Shown here piece by piece: positions 1 through 64,000 of a stretch of DNA of 64,000 bases (its first letter is position 1; the number at the start of each line of letters is the position of its first letter). The position numbers were made by a program, and so were the translations under genes. The notes beneath the pieces are model-generated. The model was not told the DNA's origin, ran no database searches, and saw nothing but the letters and a program-made list of their open reading frames with translations. Where the stretch lies: assembly GCF_000743535.1 (NCBI RefSeq), contig NZ_AVCJ01000007.1:1-64000 (forward strand), given 5' to 3'. This stretch comes from Arenimonas donghaensis DSM 18148 = HO3-R19 (GTDB lineage: Bacteria; Pseudomonadota; Gammaproteobacteria; Xanthomonadales; Xanthomonadaceae).

Positions 1-58
1 TCGCGGAGACCAGCAGGCCGGCGATGGCGCCAGCAAGCAGCTTCTTGTTCATGGACAT
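1..58 (-). CDS. N-terminal fragment of an exported protein (runs off the window)
   Basis: The visible residues are MSMNKKLLAGAIAGLLVSA, a classic signal-peptide start with a KK charge pair and a hydrophobic core, so the product is exported. The ATG at 58 lies about ten bases after a GGGAG ribosome binding site; the internal ATG at 52 would be sixteen away, so 58 is preferred. The mature protein is outside the window and cannot be named. The gene lies downstream of the secretin gene on the same strand but is separated from it by more than 300 bases with its own likely promoter. Confidence 0.7.
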   Translation of the reverse strand, partial: MSMNKKLLAGAIAGLLVSA

Positions 59-261
59 TTGTTTGTTACTCCCAAGCTTAGGAATTAATCGGAACAGCCT
101 TATCCACCCGTGGACCGCCCAGCGCCCGCATACACGTGCCGGCGCCGACACCTGGACTGGTTGGTTGCTCCGGGAGGAGGGTCTTCTTGACCCCCTGCCC
201 CGGCACAGCCCCCAGCCCGATTGCGCATGCTTTTGCACTGCACAGCCCCGGACGTCCGGCG

Positions 262-290
262 ATGCTAATACGGGGGTATTACAGGGTCAA
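262..290 (-). promoter_or_regulatory. Candidate sigma70 promoter with palindromic operator
   Basis: On the minus strand a TTGACC -35 (290-285) is followed by a 17-base spacer and a TAGCAT -10 (267-262). The spacer carries the palindrome TAATAC-N4-GTATTA (266-281), which stands out in GC-rich surroundings and is placed where a repressor would block RNA polymerase. It would drive the exported-protein gene at the window edge with a leader of about 200 bases. The cognate regulator is unknown. Confidence 0.35.
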
Positions 291-338
291 TGCTTGCCCT
301 GCCATAACCGGAAACCATGCAGATCGCCCGCTCCGGGG

Positions 339-370
339 CCGACGGACGGCTCCCGGGAACCGACCGTCGG
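339..370 (-). terminator. Hairpin after gspD, possible terminator
   Basis: CCGACGG-T-CGG pairs with CCG-T-CCGTCGG around a ten-base loop, giving ten pairs with one T-T mismatch, four bases past the gspD stop. No T-tract follows, so it is either a factor-dependent terminator or a 3' end stabiliser for the secretion operon mRNA. Confidence 0.4.
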
Positions 371-374
371 GGGT

Positions 375-2525
375 TCAACGCTCCCCGTTCTCGAAGCGGC
401 TTCGCACCGCGTCGGTGATTGCGCGGGCCTGGCTGGCATCCTCGATGACGTAGGGGGTGATCAGCATCAGCAGCTCGGTCCGGTTTTCCTGGTTTCGCGC
501 GTTCTGGAACAGCTTGCCCAGCACCGGAATATCGCCCAGCCCAGGCACCTTGGAGACGCCCTGGGTCGTGGACGAGGAAATCAGCCCGCCCAGCAGCATG
601 CTCTCCCCGTCCTGCAGGCTCAGGCTGGTCTGCAGGCGCCGGCTGAAGATGCTCGGCGAGGAAATGTCGCTGGTATTGGTCTGGGTCGCTTCGCTGACTT
701 CCTGCGAGATCTCCAGGTCCACGCGCTGGCCGGAGTGCACCACGGCGCTGAGTTCGAGCAGCACGCCGGTCTTGCGGTACTGCACCTGCTGCAGGATCGA
801 GGCGCCGCCGTTGCTCGGCAGGTCCGGCGCGGTCGCCTGGCTGGTGATGATCGGCACTTCCGAGCCGACGTCGATGCTGGCGCTCTCGCCACTCTTCACC
901 ATCAGCCGTGGCGTCGACAGGATGGAGACGCGGCTGTCCTCCGAGAACAGGTTGATCATCGCCCGCACCTGGCCCGAGGACGAGATCGGCGACCAGACCA
1001 CGCCCGAGGTATTGGGCTCGGCGTCGGCATTGAAAGTCAGCCCGCCGCCGAAGTTGTTCAGCCCGACGTTGCGCAGCGCCCATTCGACGCCATGCTCGAA
1101 CTCGTCGGTGAGGGTGACTTCGGCGATGGTGACTTCGATCACCACCTGACGCGCCGGCTGGTCCAGCCGGGCCAGTACGCCCTGGATCGCGCGCCAGCGC
1201 TGGGCGTCGCCCTGGAAGACGATGACGTTGCGCACCGGGTCCACGGCCAGCTGGCCGGCCTCGCTGGAGATCACCGACGCCTGGTTCGCGTTCCGGCTGC
1301 TTCCGGCCGTGCGTCCCGATGCGGAGCCGCCGGTGCTGCCGGTACGGCCACTGGTCGTCGGTTCGTTGCGGGCGGCGGTCTGCTGGTTGCCGCCGGACGG
1401 CGAGGCGCCCAACAGGGCCTGCAGCACCGGCAGCAGCGAATCGACCGTGGTGTGGCGCGCCGAATAAATGAAGACCCCACCGTCGCCGGCATTTTCGTCA
1501 CTGGGCTGGTCGATGCGTTCGACCCAGTCGCGGGTCGCCGCCAGCGCCTGGTCGGACTCGCTGAAAACGATGAGCGCGTTCGCCGAGGGCACCGGCACGA
1601 AGGTCAGCACGCCCGAACCGCTGCCGCCCTGGCGCACGGAATAACCCTGGGCCGTCAGCACCGAGGTCAGCTCCTCGGCCAGCACATCGGCGCCGAGGTA
1701 AAGGGGATTGATGCGCAGCGACTTCTTGTTGCGCAGCGACACGCGGTCGAGCAGGGCGACCGCCTCCATCGCCGCCTGCACCGAAGCCGGCGGCCCGCTG
1801 ATCAGCAGGGCGTTGGCCTCGATCATTTCGGTCAGGGTCACCTGCGAACCATTGCCGAACAGGGCGCGCACCTGGGCCGCGACCCGGCCCGGCTCGCTCA
1901 CGTCCAGCGGCATCGCGACGAACACCGGGCGTTCGCCCGACGGCACCTCGGGCAGCGCGCGGGCGGTGATCAGGCGCGGCGGCTCGGCGGACTCTTCACC
2001 GCCGGGCAGGAAACGCAGCACGCCGCCGTCCTCGACCACGCGCACCTGGTAGCGCTTGAGCACTTCCTCGGCGATTACGTAGACGCGGTGCGGGGGCTCG
2101 GGCTCGACCAGGCGCAGGCTGACCAGCTCGCTGCGGCTGCGCACCGATTGGTCGATGTCCAGCGAGAAGCCCAGCACGGTACCGAAGACCTCGTTGATGA
2201 ACGCACCCAGGGTGACGCCGTCCAGCGTCAGGGTGACCGGTTCGCTGGTGCGCATCTGCGGCAGTTCGCGCTTGTCCACCGTGCGCACCGGCGCCGTGCC
2301 CACCGTCGGGCCGGATTCGACCCGCGGCCGGCTGCGGCCGTCGTCGTCGTCGGCCGGCAGTTCGTCGGCCTGACTTTCGGCCTTGGGCGCGCGCAGCGGC
2401 TCCGGGAAAACCGGTGGCTGCACGGTCGCGCAGGCGCCCGCAAGGACCGCGACCAGGGCGGCGGCAAGGACCAGGCGCAGCTGGACCAGGCCGGGCGAAC
2501 GCGGGGAATCGGGAGTTTGCTTCAT
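375..2525 (-). CDS. gspD: Type II secretion outer-membrane secretin GspD/XpsD
   Basis: This is the outer-membrane channel subunit, 716 residues from the ATG at 2525. The precursor is a lipoprotein: a hydrophobic segment ends in LAGAC with the lipidated Cys at about residue 32, as in Xanthomonas XpsD. N-terminal N domains are followed by a Gly/Ser/Asn-rich insert around residues 365-390, then the secretin core, which ends with VPGLGDIPVLGKLFQ and a last short strand region. It is the final gene of the operon, 27 bases after the preceding gene. An upstream ATG at 2543 is in frame but would put six extra residues before the signal peptide. Being a lipoprotein may remove the need for a separate pilotin. 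Confidence 0.95.
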   Translation of the reverse strand: MKQTPDSPRSPGLVQLRLVLAAALVAVLAGACATVQPPVFPEPLRAPKAESQADELPADDDDGRSRPRVESGPTVGTAPVRTVDKRELPQMRTSEPVTLTLDGVTLGAFINEVFGTVLGFSLDIDQSVRSRSELVSLRLVEPEPPHRVYVIAEEVLKRYQVRVVEDGGVLRFLPGGEESAEPPRLITARALPEVPSGERPVFVAMPLDVSEPGRVAAQVRALFGNGSQVTLTEMIEANALLISGPPASVQAAMEAVALLDRVSLRNKKSLRINPLYLGADVLAEELTSVLTAQGYSVRQGGSGSGVLTFVPVPSANALIVFSESDQALAATRDWVERIDQPSDENAGDGGVFIYSARHTTVDSLLPVLQALLGASPSGGNQQTAARNEPTTSGRTGSTGGSASGRTAGSSRNANQASVISSEAGQLAVDPVRNVIVFQGDAQRWRAIQGVLARLDQPARQVVIEVTIAEVTLTDEFEHGVEWALRNVGLNNFGGGLTFNADAEPNTSGVVWSPISSSGQVRAMINLFSEDSRVSILSTPRLMVKSGESASIDVGSEVPIITSQATAPDLPSNGGASILQQVQYRKTGVLLELSAVVHSGQRVDLEISQEVSEATQTNTSDISSPSIFSRRLQTSLSLQDGESMLLGGLISSSTTQGVSKVPGLGDIPVLGKLFQNARNQENRTELLMLITPYVIEDASQARAITDAVRSRFENGER

Positions 2526-2552
2526 GGAAATCAGAACCTGCATGGCTGGCGG

Positions 2553-3179
2553 TCAGCCCCCCGTGGACGACGGACGGCGGGACTTGAATTGATCGGAACC
2601 TGAATTCGGAACGGTCTGGCGGGCCCGGCGTTGACCGGGTTCGCGCTGGGGAACGCCCTGGGTGGCACGATTGTTGACGCGATTCTGCGCGCGATTGCTG
2701 GTGCGGTTGCCGCCACGGCGGTCCGGCGCGGCGTCCGGCGCGGCATCGACGATGTCCACCAGCAGCTCCCTGCTTTGGGGGGTGCCGGCGGCGTCGACCC
2801 ACTCCACCCTGTCCGGATGGATGGCGGTCACCGTGCCGCCTTCCGCCAGGCTTTCGTCCTGGGCCACCCGCACGACCGCGTCGCCCTGGGTGAACAGGGC
2901 GAAGAGGCGATCACCGACGGCGACCACGCCGACCGGACGGGCCGTAACCACCGGCGCCTCCGGGGACGCCGCGGCGTCGCTGCCCCAGGGGGACCGGGCC
3001 GACCAAAGCGTCGCCGCGGCCGTCGTGTCGGTGGCCTCGATCGTCGGCAGCTGCCAGGACATCGCATCGCCGGCGCGCTCCGGCGCCGACGAGGGGCCCT
3101 TGCCCACGGCGAAATAGGCCAGGGCGCCGACCAGCAGGGGCGCCAGGAAAGGCAGTGTCTTGCGCAGGCCGGGCGTCAT
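2553..3179 (-). CDS. gspC: Type II secretion inner-membrane protein of the GspC/XpsN type
   Basis: A 208-residue bitopic protein that by family links the inner-membrane platform to the secretin. It has a short cytoplasmic start, one membrane segment (about residues 8-26), a Pro/Ala linker, and a homology-region-like beta domain (about residues 75-150, containing PVGVVAVGDRLFALF and TVTAIHPDRVEWVD). The tail is unusually rich in Arg and Asn, and there is no PDZ domain. Its place between gspM and gspD matches xpsN of Xanthomonas. The ATG overlaps the gspM stop (ATGA). The open frame extends further upstream, but that part overlaps gspM and is out of character. Confidence 0.8.
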   Translation of the reverse strand: MTPGLRKTLPFLAPLLVGALAYFAVGKGPSSAPERAGDAMSWQLPTIEATDTTAAATLWSARSPWGSDAAASPEAPVVTARPVGVVAVGDRLFALFTQGDAVVRVAQDESLAEGGTVTAIHPDRVEWVDAAGTPQSRELLVDIVDAAPDAAPDRRGGNRTSNRAQNRVNNRATQGVPQREPGQRRARQTVPNSGSDQFKSRRPSSTGG

Positions 3180-3781
3180 GCCGGATCTCCCTGGGCCGGC
3201 GCATCGGCGTCGACCCCGGCGGCCTTGCGGTAGTAGGCCCGGACCACCAGCGAAACCTGGGTCTGGCGGCCCTGGCTGATGTCCACGCGTTCGACCTGGA
3301 TCCACGGCAGCCCGCCGGAAAGCGAATGGAGCAGCATCGACATGCGGCCCGGCGGCACCTGGGCGTCCAGGCGCGCAACGACCTGCCAAAGCGCCGGATG
3401 CCCGGGCACGTCGAGCGTGGTTTCGGCGCGCACGCGCGCCTCGGCCAGGCCGGCGGACGCCGCCTGCCCCGCCAGCCAGGCCTGCAGTTCGGCCTGGGCA
3501 AGTCCCGCGCTGGCAACCTCCGGCAAGGTGGCTTCAACGGCGGCCAGGGCGGCTTCGGCCTCGACCGCGCGCTCGGGCCAGGCCGATTCCCGGCCGGCCT
3601 CCTGCAGCCTCGCCAGCAGGTCGGCGTCGCGCGCGTACTGGGCCATCGTGGCGTCGCGGCCATCGGCCAGGCCGAACACGAAGTGCAGCCCAAGCACCAC
3701 CAGCACGACCAGCGCTCCCAGGCGCAAGCGGCGGTTCTGGCGCCATTCGGCGATCATCTGCTCGAGGCGTGCACGCATCAT
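3176..3781 (-). CDS. gspM: Type II secretion protein GspM/XpsM
   Basis: A 201-residue protein with a short cytoplasmic N-terminus, one membrane segment at about residues 17-37 (LGALVVLVVLGLHFVFGL), and a periplasmic coiled-coil plus ferredoxin-like region. The family pairs with GspL in the inner-membrane platform. Sequence conservation in this family is low, so the call rests on topology, size and its fixed place between gspL and the gspC-like gene. Start and stop overlap the neighbours by four bases each, which points to translational coupling. Confidence 0.85.
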   Translation of the reverse strand: MMRARLEQMIAEWRQNRRLRLGALVVLVVLGLHFVFGLADGRDATMAQYARDADLLARLQEAGRESAWPERAVEAEAALAAVEATLPEVASAGLAQAELQAWLAGQAASAGLAEARVRAETTLDVPGHPALWQVVARLDAQVPPGRMSMLLHSLSGGLPWIQVERVDISQGRQTQVSLVVRAYYRKAAGVDADAPAQGDPA

Positions 3782-4830
3782 TCTTCGCCGCCTTCACCCG
3801 GACGGGCCAGGTCGAAATCCAGCTGCATGCCGGCGCCGTTGGGCATCGGGTTGGCGGCGACATCGGCCAGCACCGGATGCGCCTGGAAGGCGGACACGAA
3901 GCGCCGGGGGTCGGCCTCGGCCGACTGCAGCCCGACCTGGAGGCGGTCGCCTTCCCGGCGCCATCCGACCAGACGGGTATCGGCCGGCAGCGGCCCGATG
4001 ACCTCGGCCACCAGATGGTAGTCGTTGTCGGCGGCCGCCAGCGACTGGTAGGCCTGGATGCGCCGCATGGCCGCGTCGGCGCGCTCGCGGGCCTCGAGCA
4101 AGGGCGTGGCCTGCGCGCGCAGTTCCGCCAGGCGCTGGTCCAGCCGCCATTGGCCGAATCCCCAGCTCGCCTGGGCCGCCAGCTGCCAGCCCAGGCCCAG
4201 CGCCACCAGCCCGATGCCGGCGACCCAGGCCAGGCGCTCGAGCGCCGCGGGCGAACCCGGCAGCCCGGCCGGCCGGTCGCCCCAGGGGCGATCCGCCCAG
4301 GCGATGGCCTCGGGCTCGGGCACGACGACATCGTCGATGGCCAGGCCGGCGGCTCGCAGGAAACGCGCCCAGGCCGCGGTATCGGGACTGGCGGGCCACC
4401 ATTGGCTCGCGCGCAGCTCGCCGTCGCGCCAGACCTGGCCCTCGACGCCGCGCATCATCGCCAGCAGCCTGGGACCATCGGCCGCGGGCGGTGCACGCAG
4501 CAGGGTCTCGGGAATCCAGCCGGCATCCCCCTCGAGCAGGCCGGCCGTCGGTTCCGGCCAGACCCAGGCGTGGGCCGTGCCGCCGGTCCAGGCCACGTGG
4601 TGCAGCGCACCCGGTGCCGGCTCCTGCCGGCGCACGGCGACGGCCGCCGCGGCGGCACGCTGCCGCGGCGCCAGCTGGGCGAAGTCCAGCCGCCGGTAGT
4701 GGCAGTCGGCACGCGCAACGACCCACTGCACCGGCCCCAGGGCGCCGCCGGCGTGCAGGACGCGCGCTTCAGGGTCGCCCAGTCGCCGCGTCGGCGAAAA
4801 GAGCGTGGTCAATCGTTCGCGGAGGGTCAT
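3778..4830 (-). CDS. gspL: Type II secretion protein GspL/XpsL
   Basis: A 350-residue bitopic protein. The N-terminal half is the cytoplasmic actin-like domain that in this family recruits the GspE ATPase. A single membrane segment begins near residue 198 (LAWVAGIGLVALGLGWQLA), and a periplasmic domain follows that pairs with GspM. The start used overlaps the end of gspK by 62 bases; no later start gives a better N-terminus. Called from topology, length and operon position as well as family resemblance. Confidence 0.88.
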   Translation of the reverse strand: MTLRERLTTLFSPTRRLGDPEARVLHAGGALGPVQWVVARADCHYRRLDFAQLAPRQRAAAAAVAVRRQEPAPGALHHVAWTGGTAHAWVWPEPTAGLLEGDAGWIPETLLRAPPAADGPRLLAMMRGVEGQVWRDGELRASQWWPASPDTAAWARFLRAAGLAIDDVVVPEPEAIAWADRPWGDRPAGLPGSPAALERLAWVAGIGLVALGLGWQLAAQASWGFGQWRLDQRLAELRAQATPLLEARERADAAMRRIQAYQSLAAADNDYHLVAEVIGPLPADTRLVGWRREGDRLQVGLQSAEADPRRFVSAFQAHPVLADVAANPMPNGAGMQLDFDLARPGEGGEE

Positions 4831-5848
4831 CGGTATCAGGACGTGTGACTTGGTAAGCGGCGAGGAAAACCCAGGGCGCCTGGCCGTCGGCCATGGGCGT
4901 CAATCGTACATGGATGCGCCATGCGGCGCCGGAATCACCCCAGAGGGTCAGGCGCAGGTCATCGGAAGGCGCGTAGCGATAATCGGACACCGGATCGCCC
5001 GGCAAGACGACGCCAAGCAGGGACTGCACTTCGCTGCTCGACCGCAGCGCCGATTCGCGCCGGCGCTCGAGCAGGATCTCGCAGGTCGCCGGGCAGCCGG
5101 GCAGCACCAGCGGCAGCAGGTCGGCCGGCGCGGTGTTGAGGTTCAGCGGGCCGGCGTAGAAGGTCGTCGCCTGCTCGCTGGCGACCTCATGGCGCAGGCC
5201 GGAGCGTTCATCCCAGCCCAGCACGCGGTCCAGCTCGACCGGGGCCAGCAGGCGGCGATTGGGCGGCGGCGGCCGGCCGGCACGCTCGTAGTCGCGGGCT
5301 TCGGCGCCGTTGAGGTGCCGCAGGTCGTCGTGGTCGATGTAATCGAGCAGGGCATCGCGCAGGCGCGGCGCTTCGCCCTCGCCCACGTCCCAGGCGGCCA
5401 GCAGGCGATCGAGGAAGTCGGGGGTCGGCCAGGCGACGGACACCAGGCCGGCTTCGTCCTGGACCGCGAACCGGGTGCCGGCCAGCCCGGCGTAGGCGCT
5501 GCCGTCGAGCGCCAGCTCGCCGCCAATGGCGTCGCGGGAGAACGCACCGAATTCTTCCAGCCCGCGCAGGGCCCGCTGCTCCGCGCCCAGGGCCTGGACC
5601 GGCAGTCCGGCGACGGTCTTGTCGCGGGTGGCCGCCAGGTAGATGAGGGTTTCGCGGGTGCCGAGCATCGCCAGCTGCTGTTGGACCCCGGCGCGGTCGC
5701 GCTGGGCATCGGCCACCTGGTCCAGGGCCCATAGCGTCAGCAGTCCGGCGACGATGGCGATGGCCGCCAGCAGCCACAGCACCAGCGCCAGCACGAATCC
5801 GCCCTGCCCGGCCCGGGCGCGGCACCGGCGGTGGCCGCGAAGGCTCAC
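4769..5848 (-). CDS. gspK: Type II secretion minor pseudopilin GspK/XpsK
   Basis: A 359-residue minor pseudopilin, the large tip subunit of the pseudopilus. The start is a GTG at 5848 overlapping the gspJ stop (GTGA). The type III signal peptide ends in GQGG before FVLALVLWLLAAIAIVAG, and position +5 of the mature protein is not Glu, which is normal for GspK and abnormal for other pseudopilins. The insert domain includes the helix-hairpin-helix-like stretch NLNTAPADLLPLVLPG. A longer open frame runs upstream through gspJ and gspI sequence, but those parts are out-of-frame shadow. Confidence 0.9.
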   Translation of the reverse strand: MSLRGHRRCRARAGQGGFVLALVLWLLAAIAIVAGLLTLWALDQVADAQRDRAGVQQQLAMLGTRETLIYLAATRDKTVAGLPVQALGAEQRALRGLEEFGAFSRDAIGGELALDGSAYAGLAGTRFAVQDEAGLVSVAWPTPDFLDRLLAAWDVGEGEAPRLRDALLDYIDHDDLRHLNGAEARDYERAGRPPPPNRRLLAPVELDRVLGWDERSGLRHEVASEQATTFYAGPLNLNTAPADLLPLVLPGCPATCEILLERRRESALRSSSEVQSLLGVVLPGDPVSDYRYAPSDDLRLTLWGDSGAAWRIHVRLTPMADGQAPWVFLAAYQVTRPDTDDPPRTIDHALFADAATGRP

Positions 5849-6438
5849 AGGCCCACCGTCCCGGGATCGAGCGGCCGCAGCAGGATCGGCAGCCTGGGGT
5901 CGGCCAGCAGCGGCACCATCCAGTCCACGCTGCCGTCGGCGGTCAGGGCCCGCAGCCGCACCATGCGCGGCAGGACGATGCTGTCGTTTGCTTCGGGGAT
6001 GAACCGGTCGGTCCATTCGCCGCCGGGTGCCAGGTATTCGAACCGTGCCTCGTCCAGCGGGCCGGGCATGACCGTGATGTCCTCCCACTCCGGGTCGGCG
6101 TAGTGCAGGGCGTGCCCGCCGTCCACCGGCTCGAGCCACCAGCGCACCCTCGCGACGCCGCGCGTGCCAACCGGCTGCAGGGTGACCAGCACCAGCGAAT
6201 CGGCCCGCCCTTCCATGCGACCGAAGGCGTCGGGCAGGTCGGCCATCGCGCCGGCCACCGACTCGCGGAACCAGTGTTCCTGCAAACTCGACACCCGGGC
6301 CTCGGACTGATGCCGCAGCAGGCGGACGCGCAGGTCGAGCGACTGATGCAGCGCCTGCATCAGCAAGGTGACGATCAGCGCCACGATGACCAGGGTCACC
6401 AGCGCCTCGAGCAAGGTGAAACCGCGCGACCGGCTCAC
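5845..6438 (-). CDS. gspJ: Type II secretion minor pseudopilin GspJ/XpsJ
   Basis: A 197-residue minor pseudopilin. The short leader VSRSRG precedes FTLLEALVTLVIVALIV, so the prepilin peptidase site is after residue 6 and Glu5 is present. The start is a GTG at 6438 that overlaps the gspI stop (GTGA); an in-frame ATG at 6468 would add a ten-residue extension lying inside gspI. It forms the tip complex with GspI, GspK and GspH. Confidence 0.9.
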   Translation of the reverse strand: MSRSRGFTLLEALVTLVIVALIVTLLMQALHQSLDLRVRLLRHQSEARVSSLQEHWFRESVAGAMADLPDAFGRMEGRADSLVLVTLQPVGTRGVARVRWWLEPVDGGHALHYADPEWEDITVMPGPLDEARFEYLAPGGEWTDRFIPEANDSIVLPRMVRLRALTADGSVDWMVPLLADPRLPILLRPLDPGTVGL

Positions 6439-6854
6439 ATCTGCACCGGCTGCCGGGCCTGGCGCCAACCGACGCGGCGCACCGGCAATTCGCGGCGCAG
6501 CACGTCGTCGTGCCAGAGCTCGAGCTCCAGTTGGTAAAGACCGACGTCATACAGCCCCGGCTCGAGGTAGCCGGTGGCGCCGGGACGGACCGGCTCGACC
6601 AGCTCGCTGGTCCAGCGCAGCTCGTAGTCGCCCAGCGGCACGCTGCCTTCCGGCGCCTGCATGGGATTGACCTGTTCGATCCAGGCCATGGCGTTGCGCA
6701 GTGCGGTGTCGTCCTCGCGCGCCTGTTCGGCGCGGTTGACCATCTGCACGGACTGGGTCATCGCCGCGAACAGCGCCATGCCGCCGGCCGCCAGGATCGC
6801 CAGGGCGACGATGGCTTCGAGCAGGGTGAAGCCGCGGACGCGATCAGGGCGCAC
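6435..6854 (-). CDS. gspI: Type II secretion minor pseudopilin GspI/XpsI
   Basis: A 139-residue minor pseudopilin starting at a GTG (6854) that lies inside the last codons of gspH. The leader VRPDRVRG ends at the prepilin peptidase site before FTLLEAIVALAILAAGG, with Glu5 present. A longer ATG start at 6956 would put 34 residues, several of them Cys, ahead of the leader, which is not plausible for a prepilin. It is the organiser of the pseudopilus tip in this family. Confidence 0.9.
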   Translation of the reverse strand: MRPDRVRGFTLLEAIVALAILAAGGMALFAAMTQSVQMVNRAEQAREDDTALRNAMAWIEQVNPMQAPEGSVPLGDYELRWTSELVEPVRPGATGYLEPGLYDVGLYQLELELWHDDVLRRELPVRRVGWRQARQPVQM

Positions 6855-7263
6855 GGGCAACTCCGCAGGCAGGCGCGAGCAGTTCGACGTCTTCGCTGGC
6901 TCCGCGACCTTGCACCCGCAGCACGCTGCCACGACACAGGCCGTTGGCCTCGACACGAATGGCTTCCAGGGGCGTCACCACCCAACCATCGGGCAGCGCC
7001 AGGTGCGCGGCCAGGGCGTTGACGTCGCCTTCGGCGATGTCGATGCGCCGGCCTTCGCTGCGGGCGATCCGCGGCAGGCGCTCGAGCTGGCGATGCACTT
7101 CGTCGCGTTCGCCGCTACCCGCGATCGCCTGGTAGGTGCGCTCCATGCGCGGCACCACCAGTGCCGTGACCATGGCCAGCAGGGCCAGCACGATCAGCAG
7201 CTCGAGCAGGGTGAAACCCTGCCGGGTCCGGTCAGCCGCGCGGAAGGAAACCGATGTCGGCAT
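6844..7263 (-). CDS. gspH: Type II secretion minor pseudopilin GspH/XpsH
   Basis: A 139-residue pseudopilin with a 16-residue leader ending in RQG, then FTLLELLIVLALLAMVTALV (Glu5 present). The remainder is a small beta-rich domain with two Cys residues near the C-terminus (around GLCRGS and PACGVA) that could form a disulfide. It overlaps gspG by 32 bases at its start and gspI by 11 bases at its end, so it is firmly embedded in the operon. Confidence 0.88.
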   Translation of the reverse strand: MPTSVSFRAADRTRQGFTLLELLIVLALLAMVTALVVPRMERTYQAIAGSGERDEVHRQLERLPRIARSEGRRIDIAEGDVNALAAHLALPDGWVVTPLEAIRVEANGLCRGSVLRVQGRGASEDVELLAPACGVARAP

Positions 7264-7681
7264 CGATGCCCTCCCCGCCCCGCTGGCCGTCGGCGCCGAA
7301 CGAATAAAGCGCGAACGGCATGCCCTCGGCGCCGGGCATCGAGTACTGGTAGGGATTGCCCCAGGGATCGAGCGGCGCCGGCTCGTCGAGGTAGGGGCCG
7401 TTCCAGCGGCCGCGCAGGCGCTCGTCCTGCGGCGGGTTGTAGAGCACGTCCAGGCCCTGGCTGGCGGCGGGGAAACTGCCGACCTCGAGCCGGTAGGTTT
7501 CCAGCGCGCCGCGCAGCATCTTCACCTGGGTCTCGGCCACCTGCACCTTGGAGGTGTCCACGCGGCTGAACAGGCGCGGGCCGACCAGGCTCGCGATCAG
7601 GCCGATGATGACCAGCACGACCAGCATCTCGAGCAGGGTGAAGCCCCGGGAGGGTCGATGGGAGGGACGAATGTTTCGCAT
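7232..7681 (-). CDS. gspG: Type II secretion major pseudopilin GspG/XpsG
   Basis: A 149-residue major pseudopilin. Cleavage is predicted after Gly13 (HRPSRG, then FTLLEMLVVLVIIGLIASLVG). The C-terminal part carries the family calcium-loop region (PLDPWGNPYQYSMPG and a later GIDADIGF), typical of GspG. It builds the piston that pushes substrates through the secretin. It is the first pseudopilin of the operon, 19 bases after gspF. Confidence 0.95.
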   Translation of the reverse strand: MRNIRPSHRPSRGFTLLEMLVVLVIIGLIASLVGPRLFSRVDTSKVQVAETQVKMLRGALETYRLEVGSFPAASQGLDVLYNPPQDERLRGRWNGPYLDEPAPLDPWGNPYQYSMPGAEGMPFALYSFGADGQRGGEGIDADIGFLPRG

Positions 7682-7700
7682 GGTGACTCCGTGTAACGCG

Positions 7701-8897
7701 TCAGAGGGGGACTTCGTTGACGCTGGTGATGGCCAGGATGATCGCCGTGACGATGGTGCCGATGACGATGCCGATCAGGATGATCGCCAGCGGCTCGACC
7801 AGCTGCAGCGAGCGCTTCATGCGGTCCCGGCCGGTGGTCTCGTAGAGCCGGGCCAGGGCCGCGAGCAGCTTGGGCAGCTCGCCGCTGGCTTCGCCGACCG
7901 CCACCAGGTCGTAACCGGTGGGATTGAGCGCCCGGTGCTCGCGCAGCGCCGCCGACAGCGTGGCGCCGCCCTTCACCGTGCCGGCGACCTGGGCCAGGCG
8001 GGCGCGGAGAAAGCCCAGGCGGACCGAGTTGGCGGCCAGTCCCAGGGCCCGGATCAGTTCGACCCGGCCGGTCAGCAGCGCCGACAGCGTGCTGGCCCAG
8101 CGCCCCACCTCCGCTTCGACCAGCCATTCGCCCAGCACCGGCAGCCGCACCGCGCGCTCTGCCAGCGTCTCGACCAGGTCGCGGCGGCGCAAGGCCGCAC
8201 GCAGCGCCAGGGCCAGGGCCACCGCGCCGGCCGCCACCAGGTACCAATGGTCGGAGAACCAGACGCCGGCACCGATCGTCCATCGCGACAGCGTCGGCAT
8301 GTTGTCGCCGTGCTGGGTGAGCAGGTTGCCGAAGCGCGGCACCACCCACAGGAAGATGATGGCGACCGCGGCGATGCCGGAGAACACCAGCACCGCCGGG
8401 TAGACCAGGGCCGAACGCATCTCGCTGCGCACGCGCTGGTCGTATTCGAATTGTTCGACGCCACCGCGCAGCGACTCGGCCAGGCGGCCGGTGGCTTCGC
8501 CGGCCTCGACCAGCTGCAGGAAATATTCGGGCAAGGGCAGCCGGGCCGCGCGGAAAGCCACCGAGAAGGGATCGCCTCGGCGCACGGCTTTCTCCATGCC
8601 GTCGAACACCCCGGTGATCTGCGGGTGGTGGCTGGACTTGGCCAGCGACGACAGCGCCGTCACCAGCGTCACCCCGGCCTCGAGCAGGGTGGTGAATTCC
8701 TGCAGCACCAGCTGCAGCTCGCGATGGGACGCCTTGCCGCGACGCCGGCGAATGCCGGATTCGGCCTGTTCGGCCAGGGACAGCGGCGTCAGCCCCTGGC
8801 CGGACAGCTGCCGCGCCGCCTCGCGTTCGCTGCGGCTTTCAACCACGCCGGAAACGGCCTGGCCGGATTTGTCGATGGCCTGGTACTTGAACTGCAT
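7701..8897 (-). CDS. gspF: Type II secretion inner-membrane protein GspF/XpsF
   Basis: A 398-residue polytopic platform protein with two repeated GspF cytoplasmic domains and three membrane segments, seen near LVFSGIAAVAIIFLWVV, WYLVAAGAVALALALRA and IILIGIVIGTIVTAIILAI at the C-terminus. The length and the start MQFKYQAIDKSG fit the family well. The protein couples GspE ATP hydrolysis to pseudopilus assembly. It begins four bases after the gspE stop. Confidence 0.95.
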   Translation of the reverse strand: MQFKYQAIDKSGQAVSGVVESRSEREAARQLSGQGLTPLSLAEQAESGIRRRRGKASHRELQLVLQEFTTLLEAGVTLVTALSSLAKSSHHPQITGVFDGMEKAVRRGDPFSVAFRAARLPLPEYFLQLVEAGEATGRLAESLRGGVEQFEYDQRVRSEMRSALVYPAVLVFSGIAAVAIIFLWVVPRFGNLLTQHGDNMPTLSRWTIGAGVWFSDHWYLVAAGAVALALALRAALRRRDLVETLAERAVRLPVLGEWLVEAEVGRWASTLSALLTGRVELIRALGLAANSVRLGFLRARLAQVAGTVKGGATLSAALREHRALNPTGYDLVAVGEASGELPKLLAALARLYETTGRDRMKRSLQLVEPLAIILIGIVIGTIVTAIILAITSVNEVPL

Positions 8898-8901
8898 GGG
8901 C

Positions 8902-10626
8902 TCAGGCGTCCGCGGCGATTCCGCCGGTGACGCGCACCACCTCGTCGACCGTGGTCAGGCCCTGGCGCGCCTTGAGCAGGCCATCCTGGCGCAGCGTGCG
9001 CCCGCCCTGGGCGTCGGCCAGTTGGCGCATCTTCTCCGCGGTGGCGCTTTCGAGCACCAGCTCCTGCATCTCGGGCGTGACATCGACCAGTTCGTAGATG
9101 CCCAGGCGACCGCGGTAACCGGTGCCGCGGCAGCGCGGGCAACCCACGGCGCGCACCCAGTTCGGCGCCGGCGCGCCGGCATCGAGCACCGGCGTGACCA
9201 GCCTTTCGACGCCCGGCAGCACGCTGGCCGGTTCGCAGCAGTCCGGACAGACCCGGCGCACCAGGCGCTGGGCCTGCACGGCGCGCACGCTGGTGGCGAC
9301 CAGGAAGGGCTCCAGGCCCATGTCCACCAGCCGGGTGAAGGCGCTGACCGCGTCGTTGGTATGCAGGGTGCTCAGCACCAGGTGGCCGGTGAGCGCCGAC
9401 TGCACGGCGATTTCCGCGGTTTCGAGGTCGCGGATTTCGCCGATCATGATCACGTCCGGGTCCTGGCGCAGGATGGCGCGCAAGGCCCGGGCGAAGCTGT
9501 AGCCGATGTCGGCGTTGGCCTGGATCTGGGTGACGCCCTGGACCTGGTATTCGACCGGATCCTCCACCGTGATGATCTTGCGGTCGCGCTGGTTCATTTC
9601 CTCCAGCGTGCCGTACAGGGTGGTCGACTTGCCCGAGCCGGTGGGACCGGTGACCAGCACGATGCCGTGCGGTTCGCGGGCCCAGCCGCGGAACATGCCC
9701 AGGTCGCGGGTGGTGAAGCCCAGGTTTTCCAGGCTCAGGTCCTGGCGCTCCTTGGGCAGCAGGCGCAGCACCAGCGACTCGCCGTGCACGGCCGGCACCG
9801 AAGAGGCACGGATGTCCACTTCCTGGCCGCTGACGCGGGTGCTCAGGCGGCCGTCCTGGGGCAGCCGTCGTTCGGCGATGTCCATGCCCGAAATCAGCTT
9901 CACCCGCGAGGCCACCGCCGGGTAGCGGCTCATCGGCAGCGTCAGCCGGGTGTGCAGGATGCCGTCGATGCGCAGCCGGACGTGGAAGACCTGGTCTTCG
10001 GGTTCGATGTGGATGTCGGAGGCGCGCTGGTCCATGGCCTGGGCCAGCACGTTGTTCACCAGCTCGATGACCGGGGCTTCCTCGGCCAGTTCGCGCAGGT
10101 GGCTGACGTCGTCGTCGCCGGCCTCGTCGCCGCCGCGCTCGGCGCGGGCGGCGAGGTCGAGCAGGCGGTCGAGGTCCTGGTTGCGGGCCAGTCGCCACTG
10201 CCAGCCCGGCGCGAGGCGGCGACCGAGGATCTCGTCCAGGGTCGGGTCGAGCGGGTCACGGGCGACGACCAGGACCTCGCCTTCGGGCGATTTCCAGCCG
10301 GCGACACCGTTGTCCACCCACCAGTCGGGCACCAGGCCGCTGGCCTCGGCGACGTCGTGCAGCGCCGCGGAATCAGCCGGCCACTCGGCGCCGTCGAGCA
10401 TCGGCATGCCCAGCTGTTCGGACAACACGGGCAGCAGGGACTCTTCGGACAAGGCACCCAGGCGCACCAGGATCGACCCGATCCGGCCGCCGAACTGCTG
10501 CTGGAAGGCCAAGGCCTTGCCGATGTCGGCGCGCGTCGCCAGCTGGCGCTCGACCAGCAGGTCGCCGAGCCGGCGTGACGACGGCTGCAGCGCGGGATCA
10601 AGGGCGGTTGCAGGGGCTGGGGACAT
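8902..10626 (-). CDS. gspE: Type II secretion ATPase GspE/XpsE
   Basis: The cytoplasmic hexameric ATPase that powers secretion, 574 residues from the ATG at 10626. An N-terminal domain resembling GspE N1 binds GspL. The ATPase core has Walker A GPTGSGKST near residue 330, an Asp box and Walker B (DPDVIMIGEIRDLETA), and the zinc tetracysteine (CPDC near 459 and CPRC near 494) characteristic of GspE/PilB. It is the first gene of the operon. An upstream ATG at 10659 would add eleven residues and cannot be excluded. Confidence 0.95.
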   Translation of the reverse strand: MSPAPATALDPALQPSSRRLGDLLVERQLATRADIGKALAFQQQFGGRIGSILVRLGALSEESLLPVLSEQLGMPMLDGAEWPADSAALHDVAEASGLVPDWWVDNGVAGWKSPEGEVLVVARDPLDPTLDEILGRRLAPGWQWRLARNQDLDRLLDLAARAERGGDEAGDDDVSHLRELAEEAPVIELVNNVLAQAMDQRASDIHIEPEDQVFHVRLRIDGILHTRLTLPMSRYPAVASRVKLISGMDIAERRLPQDGRLSTRVSGQEVDIRASSVPAVHGESLVLRLLPKERQDLSLENLGFTTRDLGMFRGWAREPHGIVLVTGPTGSGKSTTLYGTLEEMNQRDRKIITVEDPVEYQVQGVTQIQANADIGYSFARALRAILRQDPDVIMIGEIRDLETAEIAVQSALTGHLVLSTLHTNDAVSAFTRLVDMGLEPFLVATSVRAVQAQRLVRRVCPDCCEPASVLPGVERLVTPVLDAGAPAPNWVRAVGCPRCRGTGYRGRLGIYELVDVTPEMQELVLESATAEKMRQLADAQGGRTLRQDGLLKARQGLTTVDEVVRVTGGIAADA

Positions 10627-10702
10627 GGCTTCTTGCGGGTTCAAAGGCAGGCGGAGCATAGCAGTTCACCTGCGCCGGCCCGGGCCGGCGAAGCGGCGGC
10701 GT

Positions 10703-11386
10703 TCAGCCCCGGCGGTGCCGGAACGCCAGCATGCGCTGGGCCCTGGGATGGCCCCAGTCGCCGATGTCCTGAACCTGCAATCCACATAGACCCGCCATCC
10801 ATTCGTATTCGGCTACCGACTGGTGAAACGGATCAAGGTCGTAATGCGTGCACACGCCGCCGGGGGAATGTTCGACCGGATCGGTCCAGGCCGGCCCCGG
10901 GGCGCCGAAATGGGTGGCGTAGAACACGCCGTCGGGCGCCAGGGCCGCCGCCACTTCCTTCAGGCAGCGCACGATGGCGTCCATCGGCAGGTGGGTGAAC
11001 AGCGACAGCGCCAGCCCCCGGTCGAAGGGCTGCCCGAACCGGGAGATGCGGAAGCCGTCGTCGACCAGCAGCCGGGCGTCGCGGTCGGCCAGCCCCGCCA
11101 GCTCGAGTTCGCGGCGGCCGGCTTCGATCAGCGAGGCGTTGATGTCCAGGCCGTGGTACCGGCCCGGATCGAGATAGCGGACGAAATGCACGCCGCCGCG
11201 CAGCGCCCCGCAGCCCACGTCCACGAACCGGTGTCCCGGCTGCAGGCCCTGCGAACGCAGGAAATCCAGCTGCAGCCGGCCCAGTTCGTCCCACAGGCCG
11301 CCGACGAACTGGCGGTGCTCGCCGCGGGCGATCTCCTGCTCGGTCAGCTGCCGGCCGTAGAGGTTCATTTCGGTGCCGCCGGCCAT
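10703..11386 (-). CDS. Class I SAM-dependent methyltransferase
   Basis: A 227-residue protein with a Rossmann methyltransferase fold: motif I reads VDVGCGALRGG (about residues 55-65), an acidic residue follows in HGLDINASLI, and ALSLFTHLP and the long FYATHFGAPGPAW segment complete the core. Substrate is unknown. It starts three bases after the stop of the cystathionine beta-synthase gene, so the two are almost certainly one transcript. There is a gap of 76 bases to the secretion operon, containing an 18-base GC palindrome with no T-tract. Confidence 0.75.
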   Translation of the reverse strand: MAGGTEMNLYGRQLTEQEIARGEHRQFVGGLWDELGRLQLDFLRSQGLQPGHRFVDVGCGALRGGVHFVRYLDPGRYHGLDINASLIEAGRRELELAGLADRDARLLVDDGFRISRFGQPFDRGLALSLFTHLPMDAIVRCLKEVAAALAPDGVFYATHFGAPGPAWTDPVEHSPGGVCTHYDLDPFHQSVAEYEWMAGLCGLQVQDIGDWGHPRAQRMLAFRHRRG

Positions 11387-11389
11387 GGC

Positions 11390-12760
11390 TCAGGCAACCC
11401 GTCGGCGCAGGTAGTTGAGCAGGTCGATGCGGGTGATCAGGCCCAGGAACCGCTTGCCGTCCACCACGATGGCCACCTGGCCACGGTCGAACACGGGCAG
11501 CAGCGCCTCCATCGGCTCGGTGACCTGCAGCAGCGTCAGCTCGGTGACCATGGCGCTGGCGACGGTGTCCTTGAAGCGCTCTTCCTTGCCGTAGACGTGC
11601 ATCAGCACGTCCGACTCGTCGACGATGCCCACGATCGATTCGCCGTCCATCACCGGCAGCTGCGAGACGTCGTACATCTTCATGCGCTGGTAGGCCACGT
11701 GCAGGGTGTCGTTGGGACCGACCACCACCGTGTCGCGCTGGGCGTAGGGGCGCAGGATGAGGTCGCGCAGGTCGTTGTGGACCTCGCGCTCGAGGAAGCC
11801 GTTGTCGAGCATCCAGTAGTCGTTGTACATCTTCGACAGGTATTTGTTGCCGGTGTCGCAAACAAACACCACGACCTTCTTGGGTTCGGTCTGTTCGCGG
11901 CAGTACTTCAGCGCCGCCGCCAGCAAGGTGCCGCTGGAACTGCCGCCCAGGACGCCCTCCTTGACCAGCAGTTCGCGTCCGGCCAGGAAACTTTCCTTGT
12001 CGGAAATCGCGTAGGCCTTCTTCACCCGCGAGAAGTCGGAGATGTCGGGCAGGAAGTCCTCGCCGATGCCCTCGACCAGCCAGCTGCCGGACTTGGTGCT
12101 CAGCACGCCCTCGTTGATGTACTGGGTGAGGATCGAGCCGACCGGGTCGGCCAGCACCAGCTCGACGTTTGGCGCCACCTTGGCGAAGTAGCGCGACAGG
12201 CCGGTCATGGTGCCCGAGCTGCCGCAGCCGAACACGATCGCGTCCATGTCGCCGTTCATCTGCGCCCAGATCTCCGGGCCGGTGCCCTGCTCGTGCGCCG
12301 CCGGATTGTCCGGGTTGCCGAACTGGTTGATGAAGTAGGCGCCCGGGGTTTCGCTGGCGATGCGGGCGGCCATGTCCTGGTAATAGTCCGGATGGCCCTT
12401 GGCGACGTCCGAACGGGTCAGCACGACTTCGGCGCCCATGGCGCGCAGGTTGAATATCTTTTCCCGGCTCATCTTGTCCGGCACCACCAGCAGCAGCCGG
12501 TAGCCCTTCTGCTGCGCCACCAGGGCCAGGCCCAGGCCGGTATTGCCGGCGGTGCCCTCGACGATGAGCGCGCCCGGCTTCAGGTCGCCCCGGGCCTCGG
12601 CCGCCTCGATCATCTTCAGGCCGATGCGGTCCTTGATGGACCCGCCCGGATTCATGCACTCGAGCTTGAGGTAGAGCTCGCACACCCCGGTATCGAGGTG
12701 CTGGGCCTTGACCATCGGCGTGTTGCCGATGAGTTCGAGTACGTTGGCATTTGCCGTCAT
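11390..12760 (-). CDS. Cystathionine beta-synthase (PLP domain plus CBS pair)
   Basis: A 456-residue PLP enzyme of the cysteine synthase/cystathionine beta-synthase fold: NTPMVKA at the start, the PLP lysine in GGSIKDRIG (about residues 40-48), the phosphate loop GTAGNTGLG, and the Ser/Thr-rich GCGSSGTM loop. The C-terminal third (about residues 335-456) carries two CBS motifs, which in this family regulate or stabilise the enzyme. The likely reaction is serine plus homocysteine to cystathionine; a cysteine synthase with CBS domains is the alternative. No transsulfuration partner gene lies nearby. Confidence 0.85.
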   Translation of the reverse strand: MTANANVLELIGNTPMVKAQHLDTGVCELYLKLECMNPGGSIKDRIGLKMIEAAEARGDLKPGALIVEGTAGNTGLGLALVAQQKGYRLLLVVPDKMSREKIFNLRAMGAEVVLTRSDVAKGHPDYYQDMAARIASETPGAYFINQFGNPDNPAAHEQGTGPEIWAQMNGDMDAIVFGCGSSGTMTGLSRYFAKVAPNVELVLADPVGSILTQYINEGVLSTKSGSWLVEGIGEDFLPDISDFSRVKKAYAISDKESFLAGRELLVKEGVLGGSSSGTLLAAALKYCREQTEPKKVVVFVCDTGNKYLSKMYNDYWMLDNGFLEREVHNDLRDLILRPYAQRDTVVVGPNDTLHVAYQRMKMYDVSQLPVMDGESIVGIVDESDVLMHVYGKEERFKDTVASAMVTELTLLQVTEPMEALLPVFDRGQVAIVVDGKRFLGLITRIDLLNYLRRRVA

Positions 12761-12879
12761 GGAAGGGAACCGGGCGGATTTTCGGGCCCTGATTCTAGCA
12801 GTGCGGCCTTCACGCGGTGCCCGGAGAGTGCGGGCGGCGGCGACCCGACGAGGTGGGCCGCCGCCGCCGCAGCGGTAAC

Positions 12880-13098
12880 TCAGTGCCGGCGTTGGTCGAA
12901 CATCCGGGTCAGGCGGTCCTTGGCGTTGAGCTTTTCTTTCTTCATGCGCGCCAGCGAGGTGTCGTCCAGGGGCAGTACGCCGAGTTCGGCGTCGAGCACC
13001 TTCTTGTCGAGTTCGCGGTGGCGGTGGTAGAGCTGCCGGAATTCCGGGTCGCTCTTCATCAGCGCATCGAGTTCCTGTTGCGGTTGCCCTTCAAACAT
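12880..13098 (-). CDS. YdcH/DUF465-like small protein
   Basis: A 72-residue, highly charged, helical protein (SDPEFRQLYHRHRELDKKV, then LDDTSLARMKKEKLNAKDRL) that matches the YdcH/DUF465 pattern; molecular role unknown. The start is decided by the ribosome binding site: GGAGGAGG lies eight bases before the ATG at 13098, whereas the upstream in-frame ATG at 13116 would place that site inside its own coding sequence. Confidence 0.8.
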   Translation of the reverse strand: MFEGQPQQELDALMKSDPEFRQLYHRHRELDKKVLDAELGVLPLDDTSLARMKKEKLNAKDRLTRMFDQRRH

Positions 13099-13124
13099 CG
13101 GATTGACCTCCTCCATAAAACGCG

Positions 13125-13153
13125 AACGCCCCGGGCGGGAAGACCGGGGCGTT
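13125..13153 (-). terminator. Hairpin between ompA-like gene and YdcH-like gene
   Basis: AACGCCCCGG and CCGGGGCGTT form a ten-pair stem with a nine-base loop, followed on the minus strand by CGCGTTTT. It lies 212 bases past the stop of the OmpA-like gene and 26 bases before the YdcH-like start. It may end the upstream transcript or be the leader structure of the small gene. The rest of the 13154-13365 gap shows only a weak CCCCC/GGGGG hairpin. Confidence 0.45.
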
Positions 13154-13365
13154 GCGGATCGAGACAGGGGTCAGGTCGCTTTCGCGGGCGGCGCCTCCAC
13201 GCGACGCGCGCACATCCGGACCGGAGGCGACACGTTCGGCGGGGGCGAGGTCTGCTTTCATCGGCCTGGCTCTTGAAGTCCCGGTGGCATCAGGCCGCCG
13301 GGAATTTGAACCTACTCCCCCTGTTCGGGGGTCGCAACCCTCACTTCAAGTTATTGTTTCTACGA

Positions 13366-14316
13366 CTAATTTACGATGACTTCGACCCGGCGGTTGCGGG
13401 CCCGGCCAGCGGCGCTGGCGTTGTCGGCGATCGGGCTGGACTCACCCTTTCCGGTGGCCCGCAGACGGCCGCTGTCGATGCCTGAATCGCTCAGGACGCG
13501 CATCACCGCCTCGGCCCGGCGCTGCGACAGCGCCTGGTTGGCGGCCGTGCCACCCTGGCTGTCGGTATGGCCTTCGATCCGCACCGTGCCGCTGCCGCCC
13601 AGACGGGCGGCCAGGGCCCGCAGGCTGGCCTGGGCCTGGGCCGTGAGGGTGGCGCTGCCGCTGCCGAAGGCGTCCCCGCCCAGCGTATAGATCTGGCGTC
13701 CGCCCTCCTGGCGCAGGGGCGGCGGCTCGGCGTCGGTGATGTCGTCGGCGGCGATGGCGGCGGCCAGCTCGGCCTCCTGGCGGGCCAGTTCGGCTTCCCG
13801 GGCCCGGGCGGCCGCCAGCTTGCGGGCCTGGGCGGTCTCGGCTTCCGCCGCCTCCAGGGCCGTCACGCGCGCCGTTTCGGCCTGGGCGAGCTCGCGTTCG
13901 ATGGTCTCCTCGCGGGCCAGCGCCTGCAGGCGCAGCCGCTCCGACTCCCGGCGGGCCCGTTCGGCCTCGCGGCGGCTGGCTTCGAGCATGATCTGGTCGC
14001 GCTCGCGGTCGAGCTGGTCGGCCTGGCCGGCCAGCAGTTCGGCTTCGGCGGCCAGCCGGGCGGTTTCCAGGCGCACCCCGGCCAGGGCGAGCTTGTGCTC
14101 ACGCTGGCTGCGGCGGGCGTCGCGGGCGTCGGCAAGGGCCTGCCGGGCCTGCAGGCGCTCGAGTCGGGCCAGGCCACCCAGCGAGGGGTCGGTTTCCAGC
14201 GACTGCAGCTCGGCCGCCAGCGCGGCGACGGCGTCGTCGTGCTCGTTGGCCGCGACCAGGGCAGGAAGCAAGGCCAGGCCGGCCAGCAGCAAAAGTGTCA
14301 ACAGGCGGGCGCGCAT
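13366..14316 (-). CDS. OmpA-family envelope protein with long coiled coil
   Basis: 316 residues: a signal peptide (about residues 1-23, ending VAAN), a long Ala/Glu/Arg-rich helical coiled coil (about 25-200) and a C-terminal OmpA peptidoglycan-binding domain (about 205-316) with SGTVRIEGHTDSQGG, LSQRRAEAV and GRARNRRVEV. It probably spans the periplasm and anchors to peptidoglycan. The gene starts two bases after the DUF4398 gene ends, forming an envelope pair often seen together. Confidence 0.85.
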   Translation of the reverse strand: MRARLLTLLLLAGLALLPALVAANEHDDAVAALAAELQSLETDPSLGGLARLERLQARQALADARDARRSQREHKLALAGVRLETARLAAEAELLAGQADQLDRERDQIMLEASRREAERARRESERLRLQALAREETIERELAQAETARVTALEAAEAETAQARKLAAARAREAELARQEAELAAAIAADDITDAEPPPLRQEGGRQIYTLGGDAFGSGSATLTAQAQASLRALAARLGGSGTVRIEGHTDSQGGTAANQALSQRRAEAVMRVLSDSGIDSGRLRATGKGESSPIADNASAAGRARNRRVEVIVN

Positions 14317-14318
14317 GG

Positions 14319-14693
14319 TCAGTCCTCCTCGTTGACCAGCAGCCGCCGGCGCAGGTCGGCGTTGCGGGCGGCCCGGCTTTCCACGGACTCCCGGGCGGCG
14401 TCGAGCCGCGCCTTGGCGTGGGCCAGGTCGGCATTGGCGGCCGCGGCTTCGGCCAGCCGCAGCTTGTCGGACTTGCGCCGGGCATCACCGGCGGCCAACC
14501 ATTGGCGGCGGGCCTGTTCCAGCACCTGGGCGGCTTCGCCACGCGGCTGGGCGGACTGGGCGGCGAGCACGGCGCGTTCGGCGGCAGCCAGCGCCGCATC
14601 AACCTCGTCGGCGGCTGCGCTGGTCGTCGCAAACAGGGAAACAAGCAGCAGTACGAGCAGCGCGGATTGGATTTTTTGCGGCATTAGTGTCAT
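14319..14693 (-). CDS. DUF4398-type exported protein
   Basis: 124 residues with a signal peptide (LLVLLLVSLFATTSAAADE) and a short helical region (AAERAVLAAQ, LRLAEAAAANADLAHAKARL) matching DUF4398 proteins. Function is unknown, but the family is commonly encoded just before an OmpA protein, as here. The two together may form a periplasmic helical rod or scaffold. Confidence 0.75.
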   Translation of the reverse strand: MTLMPQKIQSALLVLLLVSLFATTSAAADEVDAALAAAERAVLAAQSAQPRGEAAQVLEQARRQWLAAGDARRKSDKLRLAEAAAANADLAHAKARLDAARESVESRAARNADLRRRLLVNEED

Positions 14694-14786
14694 AAGGCGG
14701 ACTCGCGGGTGAGCGTTTCGGCGAAGCCATTGTAGCCATGCCGGGCCACCTATCGGGACCGAACCAGGGGATCCAAGGATACTGAC

Positions 14787-15920
<1,134 letters not shown>

Positions 15921-15929
15921 GGTCCCGGC

Positions 15930-16598
<669 letters not shown>

Positions 16599-16658
16599 GG
16601 CGATTGCTCCCCTCCCCTCCTGCCTGGCCCAAGCATACGCCCGGCCGGCCTCCTGTGC

Positions 16659-16735
16659 GTAGGAGCGCCTTCAGGCGCGAATCTGTTCTTTGCCGGAGGC
16701 AAAGTCAAAAGATTCGCGCCTGAAGGCGCTCCTAC
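16659..16735. repeat. REPIN-like inverted repeat
   Basis: Two perfect 25-base arms (16659-16683 and 16711-16735), each beginning GTAGGAGCGCCTTCAGGCGC from outside inwards, face each other around a 27-base centre. Each arm contains its own small palindrome (GCGCCTTCAGGCGC). The centre holds a second hairpin, CTTTGCC-GGA-GGCAAAG (16688-16704). This is the architecture of REP doublets (REPINs) common in Pseudomonas and Xanthomonadales. It sits inside the tyrosine operon and could act as a terminator or mRNA stabiliser. Only one copy is present in the window. Confidence 0.85.
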
Positions 16736-16743
16736 AGTAATCT

Positions 16744-17739
16744 TCAGGCCTTCTGGATGCGCTGCTCGATGGCTCCGAAAATGCTGCGGCCATCCTTGTC
16801 GTTCATCTCGATGCGCACGGTGTCGCCGAAGGCCATGAATGGCGTGCTGGGCTTGCCGTCGCGCAGGGCCTCGACCGTACGCTGCTCGGCGAAGCAGCTG
16901 GCGCCCAGCGAGGTGTCCTCGTTGGCGACCGTGCCCGAGCCGACGATGGTGCCCGCCGACAGCGGCCGGGTCCTGGCGGCATGGGCGACCAGCTGGCTGA
17001 AGTCGAACTGCATGTCGACGCCGGCCTCGGGTGCGCCGAACCACTTGCCGTTGACGTGGGTCAGCAGCGGCAGGTGCAGCTTGTTGTCCTTCCAGGCGTC
17101 GCCCAGTTCGTCGGGCGTGACGAATACCGGGCTGAGCGCCGAACGCGGCTTGGACTGCAGGAAGCCAAAACCCTTGGCCAGTTCGCCCGGGATCAGGTTG
17201 CGCAGCGATACGTCGTTGACCAGGCCGACCAGCTGGATATGACCTGCGGCTTCGGCCGGGGACGCGCCCTGGGGCACGTCGTCGGTCACCACCACGATCT
17301 CGGCCTCGAGGTCGATGCCGTGGGCCTCGTCGGCCACCAGCACCGGATCGCGCGGGCCGTAGAAGCCGGCGCTGACCGCCTGGTACATCAGCGGGTCGGT
17401 GTAGAAGCTCTCGGGCACCTCGGCGCCGCGGGCCTTGCGCACGCGCGCCACGTGCGGCAGGTAGGCGCTGCCGTCGACGAACTCGTAGGCGCGCGGCAGC
17501 GGCGACGCCAGCTGGGTGAAGTCCACCGCGAACACCGGTTCGCCGTTCACGGTGTCCGGCGTGCCCGCTTCCAGCGCCTCATAGACGGCATTGAGCCGCG
17601 GCGCCAGGTTGGACCAGTCTTCCAGCGCCCGCTGCATCGTCGGCGCGATGCCGGTCGCCTTGACGGCGCGCGCCAGGTCGCGCGACACCACGATCAGCGT
17701 GCCGTCGCGGCCGCCTTCCTTGAGTGAACCCAGTTTCAT
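16744..17739 (-). CDS. Fumarylacetoacetate hydrolase
   Basis: 331 residues of the fumarylacetoacetase family: FTQLASPLPRAYEFVDGSAY in the N-terminal part, and the metal-binding core with acidic residues in GIDLEAEIVVVTDD, the conserved LVNDVSLR, the KPRSALSPVF loop, and GTIVGSGTVANED. The enzyme splits fumarylacetoacetate to fumarate and acetoacetate, the last step of tyrosine degradation. It follows the lipoprotein gene by 28 bases and precedes the REPIN and maiA. Confidence 0.88.
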   Translation of the reverse strand: MKLGSLKEGGRDGTLIVVSRDLARAVKATGIAPTMQRALEDWSNLAPRLNAVYEALEAGTPDTVNGEPVFAVDFTQLASPLPRAYEFVDGSAYLPHVARVRKARGAEVPESFYTDPLMYQAVSAGFYGPRDPVLVADEAHGIDLEAEIVVVTDDVPQGASPAEAAGHIQLVGLVNDVSLRNLIPGELAKGFGFLQSKPRSALSPVFVTPDELGDAWKDNKLHLPLLTHVNGKWFGAPEAGVDMQFDFSQLVAHAARTRPLSAGTIVGSGTVANEDTSLGASCFAEQRTVEALRDGKPSTPFMAFGDTVRIEMNDKDGRSIFGAIEQRIQKA

Positions 17740-17767
17740 TCCGTTACTCCTGTTGTCCCGGCGCAGC

Positions 17768-18391
17768 TCAGCTGCAGCCTTCCACGTAAAGAACTTGCGG
17801 CAGCTGGCCCATGCGCCAGCCGGTGATCGTGCCCGCCGGGTCGACTTCGAAAACCAGGCGGGTCTCGCCGTCCCCTTCGGGCGACACCACCAGGTAGCGA
17901 CCGCCTTGGACGTACTTGTGCGGCATCTGTTCGACGCGCCCGGCGAAGGCCGCGACGACGTCGTCCGCCGATGCGCCGACCGTGAAGTCGCCCGGGGCCG
18001 CGAACCGGTCCGAGGCGACGTCGTAACGACGAAAGCCGCCTTCTTCCATCATGAAGGCCACGTCGTAGCCATCGGGCGGCACCGGATCGGGCATCAGGTA
18101 ATAGCAGCTGGCGCCTTCGCCGGGCGGCATCGCATCCAGCGGATGACCCCAGGCGATGCGGACCTGTTCTTCATCGGCACCGAAGACCGCGGGCCCGAAG
18201 CCGCCAAAGTGCACGACCTCGGGGTCGTGGCGGACCACATGCGCGACGGCGGCCGCGGATGCGCTAACCGGCGCCGGGGTGGCTTCGACCGGCTCCGGCG
18301 GCGGCACCGCCGGCAGCGTCGGGGCGGGTTCGGCGCAGGCCAGCAGCGCAAGCGCCAGGGCGCCCGGCAGGATCGAACGCATCAGGCGCAT
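17768..18391 (-). CDS. Lipoprotein embedded in the tyrosine operon
   Basis: A 207-residue putative lipoprotein: a signal peptide ends in LALLACAEP (lipobox LLAC), a Pro/Ala-rich spacer follows, then a soluble domain beginning near VVHFGGFGPAVFGADEEQVRIAWG and containing ASCYYLMPDP and MEEGGFRRYDV. The start ATG shares a base with the hmgA stop (TGATG), so the two genes are translationally coupled. The second half (FTVGASADDVVAAF, YLVVSPEGDGETRLVFEVD) recalls small lipoproteins with a repeated SmpA-like fold, but I cannot assign a family. Its presence inside a cytosolic catabolic operon is unexplained. Confidence 0.8.
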   Translation of the reverse strand: MRLMRSILPGALALALLACAEPAPTLPAVPPPEPVEATPAPVSASAAAVAHVVRHDPEVVHFGGFGPAVFGADEEQVRIAWGHPLDAMPPGEGASCYYLMPDPVPPDGYDVAFMMEEGGFRRYDVASDRFAAPGDFTVGASADDVVAAFAGRVEQMPHKYVQGGRYLVVSPEGDGETRLVFEVDPAGTITGWRMGQLPQVLYVEGCS

Positions 18392-19686
18392 CAGCGCTTC
18401 TCCGGATTGAAATGTTTTGCCAGGCCCTGCCAGCAGGCCTGGTAGTCGCGCTGGCGGTGGCCGGCGTCCAGGGCCTGGGCGGCGGGCCGGATGACCTGGC
18501 GCGATTCGAACATGAAGGCCATGGTGCCGGTGATGACGTCGGGCTTGGACAGGTCGGCGTTGGAGGCCTTCTCGAACGTCGCCGCATCGGGGCCGTGGCC
18601 GGTCATCGCATTGTGCAGCGAACAGCCGCCCGGCACGAAGCCTTCTGCCTTGGCGTCGTAGGCACCGTGCACCAGGCCCATGAACTCGCTGGCGATGTTG
18701 CGGTGGAACCAGGGCGGCCGGAAGGTGTCCTGGGCCACCAGCCAGCGCGGCGGGAAGATCACGAAGTCGATGTTGCTGGTGCCCTCGGTGTCGCTGGGCG
18801 AATGCAGCACCAGGAAGATCGACGGATCCGGATGGTCGTAGCTGATCGAGCCGATGGTGTTGAAGCGGCGCAGGTCGTATTTGCACGGCGCGTAGTTGCC
18901 GTGCCAGGCGACGACGTCCAGCGGGCTGTGGCCGATGTGCGCGCGCCACAGGCTGCCCTGGAACTTGGCCACCAGCTCGAAGTCGCCCTCGCGGTCTTCC
19001 CAGGCCGCCACCGGCGCCAGGAAATCGCGCGGGTTGGCCAGGCCGTTGCTGCCGATCGGCCCCAGGTCGGGCAGCCGGAACATGGCGCCGAAGTTTTCGC
19101 AGACGTAACCACGGGCCGCGCCGTCGGGCAGCGAAATGCTGATGCGCAGGCCGCGCGGGATCAGTGCGATTTCCTGCGGCTCGACCTCGAGCACGCCCAG
19201 CTCGGTGGCGATGCGCAGCCGGCCCTGCTGGGGCACGATCAGCAGCTCGCCATCGGCGTCGTAGAAATAGCGGCCGTCCATGTTCTTGTTGGCCGCGTAC
19301 AGGTGCACGCCCATGCCGGTGCCGGCCCGGCAGCCGCCGTTGCCGGCCATGGTGAACAGGCCGTCGAGCCAGTCGGTCGGCGCCGAGGGCATCGGCAGCG
19401 GGCTCCAGCGCAGCTGGTCGGGGGTGACCGGACCCTGGCCGAAGTCGTTGTGGAAGCCGGCGTGGGCCAGCTCGGCGAACGGACCGTGCATCGCCGCCGG
19501 CCGGATCCGGTACAGCCAGCTGCGCCGGTTGCTGGCGCGCGGCGCGGTGAACGCCGTGCCGCTCACCTGCTCCGCATAAAGGCCATAAGGCGCCTTCTGC
19601 GGCGAGTTGCGCCCGACCGGCAGGGCGCCCGGCATGGCTTCCGTCGCGAACTCGTTTCCAAACCCACTCTGGTAGCTCAGGCTCAT
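18391..19686 (-). CDS. hmgA: Homogentisate 1,2-dioxygenase
   Basis: 431 residues, full length for the family, beginning [14 protein letters not shown], a hallmark N-terminus. Iron-site features are visible in [18 protein letters not shown] and the [15 protein letters not shown] loop. It opens the ring of homogentisate to maleylacetoacetate. It lies 19 bases after hpd and directly before the coupled lipoprotein gene, in the order of the catabolic pathway. Confidence 0.95.
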
Positions 19687-19705
19687 GGCGCCGTTCCCGT
19701 CCTGG

Positions 19706-20791
19706 TCAGAGCACGCCGCGGCGCATCTGGTCGCGTTCGATGGATTCGAACAGGGCCTGGAAGTTGCCCTCGCCGAAACCTTCGTTGCCCTTGCGCTGGA
19801 TGATCTCGAAGAAGATCGGCCCGAACGCGTTCTGGGTGAAGATCTGCAGCAGCTTGCGCTGCTTGGTCTCTGGGTCGGCGTCGATCAGGATGCTGTTCTG
19901 GCGCAGGCGGGCGACGTCTTCGCCGTGTTCCGGGATGCGCTGGTCGATCACGTCGAAGTAGGTGTCCGGGGTCTCCAGGAACTTGACCCCCGCCTTGTGC
20001 ATGGCTTCCACCGAGCTGTAGATGTCGTCGGTGAACAGCGCGATGTGCTGGATGCCCTCGCCCTTGTACTCGCGCAGGTATTCGTTGATCTGGCTCTTCT
20101 CGTCGCTCGACTCGTTGAGCGGGATGCGCACCACGCCGTCGGGCGCGGTCATCGCCTTCGACAGCAGGCCGGTCTTGGCTCCCTTGATGTCGAAGTAGCG
20201 GATCTCGCGGAAGTTGAACAGCTTCTCGTAGTAGTCCGACCACTTCTGCATGTTGCCCATGAACAGGTTGTGGGTCAGGTGGTCGATGAAGGTCAGGCCA
20301 AACCCCTTGGGGTGCTGGTCCACGCCCGGGATCGGCGCGAAGTCCGCGTACAGGTCGTCGCGGCCGTCGTCGACCAGGTACAGCATGCAGTCGCCGATGC
20401 CCTTGACCACCGGCGCGTCGACGGCGCGGGTGTCGGCGCGGTGGTCCTGGCGTTCACCGCCGTTGGCCAGCACGTGCTTGAGCACTTCGCCCGAGGGCTG
20501 CTTGAAGCGGATCGCGAAACCGCAGGCCGACGGACCGTGCTGGGCCGCGAAATCCGAAGCGAAGGAGTCGGGCGACTCGTTGAGCAGGAAGTTGATGGTG
20601 CCCTGGCGGAACAGGGTGATCGGGCGGTGCTTGTGCGTGGCGACGGCCGTGAAGCCCAGGTTGCGCAGGTACTGCGCCATCGACTCGCCGCGATCGGCCG
20701 GCGCGGCGAACTCAACGAATTCGAAGCCGTTGATGCCCATCGGGTTTTCGAAGGTGGTGGGCTGCATGCCCAGGTTGGGTTGTGCGCTCAT
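19706..20791 (-). CDS. hpd: 4-hydroxyphenylpyruvate dioxygenase
   Basis: 361 residues with two vicinal-oxygen-chelate domains. The C-terminal domain carries the iron ligands: His in [12 protein letters not shown] and Glu in [21 protein letters not shown]. It converts 4-hydroxyphenylpyruvate to homogentisate. The start at 20791 is set by a GGAGG site seven bases upstream; the open frame extends further but would cross the promoter. It is the first gene of the operon, under the promoter/operator at 20832-20860. Confidence 0.95.
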
Positions 20792-20831
20792 GGGAAACCT
20801 CCGGAGGACCGCTTGCATGGGGAAGACGTCC

Positions 20832-20860
20832 GTTATAGTTTCACTTGAAACCATTTGCAA
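20832..20860 (-). promoter_or_regulatory. hpd promoter with operator palindrome in the spacer
   Basis: On the minus strand TTGCAA (20860-20855), a 17-base spacer and TATAAC (20837-20832) form a good sigma70 promoter, with transcription expected about 34 bases before the hpd start. The spacer is largely filled by GTTTCA-CT-TGAAAC (20838-20851), a six-base-arm palindrome. A repressor bound there would block the promoter. The adjacent divergent MarR gene is the obvious candidate. Confidence 0.75.
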
Positions 20861-20874
20861 GCTGCGGAGCCGCA

Positions 20875-21324
20875 ATGCCTGAACGCGACATCCTGGACCT
20901 GGAGCATTTCCTGCCCTACCGGCTTTCGGTGCTTTCGAACCGGATCAGCCAGGACATCGCCCGCCTGTACGCCGACCGCTTCGGGCTGGGCGTGACCGAG
21001 TGGCGCGTGCTGGCCGTGCTGGGCCGCTACCCGGGCCTGTCGGCCAGCGAACTGGCCGAGCGCACGGCGATGGACAAGGTCGCGGTCAGCCGCGCCGTCG
21101 CCAGCCTGCTGGCCGACGGCCGCATCACCCGCGACACCCACGACGCCGACCGCCGCCGGTCGGTGCTCGAACTCTCCGACGAGGGCCAGCGGGTCTACGC
21201 CGAGGTGGCGCCGGCCGCCCTGGCCTATGAGCGCCGCCTGCTCGCCAACTTCGCCGCCGAAGACCGCGCCGCGCTGTCGCGCCTGATCGATCTGCTGGGC
21301 GACGCCGAACAAAGCACCCACTGA
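20875..21324 (+). CDS. MarR-family transcriptional regulator
   Basis: 149 residues with a MarR winged helix: VTEWRVLAVLGRYPGLSASE, MDKVAVSRAVASLLADG as recognition helix and DADRRRSVLELSDEG as wing. The ATG at 20875 is preferred because an upstream in-frame ATG at 20845 lies in the operator. It is divergent from hpd with 83 bases between start codons. I infer that it represses the tyrosine operon, probably relieved by a pathway intermediate, and possibly controls itself and the downstream gene. Confidence 0.88.
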   Translation: MPERDILDLEHFLPYRLSVLSNRISQDIARLYADRFGLGVTEWRVLAVLGRYPGLSASELAERTAMDKVAVSRAVASLLADGRITRDTHDADRRRSVLELSDEGQRVYAEVAPAALAYERRLLANFAAEDRAALSRLIDLLGDAEQSTH

Positions 21325-21338
21325 AGGACCGTCCCCGC

Positions 21339-22592
<1,254 letters not shown>

Positions 22593-22609
22593 GCCGGGCG
22601 CCATGCCCC

Positions 22610-22653
22610 AAAAAAGAACGGGTGCGGTTCCCGTGGGGAATCCGCACCCGTTC
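22610..22653 (-). terminator. Rho-independent terminator of the peptide transporter gene
   Basis: GAACGGGTGCGG-TTCCC pairs with GGGAA-T-CCGCACCCGTTC (22616-22653), a 17-pair stem with one bulged T and a three-base loop. On the minus strand it is followed by TTTTTT (22615-22610). It sits 62 bases after the POT transporter stop and also faces the convergent end of the threonine-synthase-like gene. Confidence 0.9.
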
Positions 22654-22715
22654 CTGGCCTGTTGCCGCCGGTCCGCCTGAGCCTGGATACAGACTCACGG
22701 CGGGCCGGCCGGACC

Positions 22716-24332
22716 TCAGGGCTTGCGTTCCCCGCGCGTGTCGGGACCGGTCGCGGCCGGCTCGCCGATCGCCCCCTCGCCCGCCAGCGCGTGGTCGACG
22801 CGCCCGATCAGCTCCTCGTGCATCAGGCGGCGGACCAGCGGCGCGATAACCATCACCGCCACGCCCACGCCAATGGCCACCCAGCCAATCTGCGTGTACA
22901 CCTCGACCACCTGGTCGGTGCTGCCTTCTTCGGCGCCGCTGGCGGTTGCGCTTGCGATCAGGCCGCCGATGAAGTTGCCGGCGGCGCTGGCCAGGAACCA
23001 CGTGCCCATGATCAGCCCGGCCATCCGTGCCGGCGCCAGCTTGGTCATGGCCGACAGGCCGACCGGCGACAGGCACAGCTCGCCCATCGTGTGCAGCAGG
23101 TAGACCAGGAAGATGAAGATCACCGGCGTCAGGCCACTGCCGCTGGCGGCCACGCCCGCGACGAGCACGAGGAAGCCCGCGCCCAGCTGCACCAGCCCGA
23201 GTCCGAATTTGGCGGGCGTCGAGGGCTCGAGGTTGCGCCTTGCCAGGATCAGCCAGAGCCAGGCGAACACCGGCGCCAGGAGGATGATGTAGATCGAGTT
23301 CAGGGACTGGAACATGCCCGGGGGCACTTCCCACCCGAACAGCGTGCGATCGACATGGCGATCGGTGAAGACGTTGAGCGACGAACCCGCCTGCTCGAAC
23401 AAAGCCCAGAACAGCGGCTGCAACGCGATCAGGAAAAGTGCGGCCAGGATGCGGTGGCGTTCGATGCGATCAAGTTTGATCACCGCCGTGACGATGATGT
23501 AGATCAGCACGCCCAGGCCGAACAGCCCGAGCAGCCAGCCCACCAGCGACTGGTACTGCACCATGAACCAGACCACGACGACGCCAAGCAGGCCGGACAG
23601 GTAGACCCGCCATTCCAGCGACACGCCCCCGACCTTCTCGGCGAGCCGTTCGGGATTGGGCGCTTCGCCACGACCCATCAGCGCCGGCCGACCCCATATG
23701 AACACGATCAGGCCAAGCAGCATGCCTACGCCGGCTGCGCCGAAGCCCCAGTTCCAGCCCCAGACGGCACCCAGGTAGCCCACGAGGAGCGAGCCGAACG
23801 CCGCACCCACGTTGATGCCCATGTAGAAGATCGTGAACGCCGGGTCGCGACGGATGTCGCCTTCGCCATAGAGCTGGCCGACCATCACCGAGATGCTGGA
23901 CTTGAGGAAGCCCACGCCCATGATGATGAAGGCCAGGGCAAGCCAGAAGAGGTTGATGAACAGACCGCCCTGCATGTCCGCCGCGGCGAGCTCGGGGTAC
24001 TGCGCGGGGCCGGGCCCCTCGAACGCCATCAGTCCGTGGCCGATCACCAGCAGGATCGCGCCGAACTGCACGGCCCGCCGCTGACCCAGGTAACGGTCGG
24101 CCAGGTAACCGCCGATCACCGGCGTGATGTACACCAGCGCGGTGTAGGCACCGTAGATGACGTACGCCTTCTCCTCCGAAAACAGCCAGTGCTGCATGAG
24201 GTAGAAGATGAGGATGGCGCGCATGCCGTAATAGGAGAAGCGCTCCCACATCTCGGCGAAGAACAGCACGTACAGGCCGCGCGGGTGGCCGAGAAAGGTC
24301 TTGGCCTCGGCAATATTGGGTTGAGTGGCCAC
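22716..24332 (-). CDS. POT-family proton-dependent peptide transporter
   Basis: 538 residues, about fourteen membrane segments. The family signature EMWERFSYYGMRAIL (ExxERFxYYG) is at about residues 27-41, followed by VIGGYLADRYLGQRRAV and FYMGINVGAAFGSLLVGYL, the PTR2 signature region. It imports di- and tripeptides with protons. It has its own terminator and stands between convergent and same-strand amino acid genes. Confidence 0.93.
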   Translation of the reverse strand: MATQPNIAEAKTFLGHPRGLYVLFFAEMWERFSYYGMRAILIFYLMQHWLFSEEKAYVIYGAYTALVYITPVIGGYLADRYLGQRRAVQFGAILLVIGHGLMAFEGPGPAQYPELAAADMQGGLFINLFWLALAFIIMGVGFLKSSISVMVGQLYGEGDIRRDPAFTIFYMGINVGAAFGSLLVGYLGAVWGWNWGFGAAGVGMLLGLIVFIWGRPALMGRGEAPNPERLAEKVGGVSLEWRVYLSGLLGVVVVWFMVQYQSLVGWLLGLFGLGVLIYIIVTAVIKLDRIERHRILAALFLIALQPLFWALFEQAGSSLNVFTDRHVDRTLFGWEVPPGMFQSLNSIYIILLAPVFAWLWLILARRNLEPSTPAKFGLGLVQLGAGFLVLVAGVAASGSGLTPVIFIFLVYLLHTMGELCLSPVGLSAMTKLAPARMAGLIMGTWFLASAAGNFIGGLIASATASGAEEGSTDQVVEVYTQIGWVAIGVGVAVMVIAPLVRRLMHEELIGRVDHALAGEGAIGEPAATGPDTRGERKP

Positions 24333-24391
24333 TGGCTTGCTTACTCCCCTGGGTAATCAAAATGAAACAAGGCGCGAAGGTGTAACCGCTG

Positions 24392-24422
24392 GGGGCCGGC
24401 GGCGTCAAACCGCGCCGGCCCC
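24392..24422 (-). terminator. Hairpin after the AbgT-type gene, possible terminator
   Basis: GGGGCCGGCG (24392-24401) pairs perfectly with CGCCGGCCCC (24413-24422), nine bases after the transporter stop. There is no T-tract, so intrinsic termination is doubtful. Confidence 0.4.
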
Positions 24423-24430
24423 GTTCAGTT

Positions 24431-26014
24431 TCAGCCGCCTGCCGGGTAGGTGAAGCTCGAGCCTACGCCCAACGGGATGCCCAGGGCCCAGAAGCCGATC
24501 AGGAATGCCGTCCAGACGATCAGCAGCGTGATCGAATACGGCAGCATCAATGCCAGCAGGGTGCCGACGCCGGCGCCCTTCACATATTTCTGGCAGAACA
24601 CCACGATCAGCGGGAAGTACGGCAGCAGCGGCGTGATGATGTTGGTCGAGCTGTCGCCGACGCGATAGGCCGCCTGGGTCAGGTCCGGCGAGACGCCCAG
24701 CTGCATCAGCATCGGCACCATGATCGCGCCGATCAGCGCCCACTTGGCCGAGGCCGAACCGACCATCAGGTTCACGAAACCCGACAGCAGCACGATGCCC
24801 ACCAGCGTCAGCGCCATTGGCAGGCCCATCGCCTGCAGCAGGTTGGCGCCCTTGATCGCCATCAGCACGCCCAGGTTGGACTGGCCGAAGGCGTAGATGA
24901 ACTGCGCCGCGAAGAAGGCCATCACGATGTAGTAGCCCATGCCCGACATCGCCTTGGCCATGCCGGCGATGATGTCGCGGTGGCTCTTCACCGTGCCCGA
25001 GACATAGCCGTACACCGCGCCCGGGATCAGGAAGAAGATGAAGATAAGCGCCACGATAGAGCGCATCAGCGGCGCCGTGAACGCCAGCAGCGGATGCGTG
25101 CCCGGGGCCAGCGTGGCCGGGTCGGCGCCCCAGGACGTGTCGGCGGGCAGCAGGGTCAGCACGAACAGTCCCACCGCGATCAGCATCGCCACCATGGCCC
25201 AGACCAGGCCTTTGCGCTCTTCGGGCTTGAGCGGGCTCATCTTGGGCATTTCGCTGGTGTCACCGTCCACCGGCGTGGCCGTCAGGCGCGGCTCGATCAC
25301 CTTGTCGGTGAGGAACCAGCCCACCAGCATGATCAGCACGGTCGAGCTGGTGGTGAAGAAGTAGTTGTTGAGCGGATTGACCTCGTAGGCCGGGTCGATC
25401 AGCTGCGCGGCCGCCTGGGTCAGGCCGGCGAGCAGCGGGTCGAGGCTGGACGGCACGATGAAGGTGGCCGAGAAGCCGCCCGAGACGCCCGCGAAGGCCG
25501 CCGCGATGCCCGCCAGCGGGTGCCGGCCGGCGGCGTAGAAGATCACCGCGCCCAGCGGGATCACCAGCACGTAGCCAGCGTCCACGGCGACATGGCTGAG
25601 CACGCCGACGCCGATCAGGGCCGGGGTCAGCAGCGACTTCGGGGTGACGCTCAGCATCGCCCGCAGCGCCGCGTTGATGAAGCCGGTGTGCTCGGCCACG
25701 CCCAGGCCCAGCATCGCCACCAGCACCACGCCCAGGGGCGCGAAGGTGACGAAGGTATTGACCATGCTCGCCATGAAGGCGGTCAGGCTGGTGCCGCTGA
25801 GCAGGTTGACGATCTCGACCGGATTGCCGCTGCGCGGGTCGATCTCGGCGAAGGCCATGTTCGACATCAGCGCCGACACCGCCCAGGTGACCAGCATCAA
25901 AATGAGGAACAGCACCGCCGGGTCGGGCAGCTTGTTGCCGACGCGCTCGACCAGGTCGAGGCTGCGGGCGATCCAGCCGCGCTTGGCGATATCGGGCGGG
26001 GTGGCTTGGCTCAT
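24431..26014 (-). CDS. AbgT-family transporter
   Basis: 527 residues with many hydrophobic segments and AbgT family hallmarks: KLPDPAVLFLILMLVTW near the N-terminus, APLGVVLVAMLGLGVAEHTG, SHVAVDAGYVLVIPLGAVIF and a C-terminal GDSSTNIITPLLPYFPLIV. The founding member takes up p-aminobenzoyl-glutamate; others export sulfonamides by proton exchange, so direction and substrate are open. The ATG at 26014 (MSQATPP) is preferred over one five codons upstream. Confidence 0.9.
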   Translation of the reverse strand: MSQATPPDIAKRGWIARSLDLVERVGNKLPDPAVLFLILMLVTWAVSALMSNMAFAEIDPRSGNPVEIVNLLSGTSLTAFMASMVNTFVTFAPLGVVLVAMLGLGVAEHTGFINAALRAMLSVTPKSLLTPALIGVGVLSHVAVDAGYVLVIPLGAVIFYAAGRHPLAGIAAAFAGVSGGFSATFIVPSSLDPLLAGLTQAAAQLIDPAYEVNPLNNYFFTTSSTVLIMLVGWFLTDKVIEPRLTATPVDGDTSEMPKMSPLKPEERKGLVWAMVAMLIAVGLFVLTLLPADTSWGADPATLAPGTHPLLAFTAPLMRSIVALIFIFFLIPGAVYGYVSGTVKSHRDIIAGMAKAMSGMGYYIVMAFFAAQFIYAFGQSNLGVLMAIKGANLLQAMGLPMALTLVGIVLLSGFVNLMVGSASAKWALIGAIMVPMLMQLGVSPDLTQAAYRVGDSSTNIITPLLPYFPLIVVFCQKYVKGAGVGTLLALMLPYSITLLIVWTAFLIGFWALGIPLGVGSSFTYPAGG

Positions 26015-26075
26015 GGTGGCTCCGGGCAAGGGACGGACAAGGTCCGGAGAGTAGCAGCCCGCCCCGCCGGATGCC

Positions 26076-26942
26076 TCAGCCCGGCTGGCCCAGCACCGTG
26101 CGTACTTCGAAGAGCTCGGGGAAGAAGGTCAGTTCAAGCGCTTGCTTGAGAAAGCCGACCCCGGAGCTGCCGCCGGTGCCCCGGCGGTAGCCGATGATGC
26201 GCTCGACGGTCTTCATGTGGCGGAAGCGCCAGAACTGGAAACTGGCCTCGACGTCCACCAGCTGCTCGCAGGTGGCGTAGGCCTCCCAGTGGGTGTCGGT
26301 GTCTTCGTAGATGGCCTTGAACACCGGCACCAGGGCCGGCTCGCGTTCGTGCGGCCTCGACCAGTCGCGCTCAACGCAGCCGGCCGGGATGGCATAGCCC
26401 TTGCGGTGCAGGTGGCGCAGAAATTCGTCGTAGAGGCTCGGCGCATTCAGCACGGCCTCGAGCTCGGCGGTGGCCACGGGGTCGTGCGAGAACACTTTCA
26501 CCATGTCGGCGTTCTTGTTGCCGAGCAGGAACTCGACCAGCCGGTATTGCAGCGACTGGAAGCCCGAGGCCGGACCCAGGATGTCCCGGAACTGCAGGTA
26601 GTCGGCGGGGGTGAGGGTCTCGAGCACCGACCACATTTCGGTGAGCTGGCGCTGGATCTGCTTCACCCTGGCCAGGATCTTCTGCATCGGCCCCAGTTCA
26701 TCGCCCTGCAGGCAGGCCAAGGCGGCCCGGAGTTCGTGGATCAGCAGCTTCAGCCACAGCTCGGAGACGTGGTGCTGGACGATGAACAGCATCTCGTCGT
26801 GATGTGGCGGATCCGACAGCGGCTTCTGGGCCGACAGCAGGGTATCGAGCTGCAGGTAACCGCCGTAGGTGAGGCGGTCCTTGAGGTCGGTGGTGATGCC
26901 CTGTTCGAGGGCGCGCTGGTTCGGGGGCTGGGACACGGGCAT
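26076..26942 (-). CDS. kynA: Tryptophan 2,3-dioxygenase
   Basis: 288 residues of the heme enzyme that opens the tryptophan indole ring to N-formylkynurenine. Typical stretches: [35 protein letters not shown] with the substrate-pocket residues, [13 protein letters not shown], and [18 protein letters not shown] with the heme-ligand His. The start at 26942 ([11 protein letters not shown]) fits the family; the longer frame begins 18 codons earlier. No other kynurenine genes are present. Confidence 0.95.
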
Positions 26943-27073
26943 TCCCGGGGATTTGCTGTGGTGCACAAGGGTAGCCGGCCCGGGCCGTAACACCAAAGCA
27001 ATATGAAACCCGCTACCATTCCGGCGCCAGGGCCGGCCATCGGCCTTTTGCGTCTTTTTCAGGGGAAAACCAT

Positions 27074-30000
27074 ATGAAGCTTGCGCCGCACGTGCCCGTG
27101 CTGCTCGCCCTGTGCCTGTCGGCCGGGGTGGCCTCGGCCCAGGTGTCCCTCACCGGACCCGCCTATACCCAGGATTTCGACAGCCTCGCCAATAGCGGCA
27201 GCGGCCACACCGCCCTTCCGGCGGGCTGGCTGCTCAGCGAATCAGGCACCAACGCCAACGGTCAGTACCAGGCCGGCAACGGCAGCGGCAATTCCGGCGA
27301 CAGCTACAGTTTCGGCGCGACCGGAAGCAGCGAACGCGCCCTGGGCGGCCTGCTCAGCGGCTCGCTGAACCCGACCTTCGGCGCCTGCTTCACCAACAAC
27401 GTCGGCAATACCGTCACCGCCCTGGACATCGCCTACACCGGCGAGCAGTGGCGCAGCGGCACCGCCGGTCGCATCGACACCATCAACTTCCAGTACAGCC
27501 TCGACGCGACCGGCCTGGCCGACGGCAGCTGGATCGACGTGGATGCGCTGGACTTCAACTCGCCCAACACCGTGGGCACCGGCGCCAAGGACGGCAACGA
27601 CGCCGCCAACCGCGCCGCGGTCGCCAGCCAGATCGCCGGACTGGCCATCGCCAATGGCAGCGGTTTCTGCATCCGTTGGACCGACTTCAACGCCTCCGGT
27701 TCCGACGACGGCCTGGCGGTGGACGGTTTTTCGCTGACGCCGGTGTTCCAGCCGCCGGGCGCCGACCTGTCGGTGGGCGTGTCGGTGGACAACAATCCGG
27801 CCACGGCCGGCGGCACCATCCAGGTCCGCACGCGGATCGAGAACCTCTCGGCCATCGACAGCGCGCCCTACACACTCCGGCAGGACAACCTCGGCGAACT
27901 TACTTACGCCAGCGGGGAGATCGGATCCATCGTCGGCGACTATCGCGCCGGCTGCAGCATCTCGACACCCAGTAACGTCCTGAGCTGCAGCGCGGCCACC
28001 GGGGCCGGGCCCAACTCGGGCTACACCGTCACGCTCGGCTTCAACATCGCCGCCGGCGCGGTCGGCCCCCTTGTCTTCGACGCCGGCTTCACCGCGTCCG
28101 AGGGTGACACCGTGCCCGGCAACGACCGTGATGTCCTGGTCGTGCCGCTGGCGGGCCAGTCTTCGGACATCGCCGTCAGCCTGGCCGACAGCGTCGACCC
28201 GGCCGTGCCCGGCAGCAGCCTCACCTACACCGCCACGGTCACCAACAACGGTCCGGGCCGCACCTATGGCATGAGCCTGAGCCTGCCGCTGCCGGCCAAT
28301 ACGACCTACGTCAGCTCCACCTTCGACCCCGCCCTGTTCGACGCCTGCGACGTGCAGGCCGGCGTGCTCGAGTGCACCGGCGCCCAGTTCGTCAGCAGCG
28401 GCGCCAGCGGCAACGTGACCCTGGAAGTGCTGGTGGATGCCGGCTTCCTGGGCAACCTGTCCACGACGGCGACCGCCGGTTCGCTGGTGCCCGACCTGGT
28501 GCCGGCCAACAACAGCGACACCGAAACCACCCTGGTCGAAATTCCGCGCGTCGCGATCCACACCGTCCAGGGCGCGGGCACCCAGTCGGCGCTGCTCGGA
28601 AGCCTGGTCGAAGTCGAGGGCATCGTCACCGCCCAGCGCTTCAACAATGGCTTCTTCCTGCAGACCGTGCCGGGCCAGGAAGACGGCAATCCGGCGACGT
28701 CCGAAGGCATCCTGGTGTTCACCGGTTCCGCGCCGCCGGCGTCGGCCGCCGTGGGCAACCGCGTGCTGGTCACGGGTACGGTCGAGGAGTACCGCTCGTC
28801 GTCCAACCCGCACCAGGGTTTCGTCACCGAACTGATCAACCCGACGATTTCGGTCGTCAGCAGCGGCAATGCGCTGCCGGCCGCGGTGGAGATCACCGCG
28901 GCGATGATGGATCCCTCGTTGCCGGTCGAGACGCTTGAATACCTCGAAGGCATGCGCGTCTCCGTCGGCCGCCTGGTGGCCACCGCGCCGACCGAAGGCA
29001 GCATCGACGAAAACGACGCCCTGGCCTTCCCGAACGGCACCTTCTGGGGCGTGGTCGAAGGCATCGAGCGCCCGTTCCGCGAGCAAGGCGTCGGCGTACA
29101 GGACCAGTCCCCGCCGCTGCCCGCCAATACCCCGCGTTTCGACACCAACCCCGAGCGCCTGCGCGTGCAGAGCCGCGGCCAGATCGGCGCCAGCCCGCTG
29201 GTGCTCGACAGCGGCGCGATCGTGACCGGCCTGGTCGGCGTGCTCGATTACGGCTTTGGCACCTACATCCTGATGCCGGACCCGGACGCACCGGTGAATG
29301 TGCAGGGTGGCTCCGGCCCCCGGCCGGTGGCGGAAGCGGACGCGTCCGAATTCACCATCGCCGGCGCCAACATGCTGCGCTTCTACGATGACGTCGACGA
29401 CGCCGGCGGCGACGTGCCGCTGACCCCGGTGGCGTTCGAACGCCGGCTGGCCAAGGCGTCGCTGGCCATCTGCGACTACCTGCGCACGCCCGACATCATC
29501 GGCGTGGTGGAAATGGAAAACCTGCACGCCCTGCAGATGCTGGCCGACCGCGTCAACGCGACCTGCGCCGACGGCCCGAACTACGTGGCCTACCTGCAGG
29601 AAGGCAACGACGTCGGCAAGATCAACATCGGTTTCCTGGTGGACACCACCGAAGTCGGCCCGGGCATCCCCCGCGTGCAGGTGCTGTCGGTCACCCAGTA
29701 CGGCAAGAACGCCCTGATCACCAACCCCAACGCCAGCACCTCGACCATGAACGACCGGCCGCCGCTGGTGCTGCGCGCCGTGGTCAACGCGAGCAACGGC
29801 GCCAGTGCCCCGGTGACGGTGATCGGCAACCACCTGCTGTCGCTGATCGACATCAACGACAACGACCCCGGCTCCAACGGCTACGCCAGCAACGGCCAGC
29901 GCCGCCGCGTGAAGCGGGCCGAACAGGCGGTGTTCCTGGCCAGCCTGGTCGAGCAGTTCCAGCAGGCCGACCCGGACGACCGCATCGTGCTGCTGGGCGA

Positions 30001-31153
30001 CTTCAACGCCTTCGAGTTCAACGATGGCTACGTCGACGTGATGGGCATCATCACCGGCCGCGAGGCCGCCAACGACGCCGTGCTGGAGCATCGCGACAGC
30101 CCGGTCACGGTGCCGCTGACCAACATGACCACGGTCACCGACGCCGCCGACCGCTATTCGTACTCCTTCGAAGGCAATGCCCAGGTGCTCGACCACATCG
30201 TGGTCAACCAGGCCCTGCTGGACACGGCGCCGGTGCGCACCGACCATGCCCGCATCAACGCCGATTTCGCGGTGGACAGCTTCGGCGATGAAACCATGGC
30301 CGTGCGCATGTCCGACCACGACCCGGTGGTGCTGTACATCGGCGACGTCGCCTTCGTCAGCACCGACCTGGCGGTCAGCGCCTCCGGTCCGGCCAGCGCC
30401 ATCGCCGGCGAGCCCATCCCGATGCAGGTCACGGTGAACAACCCGGGCCCGGCGTCGGCCACCGACGTCCTGGTCAGCCTGGCCTTCGACGCCGAGCTGC
30501 CCTCGCTGGGCGTGACCGCCCCGGCCGGCTTCGCCTGCGGCCCGGTCACGGTCGCCGCCGGCCAGACCACCGTCGACTGCGCCATCGCCGAAATGGCCCC
30601 GGGCAGCGCCGGCTTCGACCTGCTGGTCTCGACCGACCTGGCCACGGTGGTCCCGGCCGGCGGCCTGAGCCTGACGGCCCGGGTCGAAACCACCCGCACC
30701 GACGGCAACCCGGCCAACAACCTGGCCGTCGCCACCGTGCATCTGGTGCCGCCTTCGGCCAACCTGGCCCTGTACGTGGCGGAACTGCCCGACCCCAACC
30801 GTCCGGCGCGTGAAGGCATCGTCGGGCTGCTGGTCCGCAACAACGGTCCCAACGCCGCGCCCGGCACCTGGCTGGAGTTCACCGTGGGCACCAACGTCCA
30901 GGACGTCATCCCGCAGCCTGCGGCCGGCTGGACCTGCCACCTGGCCTCGACCAGTCGCAGCGCCCAGACCTTCCGCTGTGAATACGCCGGCGGCTACGGC
31001 GATGGCCAGGCGGACGTGGTCCGGTTCCGGGTGCAGGCACTGAGGTCCACCACGACCGCCTTCAGCGCCCGGACCGGCAGCGCCGCGAACGACCCGGTGT
31101 CGCGCAACAACAGCGTCAGCGGCAGCTTCCGGATCGGCATCGGCTCCCGGTAA
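27074..31153 (+). CDS. Giant secreted endonuclease/exonuclease/phosphatase-family nuclease with DUF11 repeats
   Basis: 1359 residues with a signal peptide (about 1-22, GVASAQ). Layout: an N-terminal beta domain (about 23-226), DUF11-like repeats (about 229-355 and 365-490), an OB-like nuclease accessory domain (about 493-600, [14 protein letters not shown]), then the EEP nuclease core (about 755-1095) with VVEMENL, the catalytic LLGDFNAFE near 970 and [12 protein letters not shown] near 1080. Two further DUF11-like modules end the protein (about 1097-1225 and 1229-1359). It resembles ExeM/NucH-type extracellular nucleases but ends without a GlyGly-CTERM or LPXTG anchor, so it is probably released, perhaps through the type II system encoded here. 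Confidence 0.9.
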
Positions 31154-31175
31154 GCAATACGGCACCGTAGGTGAC

Positions 31176-31204
31176 AAAGGGCGCGGCCATGGCCGCGCCC
31201 TTTT
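31176..31204 (+). terminator. Rho-independent terminator of the nuclease gene
   Basis: AAAGGGCGCGGCC and GGCCGCGCCCTTT form a 13-pair palindromic stem closed on AT, followed by a T-rich run (TTTTCTTT). It lies 22 bases after the nuclease stop and separates that gene from the pyruvate dehydrogenase operon. Confidence 0.92.
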
Positions 31205-31216
31205 CTTTGGCGCAGC

Positions 31217-31246
31217 TTGCACTGGCCCGCTGCGGGCTGCTATCAA
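31217..31246 (+). promoter_or_regulatory. Candidate promoter of the pyruvate dehydrogenase operon
   Basis: TTGCAC (31217-31222), an 18-base spacer and TATCAA (31241-31246) lie between the nuclease terminator and the E1alpha start, where a promoter is needed. Both boxes are imperfect. The leader would be under 20 bases, with GGAGG directly before the ATG. Confidence 0.35.
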
Positions 31247-31269
31247 GCCCTTCTGCCACGGAGGATCGA

Positions 31270-32343
31270 ATGAGTACCGTCGCCACCTTCGAAATCGAAT
31301 ATCTTCAATACCTTGCGCCCGATGGGCGGCTGGTGCGTGAAGACCTTCCCGATTTCGCGAAAGACCGCCGCAACCTCGTCGAACTGTTCAAGCACATGCT
31401 GCTGGTGCGCACCTTCGACACCAAGTCGGTGGCCCTGCAGCGCACCGGCAAGCTCGGCACCTACGCCAGCTGCCTGGGCCACGAGGCCGCGCACATCGGC
31501 ATCGGCAGCGCCATGCAATACGACGACGTGCTGGCGCCCAGCTACCGCGAATACGGCGCCCAGTTCATGCGCGGCGTGAAGCCGCGCGACGTGCTGATGT
31601 ATTGGGGTGGCGACGAGCGCGGCAACGATTTCTCCGGTCCGCCCCACGACTATCCCTGGTGCGTGCCCATCGCCACCCAGTGCCTGCACGCGGCCGGCGC
31701 GGCGCTGGCCTTCAAGCTGCGCGGCGAACCGCGGGTGGCGGTCACCTGCGTCGGCGACGGCGGCAGCTCCAAGACCGACACCTACGCCGCCATCAACTCG
31801 GCCGGCGCCTATGCCCTGCCCTTCGTGCTGTGCATCATCAACAACGGCTGTGCGATCTCGGTGCCGCGCAAGGCCCAGACCGGCGCCCGGACCCTGGCCC
31901 AGAAGGGCATCGCCGGCGGCCTGGACTGCGTCCAGGTGGACGGCAATGACATCATCGCCGTGCGCGCCGCGATGGACCATGCGCTCAAGCGCGCCCGCAA
32001 CGGCCACGGTGGCAGCGTGCTTGAACTGGTCACCTACCGCCTGTCCGACCACACCACGGCCGACGACGCCCGACGCTACCGCGACGACGCCGAGGTCAAG
32101 GAAGCCTGGGAGCGCGAACCGATGTCGCGCCTGCGCACGTTCCTGATTTCCGAAGGCGTCTGGAGCGAGGCCGAAGAGGCCGAGTGGAAGGAGGAATGCG
32201 GCAAGCGCGTGGACGAGGAGGTCAATGCCTACCTCGAAACCAAGGTGCAGCCAGTGGAGGCCATGTTCGACTACCTCTACGCCGAACTACCCGCCGACCT
32301 GGAAGCCCAGCGCGCCGACGCGATCAAGTGGGAGGGCCGCTGA
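31270..32343 (+). CDS. pdhA: Pyruvate dehydrogenase E1 component, alpha subunit
   Basis: 357 residues of a heterotetrameric (E1alpha/beta) thiamine-diphosphate dehydrogenase. The TPP motif runs from CVGDGGSSKTDTY to CIINNGCAIS. GKLGTYASCLGHEA and APSYREYGAQFMRG are typical of the pyruvate-type alpha subunit of Xanthomonadales. The ATG at 31270 has GGAGG six bases upstream; earlier in-frame starts overlap the terminator. E1 decarboxylates pyruvate and acetylates the lipoyl group of E2. A branched-chain keto acid activity is possible but less likely. Confidence 0.88.
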   Translation: MSTVATFEIEYLQYLAPDGRLVREDLPDFAKDRRNLVELFKHMLLVRTFDTKSVALQRTGKLGTYASCLGHEAAHIGIGSAMQYDDVLAPSYREYGAQFMRGVKPRDVLMYWGGDERGNDFSGPPHDYPWCVPIATQCLHAAGAALAFKLRGEPRVAVTCVGDGGSSKTDTYAAINSAGAYALPFVLCIINNGCAISVPRKAQTGARTLAQKGIAGGLDCVQVDGNDIIAVRAAMDHALKRARNGHGGSVLELVTYRLSDHTTADDARRYRDDAEVKEAWEREPMSRLRTFLISEGVWSEAEEAEWKEECGKRVDEEVNAYLETKVQPVEAMFDYLYAELPADLEAQRADAIKWEGR

Positions 32344-32344
32344 T

Positions 32345-33325
32345 ATGGCCGCCATCACGCTGATCGAGGCGATCACCCAGGCGCTGGCCTGGGAAATGAA
32401 GCATGACGACACCGTGCTGGTGATCGGCGAAGACGTCGGCATCAACGGCGGCGTGTTCCGGGCCACCGCGGGCCTGCAGCAGACCTTCGGCGACCAGCGC
32501 GTCATCGACACCCCGCTGGACGAAACCACCATCGCCGGCCTCACCGTCGGCCTGGCCTCGCAGGGCATGAAGCCCGTGGCCGAGGCGCAGTTCGACGGCT
32601 TCATGTACCCGATGGTCGACCACATCGTCTGCCACGCGGCGCGCTTCCGCTACCGCACCCGCGGCCGGCTGACCTGCCCGATGGTGCTGCGCGTGCCCTG
32701 GGGCGGCGGCATCCGCGCGCCCGAGCACCACAGCGAGGCCAACGAGGCGATCTTCACCAACGTCCCCGGCCTGCGCGTGGTGATGCCGTCGTCACCGCAG
32801 CGCGCCTACGGCCTGCTGCTGGCCGCCATCCGCGACCCGGACCCGGTCATCTTCATGGAGCCCAAGCGCATCTACCGGCAGTACAAGGAAGAGGTGCCCG
32901 ACGACGGCGAGGCGCTGCCGCTGGACGTGTGCTTCCAGCTGCGCGACGGCGACGACCTGACGCTGGTCACCTGGGGCGCACAGGTCAAGGAAACCCTGGA
33001 AGCGGCGGAGAAGCTGGCCGAGGACGGCATCAGCGCCGAGGTCATCGACGTCGCCACGCTCAAGCCGCTGGACTTCGACACCATCCGTGAATCGGTGGCC
33101 AAGACCGGCCGCTGCGTCATCGTGCACGAGGCCGCGAAGACCGCGGGCTTCGGCGCCGAGATCGCCGCGCGCCTGGCCGAGGAATCCATGTACGACCTGC
33201 TGGCGCCGGTCGAGCGCGTCACCGGCTACGACACCCACATCCCCCTGTTCCGCCTCGAGATGAAGTACCTGCCGAGCGTGGACAAGATCGTCGCCGCCGC
33301 CAAGCGCACGCTGGCGGCCGGCTGA
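32345..33325 (+). CDS. pdhB: Pyruvate dehydrogenase E1 component, beta subunit
   Basis: 326 residues of the E1beta/transketolase-C type: LVIGEDVGINGGVF with the TPP-activating Glu, DTPLDETTIAGLTVGLA, AEAQFDGFMYPMVDHIV, RVPWGGGIRAPEHHSE, and the C-terminal TLKPLDFDTIRES. It starts two bases after the pdhA stop, so both E1 subunits are co-translated in equal amounts. Start chosen at the first codon of the conserved N-terminus; the frame extends upstream only as shadow of pdhA. Confidence 0.92.
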   Translation: MAAITLIEAITQALAWEMKHDDTVLVIGEDVGINGGVFRATAGLQQTFGDQRVIDTPLDETTIAGLTVGLASQGMKPVAEAQFDGFMYPMVDHIVCHAARFRYRTRGRLTCPMVLRVPWGGGIRAPEHHSEANEAIFTNVPGLRVVMPSSPQRAYGLLLAAIRDPDPVIFMEPKRIYRQYKEEVPDDGEALPLDVCFQLRDGDDLTLVTWGAQVKETLEAAEKLAEDGISAEVIDVATLKPLDFDTIRESVAKTGRCVIVHEAAKTAGFGAEIAARLAEESMYDLLAPVERVTGYDTHIPLFRLEMKYLPSVDKIVAAAKRTLAAG

Positions 33326-33334
33326 GGACTAGCG

Positions 33335-34717
33335 ATGAGCGAAAAGAAACTCTTCAAGCTGCCCGACCTGGGCGAAGGCCTGCCCGACGCGGAAATCGTC
33401 GAGTGGCTGGTCAAGGAAGGCGAGACCATCAAGCTCGACGAGCCGCTGGTGTCGATGGAAACCGCCAAGGCCGTGGTCGAGGTGCCCTCGCCGTTTTCCG
33501 GCAAGGTGACCCGCCTGGCCGGCAAGGCCGGCGACGTCATCGAAACCGGCAGCTGGCTGGTCGAGATCGAAATCGACCCGTCCCTGCCCCAGCGCGCCGA
33601 CGCCCAGGACACGGGCCACGCCCACGGCCACAAGGGGGCCGGCAAGCCGGTCCCCAACGAAGCATCGCGCGATGACGGGGACGACCTCACCGTGGTCGCT
33701 TCGGACGAGGGCGGCGAAATCCGCGAACAGCCCGCCGGCGACGACGGGAAGAAGTCCGCCGACGCCGGCACCGTGGTCGGGGCCATGCAGAGCTCCGACG
33801 CCGTGCGCAGCGAACAGGCGGTCGCCGTCGGCGGCGTGCGCGCCATGCCTGCCGTGCGCGCCCTGGCCAGGAAACTGAAAGTCGACCTGGCGCGCGTCAG
33901 GCCCAGTGGTACCGACGGCGTGGTCACGGCCGCTGACGTGAAAAAAGCCGCGGCGGATGGCAGTGCCGCCCAGGCGCCTGGTGGCGGTCGTGCCGCGGCC
34001 GCGCAGTCGCCCGCACGATCCGCACCGGCCCCGGCTCCGTCGCCCGGCCGTCCGGCACCGGCCAGGGCCGACGCCGCGCTCGACGTGGACGAACCCATCC
34101 GCGGCGTGCGCCGCAACATGGTCCGCACGATGTCGCAGGCCCATGCCGAAGTCGTGCCGACCTCGCTGATGGACGACGCCGACATCCATGCCTGGGCGCC
34201 GGGCGAGGACATCATGGCGCGCATGATCCGTGCGATCGCCGTGGCCTCCGAGGCCGAGCCGGCGATGAACGCCTGGCTCAACGCCAAGGAGGGCACGCTG
34301 CGCCGGCATGCCCGCGTGGACGTCGGCATCGCCGTGGACTCGCCCGATGGCCTGTTCGTGGCCAACCTGCGCAATGCCGAACGCCTCGAACCGCACCAGG
34401 TGCGCCAGGCCATCAACCGCATCCGCGACGGGGTCAAGAACCGCTCGCTGCCGCCGGAAGAGCTGCGCGACTACACCATCATGCTGTCCAATTTCGGCGT
34501 CTTCGCCGGCAAGTACGCCACGCCGGTGGTGGTTCCGCCCTGCGTGGCCATCATTGGCGCCGGTCGCCTGCACCACGCGGTGGTGCCGGTGCTGGGCGGC
34601 CTGGAAACGCATCGGATCATGCCGATCTCGCTCACCTTCGACCACCGCGCCGCCACCGGCGGCGAGGCCGCGCGTTTCCTGCGCGCCCTGCTCGACGATC
34701 TCCAGCGCGCGCGCTGA
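33335..34717 (+). CDS. Dihydrolipoamide acyltransferase (E2) of the pyruvate dehydrogenase complex
   Basis: 460 residues: one lipoyl domain (about 1-80) with the lipoylated Lys45 in METAKAVVEV, a long acidic/His linker, a peripheral E1/E3-binding domain (about 170-205, MPAVRALARKLKVDLARVRP), an Ala/Pro linker and the catalytic domain (about 250-460). The active-site loop reads TFDHRAATGGEA: the catalytic His is present, but the usual DHRxxDG Asp is Thr. It transfers the acyl group to CoA. No E3 (lipoamide dehydrogenase) gene is in the window, so E3 must come from elsewhere. Confidence 0.9.
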   Translation: MSEKKLFKLPDLGEGLPDAEIVEWLVKEGETIKLDEPLVSMETAKAVVEVPSPFSGKVTRLAGKAGDVIETGSWLVEIEIDPSLPQRADAQDTGHAHGHKGAGKPVPNEASRDDGDDLTVVASDEGGEIREQPAGDDGKKSADAGTVVGAMQSSDAVRSEQAVAVGGVRAMPAVRALARKLKVDLARVRPSGTDGVVTAADVKKAAADGSAAQAPGGGRAAAAQSPARSAPAPAPSPGRPAPARADAALDVDEPIRGVRRNMVRTMSQAHAEVVPTSLMDDADIHAWAPGEDIMARMIRAIAVASEAEPAMNAWLNAKEGTLRRHARVDVGIAVDSPDGLFVANLRNAERLEPHQVRQAINRIRDGVKNRSLPPEELRDYTIMLSNFGVFAGKYATPVVVPPCVAIIGAGRLHHAVVPVLGGLETHRIMPISLTFDHRAATGGEAARFLRALLDDLQRAR

Positions 34718-35106
34718 TGGCGCATTTTAGCCGCCTCGCCGGTTTCATCATTGACTGCGAAGGCGGCTCGTTGGGAGCGGCTGCCGATTTCTGGAGCCAG
34801 GCATTGGGTCTGCCGGTGACCGACCCCGACGAAGGCGGCCTGGACAAGTACGCCCGCCTCGACGGCACCCGGCTGGGCCTGCACATCGAGGTCCAGAAGG
34901 TGAAACACCCTTCGCGAGTGCATCTGGACGTGGAAAGCGACGACATCGAAGCCGAGGCCCGCCGCCTGGTCGCGCTGGGCGCCGTGGAAGTCTCGCGCCC
35001 GCACGATGGCCGCTGGATCGTGCTCGAAGCACCGACGGGTCACCGCTTTTGCGTGGTGCGTTCGCGCGAGCGGCTCACCCGGGCCAACGCCAATGCGTAC
35101 CCCTGA
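34717..35106 (+). CDS. VOC/glyoxalase-like protein
   Basis: 129 residues with one vicinal-oxygen-chelate fold: FIIDCEGGSLGAAADFWSQALGLPV at the N-terminus, RLGLHIEVQKV, VHLDVESDDIEAEARRLVALGA and WIVLEAPTGHRFCVV. This pattern is common in VOC proteins of unknown substrate. The ATG overlaps the E2 stop (TGATG), so it is translated with the pyruvate dehydrogenase genes, an unexplained link. Confidence 0.82.
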   Translation: MAHFSRLAGFIIDCEGGSLGAAADFWSQALGLPVTDPDEGGLDKYARLDGTRLGLHIEVQKVKHPSRVHLDVESDDIEAEARRLVALGAVEVSRPHDGRWIVLEAPTGHRFCVVRSRERLTRANANAYP

Positions 35107-35118
35107 TCGGCCTTCGGC

Positions 35119-35439
35119 CTAGCCTGCCGCCGGGCGCTTGAAACGCTGCCCGCGCCACGCCCACGCTGCGGCCAGCACGATCAGGAAGGCCTTGTAGGCC
35201 AGCAGGCTGGCCAGCACCTGGCGCCAGATCGGCCCCGCTTCGATGTCCGTGGCCGCGGTTGCGAAGCCCCAGCGGCCGGCCAGGAACGCAGCCGTGAAAG
35301 CCAGCACCAGCGCAAGCAGGTCAAAGCGTCGACGCGCCGGGGATTTTTCCATCGTCCTGGGGTAGAACCAGAACAGCACGCCCAGGATCGCGAACCACGG
35401 CAGGAACAGGATCAGCGCGAGATCGGCGATGTCGGCCAT
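35119..35439 (-). CDS. Small inner-membrane protein of unknown function
   Basis: 106 residues with three hydrophobic stretches (DLALILFLPWFAILGVLFWF, LLALVLAFTAAFLAG and VLASLLAYKAFLIVLAAAWAW) and basic loops, consistent with a three-span inner-membrane protein. The family is not recognised. Its start shares a base with the trpS stop, so it is coupled to trpS translation. Confidence 0.75.
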   Translation of the reverse strand: MADIADLALILFLPWFAILGVLFWFYPRTMEKSPARRRFDLLALVLAFTAAFLAGRWGFATAATDIEAGPIWRQVLASLLAYKAFLIVLAAAWAWRGQRFKRPAAG

Positions 35440-36761
35440 CAGGCGTCCTCCTGCGCGAAGGCCGACAGCGCGGCGGTGGCCTCCGAAAGCGCCACCCCCG
35501 GGGCCAGCATGCCCACGCGGGTCTCGCCCAGCCAGAGCGCTTCGTCCTTCTGATGCAGGCCGGCGGCGCCTTCCAATTTCAGTCGCGCCACCAGCACGCC
35601 GGCCTCGCGCGGCGATTCGAAGCCGCCGCCGGTCAGCAGCTCGTCACCCGCGCCGTCGACCAGCTTGAAGTGGAAGCGGCCATCCTTTTCGCGGTACTGC
35701 TTGAACTGGGGACGTCCCGCCCTGGCGGGGCTTGCGGCCTTGGTGCCCGCCTGCTCGCGCAGGTCGCGCAAGCCCACCGCCCGGCGCAGGTCGGTCATCA
35801 GCGGCCCGGCAATGGCGCGTGCCTTCGCCGCGCCCGCCCGCAGCACGTCTTCGATGTGGTCGGGCCGCGCCATCAGGGCCTCGTATTTCTCGCGCAGCGG
35901 CGACAGCTCCTGGTCCAGGCGTTCGAACAGGGCCTGCTTGGCCTCGCCCCAGGCGATGCCCTCGGCGAAGTCACGAGCGAACTGTTCGGATTGCGCCGGC
36001 GTCGCGAACGCCTGGTGCAGCTGGAACAGCGCCGAGCCTTCCGTGTCCTTGGGCTCGCCGGGCGCGCGCGAGTCGGTGACGATGGAGAACACCAGCTTCC
36101 TTAGCATCTCGCGCGGCGCGAACAGGGGGATGGTGTTGTCGTAGCTCTTGCTCATCTTGCGACCGTCCAGGCCCGGCAGCGTCGCGACGTTTTCCTCGAT
36201 GGCGGCTTCCGGCAACACGAAGTGCTCGCCGTAGAGGTGATTGAAGCGGGCGCCGAAGTCGCGGGCCATCTCGATGTGCTGCACCTGGTCGCGCCCGACC
36301 GGCACCGAGTGCGCCTTGAACATCAGGATGTCGGCAGCCATGAGCACCGGGTACATGAACAGGCCGGCGCTGATGCCGGCGTCCGGGTCTTCGCCGGCTT
36401 CGTTGTTCTTGTCCACCGCGGCCTTGTAGGCGTGCGCACGATTGAGGATGCCCTTGCCGGCGACGCAGGTCAGCAGCCAGGTCAGCTCGGGAATCTCCGG
36501 GATGTCCGACTGCCGGTAGAACCAGACCTGGTCGGGGTCGAGCCCGCAGGCCAGCCAGCTGGCGGCGATTTCCAGGGTCGAGCGCTGCACCCGGGCCGGG
36601 TCCTGCACCTTGATCAGGGCGTGGTAGTCGGCCAGGAAGAAGAAGCTCTCGGCCCCGGGCTGGCGGCTGGCGGCCACGGCCGGGCGGATGGCGCCGGCGT
36701 AGTTGCCCAGGTGCGGGGTGCCGGAGGTGGTGATGCCGGTAAGGACGCGGGTGACGGTCAT
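35439..36761 (-). CDS. trpS: Tryptophanyl-tRNA synthetase with C-terminal extension
   Basis: 440 residues, roughly 100 longer than the E. coli enzyme. The class I signatures are TSGTPHLGNYAG (HIGH-like, about residues 12-23) and GRKMSKSYDN (KMSKS, about 200-209). The last 90 residues (about 352-440) form an extra beta domain beginning QFKQYREKDGRFHFKLVDG, which resembles YegP/DUF1508-like repeats; it may aid tRNA binding. The N-terminus of the frame is as expected, with no need for a different start. Confidence 0.95.
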   Translation of the reverse strand: MTVTRVLTGITTSGTPHLGNYAGAIRPAVAASRQPGAESFFFLADYHALIKVQDPARVQRSTLEIAASWLACGLDPDQVWFYRQSDIPEIPELTWLLTCVAGKGILNRAHAYKAAVDKNNEAGEDPDAGISAGLFMYPVLMAADILMFKAHSVPVGRDQVQHIEMARDFGARFNHLYGEHFVLPEAAIEENVATLPGLDGRKMSKSYDNTIPLFAPREMLRKLVFSIVTDSRAPGEPKDTEGSALFQLHQAFATPAQSEQFARDFAEGIAWGEAKQALFERLDQELSPLREKYEALMARPDHIEDVLRAGAAKARAIAGPLMTDLRRAVGLRDLREQAGTKAASPARAGRPQFKQYREKDGRFHFKLVDGAGDELLTGGGFESPREAGVLVARLKLEGAAGLHQKDEALWLGETRVGMLAPGVALSEATAALSAFAQEDA

Positions 36762-36865
36762 GGCGTGGCGGTCTGGGAAAACCCGGCAAGTTTACCGTGT
36801 CACCGGGGCCAACCCCGTTTCGCGCCCGGGAACGTTGCATTCCCACACCGAACAAGGAGCCCGCC

Positions 36866-37651
36866 ATGAGAACCCTGCCCACCCTTCTGCTTGCCCTGGC
36901 CGCCCTGGCCAGCCTGCCTGCCTGCGCCCGCCAGGCGCCCCTGGTCGACCTGCAGGTGCACGACCTCGAGCGCGGCCACGCCCTGCCCTGGCACCCGCAT
37001 CGCGGCCGCCATTACATCGAAGGCCAGCCTGGCCACCGCTACAGCCTGGTGCTGCACAACACCAGCGGCGAGCGGGTCCTGGCGGTGGTGTCGGTCGACG
37101 GGGTCAACGTGATCAGCGGCGAAACCGCCGGCACCGGCCAGTCCGGCTACGTGCTCGGACCCTGGCAGCGCCTGGAGATCAAGGGCTGGCGCAAGAACCT
37201 GTCGGAGGTCGCCGAATTCCACTTCACCGCCCTGCAGGACAGCTACGCGGCCCGCACCGGCCGCCCCGACAATGTCGGCGTGATCGGCGTGGCGGTGTTC
37301 CGCGAACGCCAGCCGCCGGCCTGGCAGGCACCGGCGCCGATCGCCCGCTCGCGCCAGGAGGCGTCCGGCAAGCCCGGGGCGTCCGCCGATGCCGCCGCGC
37401 CGTCCGCCGGGTCGCGCCACATGCCCGAGTCGCTGGCGCGCCAGCAGGTGGGCACCGGCCATGGCGAACGACGCCGGGACGCCGCCACGGTGACCACCTT
37501 CGAACGCGCGAGCCGCTGGCCAGCGCAGCAACTCTCGCTCTACTACGACGGCAGCCAGGCGCTGGCAGCCCGCGGGATCCTTCCCCGTCACTGGCCCCTG
37601 CACGAACCGGCGCCGGAGGCCTTCCCGATCGGGTTCGCACCCGACCCGTGA
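36866..37651 (+). CDS. Putative lipoprotein of unknown function
   Basis: 261 residues, with a signal peptide ending in LASLPACARQ (lipobox). A first domain (about 25-150) has repeated beta-like segments (HRYSLVLHNTSGERVLAVV, GYVLGPWQRLEIKGW, VAEFHFTALQDSY); the second half is a low-complexity Ala/Arg region and a C-terminal block with SLYYDGSQALAARGIL. It resembles exported proteins of unknown function in Xanthomonadales but I cannot name a family. AAGGAG lies six bases before the ATG at 36866. Confidence 0.8.
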   Translation: MRTLPTLLLALAALASLPACARQAPLVDLQVHDLERGHALPWHPHRGRHYIEGQPGHRYSLVLHNTSGERVLAVVSVDGVNVISGETAGTGQSGYVLGPWQRLEIKGWRKNLSEVAEFHFTALQDSYAARTGRPDNVGVIGVAVFRERQPPAWQAPAPIARSRQEASGKPGASADAAAPSAGSRHMPESLARQQVGTGHGERRRDAATVTTFERASRWPAQQLSLYYDGSQALAARGILPRHWPLHEPAPEAFPIGFAPDP

Positions 37652-37662
37652 ATCACACGACG

Positions 37663-37692
37663 AAAAAAGGCCGGGCATCGCTGCCCGGCCTT
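37663..37692 (-). terminator. Rho-independent terminator of the entericidin-like gene
   Basis: AAGGCCGGGCA and TGCCCGGCCTT form an 11-pair stem with a four-base loop. On the minus strand the stem is followed by a T-run reaching TTTTTT. It lies 23 bases after the stop of the small lipoprotein gene and faces the convergent lipoprotein gene ending at 37651. Confidence 0.92.
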
Positions 37693-37715
37693 CGTCCACT
37701 GGAAACACAGTGGTG

Positions 37716-37856
37716 TCAGTTCTTGGCTTCTTCCGCCGCTTCCTCGAGCTCGTCGCCGGCCTTGGAGACATCCTTGCCGAAGCCTTGCACGGTATTGCAG
37801 CCGGAAAGCGCGAACGCGGCCAGCAAGGCCGCCAGCATCCAACGGGTACGTGACAT
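37716..37856 (-). CDS. Entericidin-like small lipoprotein
   Basis: A 46-residue lipoprotein precursor. The signal peptide ends LAAFALSGC (lipobox ALSGC, Cys20), and the 27-residue mature peptide reads NTVQGFGKDVSKAGDELEEA with an acidic amphipathic tail. This matches the entericidin A/B family (NT..GxGxDV..GG..L pattern), whose members are tiny envelope lipoproteins linked to stress-induced lysis. AGGAGAG lies four bases before the ATG, and a strong terminator follows. It has no partner gene adjacent that would make an A/B pair. Confidence 0.88.
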   Translation of the reverse strand: MSRTRWMLAALLAAFALSGCNTVQGFGKDVSKAGDELEEAAEEAKN

Positions 37857-37955
37857 GGGACTCTCCTGTGGGTTGATTGCGCCCTGAGTCTATCCTTGGC
37901 CGCCCGGCTGTCAATCACCGGTGCCGCAGGTTTCACGGATGATTCACGCCCCGGT

Positions 37956-38876
37956 TCAGTCGCGCATCAGCGTGGACTTGCCGAACAGGCTTTCGACCAG
38001 GTCCACGGCCAGCAGCCCGGTCTTGTTGTGGTCGTCGAACGCGGGATTGAGTTCGACGATGTCCAGCGACGCCAGCCGACCGGTGTCGGCGATCATCTCC
38101 ATCACCAGCTGCGCCTCGCGATAGTTCGGGCCGCCCGGCACGGTGGTGCCGACGCCGGGTGCGATCGAGGGATCGAGGAAGTCGACGTCGAAGCTCACGT
38201 GCACGTGGGTCTGCTCGTCGATGCCCTCCAGTGCCTCTTCCATCGCCCGCTTCATGCCGAATTCGTCGATGTAGCGCATGTCGTAGATGTCGAGCCCGTA
38301 CTCCTTCACCAGGCGCTTTTCGCCCTGGTCGACCGAACGGATGCCGATCTGGCGGATCTGGTCGGGCTGCATCGCCGGCGAATCGCCGTCGAGATGGGTG
38401 AGCGGGCGCGGTCCGACGCCGCACAGGCAGGCCACGGGCATGCCGTGCACGTTGCCCGAGGGCGTGACGTCGCTGGTGTTGAAATCGGCGTGGGCATCGA
38501 GCCAGATGACGCGCAGCTTCTTGCCGGTCTCGCGGCAATGGCGGGCCACGGCGGTGATGCTGCCCAGGCCCAGGCAGTGGTCGCCGCCCATCAGCACCGG
38601 CAGCCGGCCCTGGCCCAACTGGTCGCGCACGGCGTCCATCACCAGGCGGTTCCAGGCCACCACCTGCTCGAGGTGGCGGTAGCCATCCACCGGCGGCAGC
38701 CACGGATTGGCCGGGCCCGACAGGTTACCGGTGTCGATGACCTCCAGGCCGCGCCCACGCAGGGCCTCGGCCAGGCCGGCGACGCGCAGGGCTTCCGGGC
38801 CCATCACGGCGCCGCGGTGGCCCGCTCCGATGTCGGTGGGCGCGCCGATCAGCGCAAGGGTTTTGGAATGGCTCAT
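37956..38876 (-). CDS. Arginase/agmatinase-family ureohydrolase
   Basis: 306 residues of the binuclear manganese ureohydrolase family. Metal ligands are in GGDHCLGLGS, WLDAHADFNT and SFDVDFLDPSI; GNVHGMPVA and VPGGPNYREAQL are arginase-type substrate-loop elements, so arginase (arginine to ornithine and urea) is favoured over agmatinase. The ATG at 38876 overlaps the rhodanese gene stop by four bases (ATGA), so the two are co-transcribed. Confidence 0.9.
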   Translation of the reverse strand: MSHSKTLALIGAPTDIGAGHRGAVMGPEALRVAGLAEALRGRGLEVIDTGNLSGPANPWLPPVDGYRHLEQVVAWNRLVMDAVRDQLGQGRLPVLMGGDHCLGLGSITAVARHCRETGKKLRVIWLDAHADFNTSDVTPSGNVHGMPVACLCGVGPRPLTHLDGDSPAMQPDQIRQIGIRSVDQGEKRLVKEYGLDIYDMRYIDEFGMKRAMEEALEGIDEQTHVHVSFDVDFLDPSIAPGVGTTVPGGPNYREAQLVMEMIADTGRLASLDIVELNPAFDDHNKTGLLAVDLVESLFGKSTLMRD

Positions 38877-39271
38877 TTCGCATCCTTTTCGTCGCCCGGA
38901 ATCACCACCGGGCGGTCTTCTTCCTGCCAGCGCAGCCAGCTGCCCTGGATCTGGCGGACCTCGAAGCCCGCGTCCTCCAGGATGCCCTGGGCCGTGGTCG
39001 CCCGCTTGCCGCTGCGGCAATAGACCAGGACCCAGCGATCCCGGTCGAGCTCGTCGAGCCGGGAAGCCAGCTGGTCGTGCGGGATCAGCACGGCGCCCGG
39101 CAGGTGGCCCTGGGCGAACTCCTCGGGGCTACGAACGTCGAGCAGCAGCGGTGCATCGGCGCGGGCGGTGATTTCGGCGACCGCCGCCGGCGATACCGCA
39201 GGGCGGCCCGCGACGGCGGCCATCGGCAACGCGGCGAGCAGCAATAGGCTATGGCAAATGAAGCGGCGCAT
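38873..39271 (-). CDS. Exported single-domain rhodanese
   Basis: 132 residues: a signal peptide (about 1-22, LLLLAALPMAAVAG) and one rhodanese domain with LLLDVRSPEEFAQGHLPGAV and the active-site loop VLVYCRSGKRA (catalytic Cys). It probably handles sulfane sulfur in the periplasm. The start at 39271 gives the proper signal peptide; an in-frame ATG 14 codons earlier would spoil it. It overlaps arginase by four bases. Confidence 0.88.
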   Translation of the reverse strand: MRRFICHSLLLLAALPMAAVAGRPAVSPAAVAEITARADAPLLLDVRSPEEFAQGHLPGAVLIPHDQLASRLDELDRDRWVLVYCRSGKRATTAQGILEDAGFEVRQIQGSWLRWQEEDRPVVIPGDEKDAK

Positions 39272-39348
39272 GGCGTCGGCTCCTGTGAAGCAGGGTGCAC
39301 AGGATATTCCCACGCTGGCTGGCTGGCCACCTGGACGATGGCCGGCGT

Positions 39349-41778
39349 TCAGTCGCGGGGAAAACGCGCCTCGATCTCGACGGCCGGGGCCGGCCGCCCG
39401 AAATGGTAGCCCTGCAGCTCGTCACAGCCCATTTCAAGCAGGAAATCGGCCTGTTCCTGGTTTTCGACGCCCTCGGCCGCCACCACCATCTTCAACTCGT
39501 GCCCGACCGCCACGATGGTGCGGGCGATGGCGGCGTCGGCGGCATCGCCGGGCAGGTCCTTGACGAAACTGCGGTCGATCTTGAGTTTGTCCAGCGAGAA
39601 CTGCTTGAGGTAGGCCAGGCTGGAATAGCCGGTGCCGAAGTCGTCCAGCGAAAGCGATACGCCCAGTGCCTTGATCTCGGCCAGCCGCCCTTTCACGCGG
39701 TCGACGTTCTCCATCAGCGAGCTTTCGGTGAGTTCGATCTCGAGCATGCCCCGGGGCACCTGGTGGCGCTCGATGGCCTCGCGCACGCGGTCGACGATGT
39801 CCGGCCGCTGCAGCTGGTGCGCGGAGAAGTTGACGGCCACGGTGAACCCTTCACGGCCCTGGTCGTGCCAGGCACGAAGCTGGCGGCAGGCCTCGTTCAA
39901 CACCCACAGACCCAGTTCGGGCATCAAACCCAGGGATTCGGCGATGGGGATGAAGCGTCCCGGAGGAACCGAGCCCAGGTCGGGGCTGTTCCAGCGCAGC
40001 AGGGCCTCGAAGCCGGTGATGCGACGACTGCCGGCAGCAAGCTGTGGCTGGTAGTGCAGCTGCAGTTCGTCGCGCGAGACCGCCTCGCGCAGGCGTGCGC
40101 CCAGCACCAGGCGATCCTCCAGCTCCTGCATCTGCAGGGTGGAGAACTCGCAGACGGTGTCGCGACCCTCGCGCTTGGCCCGGCTCATCGCGGCTTCGGC
40201 CCGGCGCAGCAGGTCGGCGCCCGACTCGCCGTGGTCGGGCGAACGGGCGATGCCGATGCTGGCCGTCAGGTACAGGCTCCAGCCGTCGCCTTCCAAGGGC
40301 CTGGCCACGGCCTGCCGGAGCGCTTCCGCCACTTCGAGCACACGCTCCCGGGCTTGGCCGGCCACCACGGCGACGAACTCGTCACCGGCGAAGCGGGACA
40401 GGTAGCCCGGCCCCCCCAGCACGTCGCTCAGACGCGTCGCGACCACCCGCAGGGCCTCGTCGCCGATGATGTGTCCCATCGATTCGTTGATGGCGTGGAA
40501 GTGGTCGAGGTCGATGAACAACAGGGACACCATGGCGCCCTCTCTTTCAAGCAACCCGGCGATGGCGGCTTCCAGGATCGGGTAGAGCGGCAGCGAGGTC
40601 ACGGCATCGTGGTTGGCGGCGTAGGCGAGTTCGGCTTCGACCTGCCGGCGCTCGGTCAGGTCGTTGAGGATGCCCACGAAGTGCGTGATCGTGCCCTGCT
40701 CGTCGCGCACCGGCGACGTGAACAGATGGTTCCAGAACAACTCCCCGTCCTTGCGGAAGTTGCGCAGGATGACGTTCGATTCGCGGCCTTCCGCCAGCGA
40801 CCGGCGCAGGATCTTGAGCTCTGGCTGCCTGGTTTCCGCGCCCTGCAGGAAGCGGCAGTTGCGGCCGACCACCTCTTGGGCATCGTAGCCGGTCAGGGAT
40901 TCGAAGGCGCTGTTGACGTAGATGATCGGCAGGTCCGCGGCCTGGGCATCGGCAATGATGATGCCGTTCATGCTCGACTCGACCGCCCGCTGCAGCAGCT
41001 GCATCCGCTCCTGGGTGGAGCGTTGTTCGGTGATGTCGTGCGCGATCACCATGCGGCAGGCCTTGCCGTCGAGCTCGAGGGCATGGCCGGTGATATTGAC
41101 CCACACCAGGCTCCCGTCCTTGCGCCGGTGCCGCCAGATACCCGCGCCGCCGGACTGCTCGTCCCGTTCGTCCAGATAGGCGCGCAGGCGCTCCGCCTCG
41201 TCCGGGTCACGGATGTCGAAAATGGTCATCCCGAGCAACTCGTCCCGGCTGTAGCCATAACTGGCCACCATCGCATCGTTTGCCGCGACGAACCGGTGAC
41301 TGCTGATTTCGTAGACCCAGGTCGGGAAGGGATTGAGCTCGAACAACTGCCGGTAGCGGCGCTTGCCGTCTTCGATCTGCGCGACCTGGCGCGCACGTTC
41401 GGCGGCATAACGCAGGGACCGCGCCAGTTTCTCGGCGTCGATGTTTCCCTTGACCAGATAGTCCGAGGCACCGGCGGCCAGGGCCTCGCGGTCGACGTCG
41501 GGATTGCCCTGGCCGGTGAGCATGATCACCGGGCGATGCGCGCTGCCCTCGGCCACGGCCAGGCGCACCAGGTCCATGCCGTTGTCCGGGCCCAGGTGGT
41601 AGTCCACCAGGAAAACGTCGTGCAGGTTCTCCCGCAGGGCCTTGGCCCCTTCGGCCAGGGTGGCCACCCAGTCGAGCTCGAATCGACCCTGGGGAAAGTC
41701 CGCCAACAGGTCCCGCAGGATCAGGAAGTCCTCCTCGTCGTCGTCGACGACCAGCACGCGGAGCACGGCGTCATTCAA
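39349..41778 (-). CDS. REC-PAS-LOV-GGDEF-EAL cyclic-di-GMP signalling protein
   Basis: 809 residues: a receiver domain (about 1-125, with VFLVDYHLG), a PAS domain (about 145-260), a LOV-type PAS (about 270-380), GGDEF (about 385-560) and EAL (about 565-800). The LOV motif GRNCRFLQG holds the photoactive Cys308, and NFRKDG and FWN supply flavin contacts; the usual output Gln is Leu371 (FVGIL). GGDEF reads AGDEF (464-468) and its front end is degenerate. EAL is complete (EALLRW 591-596, ELTES, DDFGTGYSS, AEGVEN), so c-di-GMP hydrolysis is likelier than synthesis. The TTG start at 41778 overlaps the receiver gene stop and has GGAGG nine bases upstream. Confidence 0.9.
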   Translation of the reverse strand: MNDAVLRVLVVDDDEEDFLILRDLLADFPQGRFELDWVATLAEGAKALRENLHDVFLVDYHLGPDNGMDLVRLAVAEGSAHRPVIMLTGQGNPDVDREALAAGASDYLVKGNIDAEKLARSLRYAAERARQVAQIEDGKRRYRQLFELNPFPTWVYEISSHRFVAANDAMVASYGYSRDELLGMTIFDIRDPDEAERLRAYLDERDEQSGGAGIWRHRRKDGSLVWVNITGHALELDGKACRMVIAHDITEQRSTQERMQLLQRAVESSMNGIIIADAQAADLPIIYVNSAFESLTGYDAQEVVGRNCRFLQGAETRQPELKILRRSLAEGRESNVILRNFRKDGELFWNHLFTSPVRDEQGTITHFVGILNDLTERRQVEAELAYAANHDAVTSLPLYPILEAAIAGLLEREGAMVSLLFIDLDHFHAINESMGHIIGDEALRVVATRLSDVLGGPGYLSRFAGDEFVAVVAGQARERVLEVAEALRQAVARPLEGDGWSLYLTASIGIARSPDHGESGADLLRRAEAAMSRAKREGRDTVCEFSTLQMQELEDRLVLGARLREAVSRDELQLHYQPQLAAGSRRITGFEALLRWNSPDLGSVPPGRFIPIAESLGLMPELGLWVLNEACRQLRAWHDQGREGFTVAVNFSAHQLQRPDIVDRVREAIERHQVPRGMLEIELTESSLMENVDRVKGRLAEIKALGVSLSLDDFGTGYSSLAYLKQFSLDKLKIDRSFVKDLPGDAADAAIARTIVAVGHELKMVVAAEGVENQEQADFLLEMGCDELQGYHFGRPAPAVEIEARFPRD

Positions 41779-42245
41779 TGCCGGTTTCCCTCCGCCTCGG
41801 GCGGCAGGTCGACCACCTGCAGCCAATAGGTGCCCAGGGTCTGCACGACCTCCAGCAGGGCCGTGAACGTCACCGGCTTGGTGATGAAGGAATTGACCCC
41901 GTCCCGGTAGCTCCGCACCACGTCCTCTTCGGCCTTGGACGTCGTGAGGATCACCACCGGGATGCTGCACAGGCGCGGGTCGGCCTTTATCTCGCGAAGC
42001 ACCTCGCGGCCATCCTTGCGCGGCATGTTCAGGTCCAGCAGCACCAGGCCGGGCATCGGATAGGCTTCTTCGTCGGCGAACCCACCCCGGCGATGCAGGT
42101 AGTCGAGCAGCTCCTCGCCGTCGTTGACGAAACGCAGGGGATTGCCCACCCGGCATTCGGTGAACGCCTCCTGGGTCATCAGGCGGTCGTCAGGGTCGTC
42201 ATCTGCCATCAGTATGGTGATGGGTTGGCGCGGCAAGTTCATCAC
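41775..42245 (-). CDS. Stand-alone receiver protein (Rcp1/CheY-like)
   Basis: 156 residues, a single receiver domain: acidic pocket ADDDPDD (about 14-20), phospho-acceptor Asp in VLLDLNMP (about 67-74), Thr in VVILTTS and Lys in FITKPV. The insert-bearing form with HRRGG before the acceptor strand is typical of Rcp1-type partners of phytochrome-like or PAS-rich kinases. It lies 32 bases after the giant kinase gene and overlaps the LOV-GGDEF-EAL gene, so it likely relays phosphate between them. Confidence 0.9.
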   Translation of the reverse strand: MMNLPRQPITILMADDDPDDRLMTQEAFTECRVGNPLRFVNDGEELLDYLHRRGGFADEEAYPMPGLVLLDLNMPRKDGREVLREIKADPRLCSIPVVILTTSKAEEDVVRSYRDGVNSFITKPVTFTALLEVVQTLGTYWLQVVDLPPEAEGNRH

Positions 42246-42277
42246 TCGACGGGGTCCTGAGGCTGACGTGCCTGACT

Positions 42278-45200
42278 TTACGGTTCGGACAGCGGATTGG
42301 CCAGCGTTCCCCTATCCGCCGGCTGCCGTTCGGGCAGCCGGATGACGAAGCTGGCGCCTTCCCCGGGACGGCCTTCGGCCTGGATGGCGCCACGATGGCG
42401 TTCCACGATCCGGCGCACGATCGCCAGGCCAATGCCGGTACCGTCGTATTCCTGTCGGCCGTGCAGGCGCTGGAACGGGGCGAACACCTTTTCGGCGTGG
42501 CGCGGCTCGAAGCCGATGCCGTTGTCGATGAAACGCAGGATCCAGCCCGGACCGTCCATGCCCGCCTCCTTTTCGGCCTCCACGCGGATCACCGGGGGCC
42601 GGTCCGGGGACCGGAACTTGAGTGCATTGGAGATGAGGTTCTGGAAAAGCTGGCGCATCTGGGTGGCATCGGCCTCGATAACCGGCAGCGCACCGGCCTC
42701 GACGCGACCGCCGCTGGCTTCCAGGCTGGTCTCGAGGTCGTCGACGACCCCTGCCAGCACCGCGTCCAGCTTTACTCGCGTGAACGGCTTGCTGCGTGCC
42801 GCGACCCGCGAATAGGCCAGCAGGTCGTTGATCAGGACCTGCATGCGGCTTGCCGCCTTGCAGGTGCGGTCCAGGTAGTCCCGGGCTTCCGCCGTCAACG
42901 CGTCCGCATGGCGTTCCTGCAACCGGTCCGCAAAGGCCCGGATCTTTCGAAGGGGTTCCTGCAGGTCGTGCGATGCAATGAAGGCGAAATCCTGGAGTTC
43001 GCGGTTGCGGGCGTTGAGGTCGGCCAGGGTCTGGCGCAGGGCGGCCTCGGACTGCAGCCGCTGCGTGATGTCGCGACCGACGGCGTAGACGAGGCCATCT
43101 TGGGCGGGCGCCGACATCCACTCCATCCAGCGCACCTCGCCGGCCTTGCTCACGTAACGGTTCACGAAGCTGGTCTGCACCTTGCGTCCCTGCCCAAGCT
43201 CGTTTGAACGCTCGCGCGTGGACGGGGCATCGTCGGGATGGATGAAATCGAGGATCGGCCTGGCCAGCAGCTCCTCGCGGCTGTAGCCGGTGATGTCGGC
43301 CAGCATCTGGTTGACCTGCACCCAGCGACCGCTCGCCGGGTCGTAGACGACAAAAACCTCGAGCGACATTTCGAAGAAACGGTCGCGAACCTGCAGCCGT
43401 GCCAGCAAGCGGGCGCGTTCGATGGCGATGACCGCCATCTGCGAGAACTGCAGGGCCACCTGTTCGTCGTCCTCGCTGAACTCCCCGCGGTATTTGTCGC
43501 TCAGCTGCAGGATGCCCAGCGTCTTGCCGTCGCTGCCAACCATCGGCACCGCCAGCCAACCGCGCATCGGCGGGTGCCGCGCGGATTCGGCACCGAAGTT
43601 GCGCCAGCCCGGGTGCGCCTCGAGCTCCGCCTGGGTCATGCGCATTGGCTGCTGGCGTTCACCGACCCTGACGTAGATGCCACTTCCATCGATGGGTACG
43701 TCATAGTCGCGCCATTGCGCATACTTGTCCGAGAGCGACACGGCGTTGAGCAGCTGCGAGCGCCCGTCGCCGGACTCGACACTCACCACGGCCTGGTGCG
43801 CACCGATGATCTCGCGGGCCCGGTCCACCAATTGCTGGTACAGCGTCGCCTCGTCCAGGTCCCGGTTCACCGAAATCGACGCCTCGCTGAGCCGGTGCAA
43901 CTGGCTGCTCAAGGCCTCGGCGCCGTCGAGCGCCTCCGACAGGTCCCGCTGGTGCTTGCGCAGGAGGCTGATGTCCTGGGCGATGCCGAACACGCCGGTC
44001 ACCCGGTCACCAACGACGATGGGCAGGTTGGTCACCCGCAGTTCGACCCGCTGGCCGTCGCTGGCGAGCCCGGTCATCTCGTAGGTGCGCGCTTCCCCGT
44101 GGGTAGCCGCGGTGAAATGCGCGCGCACGACCCCGCGCTCGGACTCCACCACCAGGGAATCGAAGCGCTTGCCCAGAACGTCCTCCGGCCGCAGCCGGGC
44201 CAGGCGCTGGAACTGTTCGTTGACCTCGGTGAAGCGACCCTCCAGGTCGAGTGAATAAACGGCGTCGGGGTGCTCGTCGAACAGCGACCGGAACCGCTGC
44301 TGGCTGTTGCTGATCGACTGGAAGGCGGCATCGTGCTCGATCGCCACGGCGCAAAGCGCGGCCAGGCCGTCGATCAGTTTCAGTTCGTCTTCGTTTGGTT
44401 CGCGAACTTCGGAATAATAGGTAGCGAACGTCGCGACGACGCGTCCATCGGAAGCCTTGACGGGCGTCGACCAGCAGGCCTTGAGTCCGTGCGCCTGCAC
44501 CAGGCGCCGGTAGCCTTCCCAGAGCGGGTCGTTGTCGATGTCGGCGACGACCACCCGCTCACCGCGGTAAGCGGCCGTGCCACAGGAACCGGCCCTGGGC
44601 CCGATGGCCAGCCCGTGGATGGCGGCGTTGTACTCGGCCGGCAAGTTGGGCGCCGCGCCGACCAGCACGTGCTCGCCGCTCTCGTCGAGCAGGAGGATCG
44701 AGCTGACCGCGCCGGGGATCTGGCGTTCCGCCAGGCGCACGATCGCCATCAGGCCCTCCCCCAGCGGGCGCCGGGCGGCGATACCGGCAAGGATGAGGCG
44801 CTGGCCGTCTTCGAGTTCCTGGGCGCGTTTGCGCTCCGTGATGTCCTGGACACTGCCGGCCAGCTTCCAGGGCCGGCCCTGCTCATCCTTGAACAGCCGC
44901 GCCCGCTCGTGCACGTAACCGACGCCCCCGCCGGGCAGCACGATGCGGTGTTCGATATCCAGCTCACCCTCGCCCGCCAGCGCCCTGGCCTGTGCCGCTT
45001 CGACACCCGCGAGGTCGTCGGGGTGCACACGGGCACTGAAGGCCTCGTAGTTGCCGGCGAAGTCGCCGGCCTTTACCTGGAAGATCCGGTAGACCTCGTC
45101 CGACCAGCGCAATACGTTGTTCGGGATATCCAGCTCCCAGGCTCCCATGCGGGCGATCAACTGGGCGCGTTCGAGGCTGGCCCGTGCTTCGGCCAGTGCC

Positions 45201-48200
45201 GCCGACTGGCGACTGGCTTCGGTGACGTCGCGGGCGACGGCGAACATCATGCGCTCGCGCGCCGACCACACCGCCGACCATTGCATGGACACCACCCGTC
45301 CATCCTTGCGCACCACGCGATTGCGGAAGTCCACCGTCGGCTGCCCGGCCAGGACGGCCGCGCCTTCGCGCAGGGTGTGGGCGCGGTCATCGGCGTGCGC
45401 CAGGTCGTAATACGCACGGCCAACCAGTTCAGCCGGCGTGTATCCCCAGACCGCCTCCGAGGCACCCGACACCTGGGTGAAGCGACCATTGGCGTCGAGC
45501 ACGCAGATCACGTCCAGCGAGTTCTCCAGCACCAGCCGGTTCATCACCAGCGACTGTTCGAGCCGTCGCGACAGCTCGCGCAGTGCGTTCTGGGCGTGCT
45601 GGCTGTCGGTGGTGTCCTGGATCGCGCCCGAGGCCGCCACCGCCTCGCCGGCGGCATTGCGCACCAGGGTGCCCAGTTCACGCACGTGGCGGGTTTCCCC
45701 GTCCGGCCGCAGGATGCGGTACTCGACTTCCAGGTCGGACTCCTCGCCGGCCAGCAGCCGGCGCCTGGCCTGCTGCAGCCGCTCGCGGTCCTCGAAATGC
45801 ACGCGTTTCGCCAGCTCGGCGAAACTCCGGATTTCATGCGTCGTGCCCAGGCCGAAGATCGACTGGGCTTCCGGGGAAAGCCGCAGTTCGCCGGAGTCGA
45901 GCAACAGTTCCCAGCTTCCGAGCCGGGCCATGCGCTGGGCGCGCTCGGACGCCGCGCGCGCCTGCCTCGCGGTGTCTTCGGCATGCTTGCGCGCGGAGAT
46001 GTCCTGGAAGTACACCGCCAGGCCCTGGGGATGCGGATAACAGCGGGCGAAGAACCAGCCGTCGAGCGGCGGGAAATACACCTCGAACTCCCCCGCGCGC
46101 CGCTGGCTGACCGCGGCACGGAATTCGCGCTCGATGACCGTCCCCTGCGCTTCCGGGAACGCCTCCCAGACGCTGCGCCCGACGAGCTGGTCACGGCTGC
46201 GCGCCATGAGCTGTTCAGTGCGGGCATTGACGAAAACGAAGCGCCAGTCGCTGTCGAGCGTGTAGAACGCGTCGCTGATGCTCTCGAACACCGAGGACAG
46301 TTCCTGTTCGGCCTCCTGCAGGGCCGCCCGGGCGATCTCCGCGGCCTCCACCTGCCGGCTGAGCTCCTGGCCCCGGCGCTCGGCAACCGCCGCGCGCTCC
46401 CGGGCCAGGCTGGCCAGGCGCAGTGCCAGTGCCACCAGGCCACCGGTGATCAGGCCGGTGAAAAGCAGGATGTTCGCCAGGGGCGTGGCTTCGGATCCGG
46501 CCGACCAGACCTTCAGGTCAACGTCCGCGCCGGATACCGGTACCGGGCGCTGAAGCGGACTGCCTCCCGGCGGCGGCGTCCCACGGGAATAAAGCAGCAT
46601 GTCGCCGTAGCTCAGTTCCACGGCGTTTTCGACGGCGACATCGTCCAGCGCACGTGCGAACAGGTTTTCGTAGCTCACTACGCCGACCAGGAACCCCTGG
46701 AGCTGGTTGTCCCGGCGGACGGGTGCCACCAGAAGCTCGCCAACGCTGCCATTGAACAGGACCAGCGGCGGTGACTGGACTAGTGCACCCTCACGCCGCA
46801 CGCGTTCAAGAAGCTGGCGACGCAGTGGGTCGGCATCAAGCTTTCGCCCGACGACATTGACCCTGTCGCTGCTGCTCTCAAACTGCCGTCTGACGACGGC
46901 ATCCGGGCCTACCCATACCAGGTTGACCAAAGACTGGAATTCGTTGAGATGGATTTGCGCATCCAGGTTGAAGGCCGCCAGCCGCGCCGGCTCGTCGGAC
47001 GCTTGCGACATCCGGAATGCCGTACGGCGCAGCGCATCCGCGCGCGCCGCGACGCCACCGAGGATCGCCTTCTCCACCAGCTCCGACTGTCGCAGTCGTA
47101 GGGCGTCGCGGCTGGCCTTGCTGTCCCGGTCGATCTGGAACCAGACCAGGATGGAAACGGCGACGGCCGCCGCAGCCACTGCCAGAGGCATCCAGCCGGC
47201 ACGTGCCTGCAGCGCCCTGCGATGCTCGGTGCCGGCGGCAACCAGCGCGACCCCGGTCATCAGCAGGGCCAACGAGGTCAGCAGGGCCATCGGCGTGTAG
47301 CCACTCCAACCGCGCAGCGCGGGAATCTGCAGCACGTAGCCCGTGAGCACGATCACCGCGATCATCGCAATGACGAACCCGCAGGCCCAGGTCGCCGACC
47401 AGCGCGCGGTGCTGGCCGTTGTGCCAGACGGAGCCAGGGCAATGCCGAGGCAGGCCAGCAGGTAGGCCGTCGCGGCATTGGGGGCCATGCGGCCGGGCTC
47501 CGCACCCTCGGCGACGATCACGTGCGTCAGCAGCCACTCGCCGGTGCCCAGGGCTAGCCCGCCGTACTCCTCGGCCAGGCTGGCCAGGCACAGCAGCACG
47601 ACCGGAGCCAGGGGCACCAGCGCCATGTTGCGATGGCCCGAAGCCAGCAGCCGAAGGGAGCCGGCGATGAGCAGCGCGATCAGCGCGGAGTTGAATTGCA
47701 TCGGCACGTGGTCCGTGCCGCCCTGCACGATGTACGGAATTTCCAGCGTCCACCCCGCCATCACCAGCAGCCCGATCCCCGCCAGCGACGCGGCGCAGAA
47801 CCGAAGCACGCGCAGCGGGCGCTGCACGAGGTCGCGCGTCATCAGCCACGCCCCCAGGCCCAGGTAGGCCAGCGAGGGGCCGATGCCCAGCGCCACGCTT
47901 CCGGGCGCCGCATCGAAGACCTCGACCAGGCACAGCCCGCAGAACGCCACGAGGAAGCCGCCGAGGGATCGCGCCAGCAATCCCACGACCACCGTTCCGG
48001 TACCGAGGCTCGCGCCCAGTCCGATCGCAGCGGCCAGCGCGGCCAGCCACGGCGACGGACTGCGCAGCCCGTCCGCCACCTGCGCCGGCCAGGCCAGCCA
48101 GAGCAGGGCGAGGCAGGCGAAGGCCACTGCCCAGGCCAGGCGCATCGCGGGCCGGCGGTCGGCCCGCAGTAACGCCCCGGCAGCCACCAGCAGCGGTGCC

Positions 48201-48364
48201 AGCAAGGACAATGCGCCGGGCCAGCCCGAAGGCAGGGTGTCTGTCTGGGCCAGCCACTCGACCAGCACGACCGGCAGCGGCAGCCAGGCCAACCAGGGCA
48301 GGACACGCGCTCCCCGCGCCCGCGCGGCTTCGATGACCTGGTTCCCGTTGCGATCACTCGCCAT
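42278..48364 (-). CDS. Giant membrane multi-PAS/GAF sensor histidine kinase
   Basis: 2028 residues. Order: about twelve membrane segments (20-400), a CHASE-like periplasmic sensor (about 405-625), one more membrane span (about 630-655), then PAS (690-805), PAS (810-920), PAS (941-1055), PAS (1070-1185), GAF (1200-1340, GSCGTAAYRGERVVV), PAS (1356-1475), GAF (1495-1655), PAS (1660-1775), HisKA with His1799 in IASHDLQEPLRKI, and HATPase (about 1900-2015, NLISNALKF, DNGIGF, GTGIGLAIV). All catalytic boxes are intact. It has no own receiver; the next gene supplies one. The start codon is only 18 bases past a tRNA-Thr gene and lacks a good ribosome binding site. Confidence 0.92.
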   Translation of the reverse strand: MASDRNGNQVIEAARARGARVLPWLAWLPLPVVLVEWLAQTDTLPSGWPGALSLLAPLLVAAGALLRADRRPAMRLAWAVAFACLALLWLAWPAQVADGLRSPSPWLAALAAAIGLGASLGTGTVVVGLLARSLGGFLVAFCGLCLVEVFDAAPGSVALGIGPSLAYLGLGAWLMTRDLVQRPLRVLRFCAASLAGIGLLVMAGWTLEIPYIVQGGTDHVPMQFNSALIALLIAGSLRLLASGHRNMALVPLAPVVLLCLASLAEEYGGLALGTGEWLLTHVIVAEGAEPGRMAPNAATAYLLACLGIALAPSGTTASTARWSATWACGFVIAMIAVIVLTGYVLQIPALRGWSGYTPMALLTSLALLMTGVALVAAGTEHRRALQARAGWMPLAVAAAAVAVSILVWFQIDRDSKASRDALRLRQSELVEKAILGGVAARADALRRTAFRMSQASDEPARLAAFNLDAQIHLNEFQSLVNLVWVGPDAVVRRQFESSSDRVNVVGRKLDADPLRRQLLERVRREGALVQSPPLVLFNGSVGELLVAPVRRDNQLQGFLVGVVSYENLFARALDDVAVENAVELSYGDMLLYSRGTPPPGGSPLQRPVPVSGADVDLKVWSAGSEATPLANILLFTGLITGGLVALALRLASLARERAAVAERRGQELSRQVEAAEIARAALQEAEQELSSVFESISDAFYTLDSDWRFVFVNARTEQLMARSRDQLVGRSVWEAFPEAQGTVIEREFRAAVSQRRAGEFEVYFPPLDGWFFARCYPHPQGLAVYFQDISARKHAEDTARQARAASERAQRMARLGSWELLLDSGELRLSPEAQSIFGLGTTHEIRSFAELAKRVHFEDRERLQQARRRLLAGEESDLEVEYRILRPDGETRHVRELGTLVRNAAGEAVAASGAIQDTTDSQHAQNALRELSRRLEQSLVMNRLVLENSLDVICVLDANGRFTQVSGASEAVWGYTPAELVGRAYYDLAHADDRAHTLREGAAVLAGQPTVDFRNRVVRKDGRVVSMQWSAVWSARERMMFAVARDVTEASRQSAALAEARASLERAQLIARMGAWELDIPNNVLRWSDEVYRIFQVKAGDFAGNYEAFSARVHPDDLAGVEAAQARALAGEGELDIEHRIVLPGGGVGYVHERARLFKDEQGRPWKLAGSVQDITERKRAQELEDGQRLILAGIAARRPLGEGLMAIVRLAERQIPGAVSSILLLDESGEHVLVGAAPNLPAEYNAAIHGLAIGPRAGSCGTAAYRGERVVVADIDNDPLWEGYRRLVQAHGLKACWSTPVKASDGRVVATFATYYSEVREPNEDELKLIDGLAALCAVAIEHDAAFQSISNSQQRFRSLFDEHPDAVYSLDLEGRFTEVNEQFQRLARLRPEDVLGKRFDSLVVESERGVVRAHFTAATHGEARTYEMTGLASDGQRVELRVTNLPIVVGDRVTGVFGIAQDISLLRKHQRDLSEALDGAEALSSQLHRLSEASISVNRDLDEATLYQQLVDRAREIIGAHQAVVSVESGDGRSQLLNAVSLSDKYAQWRDYDVPIDGSGIYVRVGERQQPMRMTQAELEAHPGWRNFGAESARHPPMRGWLAVPMVGSDGKTLGILQLSDKYRGEFSEDDEQVALQFSQMAVIAIERARLLARLQVRDRFFEMSLEVFVVYDPASGRWVQVNQMLADITGYSREELLARPILDFIHPDDAPSTRERSNELGQGRKVQTSFVNRYVSKAGEVRWMEWMSAPAQDGLVYAVGRDITQRLQSEAALRQTLADLNARNRELQDFAFIASHDLQEPLRKIRAFADRLQERHADALTAEARDYLDRTCKAASRMQVLINDLLAYSRVAARSKPFTRVKLDAVLAGVVDDLETSLEASGGRVEAGALPVIEADATQMRQLFQNLISNALKFRSPDRPPVIRVEAEKEAGMDGPGWILRFIDNGIGFEPRHAEKVFAPFQRLHGRQEYDGTGIGLAIVRRIVERHRGAIQAEGRPGEGASFVIRLPERQPADRGTLANPLSEP

Positions 48365-48382
48365 GCGTGATGCGGGCCTCGA

Positions 48383-48458
48383 TGGTGCCGGCTCCCGGAA
48401 TCGAACCGGGGACCTACCGCTTACAAGGCGGTTGCTCTGCCTGCTGAGCTAAGCCGGC
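48383..48458 (-). tRNA. tRNA-Thr (anticodon TGT)
   Basis: A 76-nt tRNA with encoded CCA. The acceptor stem GCCGGCT pairs with AGCCGGC, the D-arm contains AGCTCAGCAGGCAGAGC, the anticodon arm is CCGCC-TTGTAAG-CGG with TGT in the loop, and the T-arm is CCGGG-TTCGATT-CCCGG-like. It lies 32 bases after the SPOR-like gene and 18 bases before the giant kinase gene on the same strand. Confidence 0.97.
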
Positions 48459-48490
48459 GTTTCAGGGATTCTAGCGGGAAGCCGCACCGG
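48459..48490 (-). promoter_or_regulatory. Possible tRNA-Thr promoter (-10 element)
   Basis: TAGAAT (48473-48468), five of six matches to the sigma70 -10, ends nine bases before the tRNA 5' end. The -35 region is poor, so the promoter may be weak or need an activator; read-through from the genes upstream is the alternative. Confidence 0.35.
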
Positions 48491-49147
48491 CTAGTCGCAT
48501 TCACCGCTGCGGGCTTCGATGTCCCGAGGCTGACCCAGCGCCGCCGACCAGTCCAGTCCTGCGTCGCCCACCAGGTCGATCCACCACTGCGTGGCCTGTT
48601 CGGTGCGCGGCTCCAGGCGCGCGCTGAAGCCTTGCGCGGCGATTTCCTCGCGGCGCTTCTCGGCATTGTCCAGTTCGTTGAACAGGCCGAGGGAAACGGT
48701 GTTTTCCTGGTCGCCGGCGGTCACCACGTAATAGTCGCGCACGCCGCGGGCGGCCAGCTGCCGGGCCGCGGCCAGCGCCTGTTCGCGGCTGCCCGACGCC
48801 GGCAGGAAAACGCGGTAGCCGCGCACCTGGGTGGCAGGCACTTCCCGGTACTGGATGCGCGCCGCCAGCGGCGTCAGTGCATTCATCGCCGCACGCAGTT
48901 CGGCCGGCGTGCCGAACGGACCCAGGCTCAGGCACACCGGGCTGTCAGGCATCGGCAGCGGCACGCCGGCCAGCTCGGCGGCATCGGCCGGGGCCGGGGC
49001 TTCGGCCTCGCCGAGCAGCACCAGGCCACCGACGCCGGACTCCAGCGACGGCGGCGGGCTGGCGACGGGCGATTCGTGCGCAAACCACCACAGGGCCACG
49101 GCAAGGTTCATGCAGGCCAGCAGCACCACGAGGTTCCTGGTGATCAT
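48491..49147 (-). CDS. SPOR-like inner-membrane protein
   Basis: 218 residues: a short N-terminus, one membrane segment (LVVLLACMNLAVALWWFA, about 6-23), a Pro-rich linker and a periplasmic SPOR-like domain (PVCLSLGPFGTPAELR to YYVVTAG, then TVSLGLFNELDNAEKRREEI). SPOR domains bind denuded peptidoglycan at division sites. Its ATG overlaps the coaX stop by four bases. Confidence 0.72.
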   Translation of the reverse strand: MITRNLVVLLACMNLAVALWWFAHESPVASPPPSLESGVGGLVLLGEAEAPAPADAAELAGVPLPMPDSPVCLSLGPFGTPAELRAAMNALTPLAARIQYREVPATQVRGYRVFLPASGSREQALAAARQLAARGVRDYYVVTAGDQENTVSLGLFNELDNAEKRREEIAAQGFSARLEPRTEQATQWWIDLVGDAGLDWSAALGQPRDIEARSGECD

Positions 49148-49896
49148 GACGCCGTTGCTCCCACGTTCTCGGCGTAGACCGCCAGTCCTTCCAGCACCAG
49201 CGCAGGCGCCGGCTCGACATCCAGTTCAAGTGCCGCGGCCAGCCGTTGGCCACCGCCGCCTCCGACCAACACGACCGGGGCCGTGCCGAGCAAGCGGGTC
49301 GCTTCGCGCTGGCTGCGCTCGACCAGGCCGGCCGCCGCGCCCAGGCTGCCGCCGGCCAGCGCATCGGCGGTGTCGGCAGCGAACGCATGCGCCTCGCCAC
49401 CCGCATAGGCCAGGGCCGGGAAGCGGGCCGCCAGTGCCGCCCGCATGTGTTCCGGGCTGGGGGCGATGACGCCGCCCCGATGCAGGCCGTCGGCGTCGAG
49501 CAAATCGACGGTGAGCGCGCTGCCCGCCGACACCAGCAGCCAAGGCCCCGGGCCGCGTGCGCGCGCGGCCAGCAGCGCCAGGAACCGGTCCACGCCCAGG
49601 CGCGAAGGTTCGGCGTAGGCGATGCGTACGCCGGCCGCCTCGGCAAGGGTGCGCACGCGCTGGGCCGGGCAGCCGTGGCTGGCCAGCTGGCCGGCGACGG
49701 CCGCGGTGACGTCCGGCCCGGCGACCGAGGCCAGCCAGCAGGTGTCGCCCTGGCGCAGTTGCGCCAGCCAGGGTTGCAGGGTGGCGGGGAAGTCGGTGGC
49801 GCCATGCGACCAGGCCTGGACATCGCCCAGCTCGCCGGAGGCTGGCCAGGCGGCCAGCTTCAGGCGGGAATTGCCGAGGTCGAGCAGCCAGTTCAT
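49144..49896 (-). CDS. coaX: Type III pantothenate kinase
   Basis: 250 residues of the ASKHA-fold CoaX family: DLGNSRLKLA at the N-terminus, GVDRFLALLAAR, LLVSAGSALTVDLLDADG and GGVIAPS for the phosphate and pantothenate loops, and VLVGGGG near the C-terminus. It phosphorylates pantothenate, the first step to coenzyme A. Co-transcription with birA is usual and is seen here, with a four-base overlap. Confidence 0.92.
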   Translation of the reverse strand: MNWLLDLGNSRLKLAAWPASGELGDVQAWSHGATDFPATLQPWLAQLRQGDTCWLASVAGPDVTAAVAGQLASHGCPAQRVRTLAEAAGVRIAYAEPSRLGVDRFLALLAARARGPGPWLLVSAGSALTVDLLDADGLHRGGVIAPSPEHMRAALAARFPALAYAGGEAHAFAADTADALAGGSLGAAAGLVERSQREATRLLGTAPVVLVGGGGGQRLAAALELDVEPAPALVLEGLAVYAENVGATAS

Positions 49897-50858
49897 GCCG
49901 CGCGAAGGCTCGTTTCGCCGGCATGGCAGCGCTGCTCGCCGTCGGCAGTGCGCAATCGCAGCGCGCCCTCGGCATCGATGCCCAGCGCAATGCCGTCGAT
50001 GGGCCGGCCGGCGTGTTCAAGCCGCACCGGTTTGCCGGCCAGCAGGTCCAGGCGGGCCCAGGTGTCCTGCCACGGCGCCAGCCCCTCGGATTCGAAGCGT
50101 GCCAGCAGCGGCACCAGGGCATCGAGCAACGCAACGCAGAGCTCGGTTCGACGCGGTGGCGTTGGCGACAGCGCGGCCAGGTCGCACCAGGGCTGGTCGA
50201 TGCCGGCGCCGGCCGAAGCCGGCATCGCCACGTTCAGCCCGAGGCCGACCACCACCTGCAGCGGTCCGGCGGCGTCACCGCGGATTTCCACCAGGATTCC
50301 ACCCAGCTTTCGACCGTCGGCGAGCAGGTCGTTCGGCCACTTCAGGCCGACGCGATCGAATCCCAGGCGGTGCAGCGCCTGGGCGGTGGCGGCGCCGACG
50401 GCGAGGCTCAGTCCCTGCAGCGCGGCAACACCCGTGTCGAACCGGCGCGACAGGCTCATGTACACGTGCGCGGCCAGCGGCGAGGCCCAGGGTCGGCCTC
50501 GCCGACCGCGACCGGCGGTCTGGCGCTCGGCGAGCCAGGCCTGCACGCCCTGCTCCGGTGCCGGCTGGCGCAGGGCCTGGGCATTGGTCGAGTCGGTCTC
50601 GAAGTCGAGCGTCAGGCCAGCCAGGTGCGCGCGGGCATCCGCCGAAAGCCCGGCCAGCAGGCTTTCGGCGTCGACCAGGTCCAGCGGACGCGCCAGCGAG
50701 TAGCCGTTGCCGGGCGTGGCGAGTACGTCGACGCCGGCGGCGCGCAGGACCTGGATGCGCTTCCAGACCGCACTGCGGGTGATGCCCAGTTCGGCGGCCA
50801 GGTCGGCGCCCGAAGCCGGCCCGCGGGCCAGGCGCATGAGCAGGGTGCGCGTGCTCAT
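49893..50858 (-). CDS. birA: Biotin ligase/biotin operon repressor BirA
   Basis: 321 residues: an N-terminal winged helix (about 1-60, ASGADLAAELGITRSAVWKRI) and the ligase domain with biotin-loop AGRGRRGRPWASP and KWPNDLLADGRKLGGIL, then the SH3-like C-terminal domain. It charges biotin carboxylases and can repress biotin synthesis. The ATG at 50858 overlaps the plsY stop (ATGA). The longer in-frame start at 51119 lies inside plsY. Confidence 0.94.
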   Translation of the reverse strand: MSTRTLLMRLARGPASGADLAAELGITRSAVWKRIQVLRAAGVDVLATPGNGYSLARPLDLVDAESLLAGLSADARAHLAGLTLDFETDSTNAQALRQPAPEQGVQAWLAERQTAGRGRRGRPWASPLAAHVYMSLSRRFDTGVAALQGLSLAVGAATAQALHRLGFDRVGLKWPNDLLADGRKLGGILVEIRGDAAGPLQVVVGLGLNVAMPASAGAGIDQPWCDLAALSPTPPRRTELCVALLDALVPLLARFESEGLAPWQDTWARLDLLAGKPVRLEHAGRPIDGIALGIDAEGALRLRTADGEQRCHAGETSLRAA

Positions 50859-51466
50859 GCCCGGCTCCGGCGCAGCAGGCGCGCGCGTTCGAAGCGCGGT
50901 TCGGTGCCGGCACGCAACCGTGCCAGGTTGCCGCGATGGGTGAAGACCAGGAACAACGCCAGCACGACCACGAACGCCAGCCGCTCCGGGGCACCGCCGG
51001 TCGCCAGCGCGAGCGGCACCAGGGTGGCGCCGGCAATGATCGTGGACAGTCCGACGAAACCCGTGGCCGCCAGCACCAGCAGCCAGGCTCCGATCAGCAC
51101 CGCCACCGCGATCGGCCACAGCACCAGCAGCGCACCGACCAGGGTGCCGGCACCCTTGCCGCCGCGGAACCCATGGAACACCGGATAGACATGGCCCAGC
51201 ACCGCGGCCGCCGCCGCGGCGTAGGGCAGCCAGGCGACGCCGGCACCAAAGCGCAGCGCCAGCCAGGCCGCCAGCGCGCCCTTGCCCACGTCCACCAGCA
51301 CGGTGCCCAGGGCGAATCTCCAGCCCTGGGTGCGCAGGGCATTGGTGCCACCGGCGTTGCCGCTGCCCTGGGTCCGGATATCGACGCCACGCAGTTTGCC
51401 CAGCAACAGGCTGCCGGACAGCGAACCAAGCAGGTAGGCAAGCAGGATGAGGACCGCGACGATCAT
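50855..51466 (-). CDS. plsY: Glycerol-3-phosphate acyltransferase PlsY
   Basis: 203 residues, five or more membrane segments and the PlsY motifs SGNAGGTNALR (glycerol-3-phosphate site) and HVYPVFHGFRGGKG (acyl-phosphate site). It transfers an acyl group from acyl-phosphate to glycerol-3-phosphate at the inner membrane. The ATG at 51466 (MIVAVLILL) is used because an upstream start would add a polar extension. It lies 42 bases after the DhaL-DegV fusion gene. Confidence 0.94.
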   Translation of the reverse strand: MIVAVLILLAYLLGSLSGSLLLGKLRGVDIRTQGSGNAGGTNALRTQGWRFALGTVLVDVGKGALAAWLALRFGAGVAWLPYAAAAAAVLGHVYPVFHGFRGGKGAGTLVGALLVLWPIAVAVLIGAWLLVLAATGFVGLSTIIAGATLVPLALATGGAPERLAFVVVLALFLVFTHRGNLARLRAGTEPRFERARLLRRSRA

Positions 51467-51508
51467 GCCGGCATTATGGGCCACGCCCACGCAGCCGTCA
51501 GTCGCGGC

Positions 51509-53320
51509 CTAGTTTGCCGGCTGCAGGGAAACCACCAGCGCCCCGGGCCCGGCGTGCGCGCCGACCGCCGAACCGGTCTCGACCAGCCACGACTGCTCGG
51601 GTGCCAGTCGTTCGCGCAGCGCATCGAGCACCCGCTGGCCATCGGACGCGGCATCGCAGTGGCCCACCATCAGGCGCAGCCGCACGCCCGTCGGCGCGCG
51701 CCGGGCCACGTAGGCCGCATAACGCTCGGGCACGCGGTGCTTGCCGAACAGGCCGGCGACGACGCCGAGCTTGCCACTGGCCTTGACCCGGGCAATCGGC
51801 GTCAGCCCCAACCACTCCGCCGGCGCCTTGGCCCAGGACGGGATGCGGCCGCCACGCACCGCGTGGCTGATGTCCCGCGCCAGCGCCCAGGTGAGCGTCA
51901 GCGGCTTGAGCCGTTCGAGCTCGGCGAGAATCTGCGCTGGCGTGGCGCCCGCCGCGGCCAGTTCGCCGGCCCGTATCACCAGCAGGCCTTCGCCGGTCGA
52001 GGCATTGCCGGTGTCGAAAACGTGGGTGCGGTCCGGATGGCCGCGCTGCGCCGCCGTTTCCGCCGACTGCAGCGTGCCCGACACCGCCCGCGACAGGCCG
52101 ACGTAGACCAGTTCGCGGTGGTGCGAGAGCAGGAATTCGAACTGCCGGCGGAAATCACCCGGCGGCGGCTGGCTGGTGCGTGGAAGCACCGCTTCGGTGC
52201 GCAGCTTGCGGTAGAACTCCGCCGTCGACAGGCCGACCTTGTCCAGGAAATCCTGGTCACCGAAATTCACCCGCGCCGGCACCATGTGCACGTTCAGGCG
52301 CTTCATCTCCCCGGCCGGCAGGTCGGCGGCGCTGTCGGTGATGATCGCCACGCCGGCGGCGCCCGCTGCGGTGCGGGCCTGGGCGTGCATGTCGTCGGCC
52401 TTGGTGTTCTCCACCCGGCCGAAGCGGCCGGCGGTGTCGAACAGCTGGCAGGGTTCGGACACGTGCGCATGCAGCCGCAGGCGCGACGTGCTGCCCGCGA
52501 TCACCACGCATGAAGCGCCCAGGGCGTCGACCGCGTCGCGCAGCCCGGCGCGATCCATGCCCTCGCCCACCAGCAGGCATTCGCTGCACCAGCGGTGTTC
52601 GGGATCGGCCTCGGCAAGTTCGCCGTGGACCTGGGCGGCCTCCAGGTCGCCGGGCAGGTCGTCGGCAAGCCCCGATGCATCCACGGCGCCGGAGGCGATG
52701 AACTCGTGGATCCCTTCGAGCAGGTCGACGAATCCCTGGGCGCCGGCGTCCACCACCCCGGCCCTGGCCAGCACCGCGAGCTGGGTCGGCGTCGCGGCCA
52801 GCGCCTGGCGGCTGCGCTCGAGCGCGTCCCGGAACCACCGGGCGAGATCGCCGTCGGCAGCAGGCTCCAGGCCGTCGGCAAAGGCACTGATGACGCTCAG
52901 GATGGTCCCCTCGCGCGGATCCGAGAGCGCCTGCCGGGCCGAGGTCGCACCGGCCCGCACCGCCCGTGCCAGCGCCGGCGGCTCCAGGGTGCGGGCGTTG
53001 CCCGCCGCCTCGGCGACGCCGGTGAGGAACTGCGCCAGGATGGCGCCCGAATTGCCCCGGGCACCGTCGACCGCGTCCTCGCCGACCCGCCGCAGCAAGT
53101 CGCCGGCCCCTTGCCCGCGCCGGCTCAATGCACCGGTCAGCACGCCGCCCAGGGTGAAGGCCAGGTTGCTGCCGGTGTCGCCGTCGGGCACCGGGAAGAC
53201 GTTGATCTTGTTGAGCATCTCGCGCTGGGCGATGACCCGGCGGGCACCGGCGATGAGCGCGCGGCGCAGGGCCGGGCCACGAATCAGCGGGCTGGGAAAG
53301 GTCAGGTTGGCGGCATTCAT
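51509..53320 (-). CDS. DhaL-DegV fusion, FakA-FakB-like fatty-acid kinase
   Basis: 603 residues. The N-terminal kinase domain (about 1-200) has NKINVFPVPDGDTGSNLA and ARGNSGAILAQFLTG, the ATP/Mg motifs of DhaL/FakA. A middle domain (about 245-320) has the FakA-like WCSECLLVGEG and LRLHAHVSEP blocks. The C-terminal half (about 322-600) is a DegV/FakB lipid-binding domain with AIITDSAADLP, SRAVSGTLQSAE and AVRGGRIPSW. In Gram-positive bacteria separate FakA and FakB make acyl-phosphate. The start at 53320 is the first Met before the conserved part; one at 53359 is also possible. Confidence 0.85.
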   Translation of the reverse strand: MNAANLTFPSPLIRGPALRRALIAGARRVIAQREMLNKINVFPVPDGDTGSNLAFTLGGVLTGALSRRGQGAGDLLRRVGEDAVDGARGNSGAILAQFLTGVAEAAGNARTLEPPALARAVRAGATSARQALSDPREGTILSVISAFADGLEPAADGDLARWFRDALERSRQALAATPTQLAVLARAGVVDAGAQGFVDLLEGIHEFIASGAVDASGLADDLPGDLEAAQVHGELAEADPEHRWCSECLLVGEGMDRAGLRDAVDALGASCVVIAGSTSRLRLHAHVSEPCQLFDTAGRFGRVENTKADDMHAQARTAAGAAGVAIITDSAADLPAGEMKRLNVHMVPARVNFGDQDFLDKVGLSTAEFYRKLRTEAVLPRTSQPPPGDFRRQFEFLLSHHRELVYVGLSRAVSGTLQSAETAAQRGHPDRTHVFDTGNASTGEGLLVIRAGELAAAGATPAQILAELERLKPLTLTWALARDISHAVRGGRIPSWAKAPAEWLGLTPIARVKASGKLGVVAGLFGKHRVPERYAAYVARRAPTGVRLRLMVGHCDAASDGQRVLDALRERLAPEQSWLVETGSAVGAHAGPGALVVSLQPAN

Positions 53321-53475
53321 GTGCCGCCGGAGTCTGCCCGAACGCACGCGCTTGTCCATGCTGCAGTGCCGCAAAACGGGCACTGGCGGCCGCCGGCGCA
53401 ATCGGTAGAATCGGGTGCAACCTTTCGGCATCCCCGCGCATCCCTCAGGGTGTCCCGCCACTGCAGGTGTCGTCC

Positions 53476-53730
53476 ATGTTTCGTATCGCGCTAAGCCTCA
53501 GCCTCTTGTTCGCCGCCGCCACGATCCAGGCGGCCGAGCCGGCACCCGCGACGGCCGAGTCGGGTTCGTGTGCGAAAGCAGCCACCGAAGCCGAAAAGCC
53601 GGTCGAGAGCAGCGTCGGCGAGACCAGCCCCGCGCCGGGCGCCACCGCCCCGGTCCGTCCACGCAGCAGCGGCGCCTCCGGTCGTCCCGCCCCGCGATGG
53701 AACTCCCTGCTGCCCGGCATGATCCGCTGA
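53476..53730 (+). CDS. Small exported protein of unknown function
   Basis: 84 residues: a signal peptide (MFRIALSLSLLFAAATIQAAE) followed by about 62 residues rich in Ala, Pro, Ser and Glu with one Cys, and no recognisable domain. The ATG at 53476 gives the natural signal peptide. It is divergent from the DhaL-DegV fusion and precedes mtfA by 46 bases, so co-transcription with mtfA is possible. Confidence 0.55.
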   Translation: MFRIALSLSLLFAAATIQAAEPAPATAESGSCAKAATEAEKPVESSVGETSPAPGATAPVRPRSSGASGRPAPRWNSLLPGMIR

Positions 53731-53776
53731 CCCGGCAGGACGTGCCCGGCAAGGTCGCGGCCCGCACGCATCGGGC

Positions 53777-54541
53777 ATGAAATCCCTGTTCCGGCGGCTT
53801 CGCGCCGCCAAGTCCGCCCCGACGCTGTCGTCCGACCAGTGCGATGCGCTGGCGCGGTCCCTGCCCTTCCTGGCACGCCTGGCGCCGGACCGGCGTACGC
53901 GGCTGCACGCGCTCGTCGCCCGATTCCTGGACGAAAAAACCATCACCCCGCTGCAGGGCCTGGCGCTCGATCCGCAGCAGCACCTGCAGCTGGCGGGGCT
54001 GGCTTGCCTGCCCTTGCTCGAATTCGGCGCCGAAGGGCTTCACGGCTGGCGCCAGGTGCTGGTGTATCCGGGCGCGTTCCGCGTCCGCCGGCGCCACCAC
54101 GACGAGGACACCGGCGTCGTCGCCGAATGGACGGAAGACCTCACCGGCGAGGCCTGGGACCAGGGCCCGCTGGTGCTGAGCTGGGACGACATCCAGGCCG
54201 AGCTGGCCGAACCCGAGGCAGGCTTCCAGCTGGTGGTGCACGAGATGGCGCACAAGATCGACATCCTCGACGGCGCCATGGACGGGACGCCGCCGCTGCC
54301 GGCGGCGTGGCAGCGCCAGTGGGCCCGCGACTTCCAGGCGGCCTACGACGCGTTCTGCGCGCGCGTGGATGCCGGCGAGGACACCGCCATCGACGCGTAC
54401 GCCGCCGAGGCGCCCGAGGAATTCTTCGCCGTGGCCAGCGAGTACCATTTTTCGGCACCGGCGCTGCTGGCGCGGGAAATGCCGGCGGTGGCCGGGCACC
54501 TGCAGCGTTTTTACGGCGAGTCGCCGATTCCCGGCGGTTAG
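53777..54541 (+). CDS. mtfA: MtfA-family zinc peptidase
   Basis: 254 residues with the gluzincin motif VVHEMAHKIDIL (HExxH, about 154-165) and a downstream Glu in EEFFAVASEYHF, plus ALDPQQHLQLAGLACLPLLEF of the MtfA family. In E. coli MtfA releases glucose transporter control by binding Mlc and has aminopeptidase activity. No mlc gene is near. It ends convergently with phoQ, overlapping by four bases. Confidence 0.9.
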   Translation: MKSLFRRLRAAKSAPTLSSDQCDALARSLPFLARLAPDRRTRLHALVARFLDEKTITPLQGLALDPQQHLQLAGLACLPLLEFGAEGLHGWRQVLVYPGAFRVRRRHHDEDTGVVAEWTEDLTGEAWDQGPLVLSWDDIQAELAEPEAGFQLVVHEMAHKIDILDGAMDGTPPLPAAWQRQWARDFQAAYDAFCARVDAGEDTAIDAYAAEAPEEFFAVASEYHFSAPALLAREMPAVAGHLQRFYGESPIPGG

Positions 54542-55923
54542 TACGCGGGGGGGATGCGGACGCTGAAACGGGCGCCGCCGAGTTCCGGGGCCCGGGTGAC
54601 CCTGAGTTCACCCAGGTAGGCAGTGACGATGTCCTGCACGATCGCCAGGCCGACGCCGTGGCCCTGCACGCGCTCGTCGCCGCGGACACCACGCTGGAGC
54701 AGGCGATCGACGCGCTCGGCCGGGATGCCCGGGCCATCGTCGTCGACGATGAAGTTCACGCCGGCCCGGCGCTCCGGCGGTGCCGGCTCCACCGACACCG
54801 TCAACAGCACGCGCTTGTCGGCCCACTTGAAGGCGTTCTCCAGCAGGTTGCCCAGCAGTTCCTGCAGGTCGCCCAGCTCGCCGTGGAAGCGCGCGGCCGG
54901 ATCGATGTCGAATTCGCAGAACACGCCGCGCCCGGCGTAGACCTTTTCCAACCCGGCGACGATTTCCTCGGCACGCGGCTCGATTTCGATCGGCGCCGAA
55001 TACAGGGCATGGCCGGTGCGTGCGGCGCGGGTGAGCTGGTAGGTGACGATCTCGTTCATGCGCTGGACCTGGGCCGCGACCTCGGAACGCAGTTCGGCAT
55101 GGCTGGCGTCCGCATCGAGCCGTGATCGCAGCACGGCCAGGGGCGTCTTGAGGCTGTGCGCAAGGTCGGACAGCGTGTTGCGGCTGCGGTCGAGATGGGT
55201 CCGCTCGCTTTCGATCAGGGCATTGATGGCGTGGGTGATCGACTCGAGCTCACGCGGATGCCTGCCCGAGAGCCGCTGGCTTTCACCCTGGCGCACGCGC
55301 CCGAGCTCGCGCTCGACGTTGCGCAAAGGCAACAGGCTCCAGCGCAGCACCAGCAACTGCACCATGGTCAGCAGCAGGGCCGCGAGCAACAGGTTGCCCC
55401 AGAGCGCCGCCCGGTAGATGCGAATCTGGTTCTCGATCTGCTGCGCGTCCTCGAACACGCTGAAGGTCAGCGGGAAGTCGTCGGCCGGGACCCAGATCAC
55501 GCCGATGGAATACCCGTAGACGCTGTTTTCCATGCCCGATGCGTCGACGATGCGCAGCGGGCCCTCGAAGCGGCGCTCGCCCGGCTTCAGGAATTCGACC
55601 GGCGGCAGTGACCGCCCCAGGGACGACGCCGATTCCCAGCGCAGGCCTTCCCCGCGCACCGTGGCATAAAGCCCGCTCCGGGGCGTCAGCAGGCGACTGT
55701 CGGGCGGGATTTCGGGCGAAATGAAGTCGCGGGTCCGGTCCAGCTCGCTGTCGCGGATGTAGCTGTTGGCCAGGTTGGCCAGGCGCTCGCGCAGGGCGTT
55801 TTGCGCCGTGGCCACGAAGGCCCGGTCGAGCGCGAGGCCGGTCAGGCCCAGGAAAGCGACCAGCGCAAGGCTGGCCGCCAGCATCTGCCGGGCCTGCAGC
55901 GACAGCGTGCGCCAGGCGCGCAC
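54538..55923 (-). CDS. phoQ: PhoQ-like sensor histidine kinase
   Basis: 461 residues: one membrane span near residues 14-34, a periplasmic sensor (about 40-170), a second span (about 180-200), HAMP, HisKA with DLAHSLKTPLAVL (His in AHSLKTP), and HATPase (NLLENAFKWA, DDDGPGIP, GHGVGLAIV). The AHSLKTPL form and layout match PhoQ, which senses Mg2+, acid and cationic peptides. It starts six bases after phoP. Confidence 0.85.
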   Translation of the reverse strand: MRAWRTLSLQARQMLAASLALVAFLGLTGLALDRAFVATAQNALRERLANLANSYIRDSELDRTRDFISPEIPPDSRLLTPRSGLYATVRGEGLRWESASSLGRSLPPVEFLKPGERRFEGPLRIVDASGMENSVYGYSIGVIWVPADDFPLTFSVFEDAQQIENQIRIYRAALWGNLLLAALLLTMVQLLVLRWSLLPLRNVERELGRVRQGESQRLSGRHPRELESITHAINALIESERTHLDRSRNTLSDLAHSLKTPLAVLRSRLDADASHAELRSEVAAQVQRMNEIVTYQLTRAARTGHALYSAPIEIEPRAEEIVAGLEKVYAGRGVFCEFDIDPAARFHGELGDLQELLGNLLENAFKWADKRVLLTVSVEPAPPERRAGVNFIVDDDGPGIPAERVDRLLQRGVRGDERVQGHGVGLAIVQDIVTAYLGELRVTRAPELGGARFSVRIPPAY

Positions 55924-55929
55924 GCCGGA

Positions 55930-56610
55930 CTACTCGTCGCGCGGGATGGCGAACCGGTAGCCGCGACCGCGCACGGTTTCGATCGGCTTGATCTCACCGT
56001 CGGGGTCGAGCTTCTTGCGCAGGCGACCGATGAAAACTTCGAGCACGTTCGAATCGCGGTCGAAGTCCTGCTGGTAGATGTGCTCGGTCAGGTCGGCCTT
56101 GGACACCAGCTCACCGGCGTGCAGCATCAGGTACTCGAGAACCTTGTATTCGTAGCTGGTCAGGTCGACGCCGGAGCCGTTGACGCTGACGGTCTGCGCC
56201 GACAGGTCCAGGCGGACCGGGCCGCAGTCGAGCGAAGGTTTGGACCAGCCGGCGGCGCGACGCAGCAGCGCGTTCATGCGGGCCAGCAGCTCTTCGACGT
56301 GGAAAGGCTTGACCAGGTAGTCGTCGGCGCCGGACTTGAGGCCCTCGACCTTGTCCTGCCAGCTCGAGCGCGCGGTCAGGATGAGGATCGGGAACTTCTG
56401 CCCGGCTTCGCGCAGGGCCTTGACCAGGTCCATGCCCGACATCTTGGGCAGGCCCAGGTCGATCACGGCGATATCGAAGGGAACTTCCCTGCCGTGGTAC
56501 AGGCCTTCCTCGCCGTCACCAGCGGTATCCACGGCGAAACCTTCGCGCTTGAGTCGCGCGGCAAGGGTTTCACGCAGCGGGGCTTCATCCTCGACCAGCA
56601 GAACGCGCAT
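55930..56610 (-). CDS. phoP: PhoP-like response regulator (OmpR family)
   Basis: 226 residues: a receiver domain with the acidic pair in VEDEAPL, phospho-Asp in IAVIDLGLPKMSG, Thr in LILTARS and Lys in YLVKPF, then an OmpR-type winged helix (SVNGSGVDLTSYEYKVLEYLM and NVLEVFIGRLRKKL with a final VRGRGYRF). It controls outer-membrane and Mg2+ adaptation genes. It follows the PepSY-like gene by 48 bases. Confidence 0.9.
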   Translation of the reverse strand: MRVLLVEDEAPLRETLAARLKREGFAVDTAGDGEEGLYHGREVPFDIAVIDLGLPKMSGMDLVKALREAGQKFPILILTARSSWQDKVEGLKSGADDYLVKPFHVEELLARMNALLRRAAGWSKPSLDCGPVRLDLSAQTVSVNGSGVDLTSYEYKVLEYLMLHAGELVSKADLTEHIYQQDFDRDSNVLEVFIGRLRKKLDPDGEIKPIETVRGRGYRFAIPRDE

Positions 56611-56658
56611 GGCGTCTCCTTCAACAGGGGAATGGCCCGGTGGGGCCAGGGCAGGGGT

Positions 56659-57045
56659 TCAATCGTCGCGACGACGGGGTGTTGGTGCTTCGGGTTCGCG
56701 AGCGTCGGGGCGGGTTTCGGGGGCGCGCTGGCTCGGCGGCTCGGGCCGGGCACGTTCGCGCAGCATCAGGCTGCGGCGGTCGGTACGCGGCGGCGGGCGG
56801 ACTTCGGGCTTGCGCTGGTCGTGCAGTACCCGCACCCGGCCGTCGGGCGTGAGCACCTTGATCCGGTAGACGTCTTCGCCGCCGCGCTGCATGCGGTCGG
56901 CGCGAAGCACCTGGCCACCCTCGCGCTCGACTTGGCGGATGCGTTCGCCCATTTCCGCCTTCTGCTCACGCGCCTCTTCGGCCGAGACAGGCAGCGCCAG
57001 CGCGAAAGCGGCAAAAAACAGCAAGGGGCGAAGGGTGTTCAGCAT
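56659..57045 (-). CDS. PepSY-like exported protein
   Basis: 128 residues: a signal peptide (LLFFAAFALALPVSAEE), then a PepSY-like fold (AEMGERIRQVEREGGQVLRADRM and EDVYRIKVLTPDGRVRVL, with the aliphatic strand YRIKVLTPDG), and a basic Pro/Arg-rich tail. Such proteins commonly precede phoP in Xanthomonadales and may modulate PhoQ. The 129 bases between this gene and the next hold only a CCGGCTAGCCGG palindrome. Confidence 0.72.
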   Translation of the reverse strand: MLNTLRPLLFFAAFALALPVSAEEAREQKAEMGERIRQVEREGGQVLRADRMQRGGEDVYRIKVLTPDGRVRVLHDQRKPEVRPPPRTDRRSLMLRERARPEPPSQRAPETRPDAREPEAPTPRRRDD

Positions 57046-57174
57046 CGGCGGGAGGATAGCTCCGAGTGGGTGGACCGGCTAGCCGGAAGACGCGGCAGAG
57101 TCTGGTCGCCGGGCAGTGAATCCGGTATGAACCCTAAGCGCGTCAATAACTTGTACCTGAACAAGGCCGGCTTG

Positions 57175-58086
57175 TCAGTATATTTCGGCGACACAGCAGC
57201 GCAGGGAGCCGCCGGCCTTCTCGACCTCGTCCAGGGGCACGGGGGCCAGTTCGAAGCCCGCCCCCGCCAGGCTGGCCCGCTGCGCCGGGTCCAGCGCGTC
57301 CGCGCCGGCCTGGCTGATGCGTAACCGGTCGTCCCGCAGGGCGATGCAATTGCCGGCGAAGGCCGCCTTCTGGGCGGCCGTCAGGCGGACGACGTGGGGG
57401 GCATACAGGCTGGCCAGGGCCTCGGCCACGCCCGGGTCGGCGAATCCCGATGGCGCCACCACCAGGGCGCGCCCCGCCAGCACGCTCATCACCACGTTGG
57501 CGTGGTATTCGCCGGGAGCCAGGTCGAACAGCAGGGTCGCCCGAAGTCCCAGCGCCTCATGCAGGGCGCGGGCACCCGGCTCGTCGCAGCGTTCCCCCAG
57601 GCCGGCGTAGGCCAGCCCGCGGGCACGGTCGATCACCACGGAGCCGGTGAGTTCGCAGACGCCCGGCTGGGCGCGCAGGTCGATTTCCCGGCGGCCAAGC
57701 AAGCCGGTGAAGAAACCGCGGATATCGGCGCGTCCGGCTTCACGCTGGCGCACCGGGTGGCGCATGCGCCCCACGAGCACGATGCCCGGCCCGGTGGCGA
57801 AAACGTTGTTCGGGAACAGGCCATCGGGCGCGTCCGGATCACCGGGGAAACACACCACGGGCAGGTCCTGCGCCAGCGCGGCGTGCAGCGCCCGGTGCTG
57901 GGCCGACGCCCGCAGCGGGTCCACGGCCACCGACAGGTCCATGTAGGCATTGTCGCTGGCCGATTGTTCGGCCAGGACAAAGCCATCCGGCGCGACCAGG
58001 AAGGCTGCCCGCGCGCAGGCCGGGCCGAAGTCCGGCGCCAGGCCCCGCGCAAAGGCCAGGAAGGCCTGGCTGTCGCGGGTGATCAT
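57175..58086 (-). CDS. Arginine-deiminase-related hydrolase (CtlX-like)
   Basis: 303 residues of the guanidino-group hydrolase/amidinotransferase superfamily: GDPDAPDGLFPNNVFA early, CELTGSVVIDRARGLAYAGL, the catalytic His in APGEYHANVVMSVLAGRA, and the nucleophilic Cys near the C-terminus in GGSLRCCVAEIY. The pattern recalls CtlX citrulline/arginine hydrolases. It overlaps the upstream PEBP gene by four bases. Substrate (arginine, dimethylarginine or citrulline) is unproven. Confidence 0.78.
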   Translation of the reverse strand: MITRDSQAFLAFARGLAPDFGPACARAAFLVAPDGFVLAEQSASDNAYMDLSVAVDPLRASAQHRALHAALAQDLPVVCFPGDPDAPDGLFPNNVFATGPGIVLVGRMRHPVRQREAGRADIRGFFTGLLGRREIDLRAQPGVCELTGSVVIDRARGLAYAGLGERCDEPGARALHEALGLRATLLFDLAPGEYHANVVMSVLAGRALVVAPSGFADPGVAEALASLYAPHVVRLTAAQKAAFAGNCIALRDDRLRISQAGADALDPAQRASLAGAGFELAPVPLDEVEKAGGSLRCCVAEIY

Positions 58087-58571
58087 CCTTCGCCCCGGTT
58101 CTCGTAGGTCGCGGTGATCGAGGCCCGGGCCAGGGTATGGAAGTGCAGGTTGAAGCCGAACACCGCGCCGGAGTCGTCGGGACCGACGTCCAGGCGATCG
58201 GTGTCGACCGCGAACACGGTGAAGACATAACGATGCCTGCCATGGCCCGCCGGCGGCGCCGCGCCGCCGTAGCCAACGCTGCCGAAGTCGGTTCGACCCT
58301 GCACCGCGCCTGCCGGCAGGTCGTGCCCACCGGGATGGCCCGCGCCCGCCGGCACTTCGGTCGTGTCCGCCGGCAGGTTGGCCACGGTCCAGTGCCAGAA
58401 CCCGGAGCCGGTCGGGGCATCCGGGTCGAAGCAGGTGATCGCGAAACTGCGGGTGCCCGCCGGCGCACCGCTCCAGCGAAGGTGCGGCGACGTATCGCCC
58501 ATCGCCTTGACGTGCAGGTCCGGCAGCGTGTCGCCGTCCTGGAAGCTCGCCGATTTGAGTTCGAATGCCAT
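58083..58571 (-). CDS. YbhB/YbcL-family PEBP-like protein
   Basis: 162 residues of the phosphatidylethanolamine-binding fold: SPHLRWSGAPAGTRSFAITCFDPDAPTGSGFWHW carries the DPDAP and HW ligand-pocket motifs, and YVFTVFAVDTDRL completes the core. Bacterial members have no clear role. The ATG at 58571 has GGAGG eight bases before it. It is coupled to the arginine-deiminase-related gene by ATGA overlap. Confidence 0.9.
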   Translation of the reverse strand: MAFELKSASFQDGDTLPDLHVKAMGDTSPHLRWSGAPAGTRSFAITCFDPDAPTGSGFWHWTVANLPADTTEVPAGAGHPGGHDLPAGAVQGRTDFGSVGYGGAAPPAGHGRHRYVFTVFAVDTDRLDVGPDDSGAVFGFNLHFHTLARASITATYENRGEG

Positions 58572-58608
58572 GTGGGAGTCCTCCATGCGCCTGGATAGGA
58601 CGCCCATG

Positions 58609-59586
58609 CTAGCCGGTGCGCGTGGCCTCGAGCGCGCGCTCGACCACCGACCAGTCGGCACCGGGTCGCGGCGCCCCCTCGCTGAGCACCTGGCGGAAAA
58701 TCCGTCCGCCCGGCTGTCCGTGGAACAGGCCCAGCCAGTGCCGCGACTGGTGCTTGAGCGCGACGCCGCGCGACAGGCAGCCTTCCACGTAGGGCCGCAT
58801 GGCCACGAGCAGTTCCTCCCGGCCGCGCGGCGGCAGGGCCGGTTCGAACAGCGCCCGATCCATCAGGTGCAGGCGATACGGCTCGTGGTAGGCCGCGCGT
58901 CCGATCATCACGCCGTCCACCTGCCCAAGCACGTCCTGGACGTCCGTGACCGTCGCCAGGCCGCCATTGATCTCCACCCGCAGGTCGCTGCGCTCGCACT
59001 TGAGCCGGTAGACCCAGTCGTATCGCAGCGGCGGGATTTCGCGGTTTTCCTTCGGACTGAGGCCCTGCAGCCAGGCCTTGCGGGCATGGACGACGAAATG
59101 CGTGCAGCCAGCCGCGGCAACGCTGTCGACGAAGGCGCGAAAGACGTCGTAGTCCTCCATTTCATCCACGCCCAGCCGGCACTTCACCGTCACCGGGACC
59201 CCGGCCGGCGCGGCGGCGATCATCGCGGCCACGGCATCGGCCACCAGCGCAGGCTCCTTCATCAGGCAGGCGCCGAATCGCCCCGCCTGCACGCGGTCGG
59301 ACGGACAGCCGACGTTGAGGTTGATCTCGTCGTAGCCCCAGTCGGCGCCAATGCGCGTGGCCTCGGCCAGGTGCGCGGGATCGGAGCCGCCCAGCTGCAG
59401 CGCCACCGGGTGTTCGACCGGATCGAAGCCCAGCAGCCGCTCGCGATCCCCGTGGATCACGGCCTGGGCATGCACCATCTCGGTGTACAGACGCGCATGC
59501 GGCGCCAGCAGACGGTGGAAGACGCGGCAATGCCGGTCGGTCCAGTCCATCATCGGGGCAACGCTCAGGGAAGGGGACGACGACAC
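58609..59586 (-). CDS. dusA: tRNA-dihydrouridine synthase A
   Basis: 325 residues of the flavin-dependent DUS family: SVAPMMDWTDRHCRVF at the start, INLNVGCPSDRVQAGRFGACLM with the catalytic Cys, and the DusA-specific GLSPKENREIPPL, which with GRAAYHEPY distinguishes DusA from DusB and DusC. It reduces U20/U20a in tRNA. It lies upstream of, and on the same strand as, the PEBP gene, 37 bases away. Confidence 0.94.
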   Translation of the reverse strand: MSSSPSLSVAPMMDWTDRHCRVFHRLLAPHARLYTEMVHAQAVIHGDRERLLGFDPVEHPVALQLGGSDPAHLAEATRIGADWGYDEINLNVGCPSDRVQAGRFGACLMKEPALVADAVAAMIAAAPAGVPVTVKCRLGVDEMEDYDVFRAFVDSVAAAGCTHFVVHARKAWLQGLSPKENREIPPLRYDWVYRLKCERSDLRVEINGGLATVTDVQDVLGQVDGVMIGRAAYHEPYRLHLMDRALFEPALPPRGREELLVAMRPYVEGCLSRGVALKHQSRHWLGLFHGQPGGRIFRQVLSEGAPRPGADWSVVERALEATRTG

Positions 59587-59656
59587 CCGTGGCCAGCCTT
59601 GGAACGGTGTGGGGCGCGCAGTTTAGGCCGCCGGCGGCGACCACGGCCAGCCAGGC

Positions 59657-59992
59657 TCAGCCTGGCGGCATCGGTCGGCCGTCGGCGTCGGTGACCAGGC
59701 GGAAGCGCTGGCCGGCATAGTAGAAGGTGAACCGGAACAGGCCCGCGTCCTCGCCGGTGCCGCGTTCGCAGAGTGTGGCGATGCGCCGGTCGGCCACCAT
59801 CGCGGGCACCCGCGCCGGATCCAGTCCCAGGCCCGCGGCCACCGCGGTGGCGTCAACGTCCACCGGCGCGACCGGCGTCGGCGGGGCGGGCTGGGGGTCC
59901 GGGCAGGCATCGACGCCGGCCGCGTCCAGCGCTTCGGCGACGCCGCTGCGCTGGTGCGAGTCGAAATCATTCCAATCAATGACCATGGCCAT
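59657..59992 (-). CDS. DUF6522-like small protein
   Basis: 111 residues. The N-terminus is low complexity (Ala/Pro/Asp), followed by a compact domain with VDATAVAAGLGLDPARVPAM, IATLCERGTGEDAGLFRFTF and RFRLVTDADGRPM. This pattern fits my recollection of the DUF6522 family, often encoded near denitrification genes, but I could not check it. The ATG at 59992 has GGAGG seven bases upstream. It is divergent from the SDR gene across a region with FNR/DNR-like palindromes. Confidence 0.6.
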   Translation of the reverse strand: MAMVIDWNDFDSHQRSGVAEALDAAGVDACPDPQPAPPTPVAPVDVDATAVAAGLGLDPARVPAMVADRRIATLCERGTGEDAGLFRFTFYYAGQRFRLVTDADGRPMPPG

Positions 59993-60046
59993 GGCGAATC
60001 CTCCCTCGTTGCCCGGCAGGTTGGCGCCCGCGGCCGGCGGTCGCCC

Positions 60047-60083
60047 TGACCTGGGTCAGGCCCGGGCCGAATGACACAGGTCA
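60047..60083. promoter_or_regulatory. Two TGAC-N4-GTCA palindromes (FNR/DNR-like)
   Basis: TGACCTGGGTCA (60047-60058) and TGACACAGGTCA (60072-60083) are spaced 25 bases centre to centre in the 148-base gap between two divergent genes. The first is embedded in a longer palindrome CCTGACC-TG-GGTCAGG. Both fit the TGA-N6-TCA core of FNR/DNR/CRP-family sites, one with TCAA and one with TCAG flanks. Confidence 0.55.
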
Positions 60084-60140
60084 AGGTCGCTGGACCCCAG
60101 CCGGTGCAATCTGACGGTAAGCCACCCCGGGAGACAGCCC

Positions 60141-60914
60141 ATGGACCGCGTCACAGGCAAGACTTGCATCGTCACCGGCGCTGCGCTGGGCATCGGCCGC
60201 GCCTGCGCCGAACGCCTGGCCGAAGAAGGCGGCGCCGTCGCGCTGTTCGACCTGCACGACAACGAGGGCGAAGCCGTAGCCGCGGCCATTCGCGAGCGCG
60301 GTGGCCGGGCCCGCTACTGGCACGTGGACGTCAGCGACGAACCGGCCGTGAAGCGGGCCATCGACGACGTCGCCGCCGAGTTCGGCGGCGTCAACGTGGT
60401 CGTCAACAACGCCGGCATTTCCGGTTCAACGAAGCTGACCCACGAAATCACCGAGGCCGAGTGGGACAAGGTGCAGGCGGTGAACGTGAAGGGCGTGCTG
60501 TTTTGCTGCAAGCACGCGATTCCGCACCTCAAGGCCGCCGGCGGCGGCAGCATCATCAATCTTTCGTCGATCTATGGCCTGGTCGGCGCGGCCGACGTGC
60601 CCGCCTACCACGCCTCCAAGGGCGCGGTGCGGCTGATGAGCAAGACCGATGCGCTGTGTTACGCCGCCGATCGCATCCGCGTGAATTCGGTGCACCCGGG
60701 CTACATCTGGACCCCGATGGTCGAAAACCACCTCAAGGCCAGCGGTGCCACCGACATCGAGGCAGCCCGCCGCGACGTCGGGGCGCTGCATCCGCTCGGC
60801 CACATGGGCGACGTCGACGACATCGCCTGGGGCGTGGTTTACCTGGCCTCGGACGAGTCGAAGTTCATCACCGGCGCCGAGCTGGCGATCGACGGCGGTT
60901 ACACCGCGCGCTGA
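60141..60914 (+). CDS. Short-chain dehydrogenase/reductase
   Basis: 257 residues, classical SDR: cofactor motif TGAALGIG (about 12-19), NNAG at about 93-96, catalytic Ser in INLSSIYG, and YHASK (about 155-159). HPGYIWTPM and the C-terminal SKFITGAELAIDGGYT are standard. The Asp at the end of beta2 (ALFDLHD) favours NAD over NADP. Substrate unknown. GGGAGA precedes the ATG by about eight bases. Confidence 0.92.
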   Translation: MDRVTGKTCIVTGAALGIGRACAERLAEEGGAVALFDLHDNEGEAVAAAIRERGGRARYWHVDVSDEPAVKRAIDDVAAEFGGVNVVVNNAGISGSTKLTHEITEAEWDKVQAVNVKGVLFCCKHAIPHLKAAGGGSIINLSSIYGLVGAADVPAYHASKGAVRLMSKTDALCYAADRIRVNSVHPGYIWTPMVENHLKASGATDIEAARRDVGALHPLGHMGDVDDIAWGVVYLASDESKFITGAELAIDGGYTAR

Positions 60915-60923
60915 GTCCGGCGA

Positions 60924-61493
60924 TCAGCGGCCGTTGCCCTTGCCGCCTTTGTTGCCCTTGTCGGGCTTGCCGCCGCCTTGGCCGCGGCCCGGCGGCGGGC
61001 CCTGCTCGCGACCGTCCCGGGAACCCCCGGACGCCTTCGGGCCACCGCGCCCATGCATGCGGTCGTGGCCCTTGCCGACCTTGCCCTTGAGCGCGTGGAA
61101 CGCGTCCGAACCGGGTTTGATGCCCAGGCGCTGGGCCACGACGCCCCACCCCTGGCCGCGGTTGTGCTGGTAGTAGTCCGCAACCTCCAGGCAGGGGCGC
61201 CCCAGCTGGTGGGCGATGGCACAGGCGTAGTAGATGTCGCCGGGCGCCCACCCCCGGTCGTAATAAAGATCGCGCACCAGCACGCGCGGCGCACCGAAGC
61301 TCACCACGACGTCGTCGATGAAGCCATCGGTGTTGCCTCGCGCATACACGTTGATGTCACCCAGCCGGGTATCGACCCAGGCATCGCCGGTCCGGGGGCT
61401 GAATCCGACGGCGATGTCGTCGACCAAAGCCTGCGCACCGGTGGAAGCGGCAAGGCCGAAGGCCAGCGTGGCTGCGAATAGCTTGCGGTTCAT
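60924..61493 (-). CDS. Exported protein with Gly/Arg/Lys-rich tail
   Basis: 189 residues: signal peptide ending in GAQA, then a domain of about 110 residues (VLVRDLYYDRGWAPGDIYYA, then CLEVADYYQHNRGQGWGVVA and LGIKPGSDAFHALKGKV), followed by a low-complexity tail of Gly, Arg and Lys (about 135-189). Similar exported proteins of unknown function occur in Xanthomonadales; I cannot assign a function. It faces the SDR gene, with nine bases between stops. Confidence 0.75.
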   Translation of the reverse strand: MNRKLFAATLAFGLAASTGAQALVDDIAVGFSPRTGDAWVDTRLGDINVYARGNTDGFIDDVVVSFGAPRVLVRDLYYDRGWAPGDIYYACAIAHQLGRPCLEVADYYQHNRGQGWGVVAQRLGIKPGSDAFHALKGKVGKGHDRMHGRGGPKASGGSRDGREQGPPPGRGQGGGKPDKGNKGGKGNGR

Positions 61494-61559
61494 GGGTGGC
61501 TCCCTGGTGAGACGATTCGGCGCTGATTCTGCATCAGCCAGGTGAACGACCGCGAAACC

Positions 61560-62039
61560 CTAGATCCGCTGCAGCCGGTGGCCGATGCCGTCGGCACGCG
61601 GCCGGCCCTGGCCGTCGAGCAGCTCCAGGCTGCCGTCGGGTTGCAGCTGGTACCACTGGTCGGCGCCGTCGGGATCGAGCCGGAACACGGTGGCGGTGCC
61701 GTTTTCGGTGCCCTGCCGACCCTCGCGCCATGCCCCGGCGAGCGTGAACTGGTTGCCGGCGTCTTCGCCCAGGTAGGTTTCCTCGAGCTCGAAGTCCTGG
61801 TTGCCGTCGTCGTCGCGACGCAGCGTCAGCCGGGTCCGGATGCCGTCGCAGTCGCTGCAGGGCAGCACCCCCTGCCAGCTGCGTTCGAAAGGCTCGTCGG
61901 AGGGTGGCGCCACGACGGCAGCCAGCGCAGGGTCGACGGCCTCCTCTTCCCTGTCTTCGCGCTCCAGGCCGCAGCCGGCGAGCGCCAGCGGCAGCGCGAA
62001 AATGAACACCCACTTAGCGGGGATCGTGATCGAGGCCAT
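61560..62039 (-). CDS. NlpE-like envelope lipoprotein
   Basis: 159 residues. A lipobox (LALAGCG) ends the signal peptide, followed by an acidic linker and the NlpE N-terminal-type beta domain with WQGVLPCSDCDGIRTRLTL, where the CxxC pair is the family mark, and later TATVFRLDPDGADQWYQL. NlpE acts as a surface sensor for the Cpx response in E. coli; no cpx genes are seen here. The start at 62039 (MASIT) lies in the middle of several ATGs. Confidence 0.85.
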   Translation of the reverse strand: MASITIPAKWVFIFALPLALAGCGLEREDREEEAVDPALAAVVAPPSDEPFERSWQGVLPCSDCDGIRTRLTLRRDDDGNQDFELEETYLGEDAGNQFTLAGAWREGRQGTENGTATVFRLDPDGADQWYQLQPDGSLELLDGQGRPRADGIGHRLQRI

Positions 62040-62173
62040 GGAACACATCCTAACGCTTGCGCGCCGCCGCTACCCGGGTGCACTTTCAAGACATACGACG
62101 GACGGCGACAGCCAACCCCACCGGCGGCGCCGACACGTTCAAGACCCGTGCCACCCACCGAAGGAGGTGTCCC

Positions 62174-62845
62174 ATGGTCCGCAGCCTGCCGTCGTCCCAC
62201 CCCACCCCGCCCTGGCAACGCATCGATGCCAAGCGCATCGCCGGCTCCAGCCTGGCCATCTGCGTCCACGTGGTCGTACTGGGCGCGCTGATGTTTCCCA
62301 ACACCTGGTCACCGCCGGCCAAACCGCCGCGCGCGGAGACGATACCCGTGCTGGTCGAGCCCCTGCCGCCGGTCGACATTCCCCCGACCACGCCGCCGCC
62401 GGATCCGCAGCCGGTGACCGAGGTTCGTCGCATCGAACCGCGGCCCATCGTGGAAACGATGCCGGTGCCGGACATCGACAGCACGCCGGTGTTCGAGCAG
62501 GGCGAAATCGAGGCGCCGCCGGTCGTCACCGGCAACAGCGAGCCCACCGACTTCAACCCTGGCCCGCCGGCCGTCATGACCCTGGCCTACGACATCGCCC
62601 CGGCGCCGCGCTATCCGCGCCCTTCCCTGATCGCCGGCCATGAAGGCACGGTGACCCTGCGCGTGCTGGTGGACGAAACCGGCCAGCCGCAGGAGGCATC
62701 CATCGAAAACAGCAGCGGTCATCGCGCCCTCGACCAGGCCGCGCGGACGCAGGTGCTGCAGCACTGGCGCTTCCACCCGGCCCAGCGCCAGGGGCGCGCG
62801 GTCGCCGCCTATGCCCTGGTGCCGATCGTGTTCAGCCTGCCCTGA
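62174..62845 (+). CDS. TonB-family protein
   Basis: 223 residues: a cytoplasmic N-terminus, one membrane span (about 22-42, SSLAICVHVVVLGALMF), a long Pro-rich periplasmic spacer (IPPTTPPPDPQPVTEVRR) and a C-terminal TonB domain (about 145-223) with PRYPRPSLIAGHEGTVTLRV and LDQAARTQVLQHWRFHPA. It transmits proton-motive force to outer-membrane receptors; no exbBD is present nearby. A near-perfect Shine-Dalgarno AAGGAGGTGT precedes the ATG. It is divergent from the NlpE-like gene. Confidence 0.9.
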   Translation: MVRSLPSSHPTPPWQRIDAKRIAGSSLAICVHVVVLGALMFPNTWSPPAKPPRAETIPVLVEPLPPVDIPPTTPPPDPQPVTEVRRIEPRPIVETMPVPDIDSTPVFEQGEIEAPPVVTGNSEPTDFNPGPPAVMTLAYDIAPAPRYPRPSLIAGHEGTVTLRVLVDETGQPQEASIENSSGHRALDQAARTQVLQHWRFHPAQRQGRAVAAYALVPIVFSLP

Positions 62846-62860
62846 CGCTGGACAATCACG

Positions 62861-62905
62861 CCGGTTCGACGGATCGTCACCGACAGTGACGCTTCGTCGA
62901 ACCGG
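62861..62905 (+). promoter_or_regulatory. Two-stem hairpin before the MipA/OmpV gene
   Basis: CCGGTTCGACG (62861-62871) pairs with CGTCGAACCGG (62895-62905). Inside it a second stem CGTCAC/GTGACG closes around a five-base loop. The outer stem ends within the GGAG ribosome binding site (62903-62906) of the MipA-like gene, so it could act as a translation or stability element, or as an attenuator after tonB. It could also be a REP-like repeat. Confidence 0.6.
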
Positions 62906-62915
62906 AGTTCCCCCC

Positions 62916-63677
62916 ATGCCCTTCCGTCTCCCCCTGGCCCTCGCGCTCGCGCTCGGCATCCCCGCGGCGCCGGTCCTGGCGCAGGACGGGCCCGACCCCC
63001 AGCCCCGCTGGACCGTCGGCCTGCTGGCGATCGAGCGCGACGCGCCCTACCGACAGCTCGACGAAGACCTGCTGGTGGTGCCGCTGGTGCGCTTCGAGGG
63101 CGAGCGCTTCTACCTGCGGGGCCTGCGCGGCGGCGTGGTCCTGGCGGAATCGGGCGGTTTCGAGTTCGGTGGTTTCCTGCAGGCACGCGGCGACGGCTAT
63201 GACGCCGCCGATTCGCCCTACCTGGCCGGCATGGCCGATCGCAAGTTCTCGCTCGACGCCGGTGTCGCGGCCAGCTGGCGGGTGGCGGGCGTTGGCCAGT
63301 TCGAGACCTCGCTGGCGACCGACATGCTCGACCGCAGCGGTGGCCAGGAGGCGGAGGTTTCATGGACCGGCCTGGTGCGCGCCGCGGGCTGGCAGATCCT
63401 GCCTTCGCTCGCCCTTCGCTGGCAGAGCCAGGACATGGTCGACTACTACTACGGCGTGCGCGCCGGCGAAGCGATCGTTGGCCGGCCGGCGTATGCGCCG
63501 GGCTCGGCGCTGTTTCCGGAAGTGTCGGTGCTGGCAACGCGCCCGCTGGGTGAGCGCTGGCAACTCTTCGCGCGCGCCGGCCACACCTGGCTGCCGTCGG
63601 AAGTAACCGACAGTCCGCTGGTGGACCAGGACGGCCGGACCTCGGTGCTGGTCGGACTCGGCTACACCTTCGACTGA
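62916..63677 (+). CDS. MipA/OmpV-family outer-membrane beta-barrel
   Basis: 253 residues: a signal peptide (LALALALGIPAAPVLAQ) and a beta-barrel with alternating strands, aromatic girdles (RWTVGLLAIERDAPYRQ, YYYGVRAGEAIVGRPAYAP, LFARAGHTWLP) and a C-terminal aromatic residue strand (LVGLGYTF plus Asp). PYRQL and DYYYGV are MipA/OmpV-type segments. The family forms small barrels associated with scaffolding of murein enzymes. It ends 16 bases into the opposite-strand HAD gene. Confidence 0.85.
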   Translation: MPFRLPLALALALGIPAAPVLAQDGPDPQPRWTVGLLAIERDAPYRQLDEDLLVVPLVRFEGERFYLRGLRGGVVLAESGGFEFGGFLQARGDGYDAADSPYLAGMADRKFSLDAGVAASWRVAGVGQFETSLATDMLDRSGGQEAEVSWTGLVRAAGWQILPSLALRWQSQDMVDYYYGVRAGEAIVGRPAYAPGSALFPEVSVLATRPLGERWQLFARAGHTWLPSEVTDSPLVDQDGRTSVLVGLGYTFD

Positions 63678-64000
63678 GCCCGGCGGGCCTCGAGCAAGCC
63701 GATCGCCCCGGGCACTTCGGCGGCGGTCTGCGCCACCTCCATGTGCGTGGCGTGGTCCGGGCCCAGTCCGTGCTCGAGTTCGTGCGCCCAGGTCACGTGG
63801 TAGGGCATGTGTACGCCCCAACCGCCCAGGCGCAGCACCGGCTCGATGTCCGAGCGCAGTGAGTTGCCGACCATGACGAAGTCGCGCGACGGCAGCGAGA
63901 ATTCACCCAGCACGCGACCGTAGGTGTCGGCGTCCTTCTCGGAAACGATCTCGATGCGCTGGAACAGGTCGGCCAGGCCGCAGGCGCGGACCTTCGCCTC
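63662..64000 (-). CDS. C-terminal part of a HAD-family hydrolase (N-terminus outside window)
   Basis: The frame is open to the window edge; only the last 112 residues are present. ADLFQRIEIVSEKDADTYG and DFVMVGNSLRSDIEPVLRLGGWGV (motif IV, with GNSxxSDI) mark a haloacid dehalogenase-like phosphatase. The start, motif I and the substrate cap are missing, so the substrate cannot be judged. Its stop overlaps the MipA gene end by 16 bases. Confidence 0.85.
   Translation of the reverse strand, partial: EAKVRACGLADLFQRIEIVSEKDADTYGRVLGEFSLPSRDFVMVGNSLRSDIEPVLRLGGWGVHMPYHVTWAHELEHGLGPDHATHMEVAQTAAEVPGAIGLLEARRAQSKV

Follow-up and report, generated by a model that had tools for sequence, protein, structure and literature searches.

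A kinase, an Rcp-type receiver and a REC-PAS-LOV-GGDEF-EAL protein as a candidate c-di-GMP operon in Arenimonas donghaensis

Three adjacent genes in the window of Arenimonas donghaensis (the whole stretch of 64,000 nucleotides that was analysed) fairly probably form a self-contained two-component operon for c-di-GMP. It would combine a kinase with an extracellular input, a blue-light (LOV) modulator and, probably, a net phosphodiesterase. The sequences themselves show the layout, the phospho-acceptor, EAL and LOV-cysteine motifs and the co-inheritance of the genes; they also show that Gln/Leu changes recurred and that the LOV domain was lost once. What is novel is that one orthologous operon provides an allelic series from nature, with Gln/Leu swaps and a single LOV loss.

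Organization and inheritance of the locus

The genes are three intact ORFs on the minus strand, in the order kinase, lone receiver and third protein (positions 48364 to 39349; Table 1). The kinase and the receiver are 32 bases apart, and the stop codon of the receiver (TGA, 41775) and the start codon of the third protein (TTG, 41778) overlap. The original prediction, made from the letters of this DNA, had the coordinates, strand, gap and overlap right. Pfam also agrees with its kinase of six PAS and two GAF domains without an own receiver, followed by a lone receiver. The predicted REC-PAS-LOV-GGDEF-EAL protein is recovered by Pfam (Response_reg, two PAS, GGDEF and EAL) together with LOV matches in the PDB.

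Table 1. Features of the locus, with the evidence for each
Feature	Position	Strand	Evidence or remark
tRNA-Thr(TGT), left border of the trio block	48383..48458	-	Ends 18 bases ahead of the kinase start
Sensor histidine kinase, 2028 aa, without receiver domain	42278..48364	-	ORF (ATG) and Pfam
Membrane helices, about 12, kinase residues 1-412	47129..48364	-	Hydropathy and AF2; mostly absent in 3 of 11 congeners
Cache/CHASE-like periplasmic ligand-binding domain (predicted), kinase residues 413-627	46484..47128	-	AF2, Foldseek, Pfam CHASE
Six PAS and two GAF, kinase residues about 690-1776 (outer bounds rounded)	43037..46297	-	Pfam
HisKA and HATPase_c, kinase residues 1791-2013	42326..42994	-	Pfam
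Rcp-type lone receiver, 156 aa, GTG 42245 or ATG 42242	41775..42245	-	ORF, Pfam Response_reg, PDB relatives
REC-PAS-LOV-GGDEF-EAL protein, 809 aa, TTG start	39349..41778	-	ORF and Pfam
REC; acidic D12-14, acceptor D59 in VDYHLG, T88, K110	41422..41757	-	Pfam and motifs
First PAS	41014..41361	-	Pfam; bounds 140-255 set by us for dN/dS
LOV domain	40645..40995	-	PDB LOV proteins, best E 3.5e-37
Codon of LOV active-site Cys308	40855..40857	-	Cys in 12/12 LOV-bearing genus orthologues, window included
Codon CTC, Leu371 at the active-site Gln position	40666..40668	-	Alignment to LOV chains
GGDEF domain: AGDEF, without I-site	40159..40617	-	Pfam and motifs
EAL domain, catalytic motifs intact	39391..40095	-	Pfam and motifs

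The trio alone fills its block, and about 35 bases lead from the third gene to the next one. A promoter and terminator scan gives 0 promoter-like sites (0.7 expected) and 5 terminator-like sites versus 4.8 expected. Among the best 25 NCBIfam matches of each protein, solely general domain models (sensory_box, GGDEF) score above their cut-off. No close plasmid copy was found, with no match of at least 60% identity among the best 5000 plasmid records. Short diverged repeats belong to at least 60 families in the repeat scan.

Within the genus, 13 of 27 genomes, the own genome included, carry an orthologue of the lone receiver (69-100% identity), and the same 13 carry one of the third gene. In these 27 genomes the receiver orthologue is never present without that of the third gene. 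Synteny in relatives was a check set beforehand, and it was found: kinase, receiver and third gene are adjacent and in the same order in 12/12 congener loci, and they are gained and lost together. The site of the block is constant, beside tRNA-Thr. It is kept free of the block in 7 of the 10 trio-less congeners examined ("trio-less" being defined by receiver and third-gene searches, with the kinase not queried), and one block-free congener nests among the trio-bearers. Three genomes (G008, G009 and G012) carry receiver paralogues of 41-46% identity elsewhere. Another, G049, has a relative of the third gene in a different order, ahead of a kinase, and the stretch examined contains no lone receiver.

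All three ORFs are intact and have conserved counterparts in congeners, and median NG86 dN/dS in the third proteins is 0.21-0.46 by domain (55 non-independent pairs from 11 full-length proteins), so the trio is more than a chance arrangement; co-occurrence and constant adjacency in the genus rule out chance neighbours. The constant order, with two receivers after a receiver-less kinase, and the joint gain and loss support the view that the genes act as one functional unit.

The layout of kinase, Rcp-type receiver and REC-fronted effector is recurrent, and the design is not new. For this comparison we took the best-scoring loci, not random ones (29 at the class level and 30 at the order level), counted short contigs as misses and used no control receiver family. 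At the class level, 19 of the 29 Rcp-type receiver loci are directly followed by a second receiver-fronted gene, which carries a GGDEF domain in 14 cases and a kinase in 3. The other 10 (four of them holding fewer than 2,800 bases) have no second REC after the receiver, and a kinase lies upstream in 3. At the order level this second REC is missing in 9 of 30 loci, with a kinase upstream in 8 of the 9. Outside the genus, trios with a LOV domain occur in no fewer than four genomes (G058, G715, G750 and G943) and in a Rhodanobacter MAG. The named relatives used were this MAG (L046) and a Desulfobacterales MAG (L047). The original prediction regarded the combination as unrecognised. This overstated its novelty, considering the recurrent layout, the LOV trios outside the genus and a published LOV-GGDEF-EAL protein without the glutamine, described in the consulted part of PMC9098866. 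The literature matches listed include no description of the trio; one paper with the REC-PAS-GGDEF-EAL architecture is among them.

The kinase and the receivers

Pfam assigns to the kinase six PAS stretches, two GAF stretches, HisKA and HATPase_c, and no receiver, HPt or phytochrome domain. The H-box, HDLQEP, stands at residue 1799, and the N, D and G boxes are present, as in HisKA kinases. A phosphorelay, as originally proposed, is too strong a reading. Without a receiver or HPt domain by Pfam, we rejected a hybrid phosphorelay, and a branched two-component pathway, with one kinase and two competing receivers, would fit better.

About twelve N-terminal membrane spans had been predicted, which is a fair estimate. 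By hydropathy, 11 separate peaks precede residue 412 and one more lies at 632-650, and the AF2 model has 13 helices (at least 14 residues each) starting before residue 412. We compared this region in the 11 congener kinases with a readable 5' end. Ahead of the position aligning with residues 383-391, three of them have at most 46 (G004), 50 (G023) and 11 (G003) residues, so most of the spans are missing there. Congeners may therefore differ in the input that their kinase receives.

An additional sensor, absent from the original prediction, is the Cache/CHASE-like periplasmic domain. Residues 413-627 present fold matches by Foldseek to the sensor domains of KinD, PctA and CqsR, in an AF2 model with a mean pLDDT of 73 and a pTM of 0.57. 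The Pfam CHASE model scores 24.7 bits, just under its cut-off of 25.0. A redox input to the kinase is unsupported, and we dropped it: Pfam gives no pointer to redox sensing, and this periplasmic fold is the sole recognisable extra sensor.

The lone receiver is of the Rcp type, according to its PDB relatives and its DD, D, T and K phosphorylation set. RphyB, Rcp1, RcpB and RcpA are within its eight best PDB matches, and Rcp-type chains rank above the PleD chains (ranks 12-15). The phosphorylation residues of the receivers are conserved across congeners.

The third protein and its LOV domain

The EAL domain presents EALLRW, ELTES, LDDFGTGYSS, AEGVE and LQGYHFGRP, the motif set of a phosphodiesterase. 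The GGDEF motif is AGDEF, and no RxxD precedes it. Among the best 25 NCBIfam matches, the best equivalog is DibA, with 504.7 versus a cut-off of 980. The output is probably that of a net phosphodiesterase. The AGDEF domain may be an active cyclase, and the effect on c-di-GMP could go either way.

The named LOV matches among the best 60 PDB chains include phototropins, aureochromes and blue-light photoreceptors or kinases. The motif GRNCRFLQ holds the active-site cysteine, C308. The active-site glutamine is missing: Leu371 stands where all five aligned LOV chains carry Gln. This replacement is an observation that the original prediction did not contain. Nine LOV positions are, we assume, flavin contacts; eight are invariant in the 12/12 LOV-bearing orthologues and 371 alone varies. 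In the excerpt consulted, PMC9098866 describes the glutamine as generally dispensable for LOV signalling, and so we class the third protein as a Gln-less LOV, not a canonical one.

Gln/Leu changes at 371 occurred three or four times on the genus tree. The tree tool gives 4, which by our own reasoning could be 3 because the fork joining L033, L034 and L035 is weakly supported (56/31). Two Leu orthologues (G011 and G022) share just two LOV differences from a Gln orthologue (G018), Leu304Ile and Gln371Leu. In the G013 orthologue the LOV domain is entirely absent, so the unit does not require light.

The original prediction had proposed a light/redox input. A flavin (LOV) input on the c-di-GMP enzyme is likely, judging by these motifs; a redox input to the kinase is not supported.

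Proposed mechanism and alternatives

In the mechanism that we favour, the kinase would read an extracellular small molecule through the periplasmic Cache/CHASE-like domain. Its PAS/GAF array would take further cues, and autophosphorylation would occur on the HDLQEP histidine. The phosphate would then pass to two targets, the Rcp-type lone receiver and the third protein's REC. DivK is known to feed back on its kinase. Our guess for the lone receiver is one of three roles: a phosphate sink, a DivK-like feedback on the kinase or a diffusible second output. Phosphorylation of the REC would set the GGDEF-EAL activity, most likely towards net c-di-GMP hydrolysis. The LOV domain would bind FMN, form a cysteine adduct in blue light and bias this output. 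With Leu for Gln, it may be a modulator dispensable to the unit.

The LOV domain is unlikely to have ceased to be a photoreceptor, surviving as a flavin redox or structural domain in a purely chemical two-component c-di-GMP switch. Such a decay would agree with the Gln/Leu changes, seen on three or four lineages, with the loss in G013 and with the dN/dS of the LOV (0.44), which resembles that of the plain PAS (0.46) and exceeds those of REC and EAL. Nevertheless, Cys308 and seven other presumed flavin contacts are invariant in Leu and Gln types. Likewise, dN/dS is alike in Leu/Leu pairs (0.42, 6 pairs) and Gln/Gln pairs (0.44, 21 pairs), so no relaxation is seen in the Leu types. Leu variants of model LOVs also keep signalling, although often weaker (PMC9098866, in the part consulted). 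We tentatively propose, as one possibility, that evolution adjusts how strongly light acts on an unchanging core of kinase, two receivers and c-di-GMP enzyme, up to deleting this input, instead of switching the photochemistry off.

Alternatively, phosphorylation might turn on the AGDEF domain and raise c-di-GMP, which we find somewhat doubtful. AGDEF is kept in 11/12 congeners (TGDEF in one; the G003 protein was read from a second piece), and 5m3c, which ranks third among the PDB relatives, bears the name diguanylate cyclase. However, the EAL motifs checked are all intact, and the ten best PDB relatives include DosP, a phosphodiesterase, and the phosphodiesterase domain of MucR. A precedent for a cyclase is CfcR of Pseudomonas putida, a similarly built REC-PAS-GGDEF-EAL protein and a net cyclase whose activity needs the REC aspartate D65 and H496 of the kinase CfcA (PMC4951495, relevant excerpt). 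In a third reading, quite improbable, the signal would leave mainly through the lone receiver, acting like CheY on pili or flagella, with the third protein adjusting it. It would suit the Rcp-type loci without a second REC (10/29 and 9/30 above), but not the genus, where the receiver always comes with the third gene. We retain net hydrolysis through the third protein as the most likely main output.

Comparison with known systems

Cph1/Rcp1 is the type of a kinase-receiver pair. The window shares with it a lone receiver of the Rcp family; unlike Cph1, the kinase has no phytochrome domain, and a third gene is added. PleD is a REC-REC-GGDEF protein that has neither EAL nor LOV, and the kinases that serve it are encoded elsewhere. 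The alphaproteobacterial DivJ/PleC-DivK-PleD system also has a lone receiver and a c-di-GMP regulator in one operon, and the kinases DivJ/PleC serve both DivK and PleD (PMC7003649, as excerpted). The window receiver is Rcp-type by sequence and not closest to DivK, with no chain of that name among the best 60 of its 84 PDB matches.

The passages available from PMC4951495 describe CfcA/CfcD/CfcR, which like the window comprises a multi-domain kinase, a second REC protein and a REC-PAS-GGDEF-EAL regulator. The CfcD REC is the nearest in its genome to that of CfcR. CfcA is described as a hybrid kinase, which sets the receiver-less window kinase apart, and these passages mention no LOV, unlike the third protein here. 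The Cfc kinase and regulator have distant locus numbers in KT2440 (PP_3761, Rup4959) and are reported together in P. resinovorans. By analogy, the window operon would work like CfcA/CfcR, but it is not the CfcA/CfcR pathway.

Three other systems share parts of the design. A Mesorhizobium loti protein has a Gln-less LOV fused to GGDEF-EAL, and its LOV-GGDEF fragment is a cyclase repressed by blue light. It carries Met for Gln versus Leu here, and the part of PMC9098866 consulted describes no REC, second PAS or kinase partner. SL2 of Synechococcus elongatus is a LOV-GGDEF-EAL protein with c-di-GMP hydrolysis driven by blue light. It differs in its canonical LOV and, within the excerpt of PMC8846402, no receiver or kinase is described. 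RavS/RavA/RavR of Xanthomonas campestris likewise joins a kinase to a GGDEF-EAL response regulator, and RavR acts as a phosphate sink. In contrast, RavR has GGDEF and EAL N-terminal and then REC, the system has two kinases where the window has two receivers, and no LOV is described in the available text of PMC6707612.

The trio would thus illustrate a light input laid over a chemosensory two-component c-di-GMP switch. With its natural Gln/Leu orthologues, the role of the LOV glutamine could be tested on full-length native proteins, and no mutants would have to be engineered. The recurrent cassette of kinase, Rcp receiver and REC effector gives a genomic handle on the role of the second, output-less receiver. 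The host genome also encodes a BLUF protein, so the host probably has a further means of sensing blue light.

Gene organization and domains of the kinase

The open reading frames put all three genes on the minus strand, the kinase first, then the lone receiver and then the output protein; the original prediction had described the same order on one strand. It had also described a kinase with about twelve N-terminal spans, six PAS and two GAF domains, and no receiver of its own. Pfam returns the same six PAS and two GAF stretches, together with HisKA and HATPase_c, and no receiver domain in the kinase. The helix count, about twelve before the PAS array, agrees. The third protein begins with a TTG that overlaps the stop codon of the lone receiver.

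Coordinates of the features discussed
Feature	Location	Strand	Length
Kinase	48364..42278	-	2028 aa
Lone Rcp-type receiver	42245..41775	-	156 aa
Third (output) protein	41778..39349	-	809 aa
LOV domain	third protein, residues 262-378	-	
Further kinase domain	kinase, residues 413-627	-	
tRNA-Thr(TGT)	48383..48458	-	
Nuclease-like protein	27074..31153	+	1359 aa
BLUF protein, host genome	G000:C1:360564-360854 (L224)		

Between the membrane helices and the PAS array lies a further kinase domain, absent from that prediction. Its Pfam score for CHASE is 24.7 bits against a cut-off of 25.0. In an AlphaFold model that draws on eight orthologues (mean pLDDT 73.1, pTM 0.57), its fold matches the periplasmic sensor domains of the PDB proteins KinD, PctA and CqsR (target TM-scores 0.54-0.73). 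The domain is best read as a Cache/CHASE-like extracellular ligand sensor. Three of the 11 congeners with a readable 5' end (G004, G023 and G003; loci L036, L038 and L041) have kinases missing most of the N-terminal spans. They retain the Cache-like domain and everything C-terminal of it.

The lone receiver retains its phosphorylation residues. The eight PDB hits that rank highest for it are 5te9, RphyB, two further receivers, Rcp1 (two entries), RcpB and RcpA.

Co-inheritance and genomic site

The third gene has an orthologue in 13 of the 27 genus genomes, its own included; a fourteenth match, in G025, is a different protein (42%). The genus presumably lies close to Rhodanobacteraceae or Xanthomonadaceae. 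Exactly the same 13 genomes hold an orthologue of the lone receiver (69-100% identity), and G008, G009 and G012 have only receiver paralogues (41-46%). At all 12 congener loci fetched, the three genes stand in the window order, which bears out the synteny that had been proposed as a check. The G022 contig stops inside the kinase. In G003, a genome rated 86% complete, a frameshift splits the third gene, possibly an assembly error.

The tRNA-Thr just upstream of the kinase is found there in 9 of the 12 congeners as well. In G011 and G022 the contig stops short of this position. For G018 (L035 / L217), the 4.7 kb upstream of the kinase hold no tRNA, and its tRNA-Thr is on another contig; an insertion may separate tRNA and kinase.

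Ten of the 14 trio-less genomes were compared (all except G001, G007, G016 and G024). Seven have a block-free site where a relative of the 218-aa flank gene, the tRNA and an arginase adjoin (G019, G008, G012, G005, G006, G014 and G015), the flank-gene relative being only 27-28% in G006, G014 and G015. G025, G017 and G009 have the tRNA and left flank, with no arginase match in the stretch fetched. A tree built from three flank genes (20 rows) joins G019 to G002 and G010, both of which bear the trio (100/100), so loss of the whole block in G019 is the simplest account. This tree, in which several other forks are weak, requires at least three gains or losses of the block.

Distribution of the layout

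At the order level, 82 of 200 genomes had a match at E 1e-25. We compared 30 loci with lone-receiver matches, including the window and two congeners. Of these, 29 have a kinase core upstream in the same orientation, and 21 a second REC within 520 bases downstream, in another open frame. That frame also holds a kinase core in 14 loci and GGDEF in 5, so in the order the third gene more often carries a kinase output than a GGDEF one. The 14 loci with REC and kinase core (L137, L140-L144, L146-L151, L153 and L155) may be two-kinase cascades.

At the class level, 65 of 369 genomes had a match at E 1e-36. Among the best 29 loci besides the window, 18 have the kinase upstream in the same orientation. 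A second REC is present in 19, sharing its frame with GGDEF in 14 (EAL too in 10) and with a kinase core in 3. At three loci (G544, G329 and G300), the kinase runs divergently on the opposite strand.

The REC-PAS-LOV front part was matched at E 1e-70 in 3 of 397 other genomes of the phylum sample (G715, G750 and G943; L195-L197), each of which carries the complete trio. Their third proteins, REC-PAS-LOV-GGDEF-EAL, have a LOV of the Gln type; inspection by eye adds a second REC C-terminal of EAL. The trio also occurs in G058, of another family, and in a Rhodanobacter MAG. There are counter-examples: in G049 a relative of the third gene stands before a kinase, in another order, and in G025 one lacks REC and has no lone receiver nearby. 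A Desulfobacterales MAG (L047:2400-3520) has a related kinase and Rcp receiver and, after them, a REC protein ending in a short tail rich in cysteine (CASC...CPEC); judged by sequence, this tail is a different output on the same kinase/receiver cassette. From these layouts, the core is kinase, Rcp-type receiver and REC-effector, with LOV as an optional insert.

The LOV domain and its Gln/Leu series

The LOV domain matches solved LOV domains (best E 3.5e-37). Its cysteine motif GRNCRFLQ is intact, and leucine replaces the active-site glutamine (FVGILND). LOV is present in 12 of the 13 genus orthologues, all 12 with the cysteine. G013 has lost it entirely, keeping REC-PAS-GGDEF-EAL and the other trio genes. 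Leucine occurs in the window (CTC), G011 and G022 (CTG) and G004 (CTC); the remaining eight have glutamine (CAG), and so do the two outgroup sequences (from G058 and the Rhodanobacter MAG). The protein tree needs four changes, or three if G011 and G022 are sisters, a grouping that the sequences neither show nor exclude. Compared with G018, the LOV differences common to both these Leu proteins are only Leu304Ile and Gln371Leu. The other two Leu-Gln comparisons involve more differences (24 and 16). Across the whole protein, besides 371, only columns 2, 193 and 475 split the two types, none in LOV. The median LOV dN/dS is 0.42 for six Leu/Leu pairs vs 0.44 for 21 Gln/Gln pairs. This series is the part of the trio most worth following.

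PMC9098866 counts about 350 natural LOV receptors that lack the Gln, most of them with Leu or Ile in its place; it also describes a LOV-GGDEF fragment from Mesorhizobium loti that blue light represses. A LOV-GGDEF-EAL protein lacking the Gln is thus of a known kind. Among bacterial LOV proteins, about 18% carry GGDEF, alone or with EAL (PMC4844311). Outside the trio, a LOV-GGDEF-EAL protein of G025 (L015/L044) likewise carries Leu in place of the Gln (FVGVLND). The host genome has one other match to the trio's LOV domain at E <= 1e-10 (35% identity, without the cysteine motif). It also encodes a BLUF protein above the family cut-off, likely a second blue-light receptor.

Output and proposed pathway

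All EAL motifs checked are intact in the third protein and largely kept in congeners (n=11 with EAL read). The GGDEF motif is AGDEF in the window and 11 of 12 congeners, and TGDEF in G011; none of these proteins compared has an RxxD I-site. In the PDB, its ten top-ranking relatives are chains of motility regulators (4rnh, 4rnf, 4rni), 5m3c, which carries the name diguanylate cyclase, DosP chains and a MucR phosphodiesterase domain. We would expect net c-di-GMP hydrolysis. A cyclase output stays a live rival by analogy, because CfcR of Pseudomonas putida, similarly built, is a cyclase (PMC4951495). In the same paper CfcR depends both on the His of its kinase and on the Asp of its own REC, a precedent for the pathway proposed here.

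We read the trio as a branched two-component pathway, inferring each functional step. An extracellular ligand and cytoplasmic cues would set kinase activity, and the kinase would phosphorylate both receivers. REC and LOV of the third protein would both bias the GGDEF-EAL output, and the lone receiver would buffer or feed back. In PMC7003649, divK and pleD share an operon and the same kinases act on both, a precedent for a lone receiver and a c-di-GMP regulator sharing kinases. For light bias there is SL2, with c-di-GMP hydrolysis in blue light (PMC8846402).

The original prediction did not recognise the exact combination as described. Among the open-licence papers listed by the literature searches, we saw no description of the trio. 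Its pieces and layout are known or recurrent. Elsewhere in the window, the matches of the plus-strand nuclease-like protein to the ExeM/NucH family of extracellular nucleases score under the curated cut-off.
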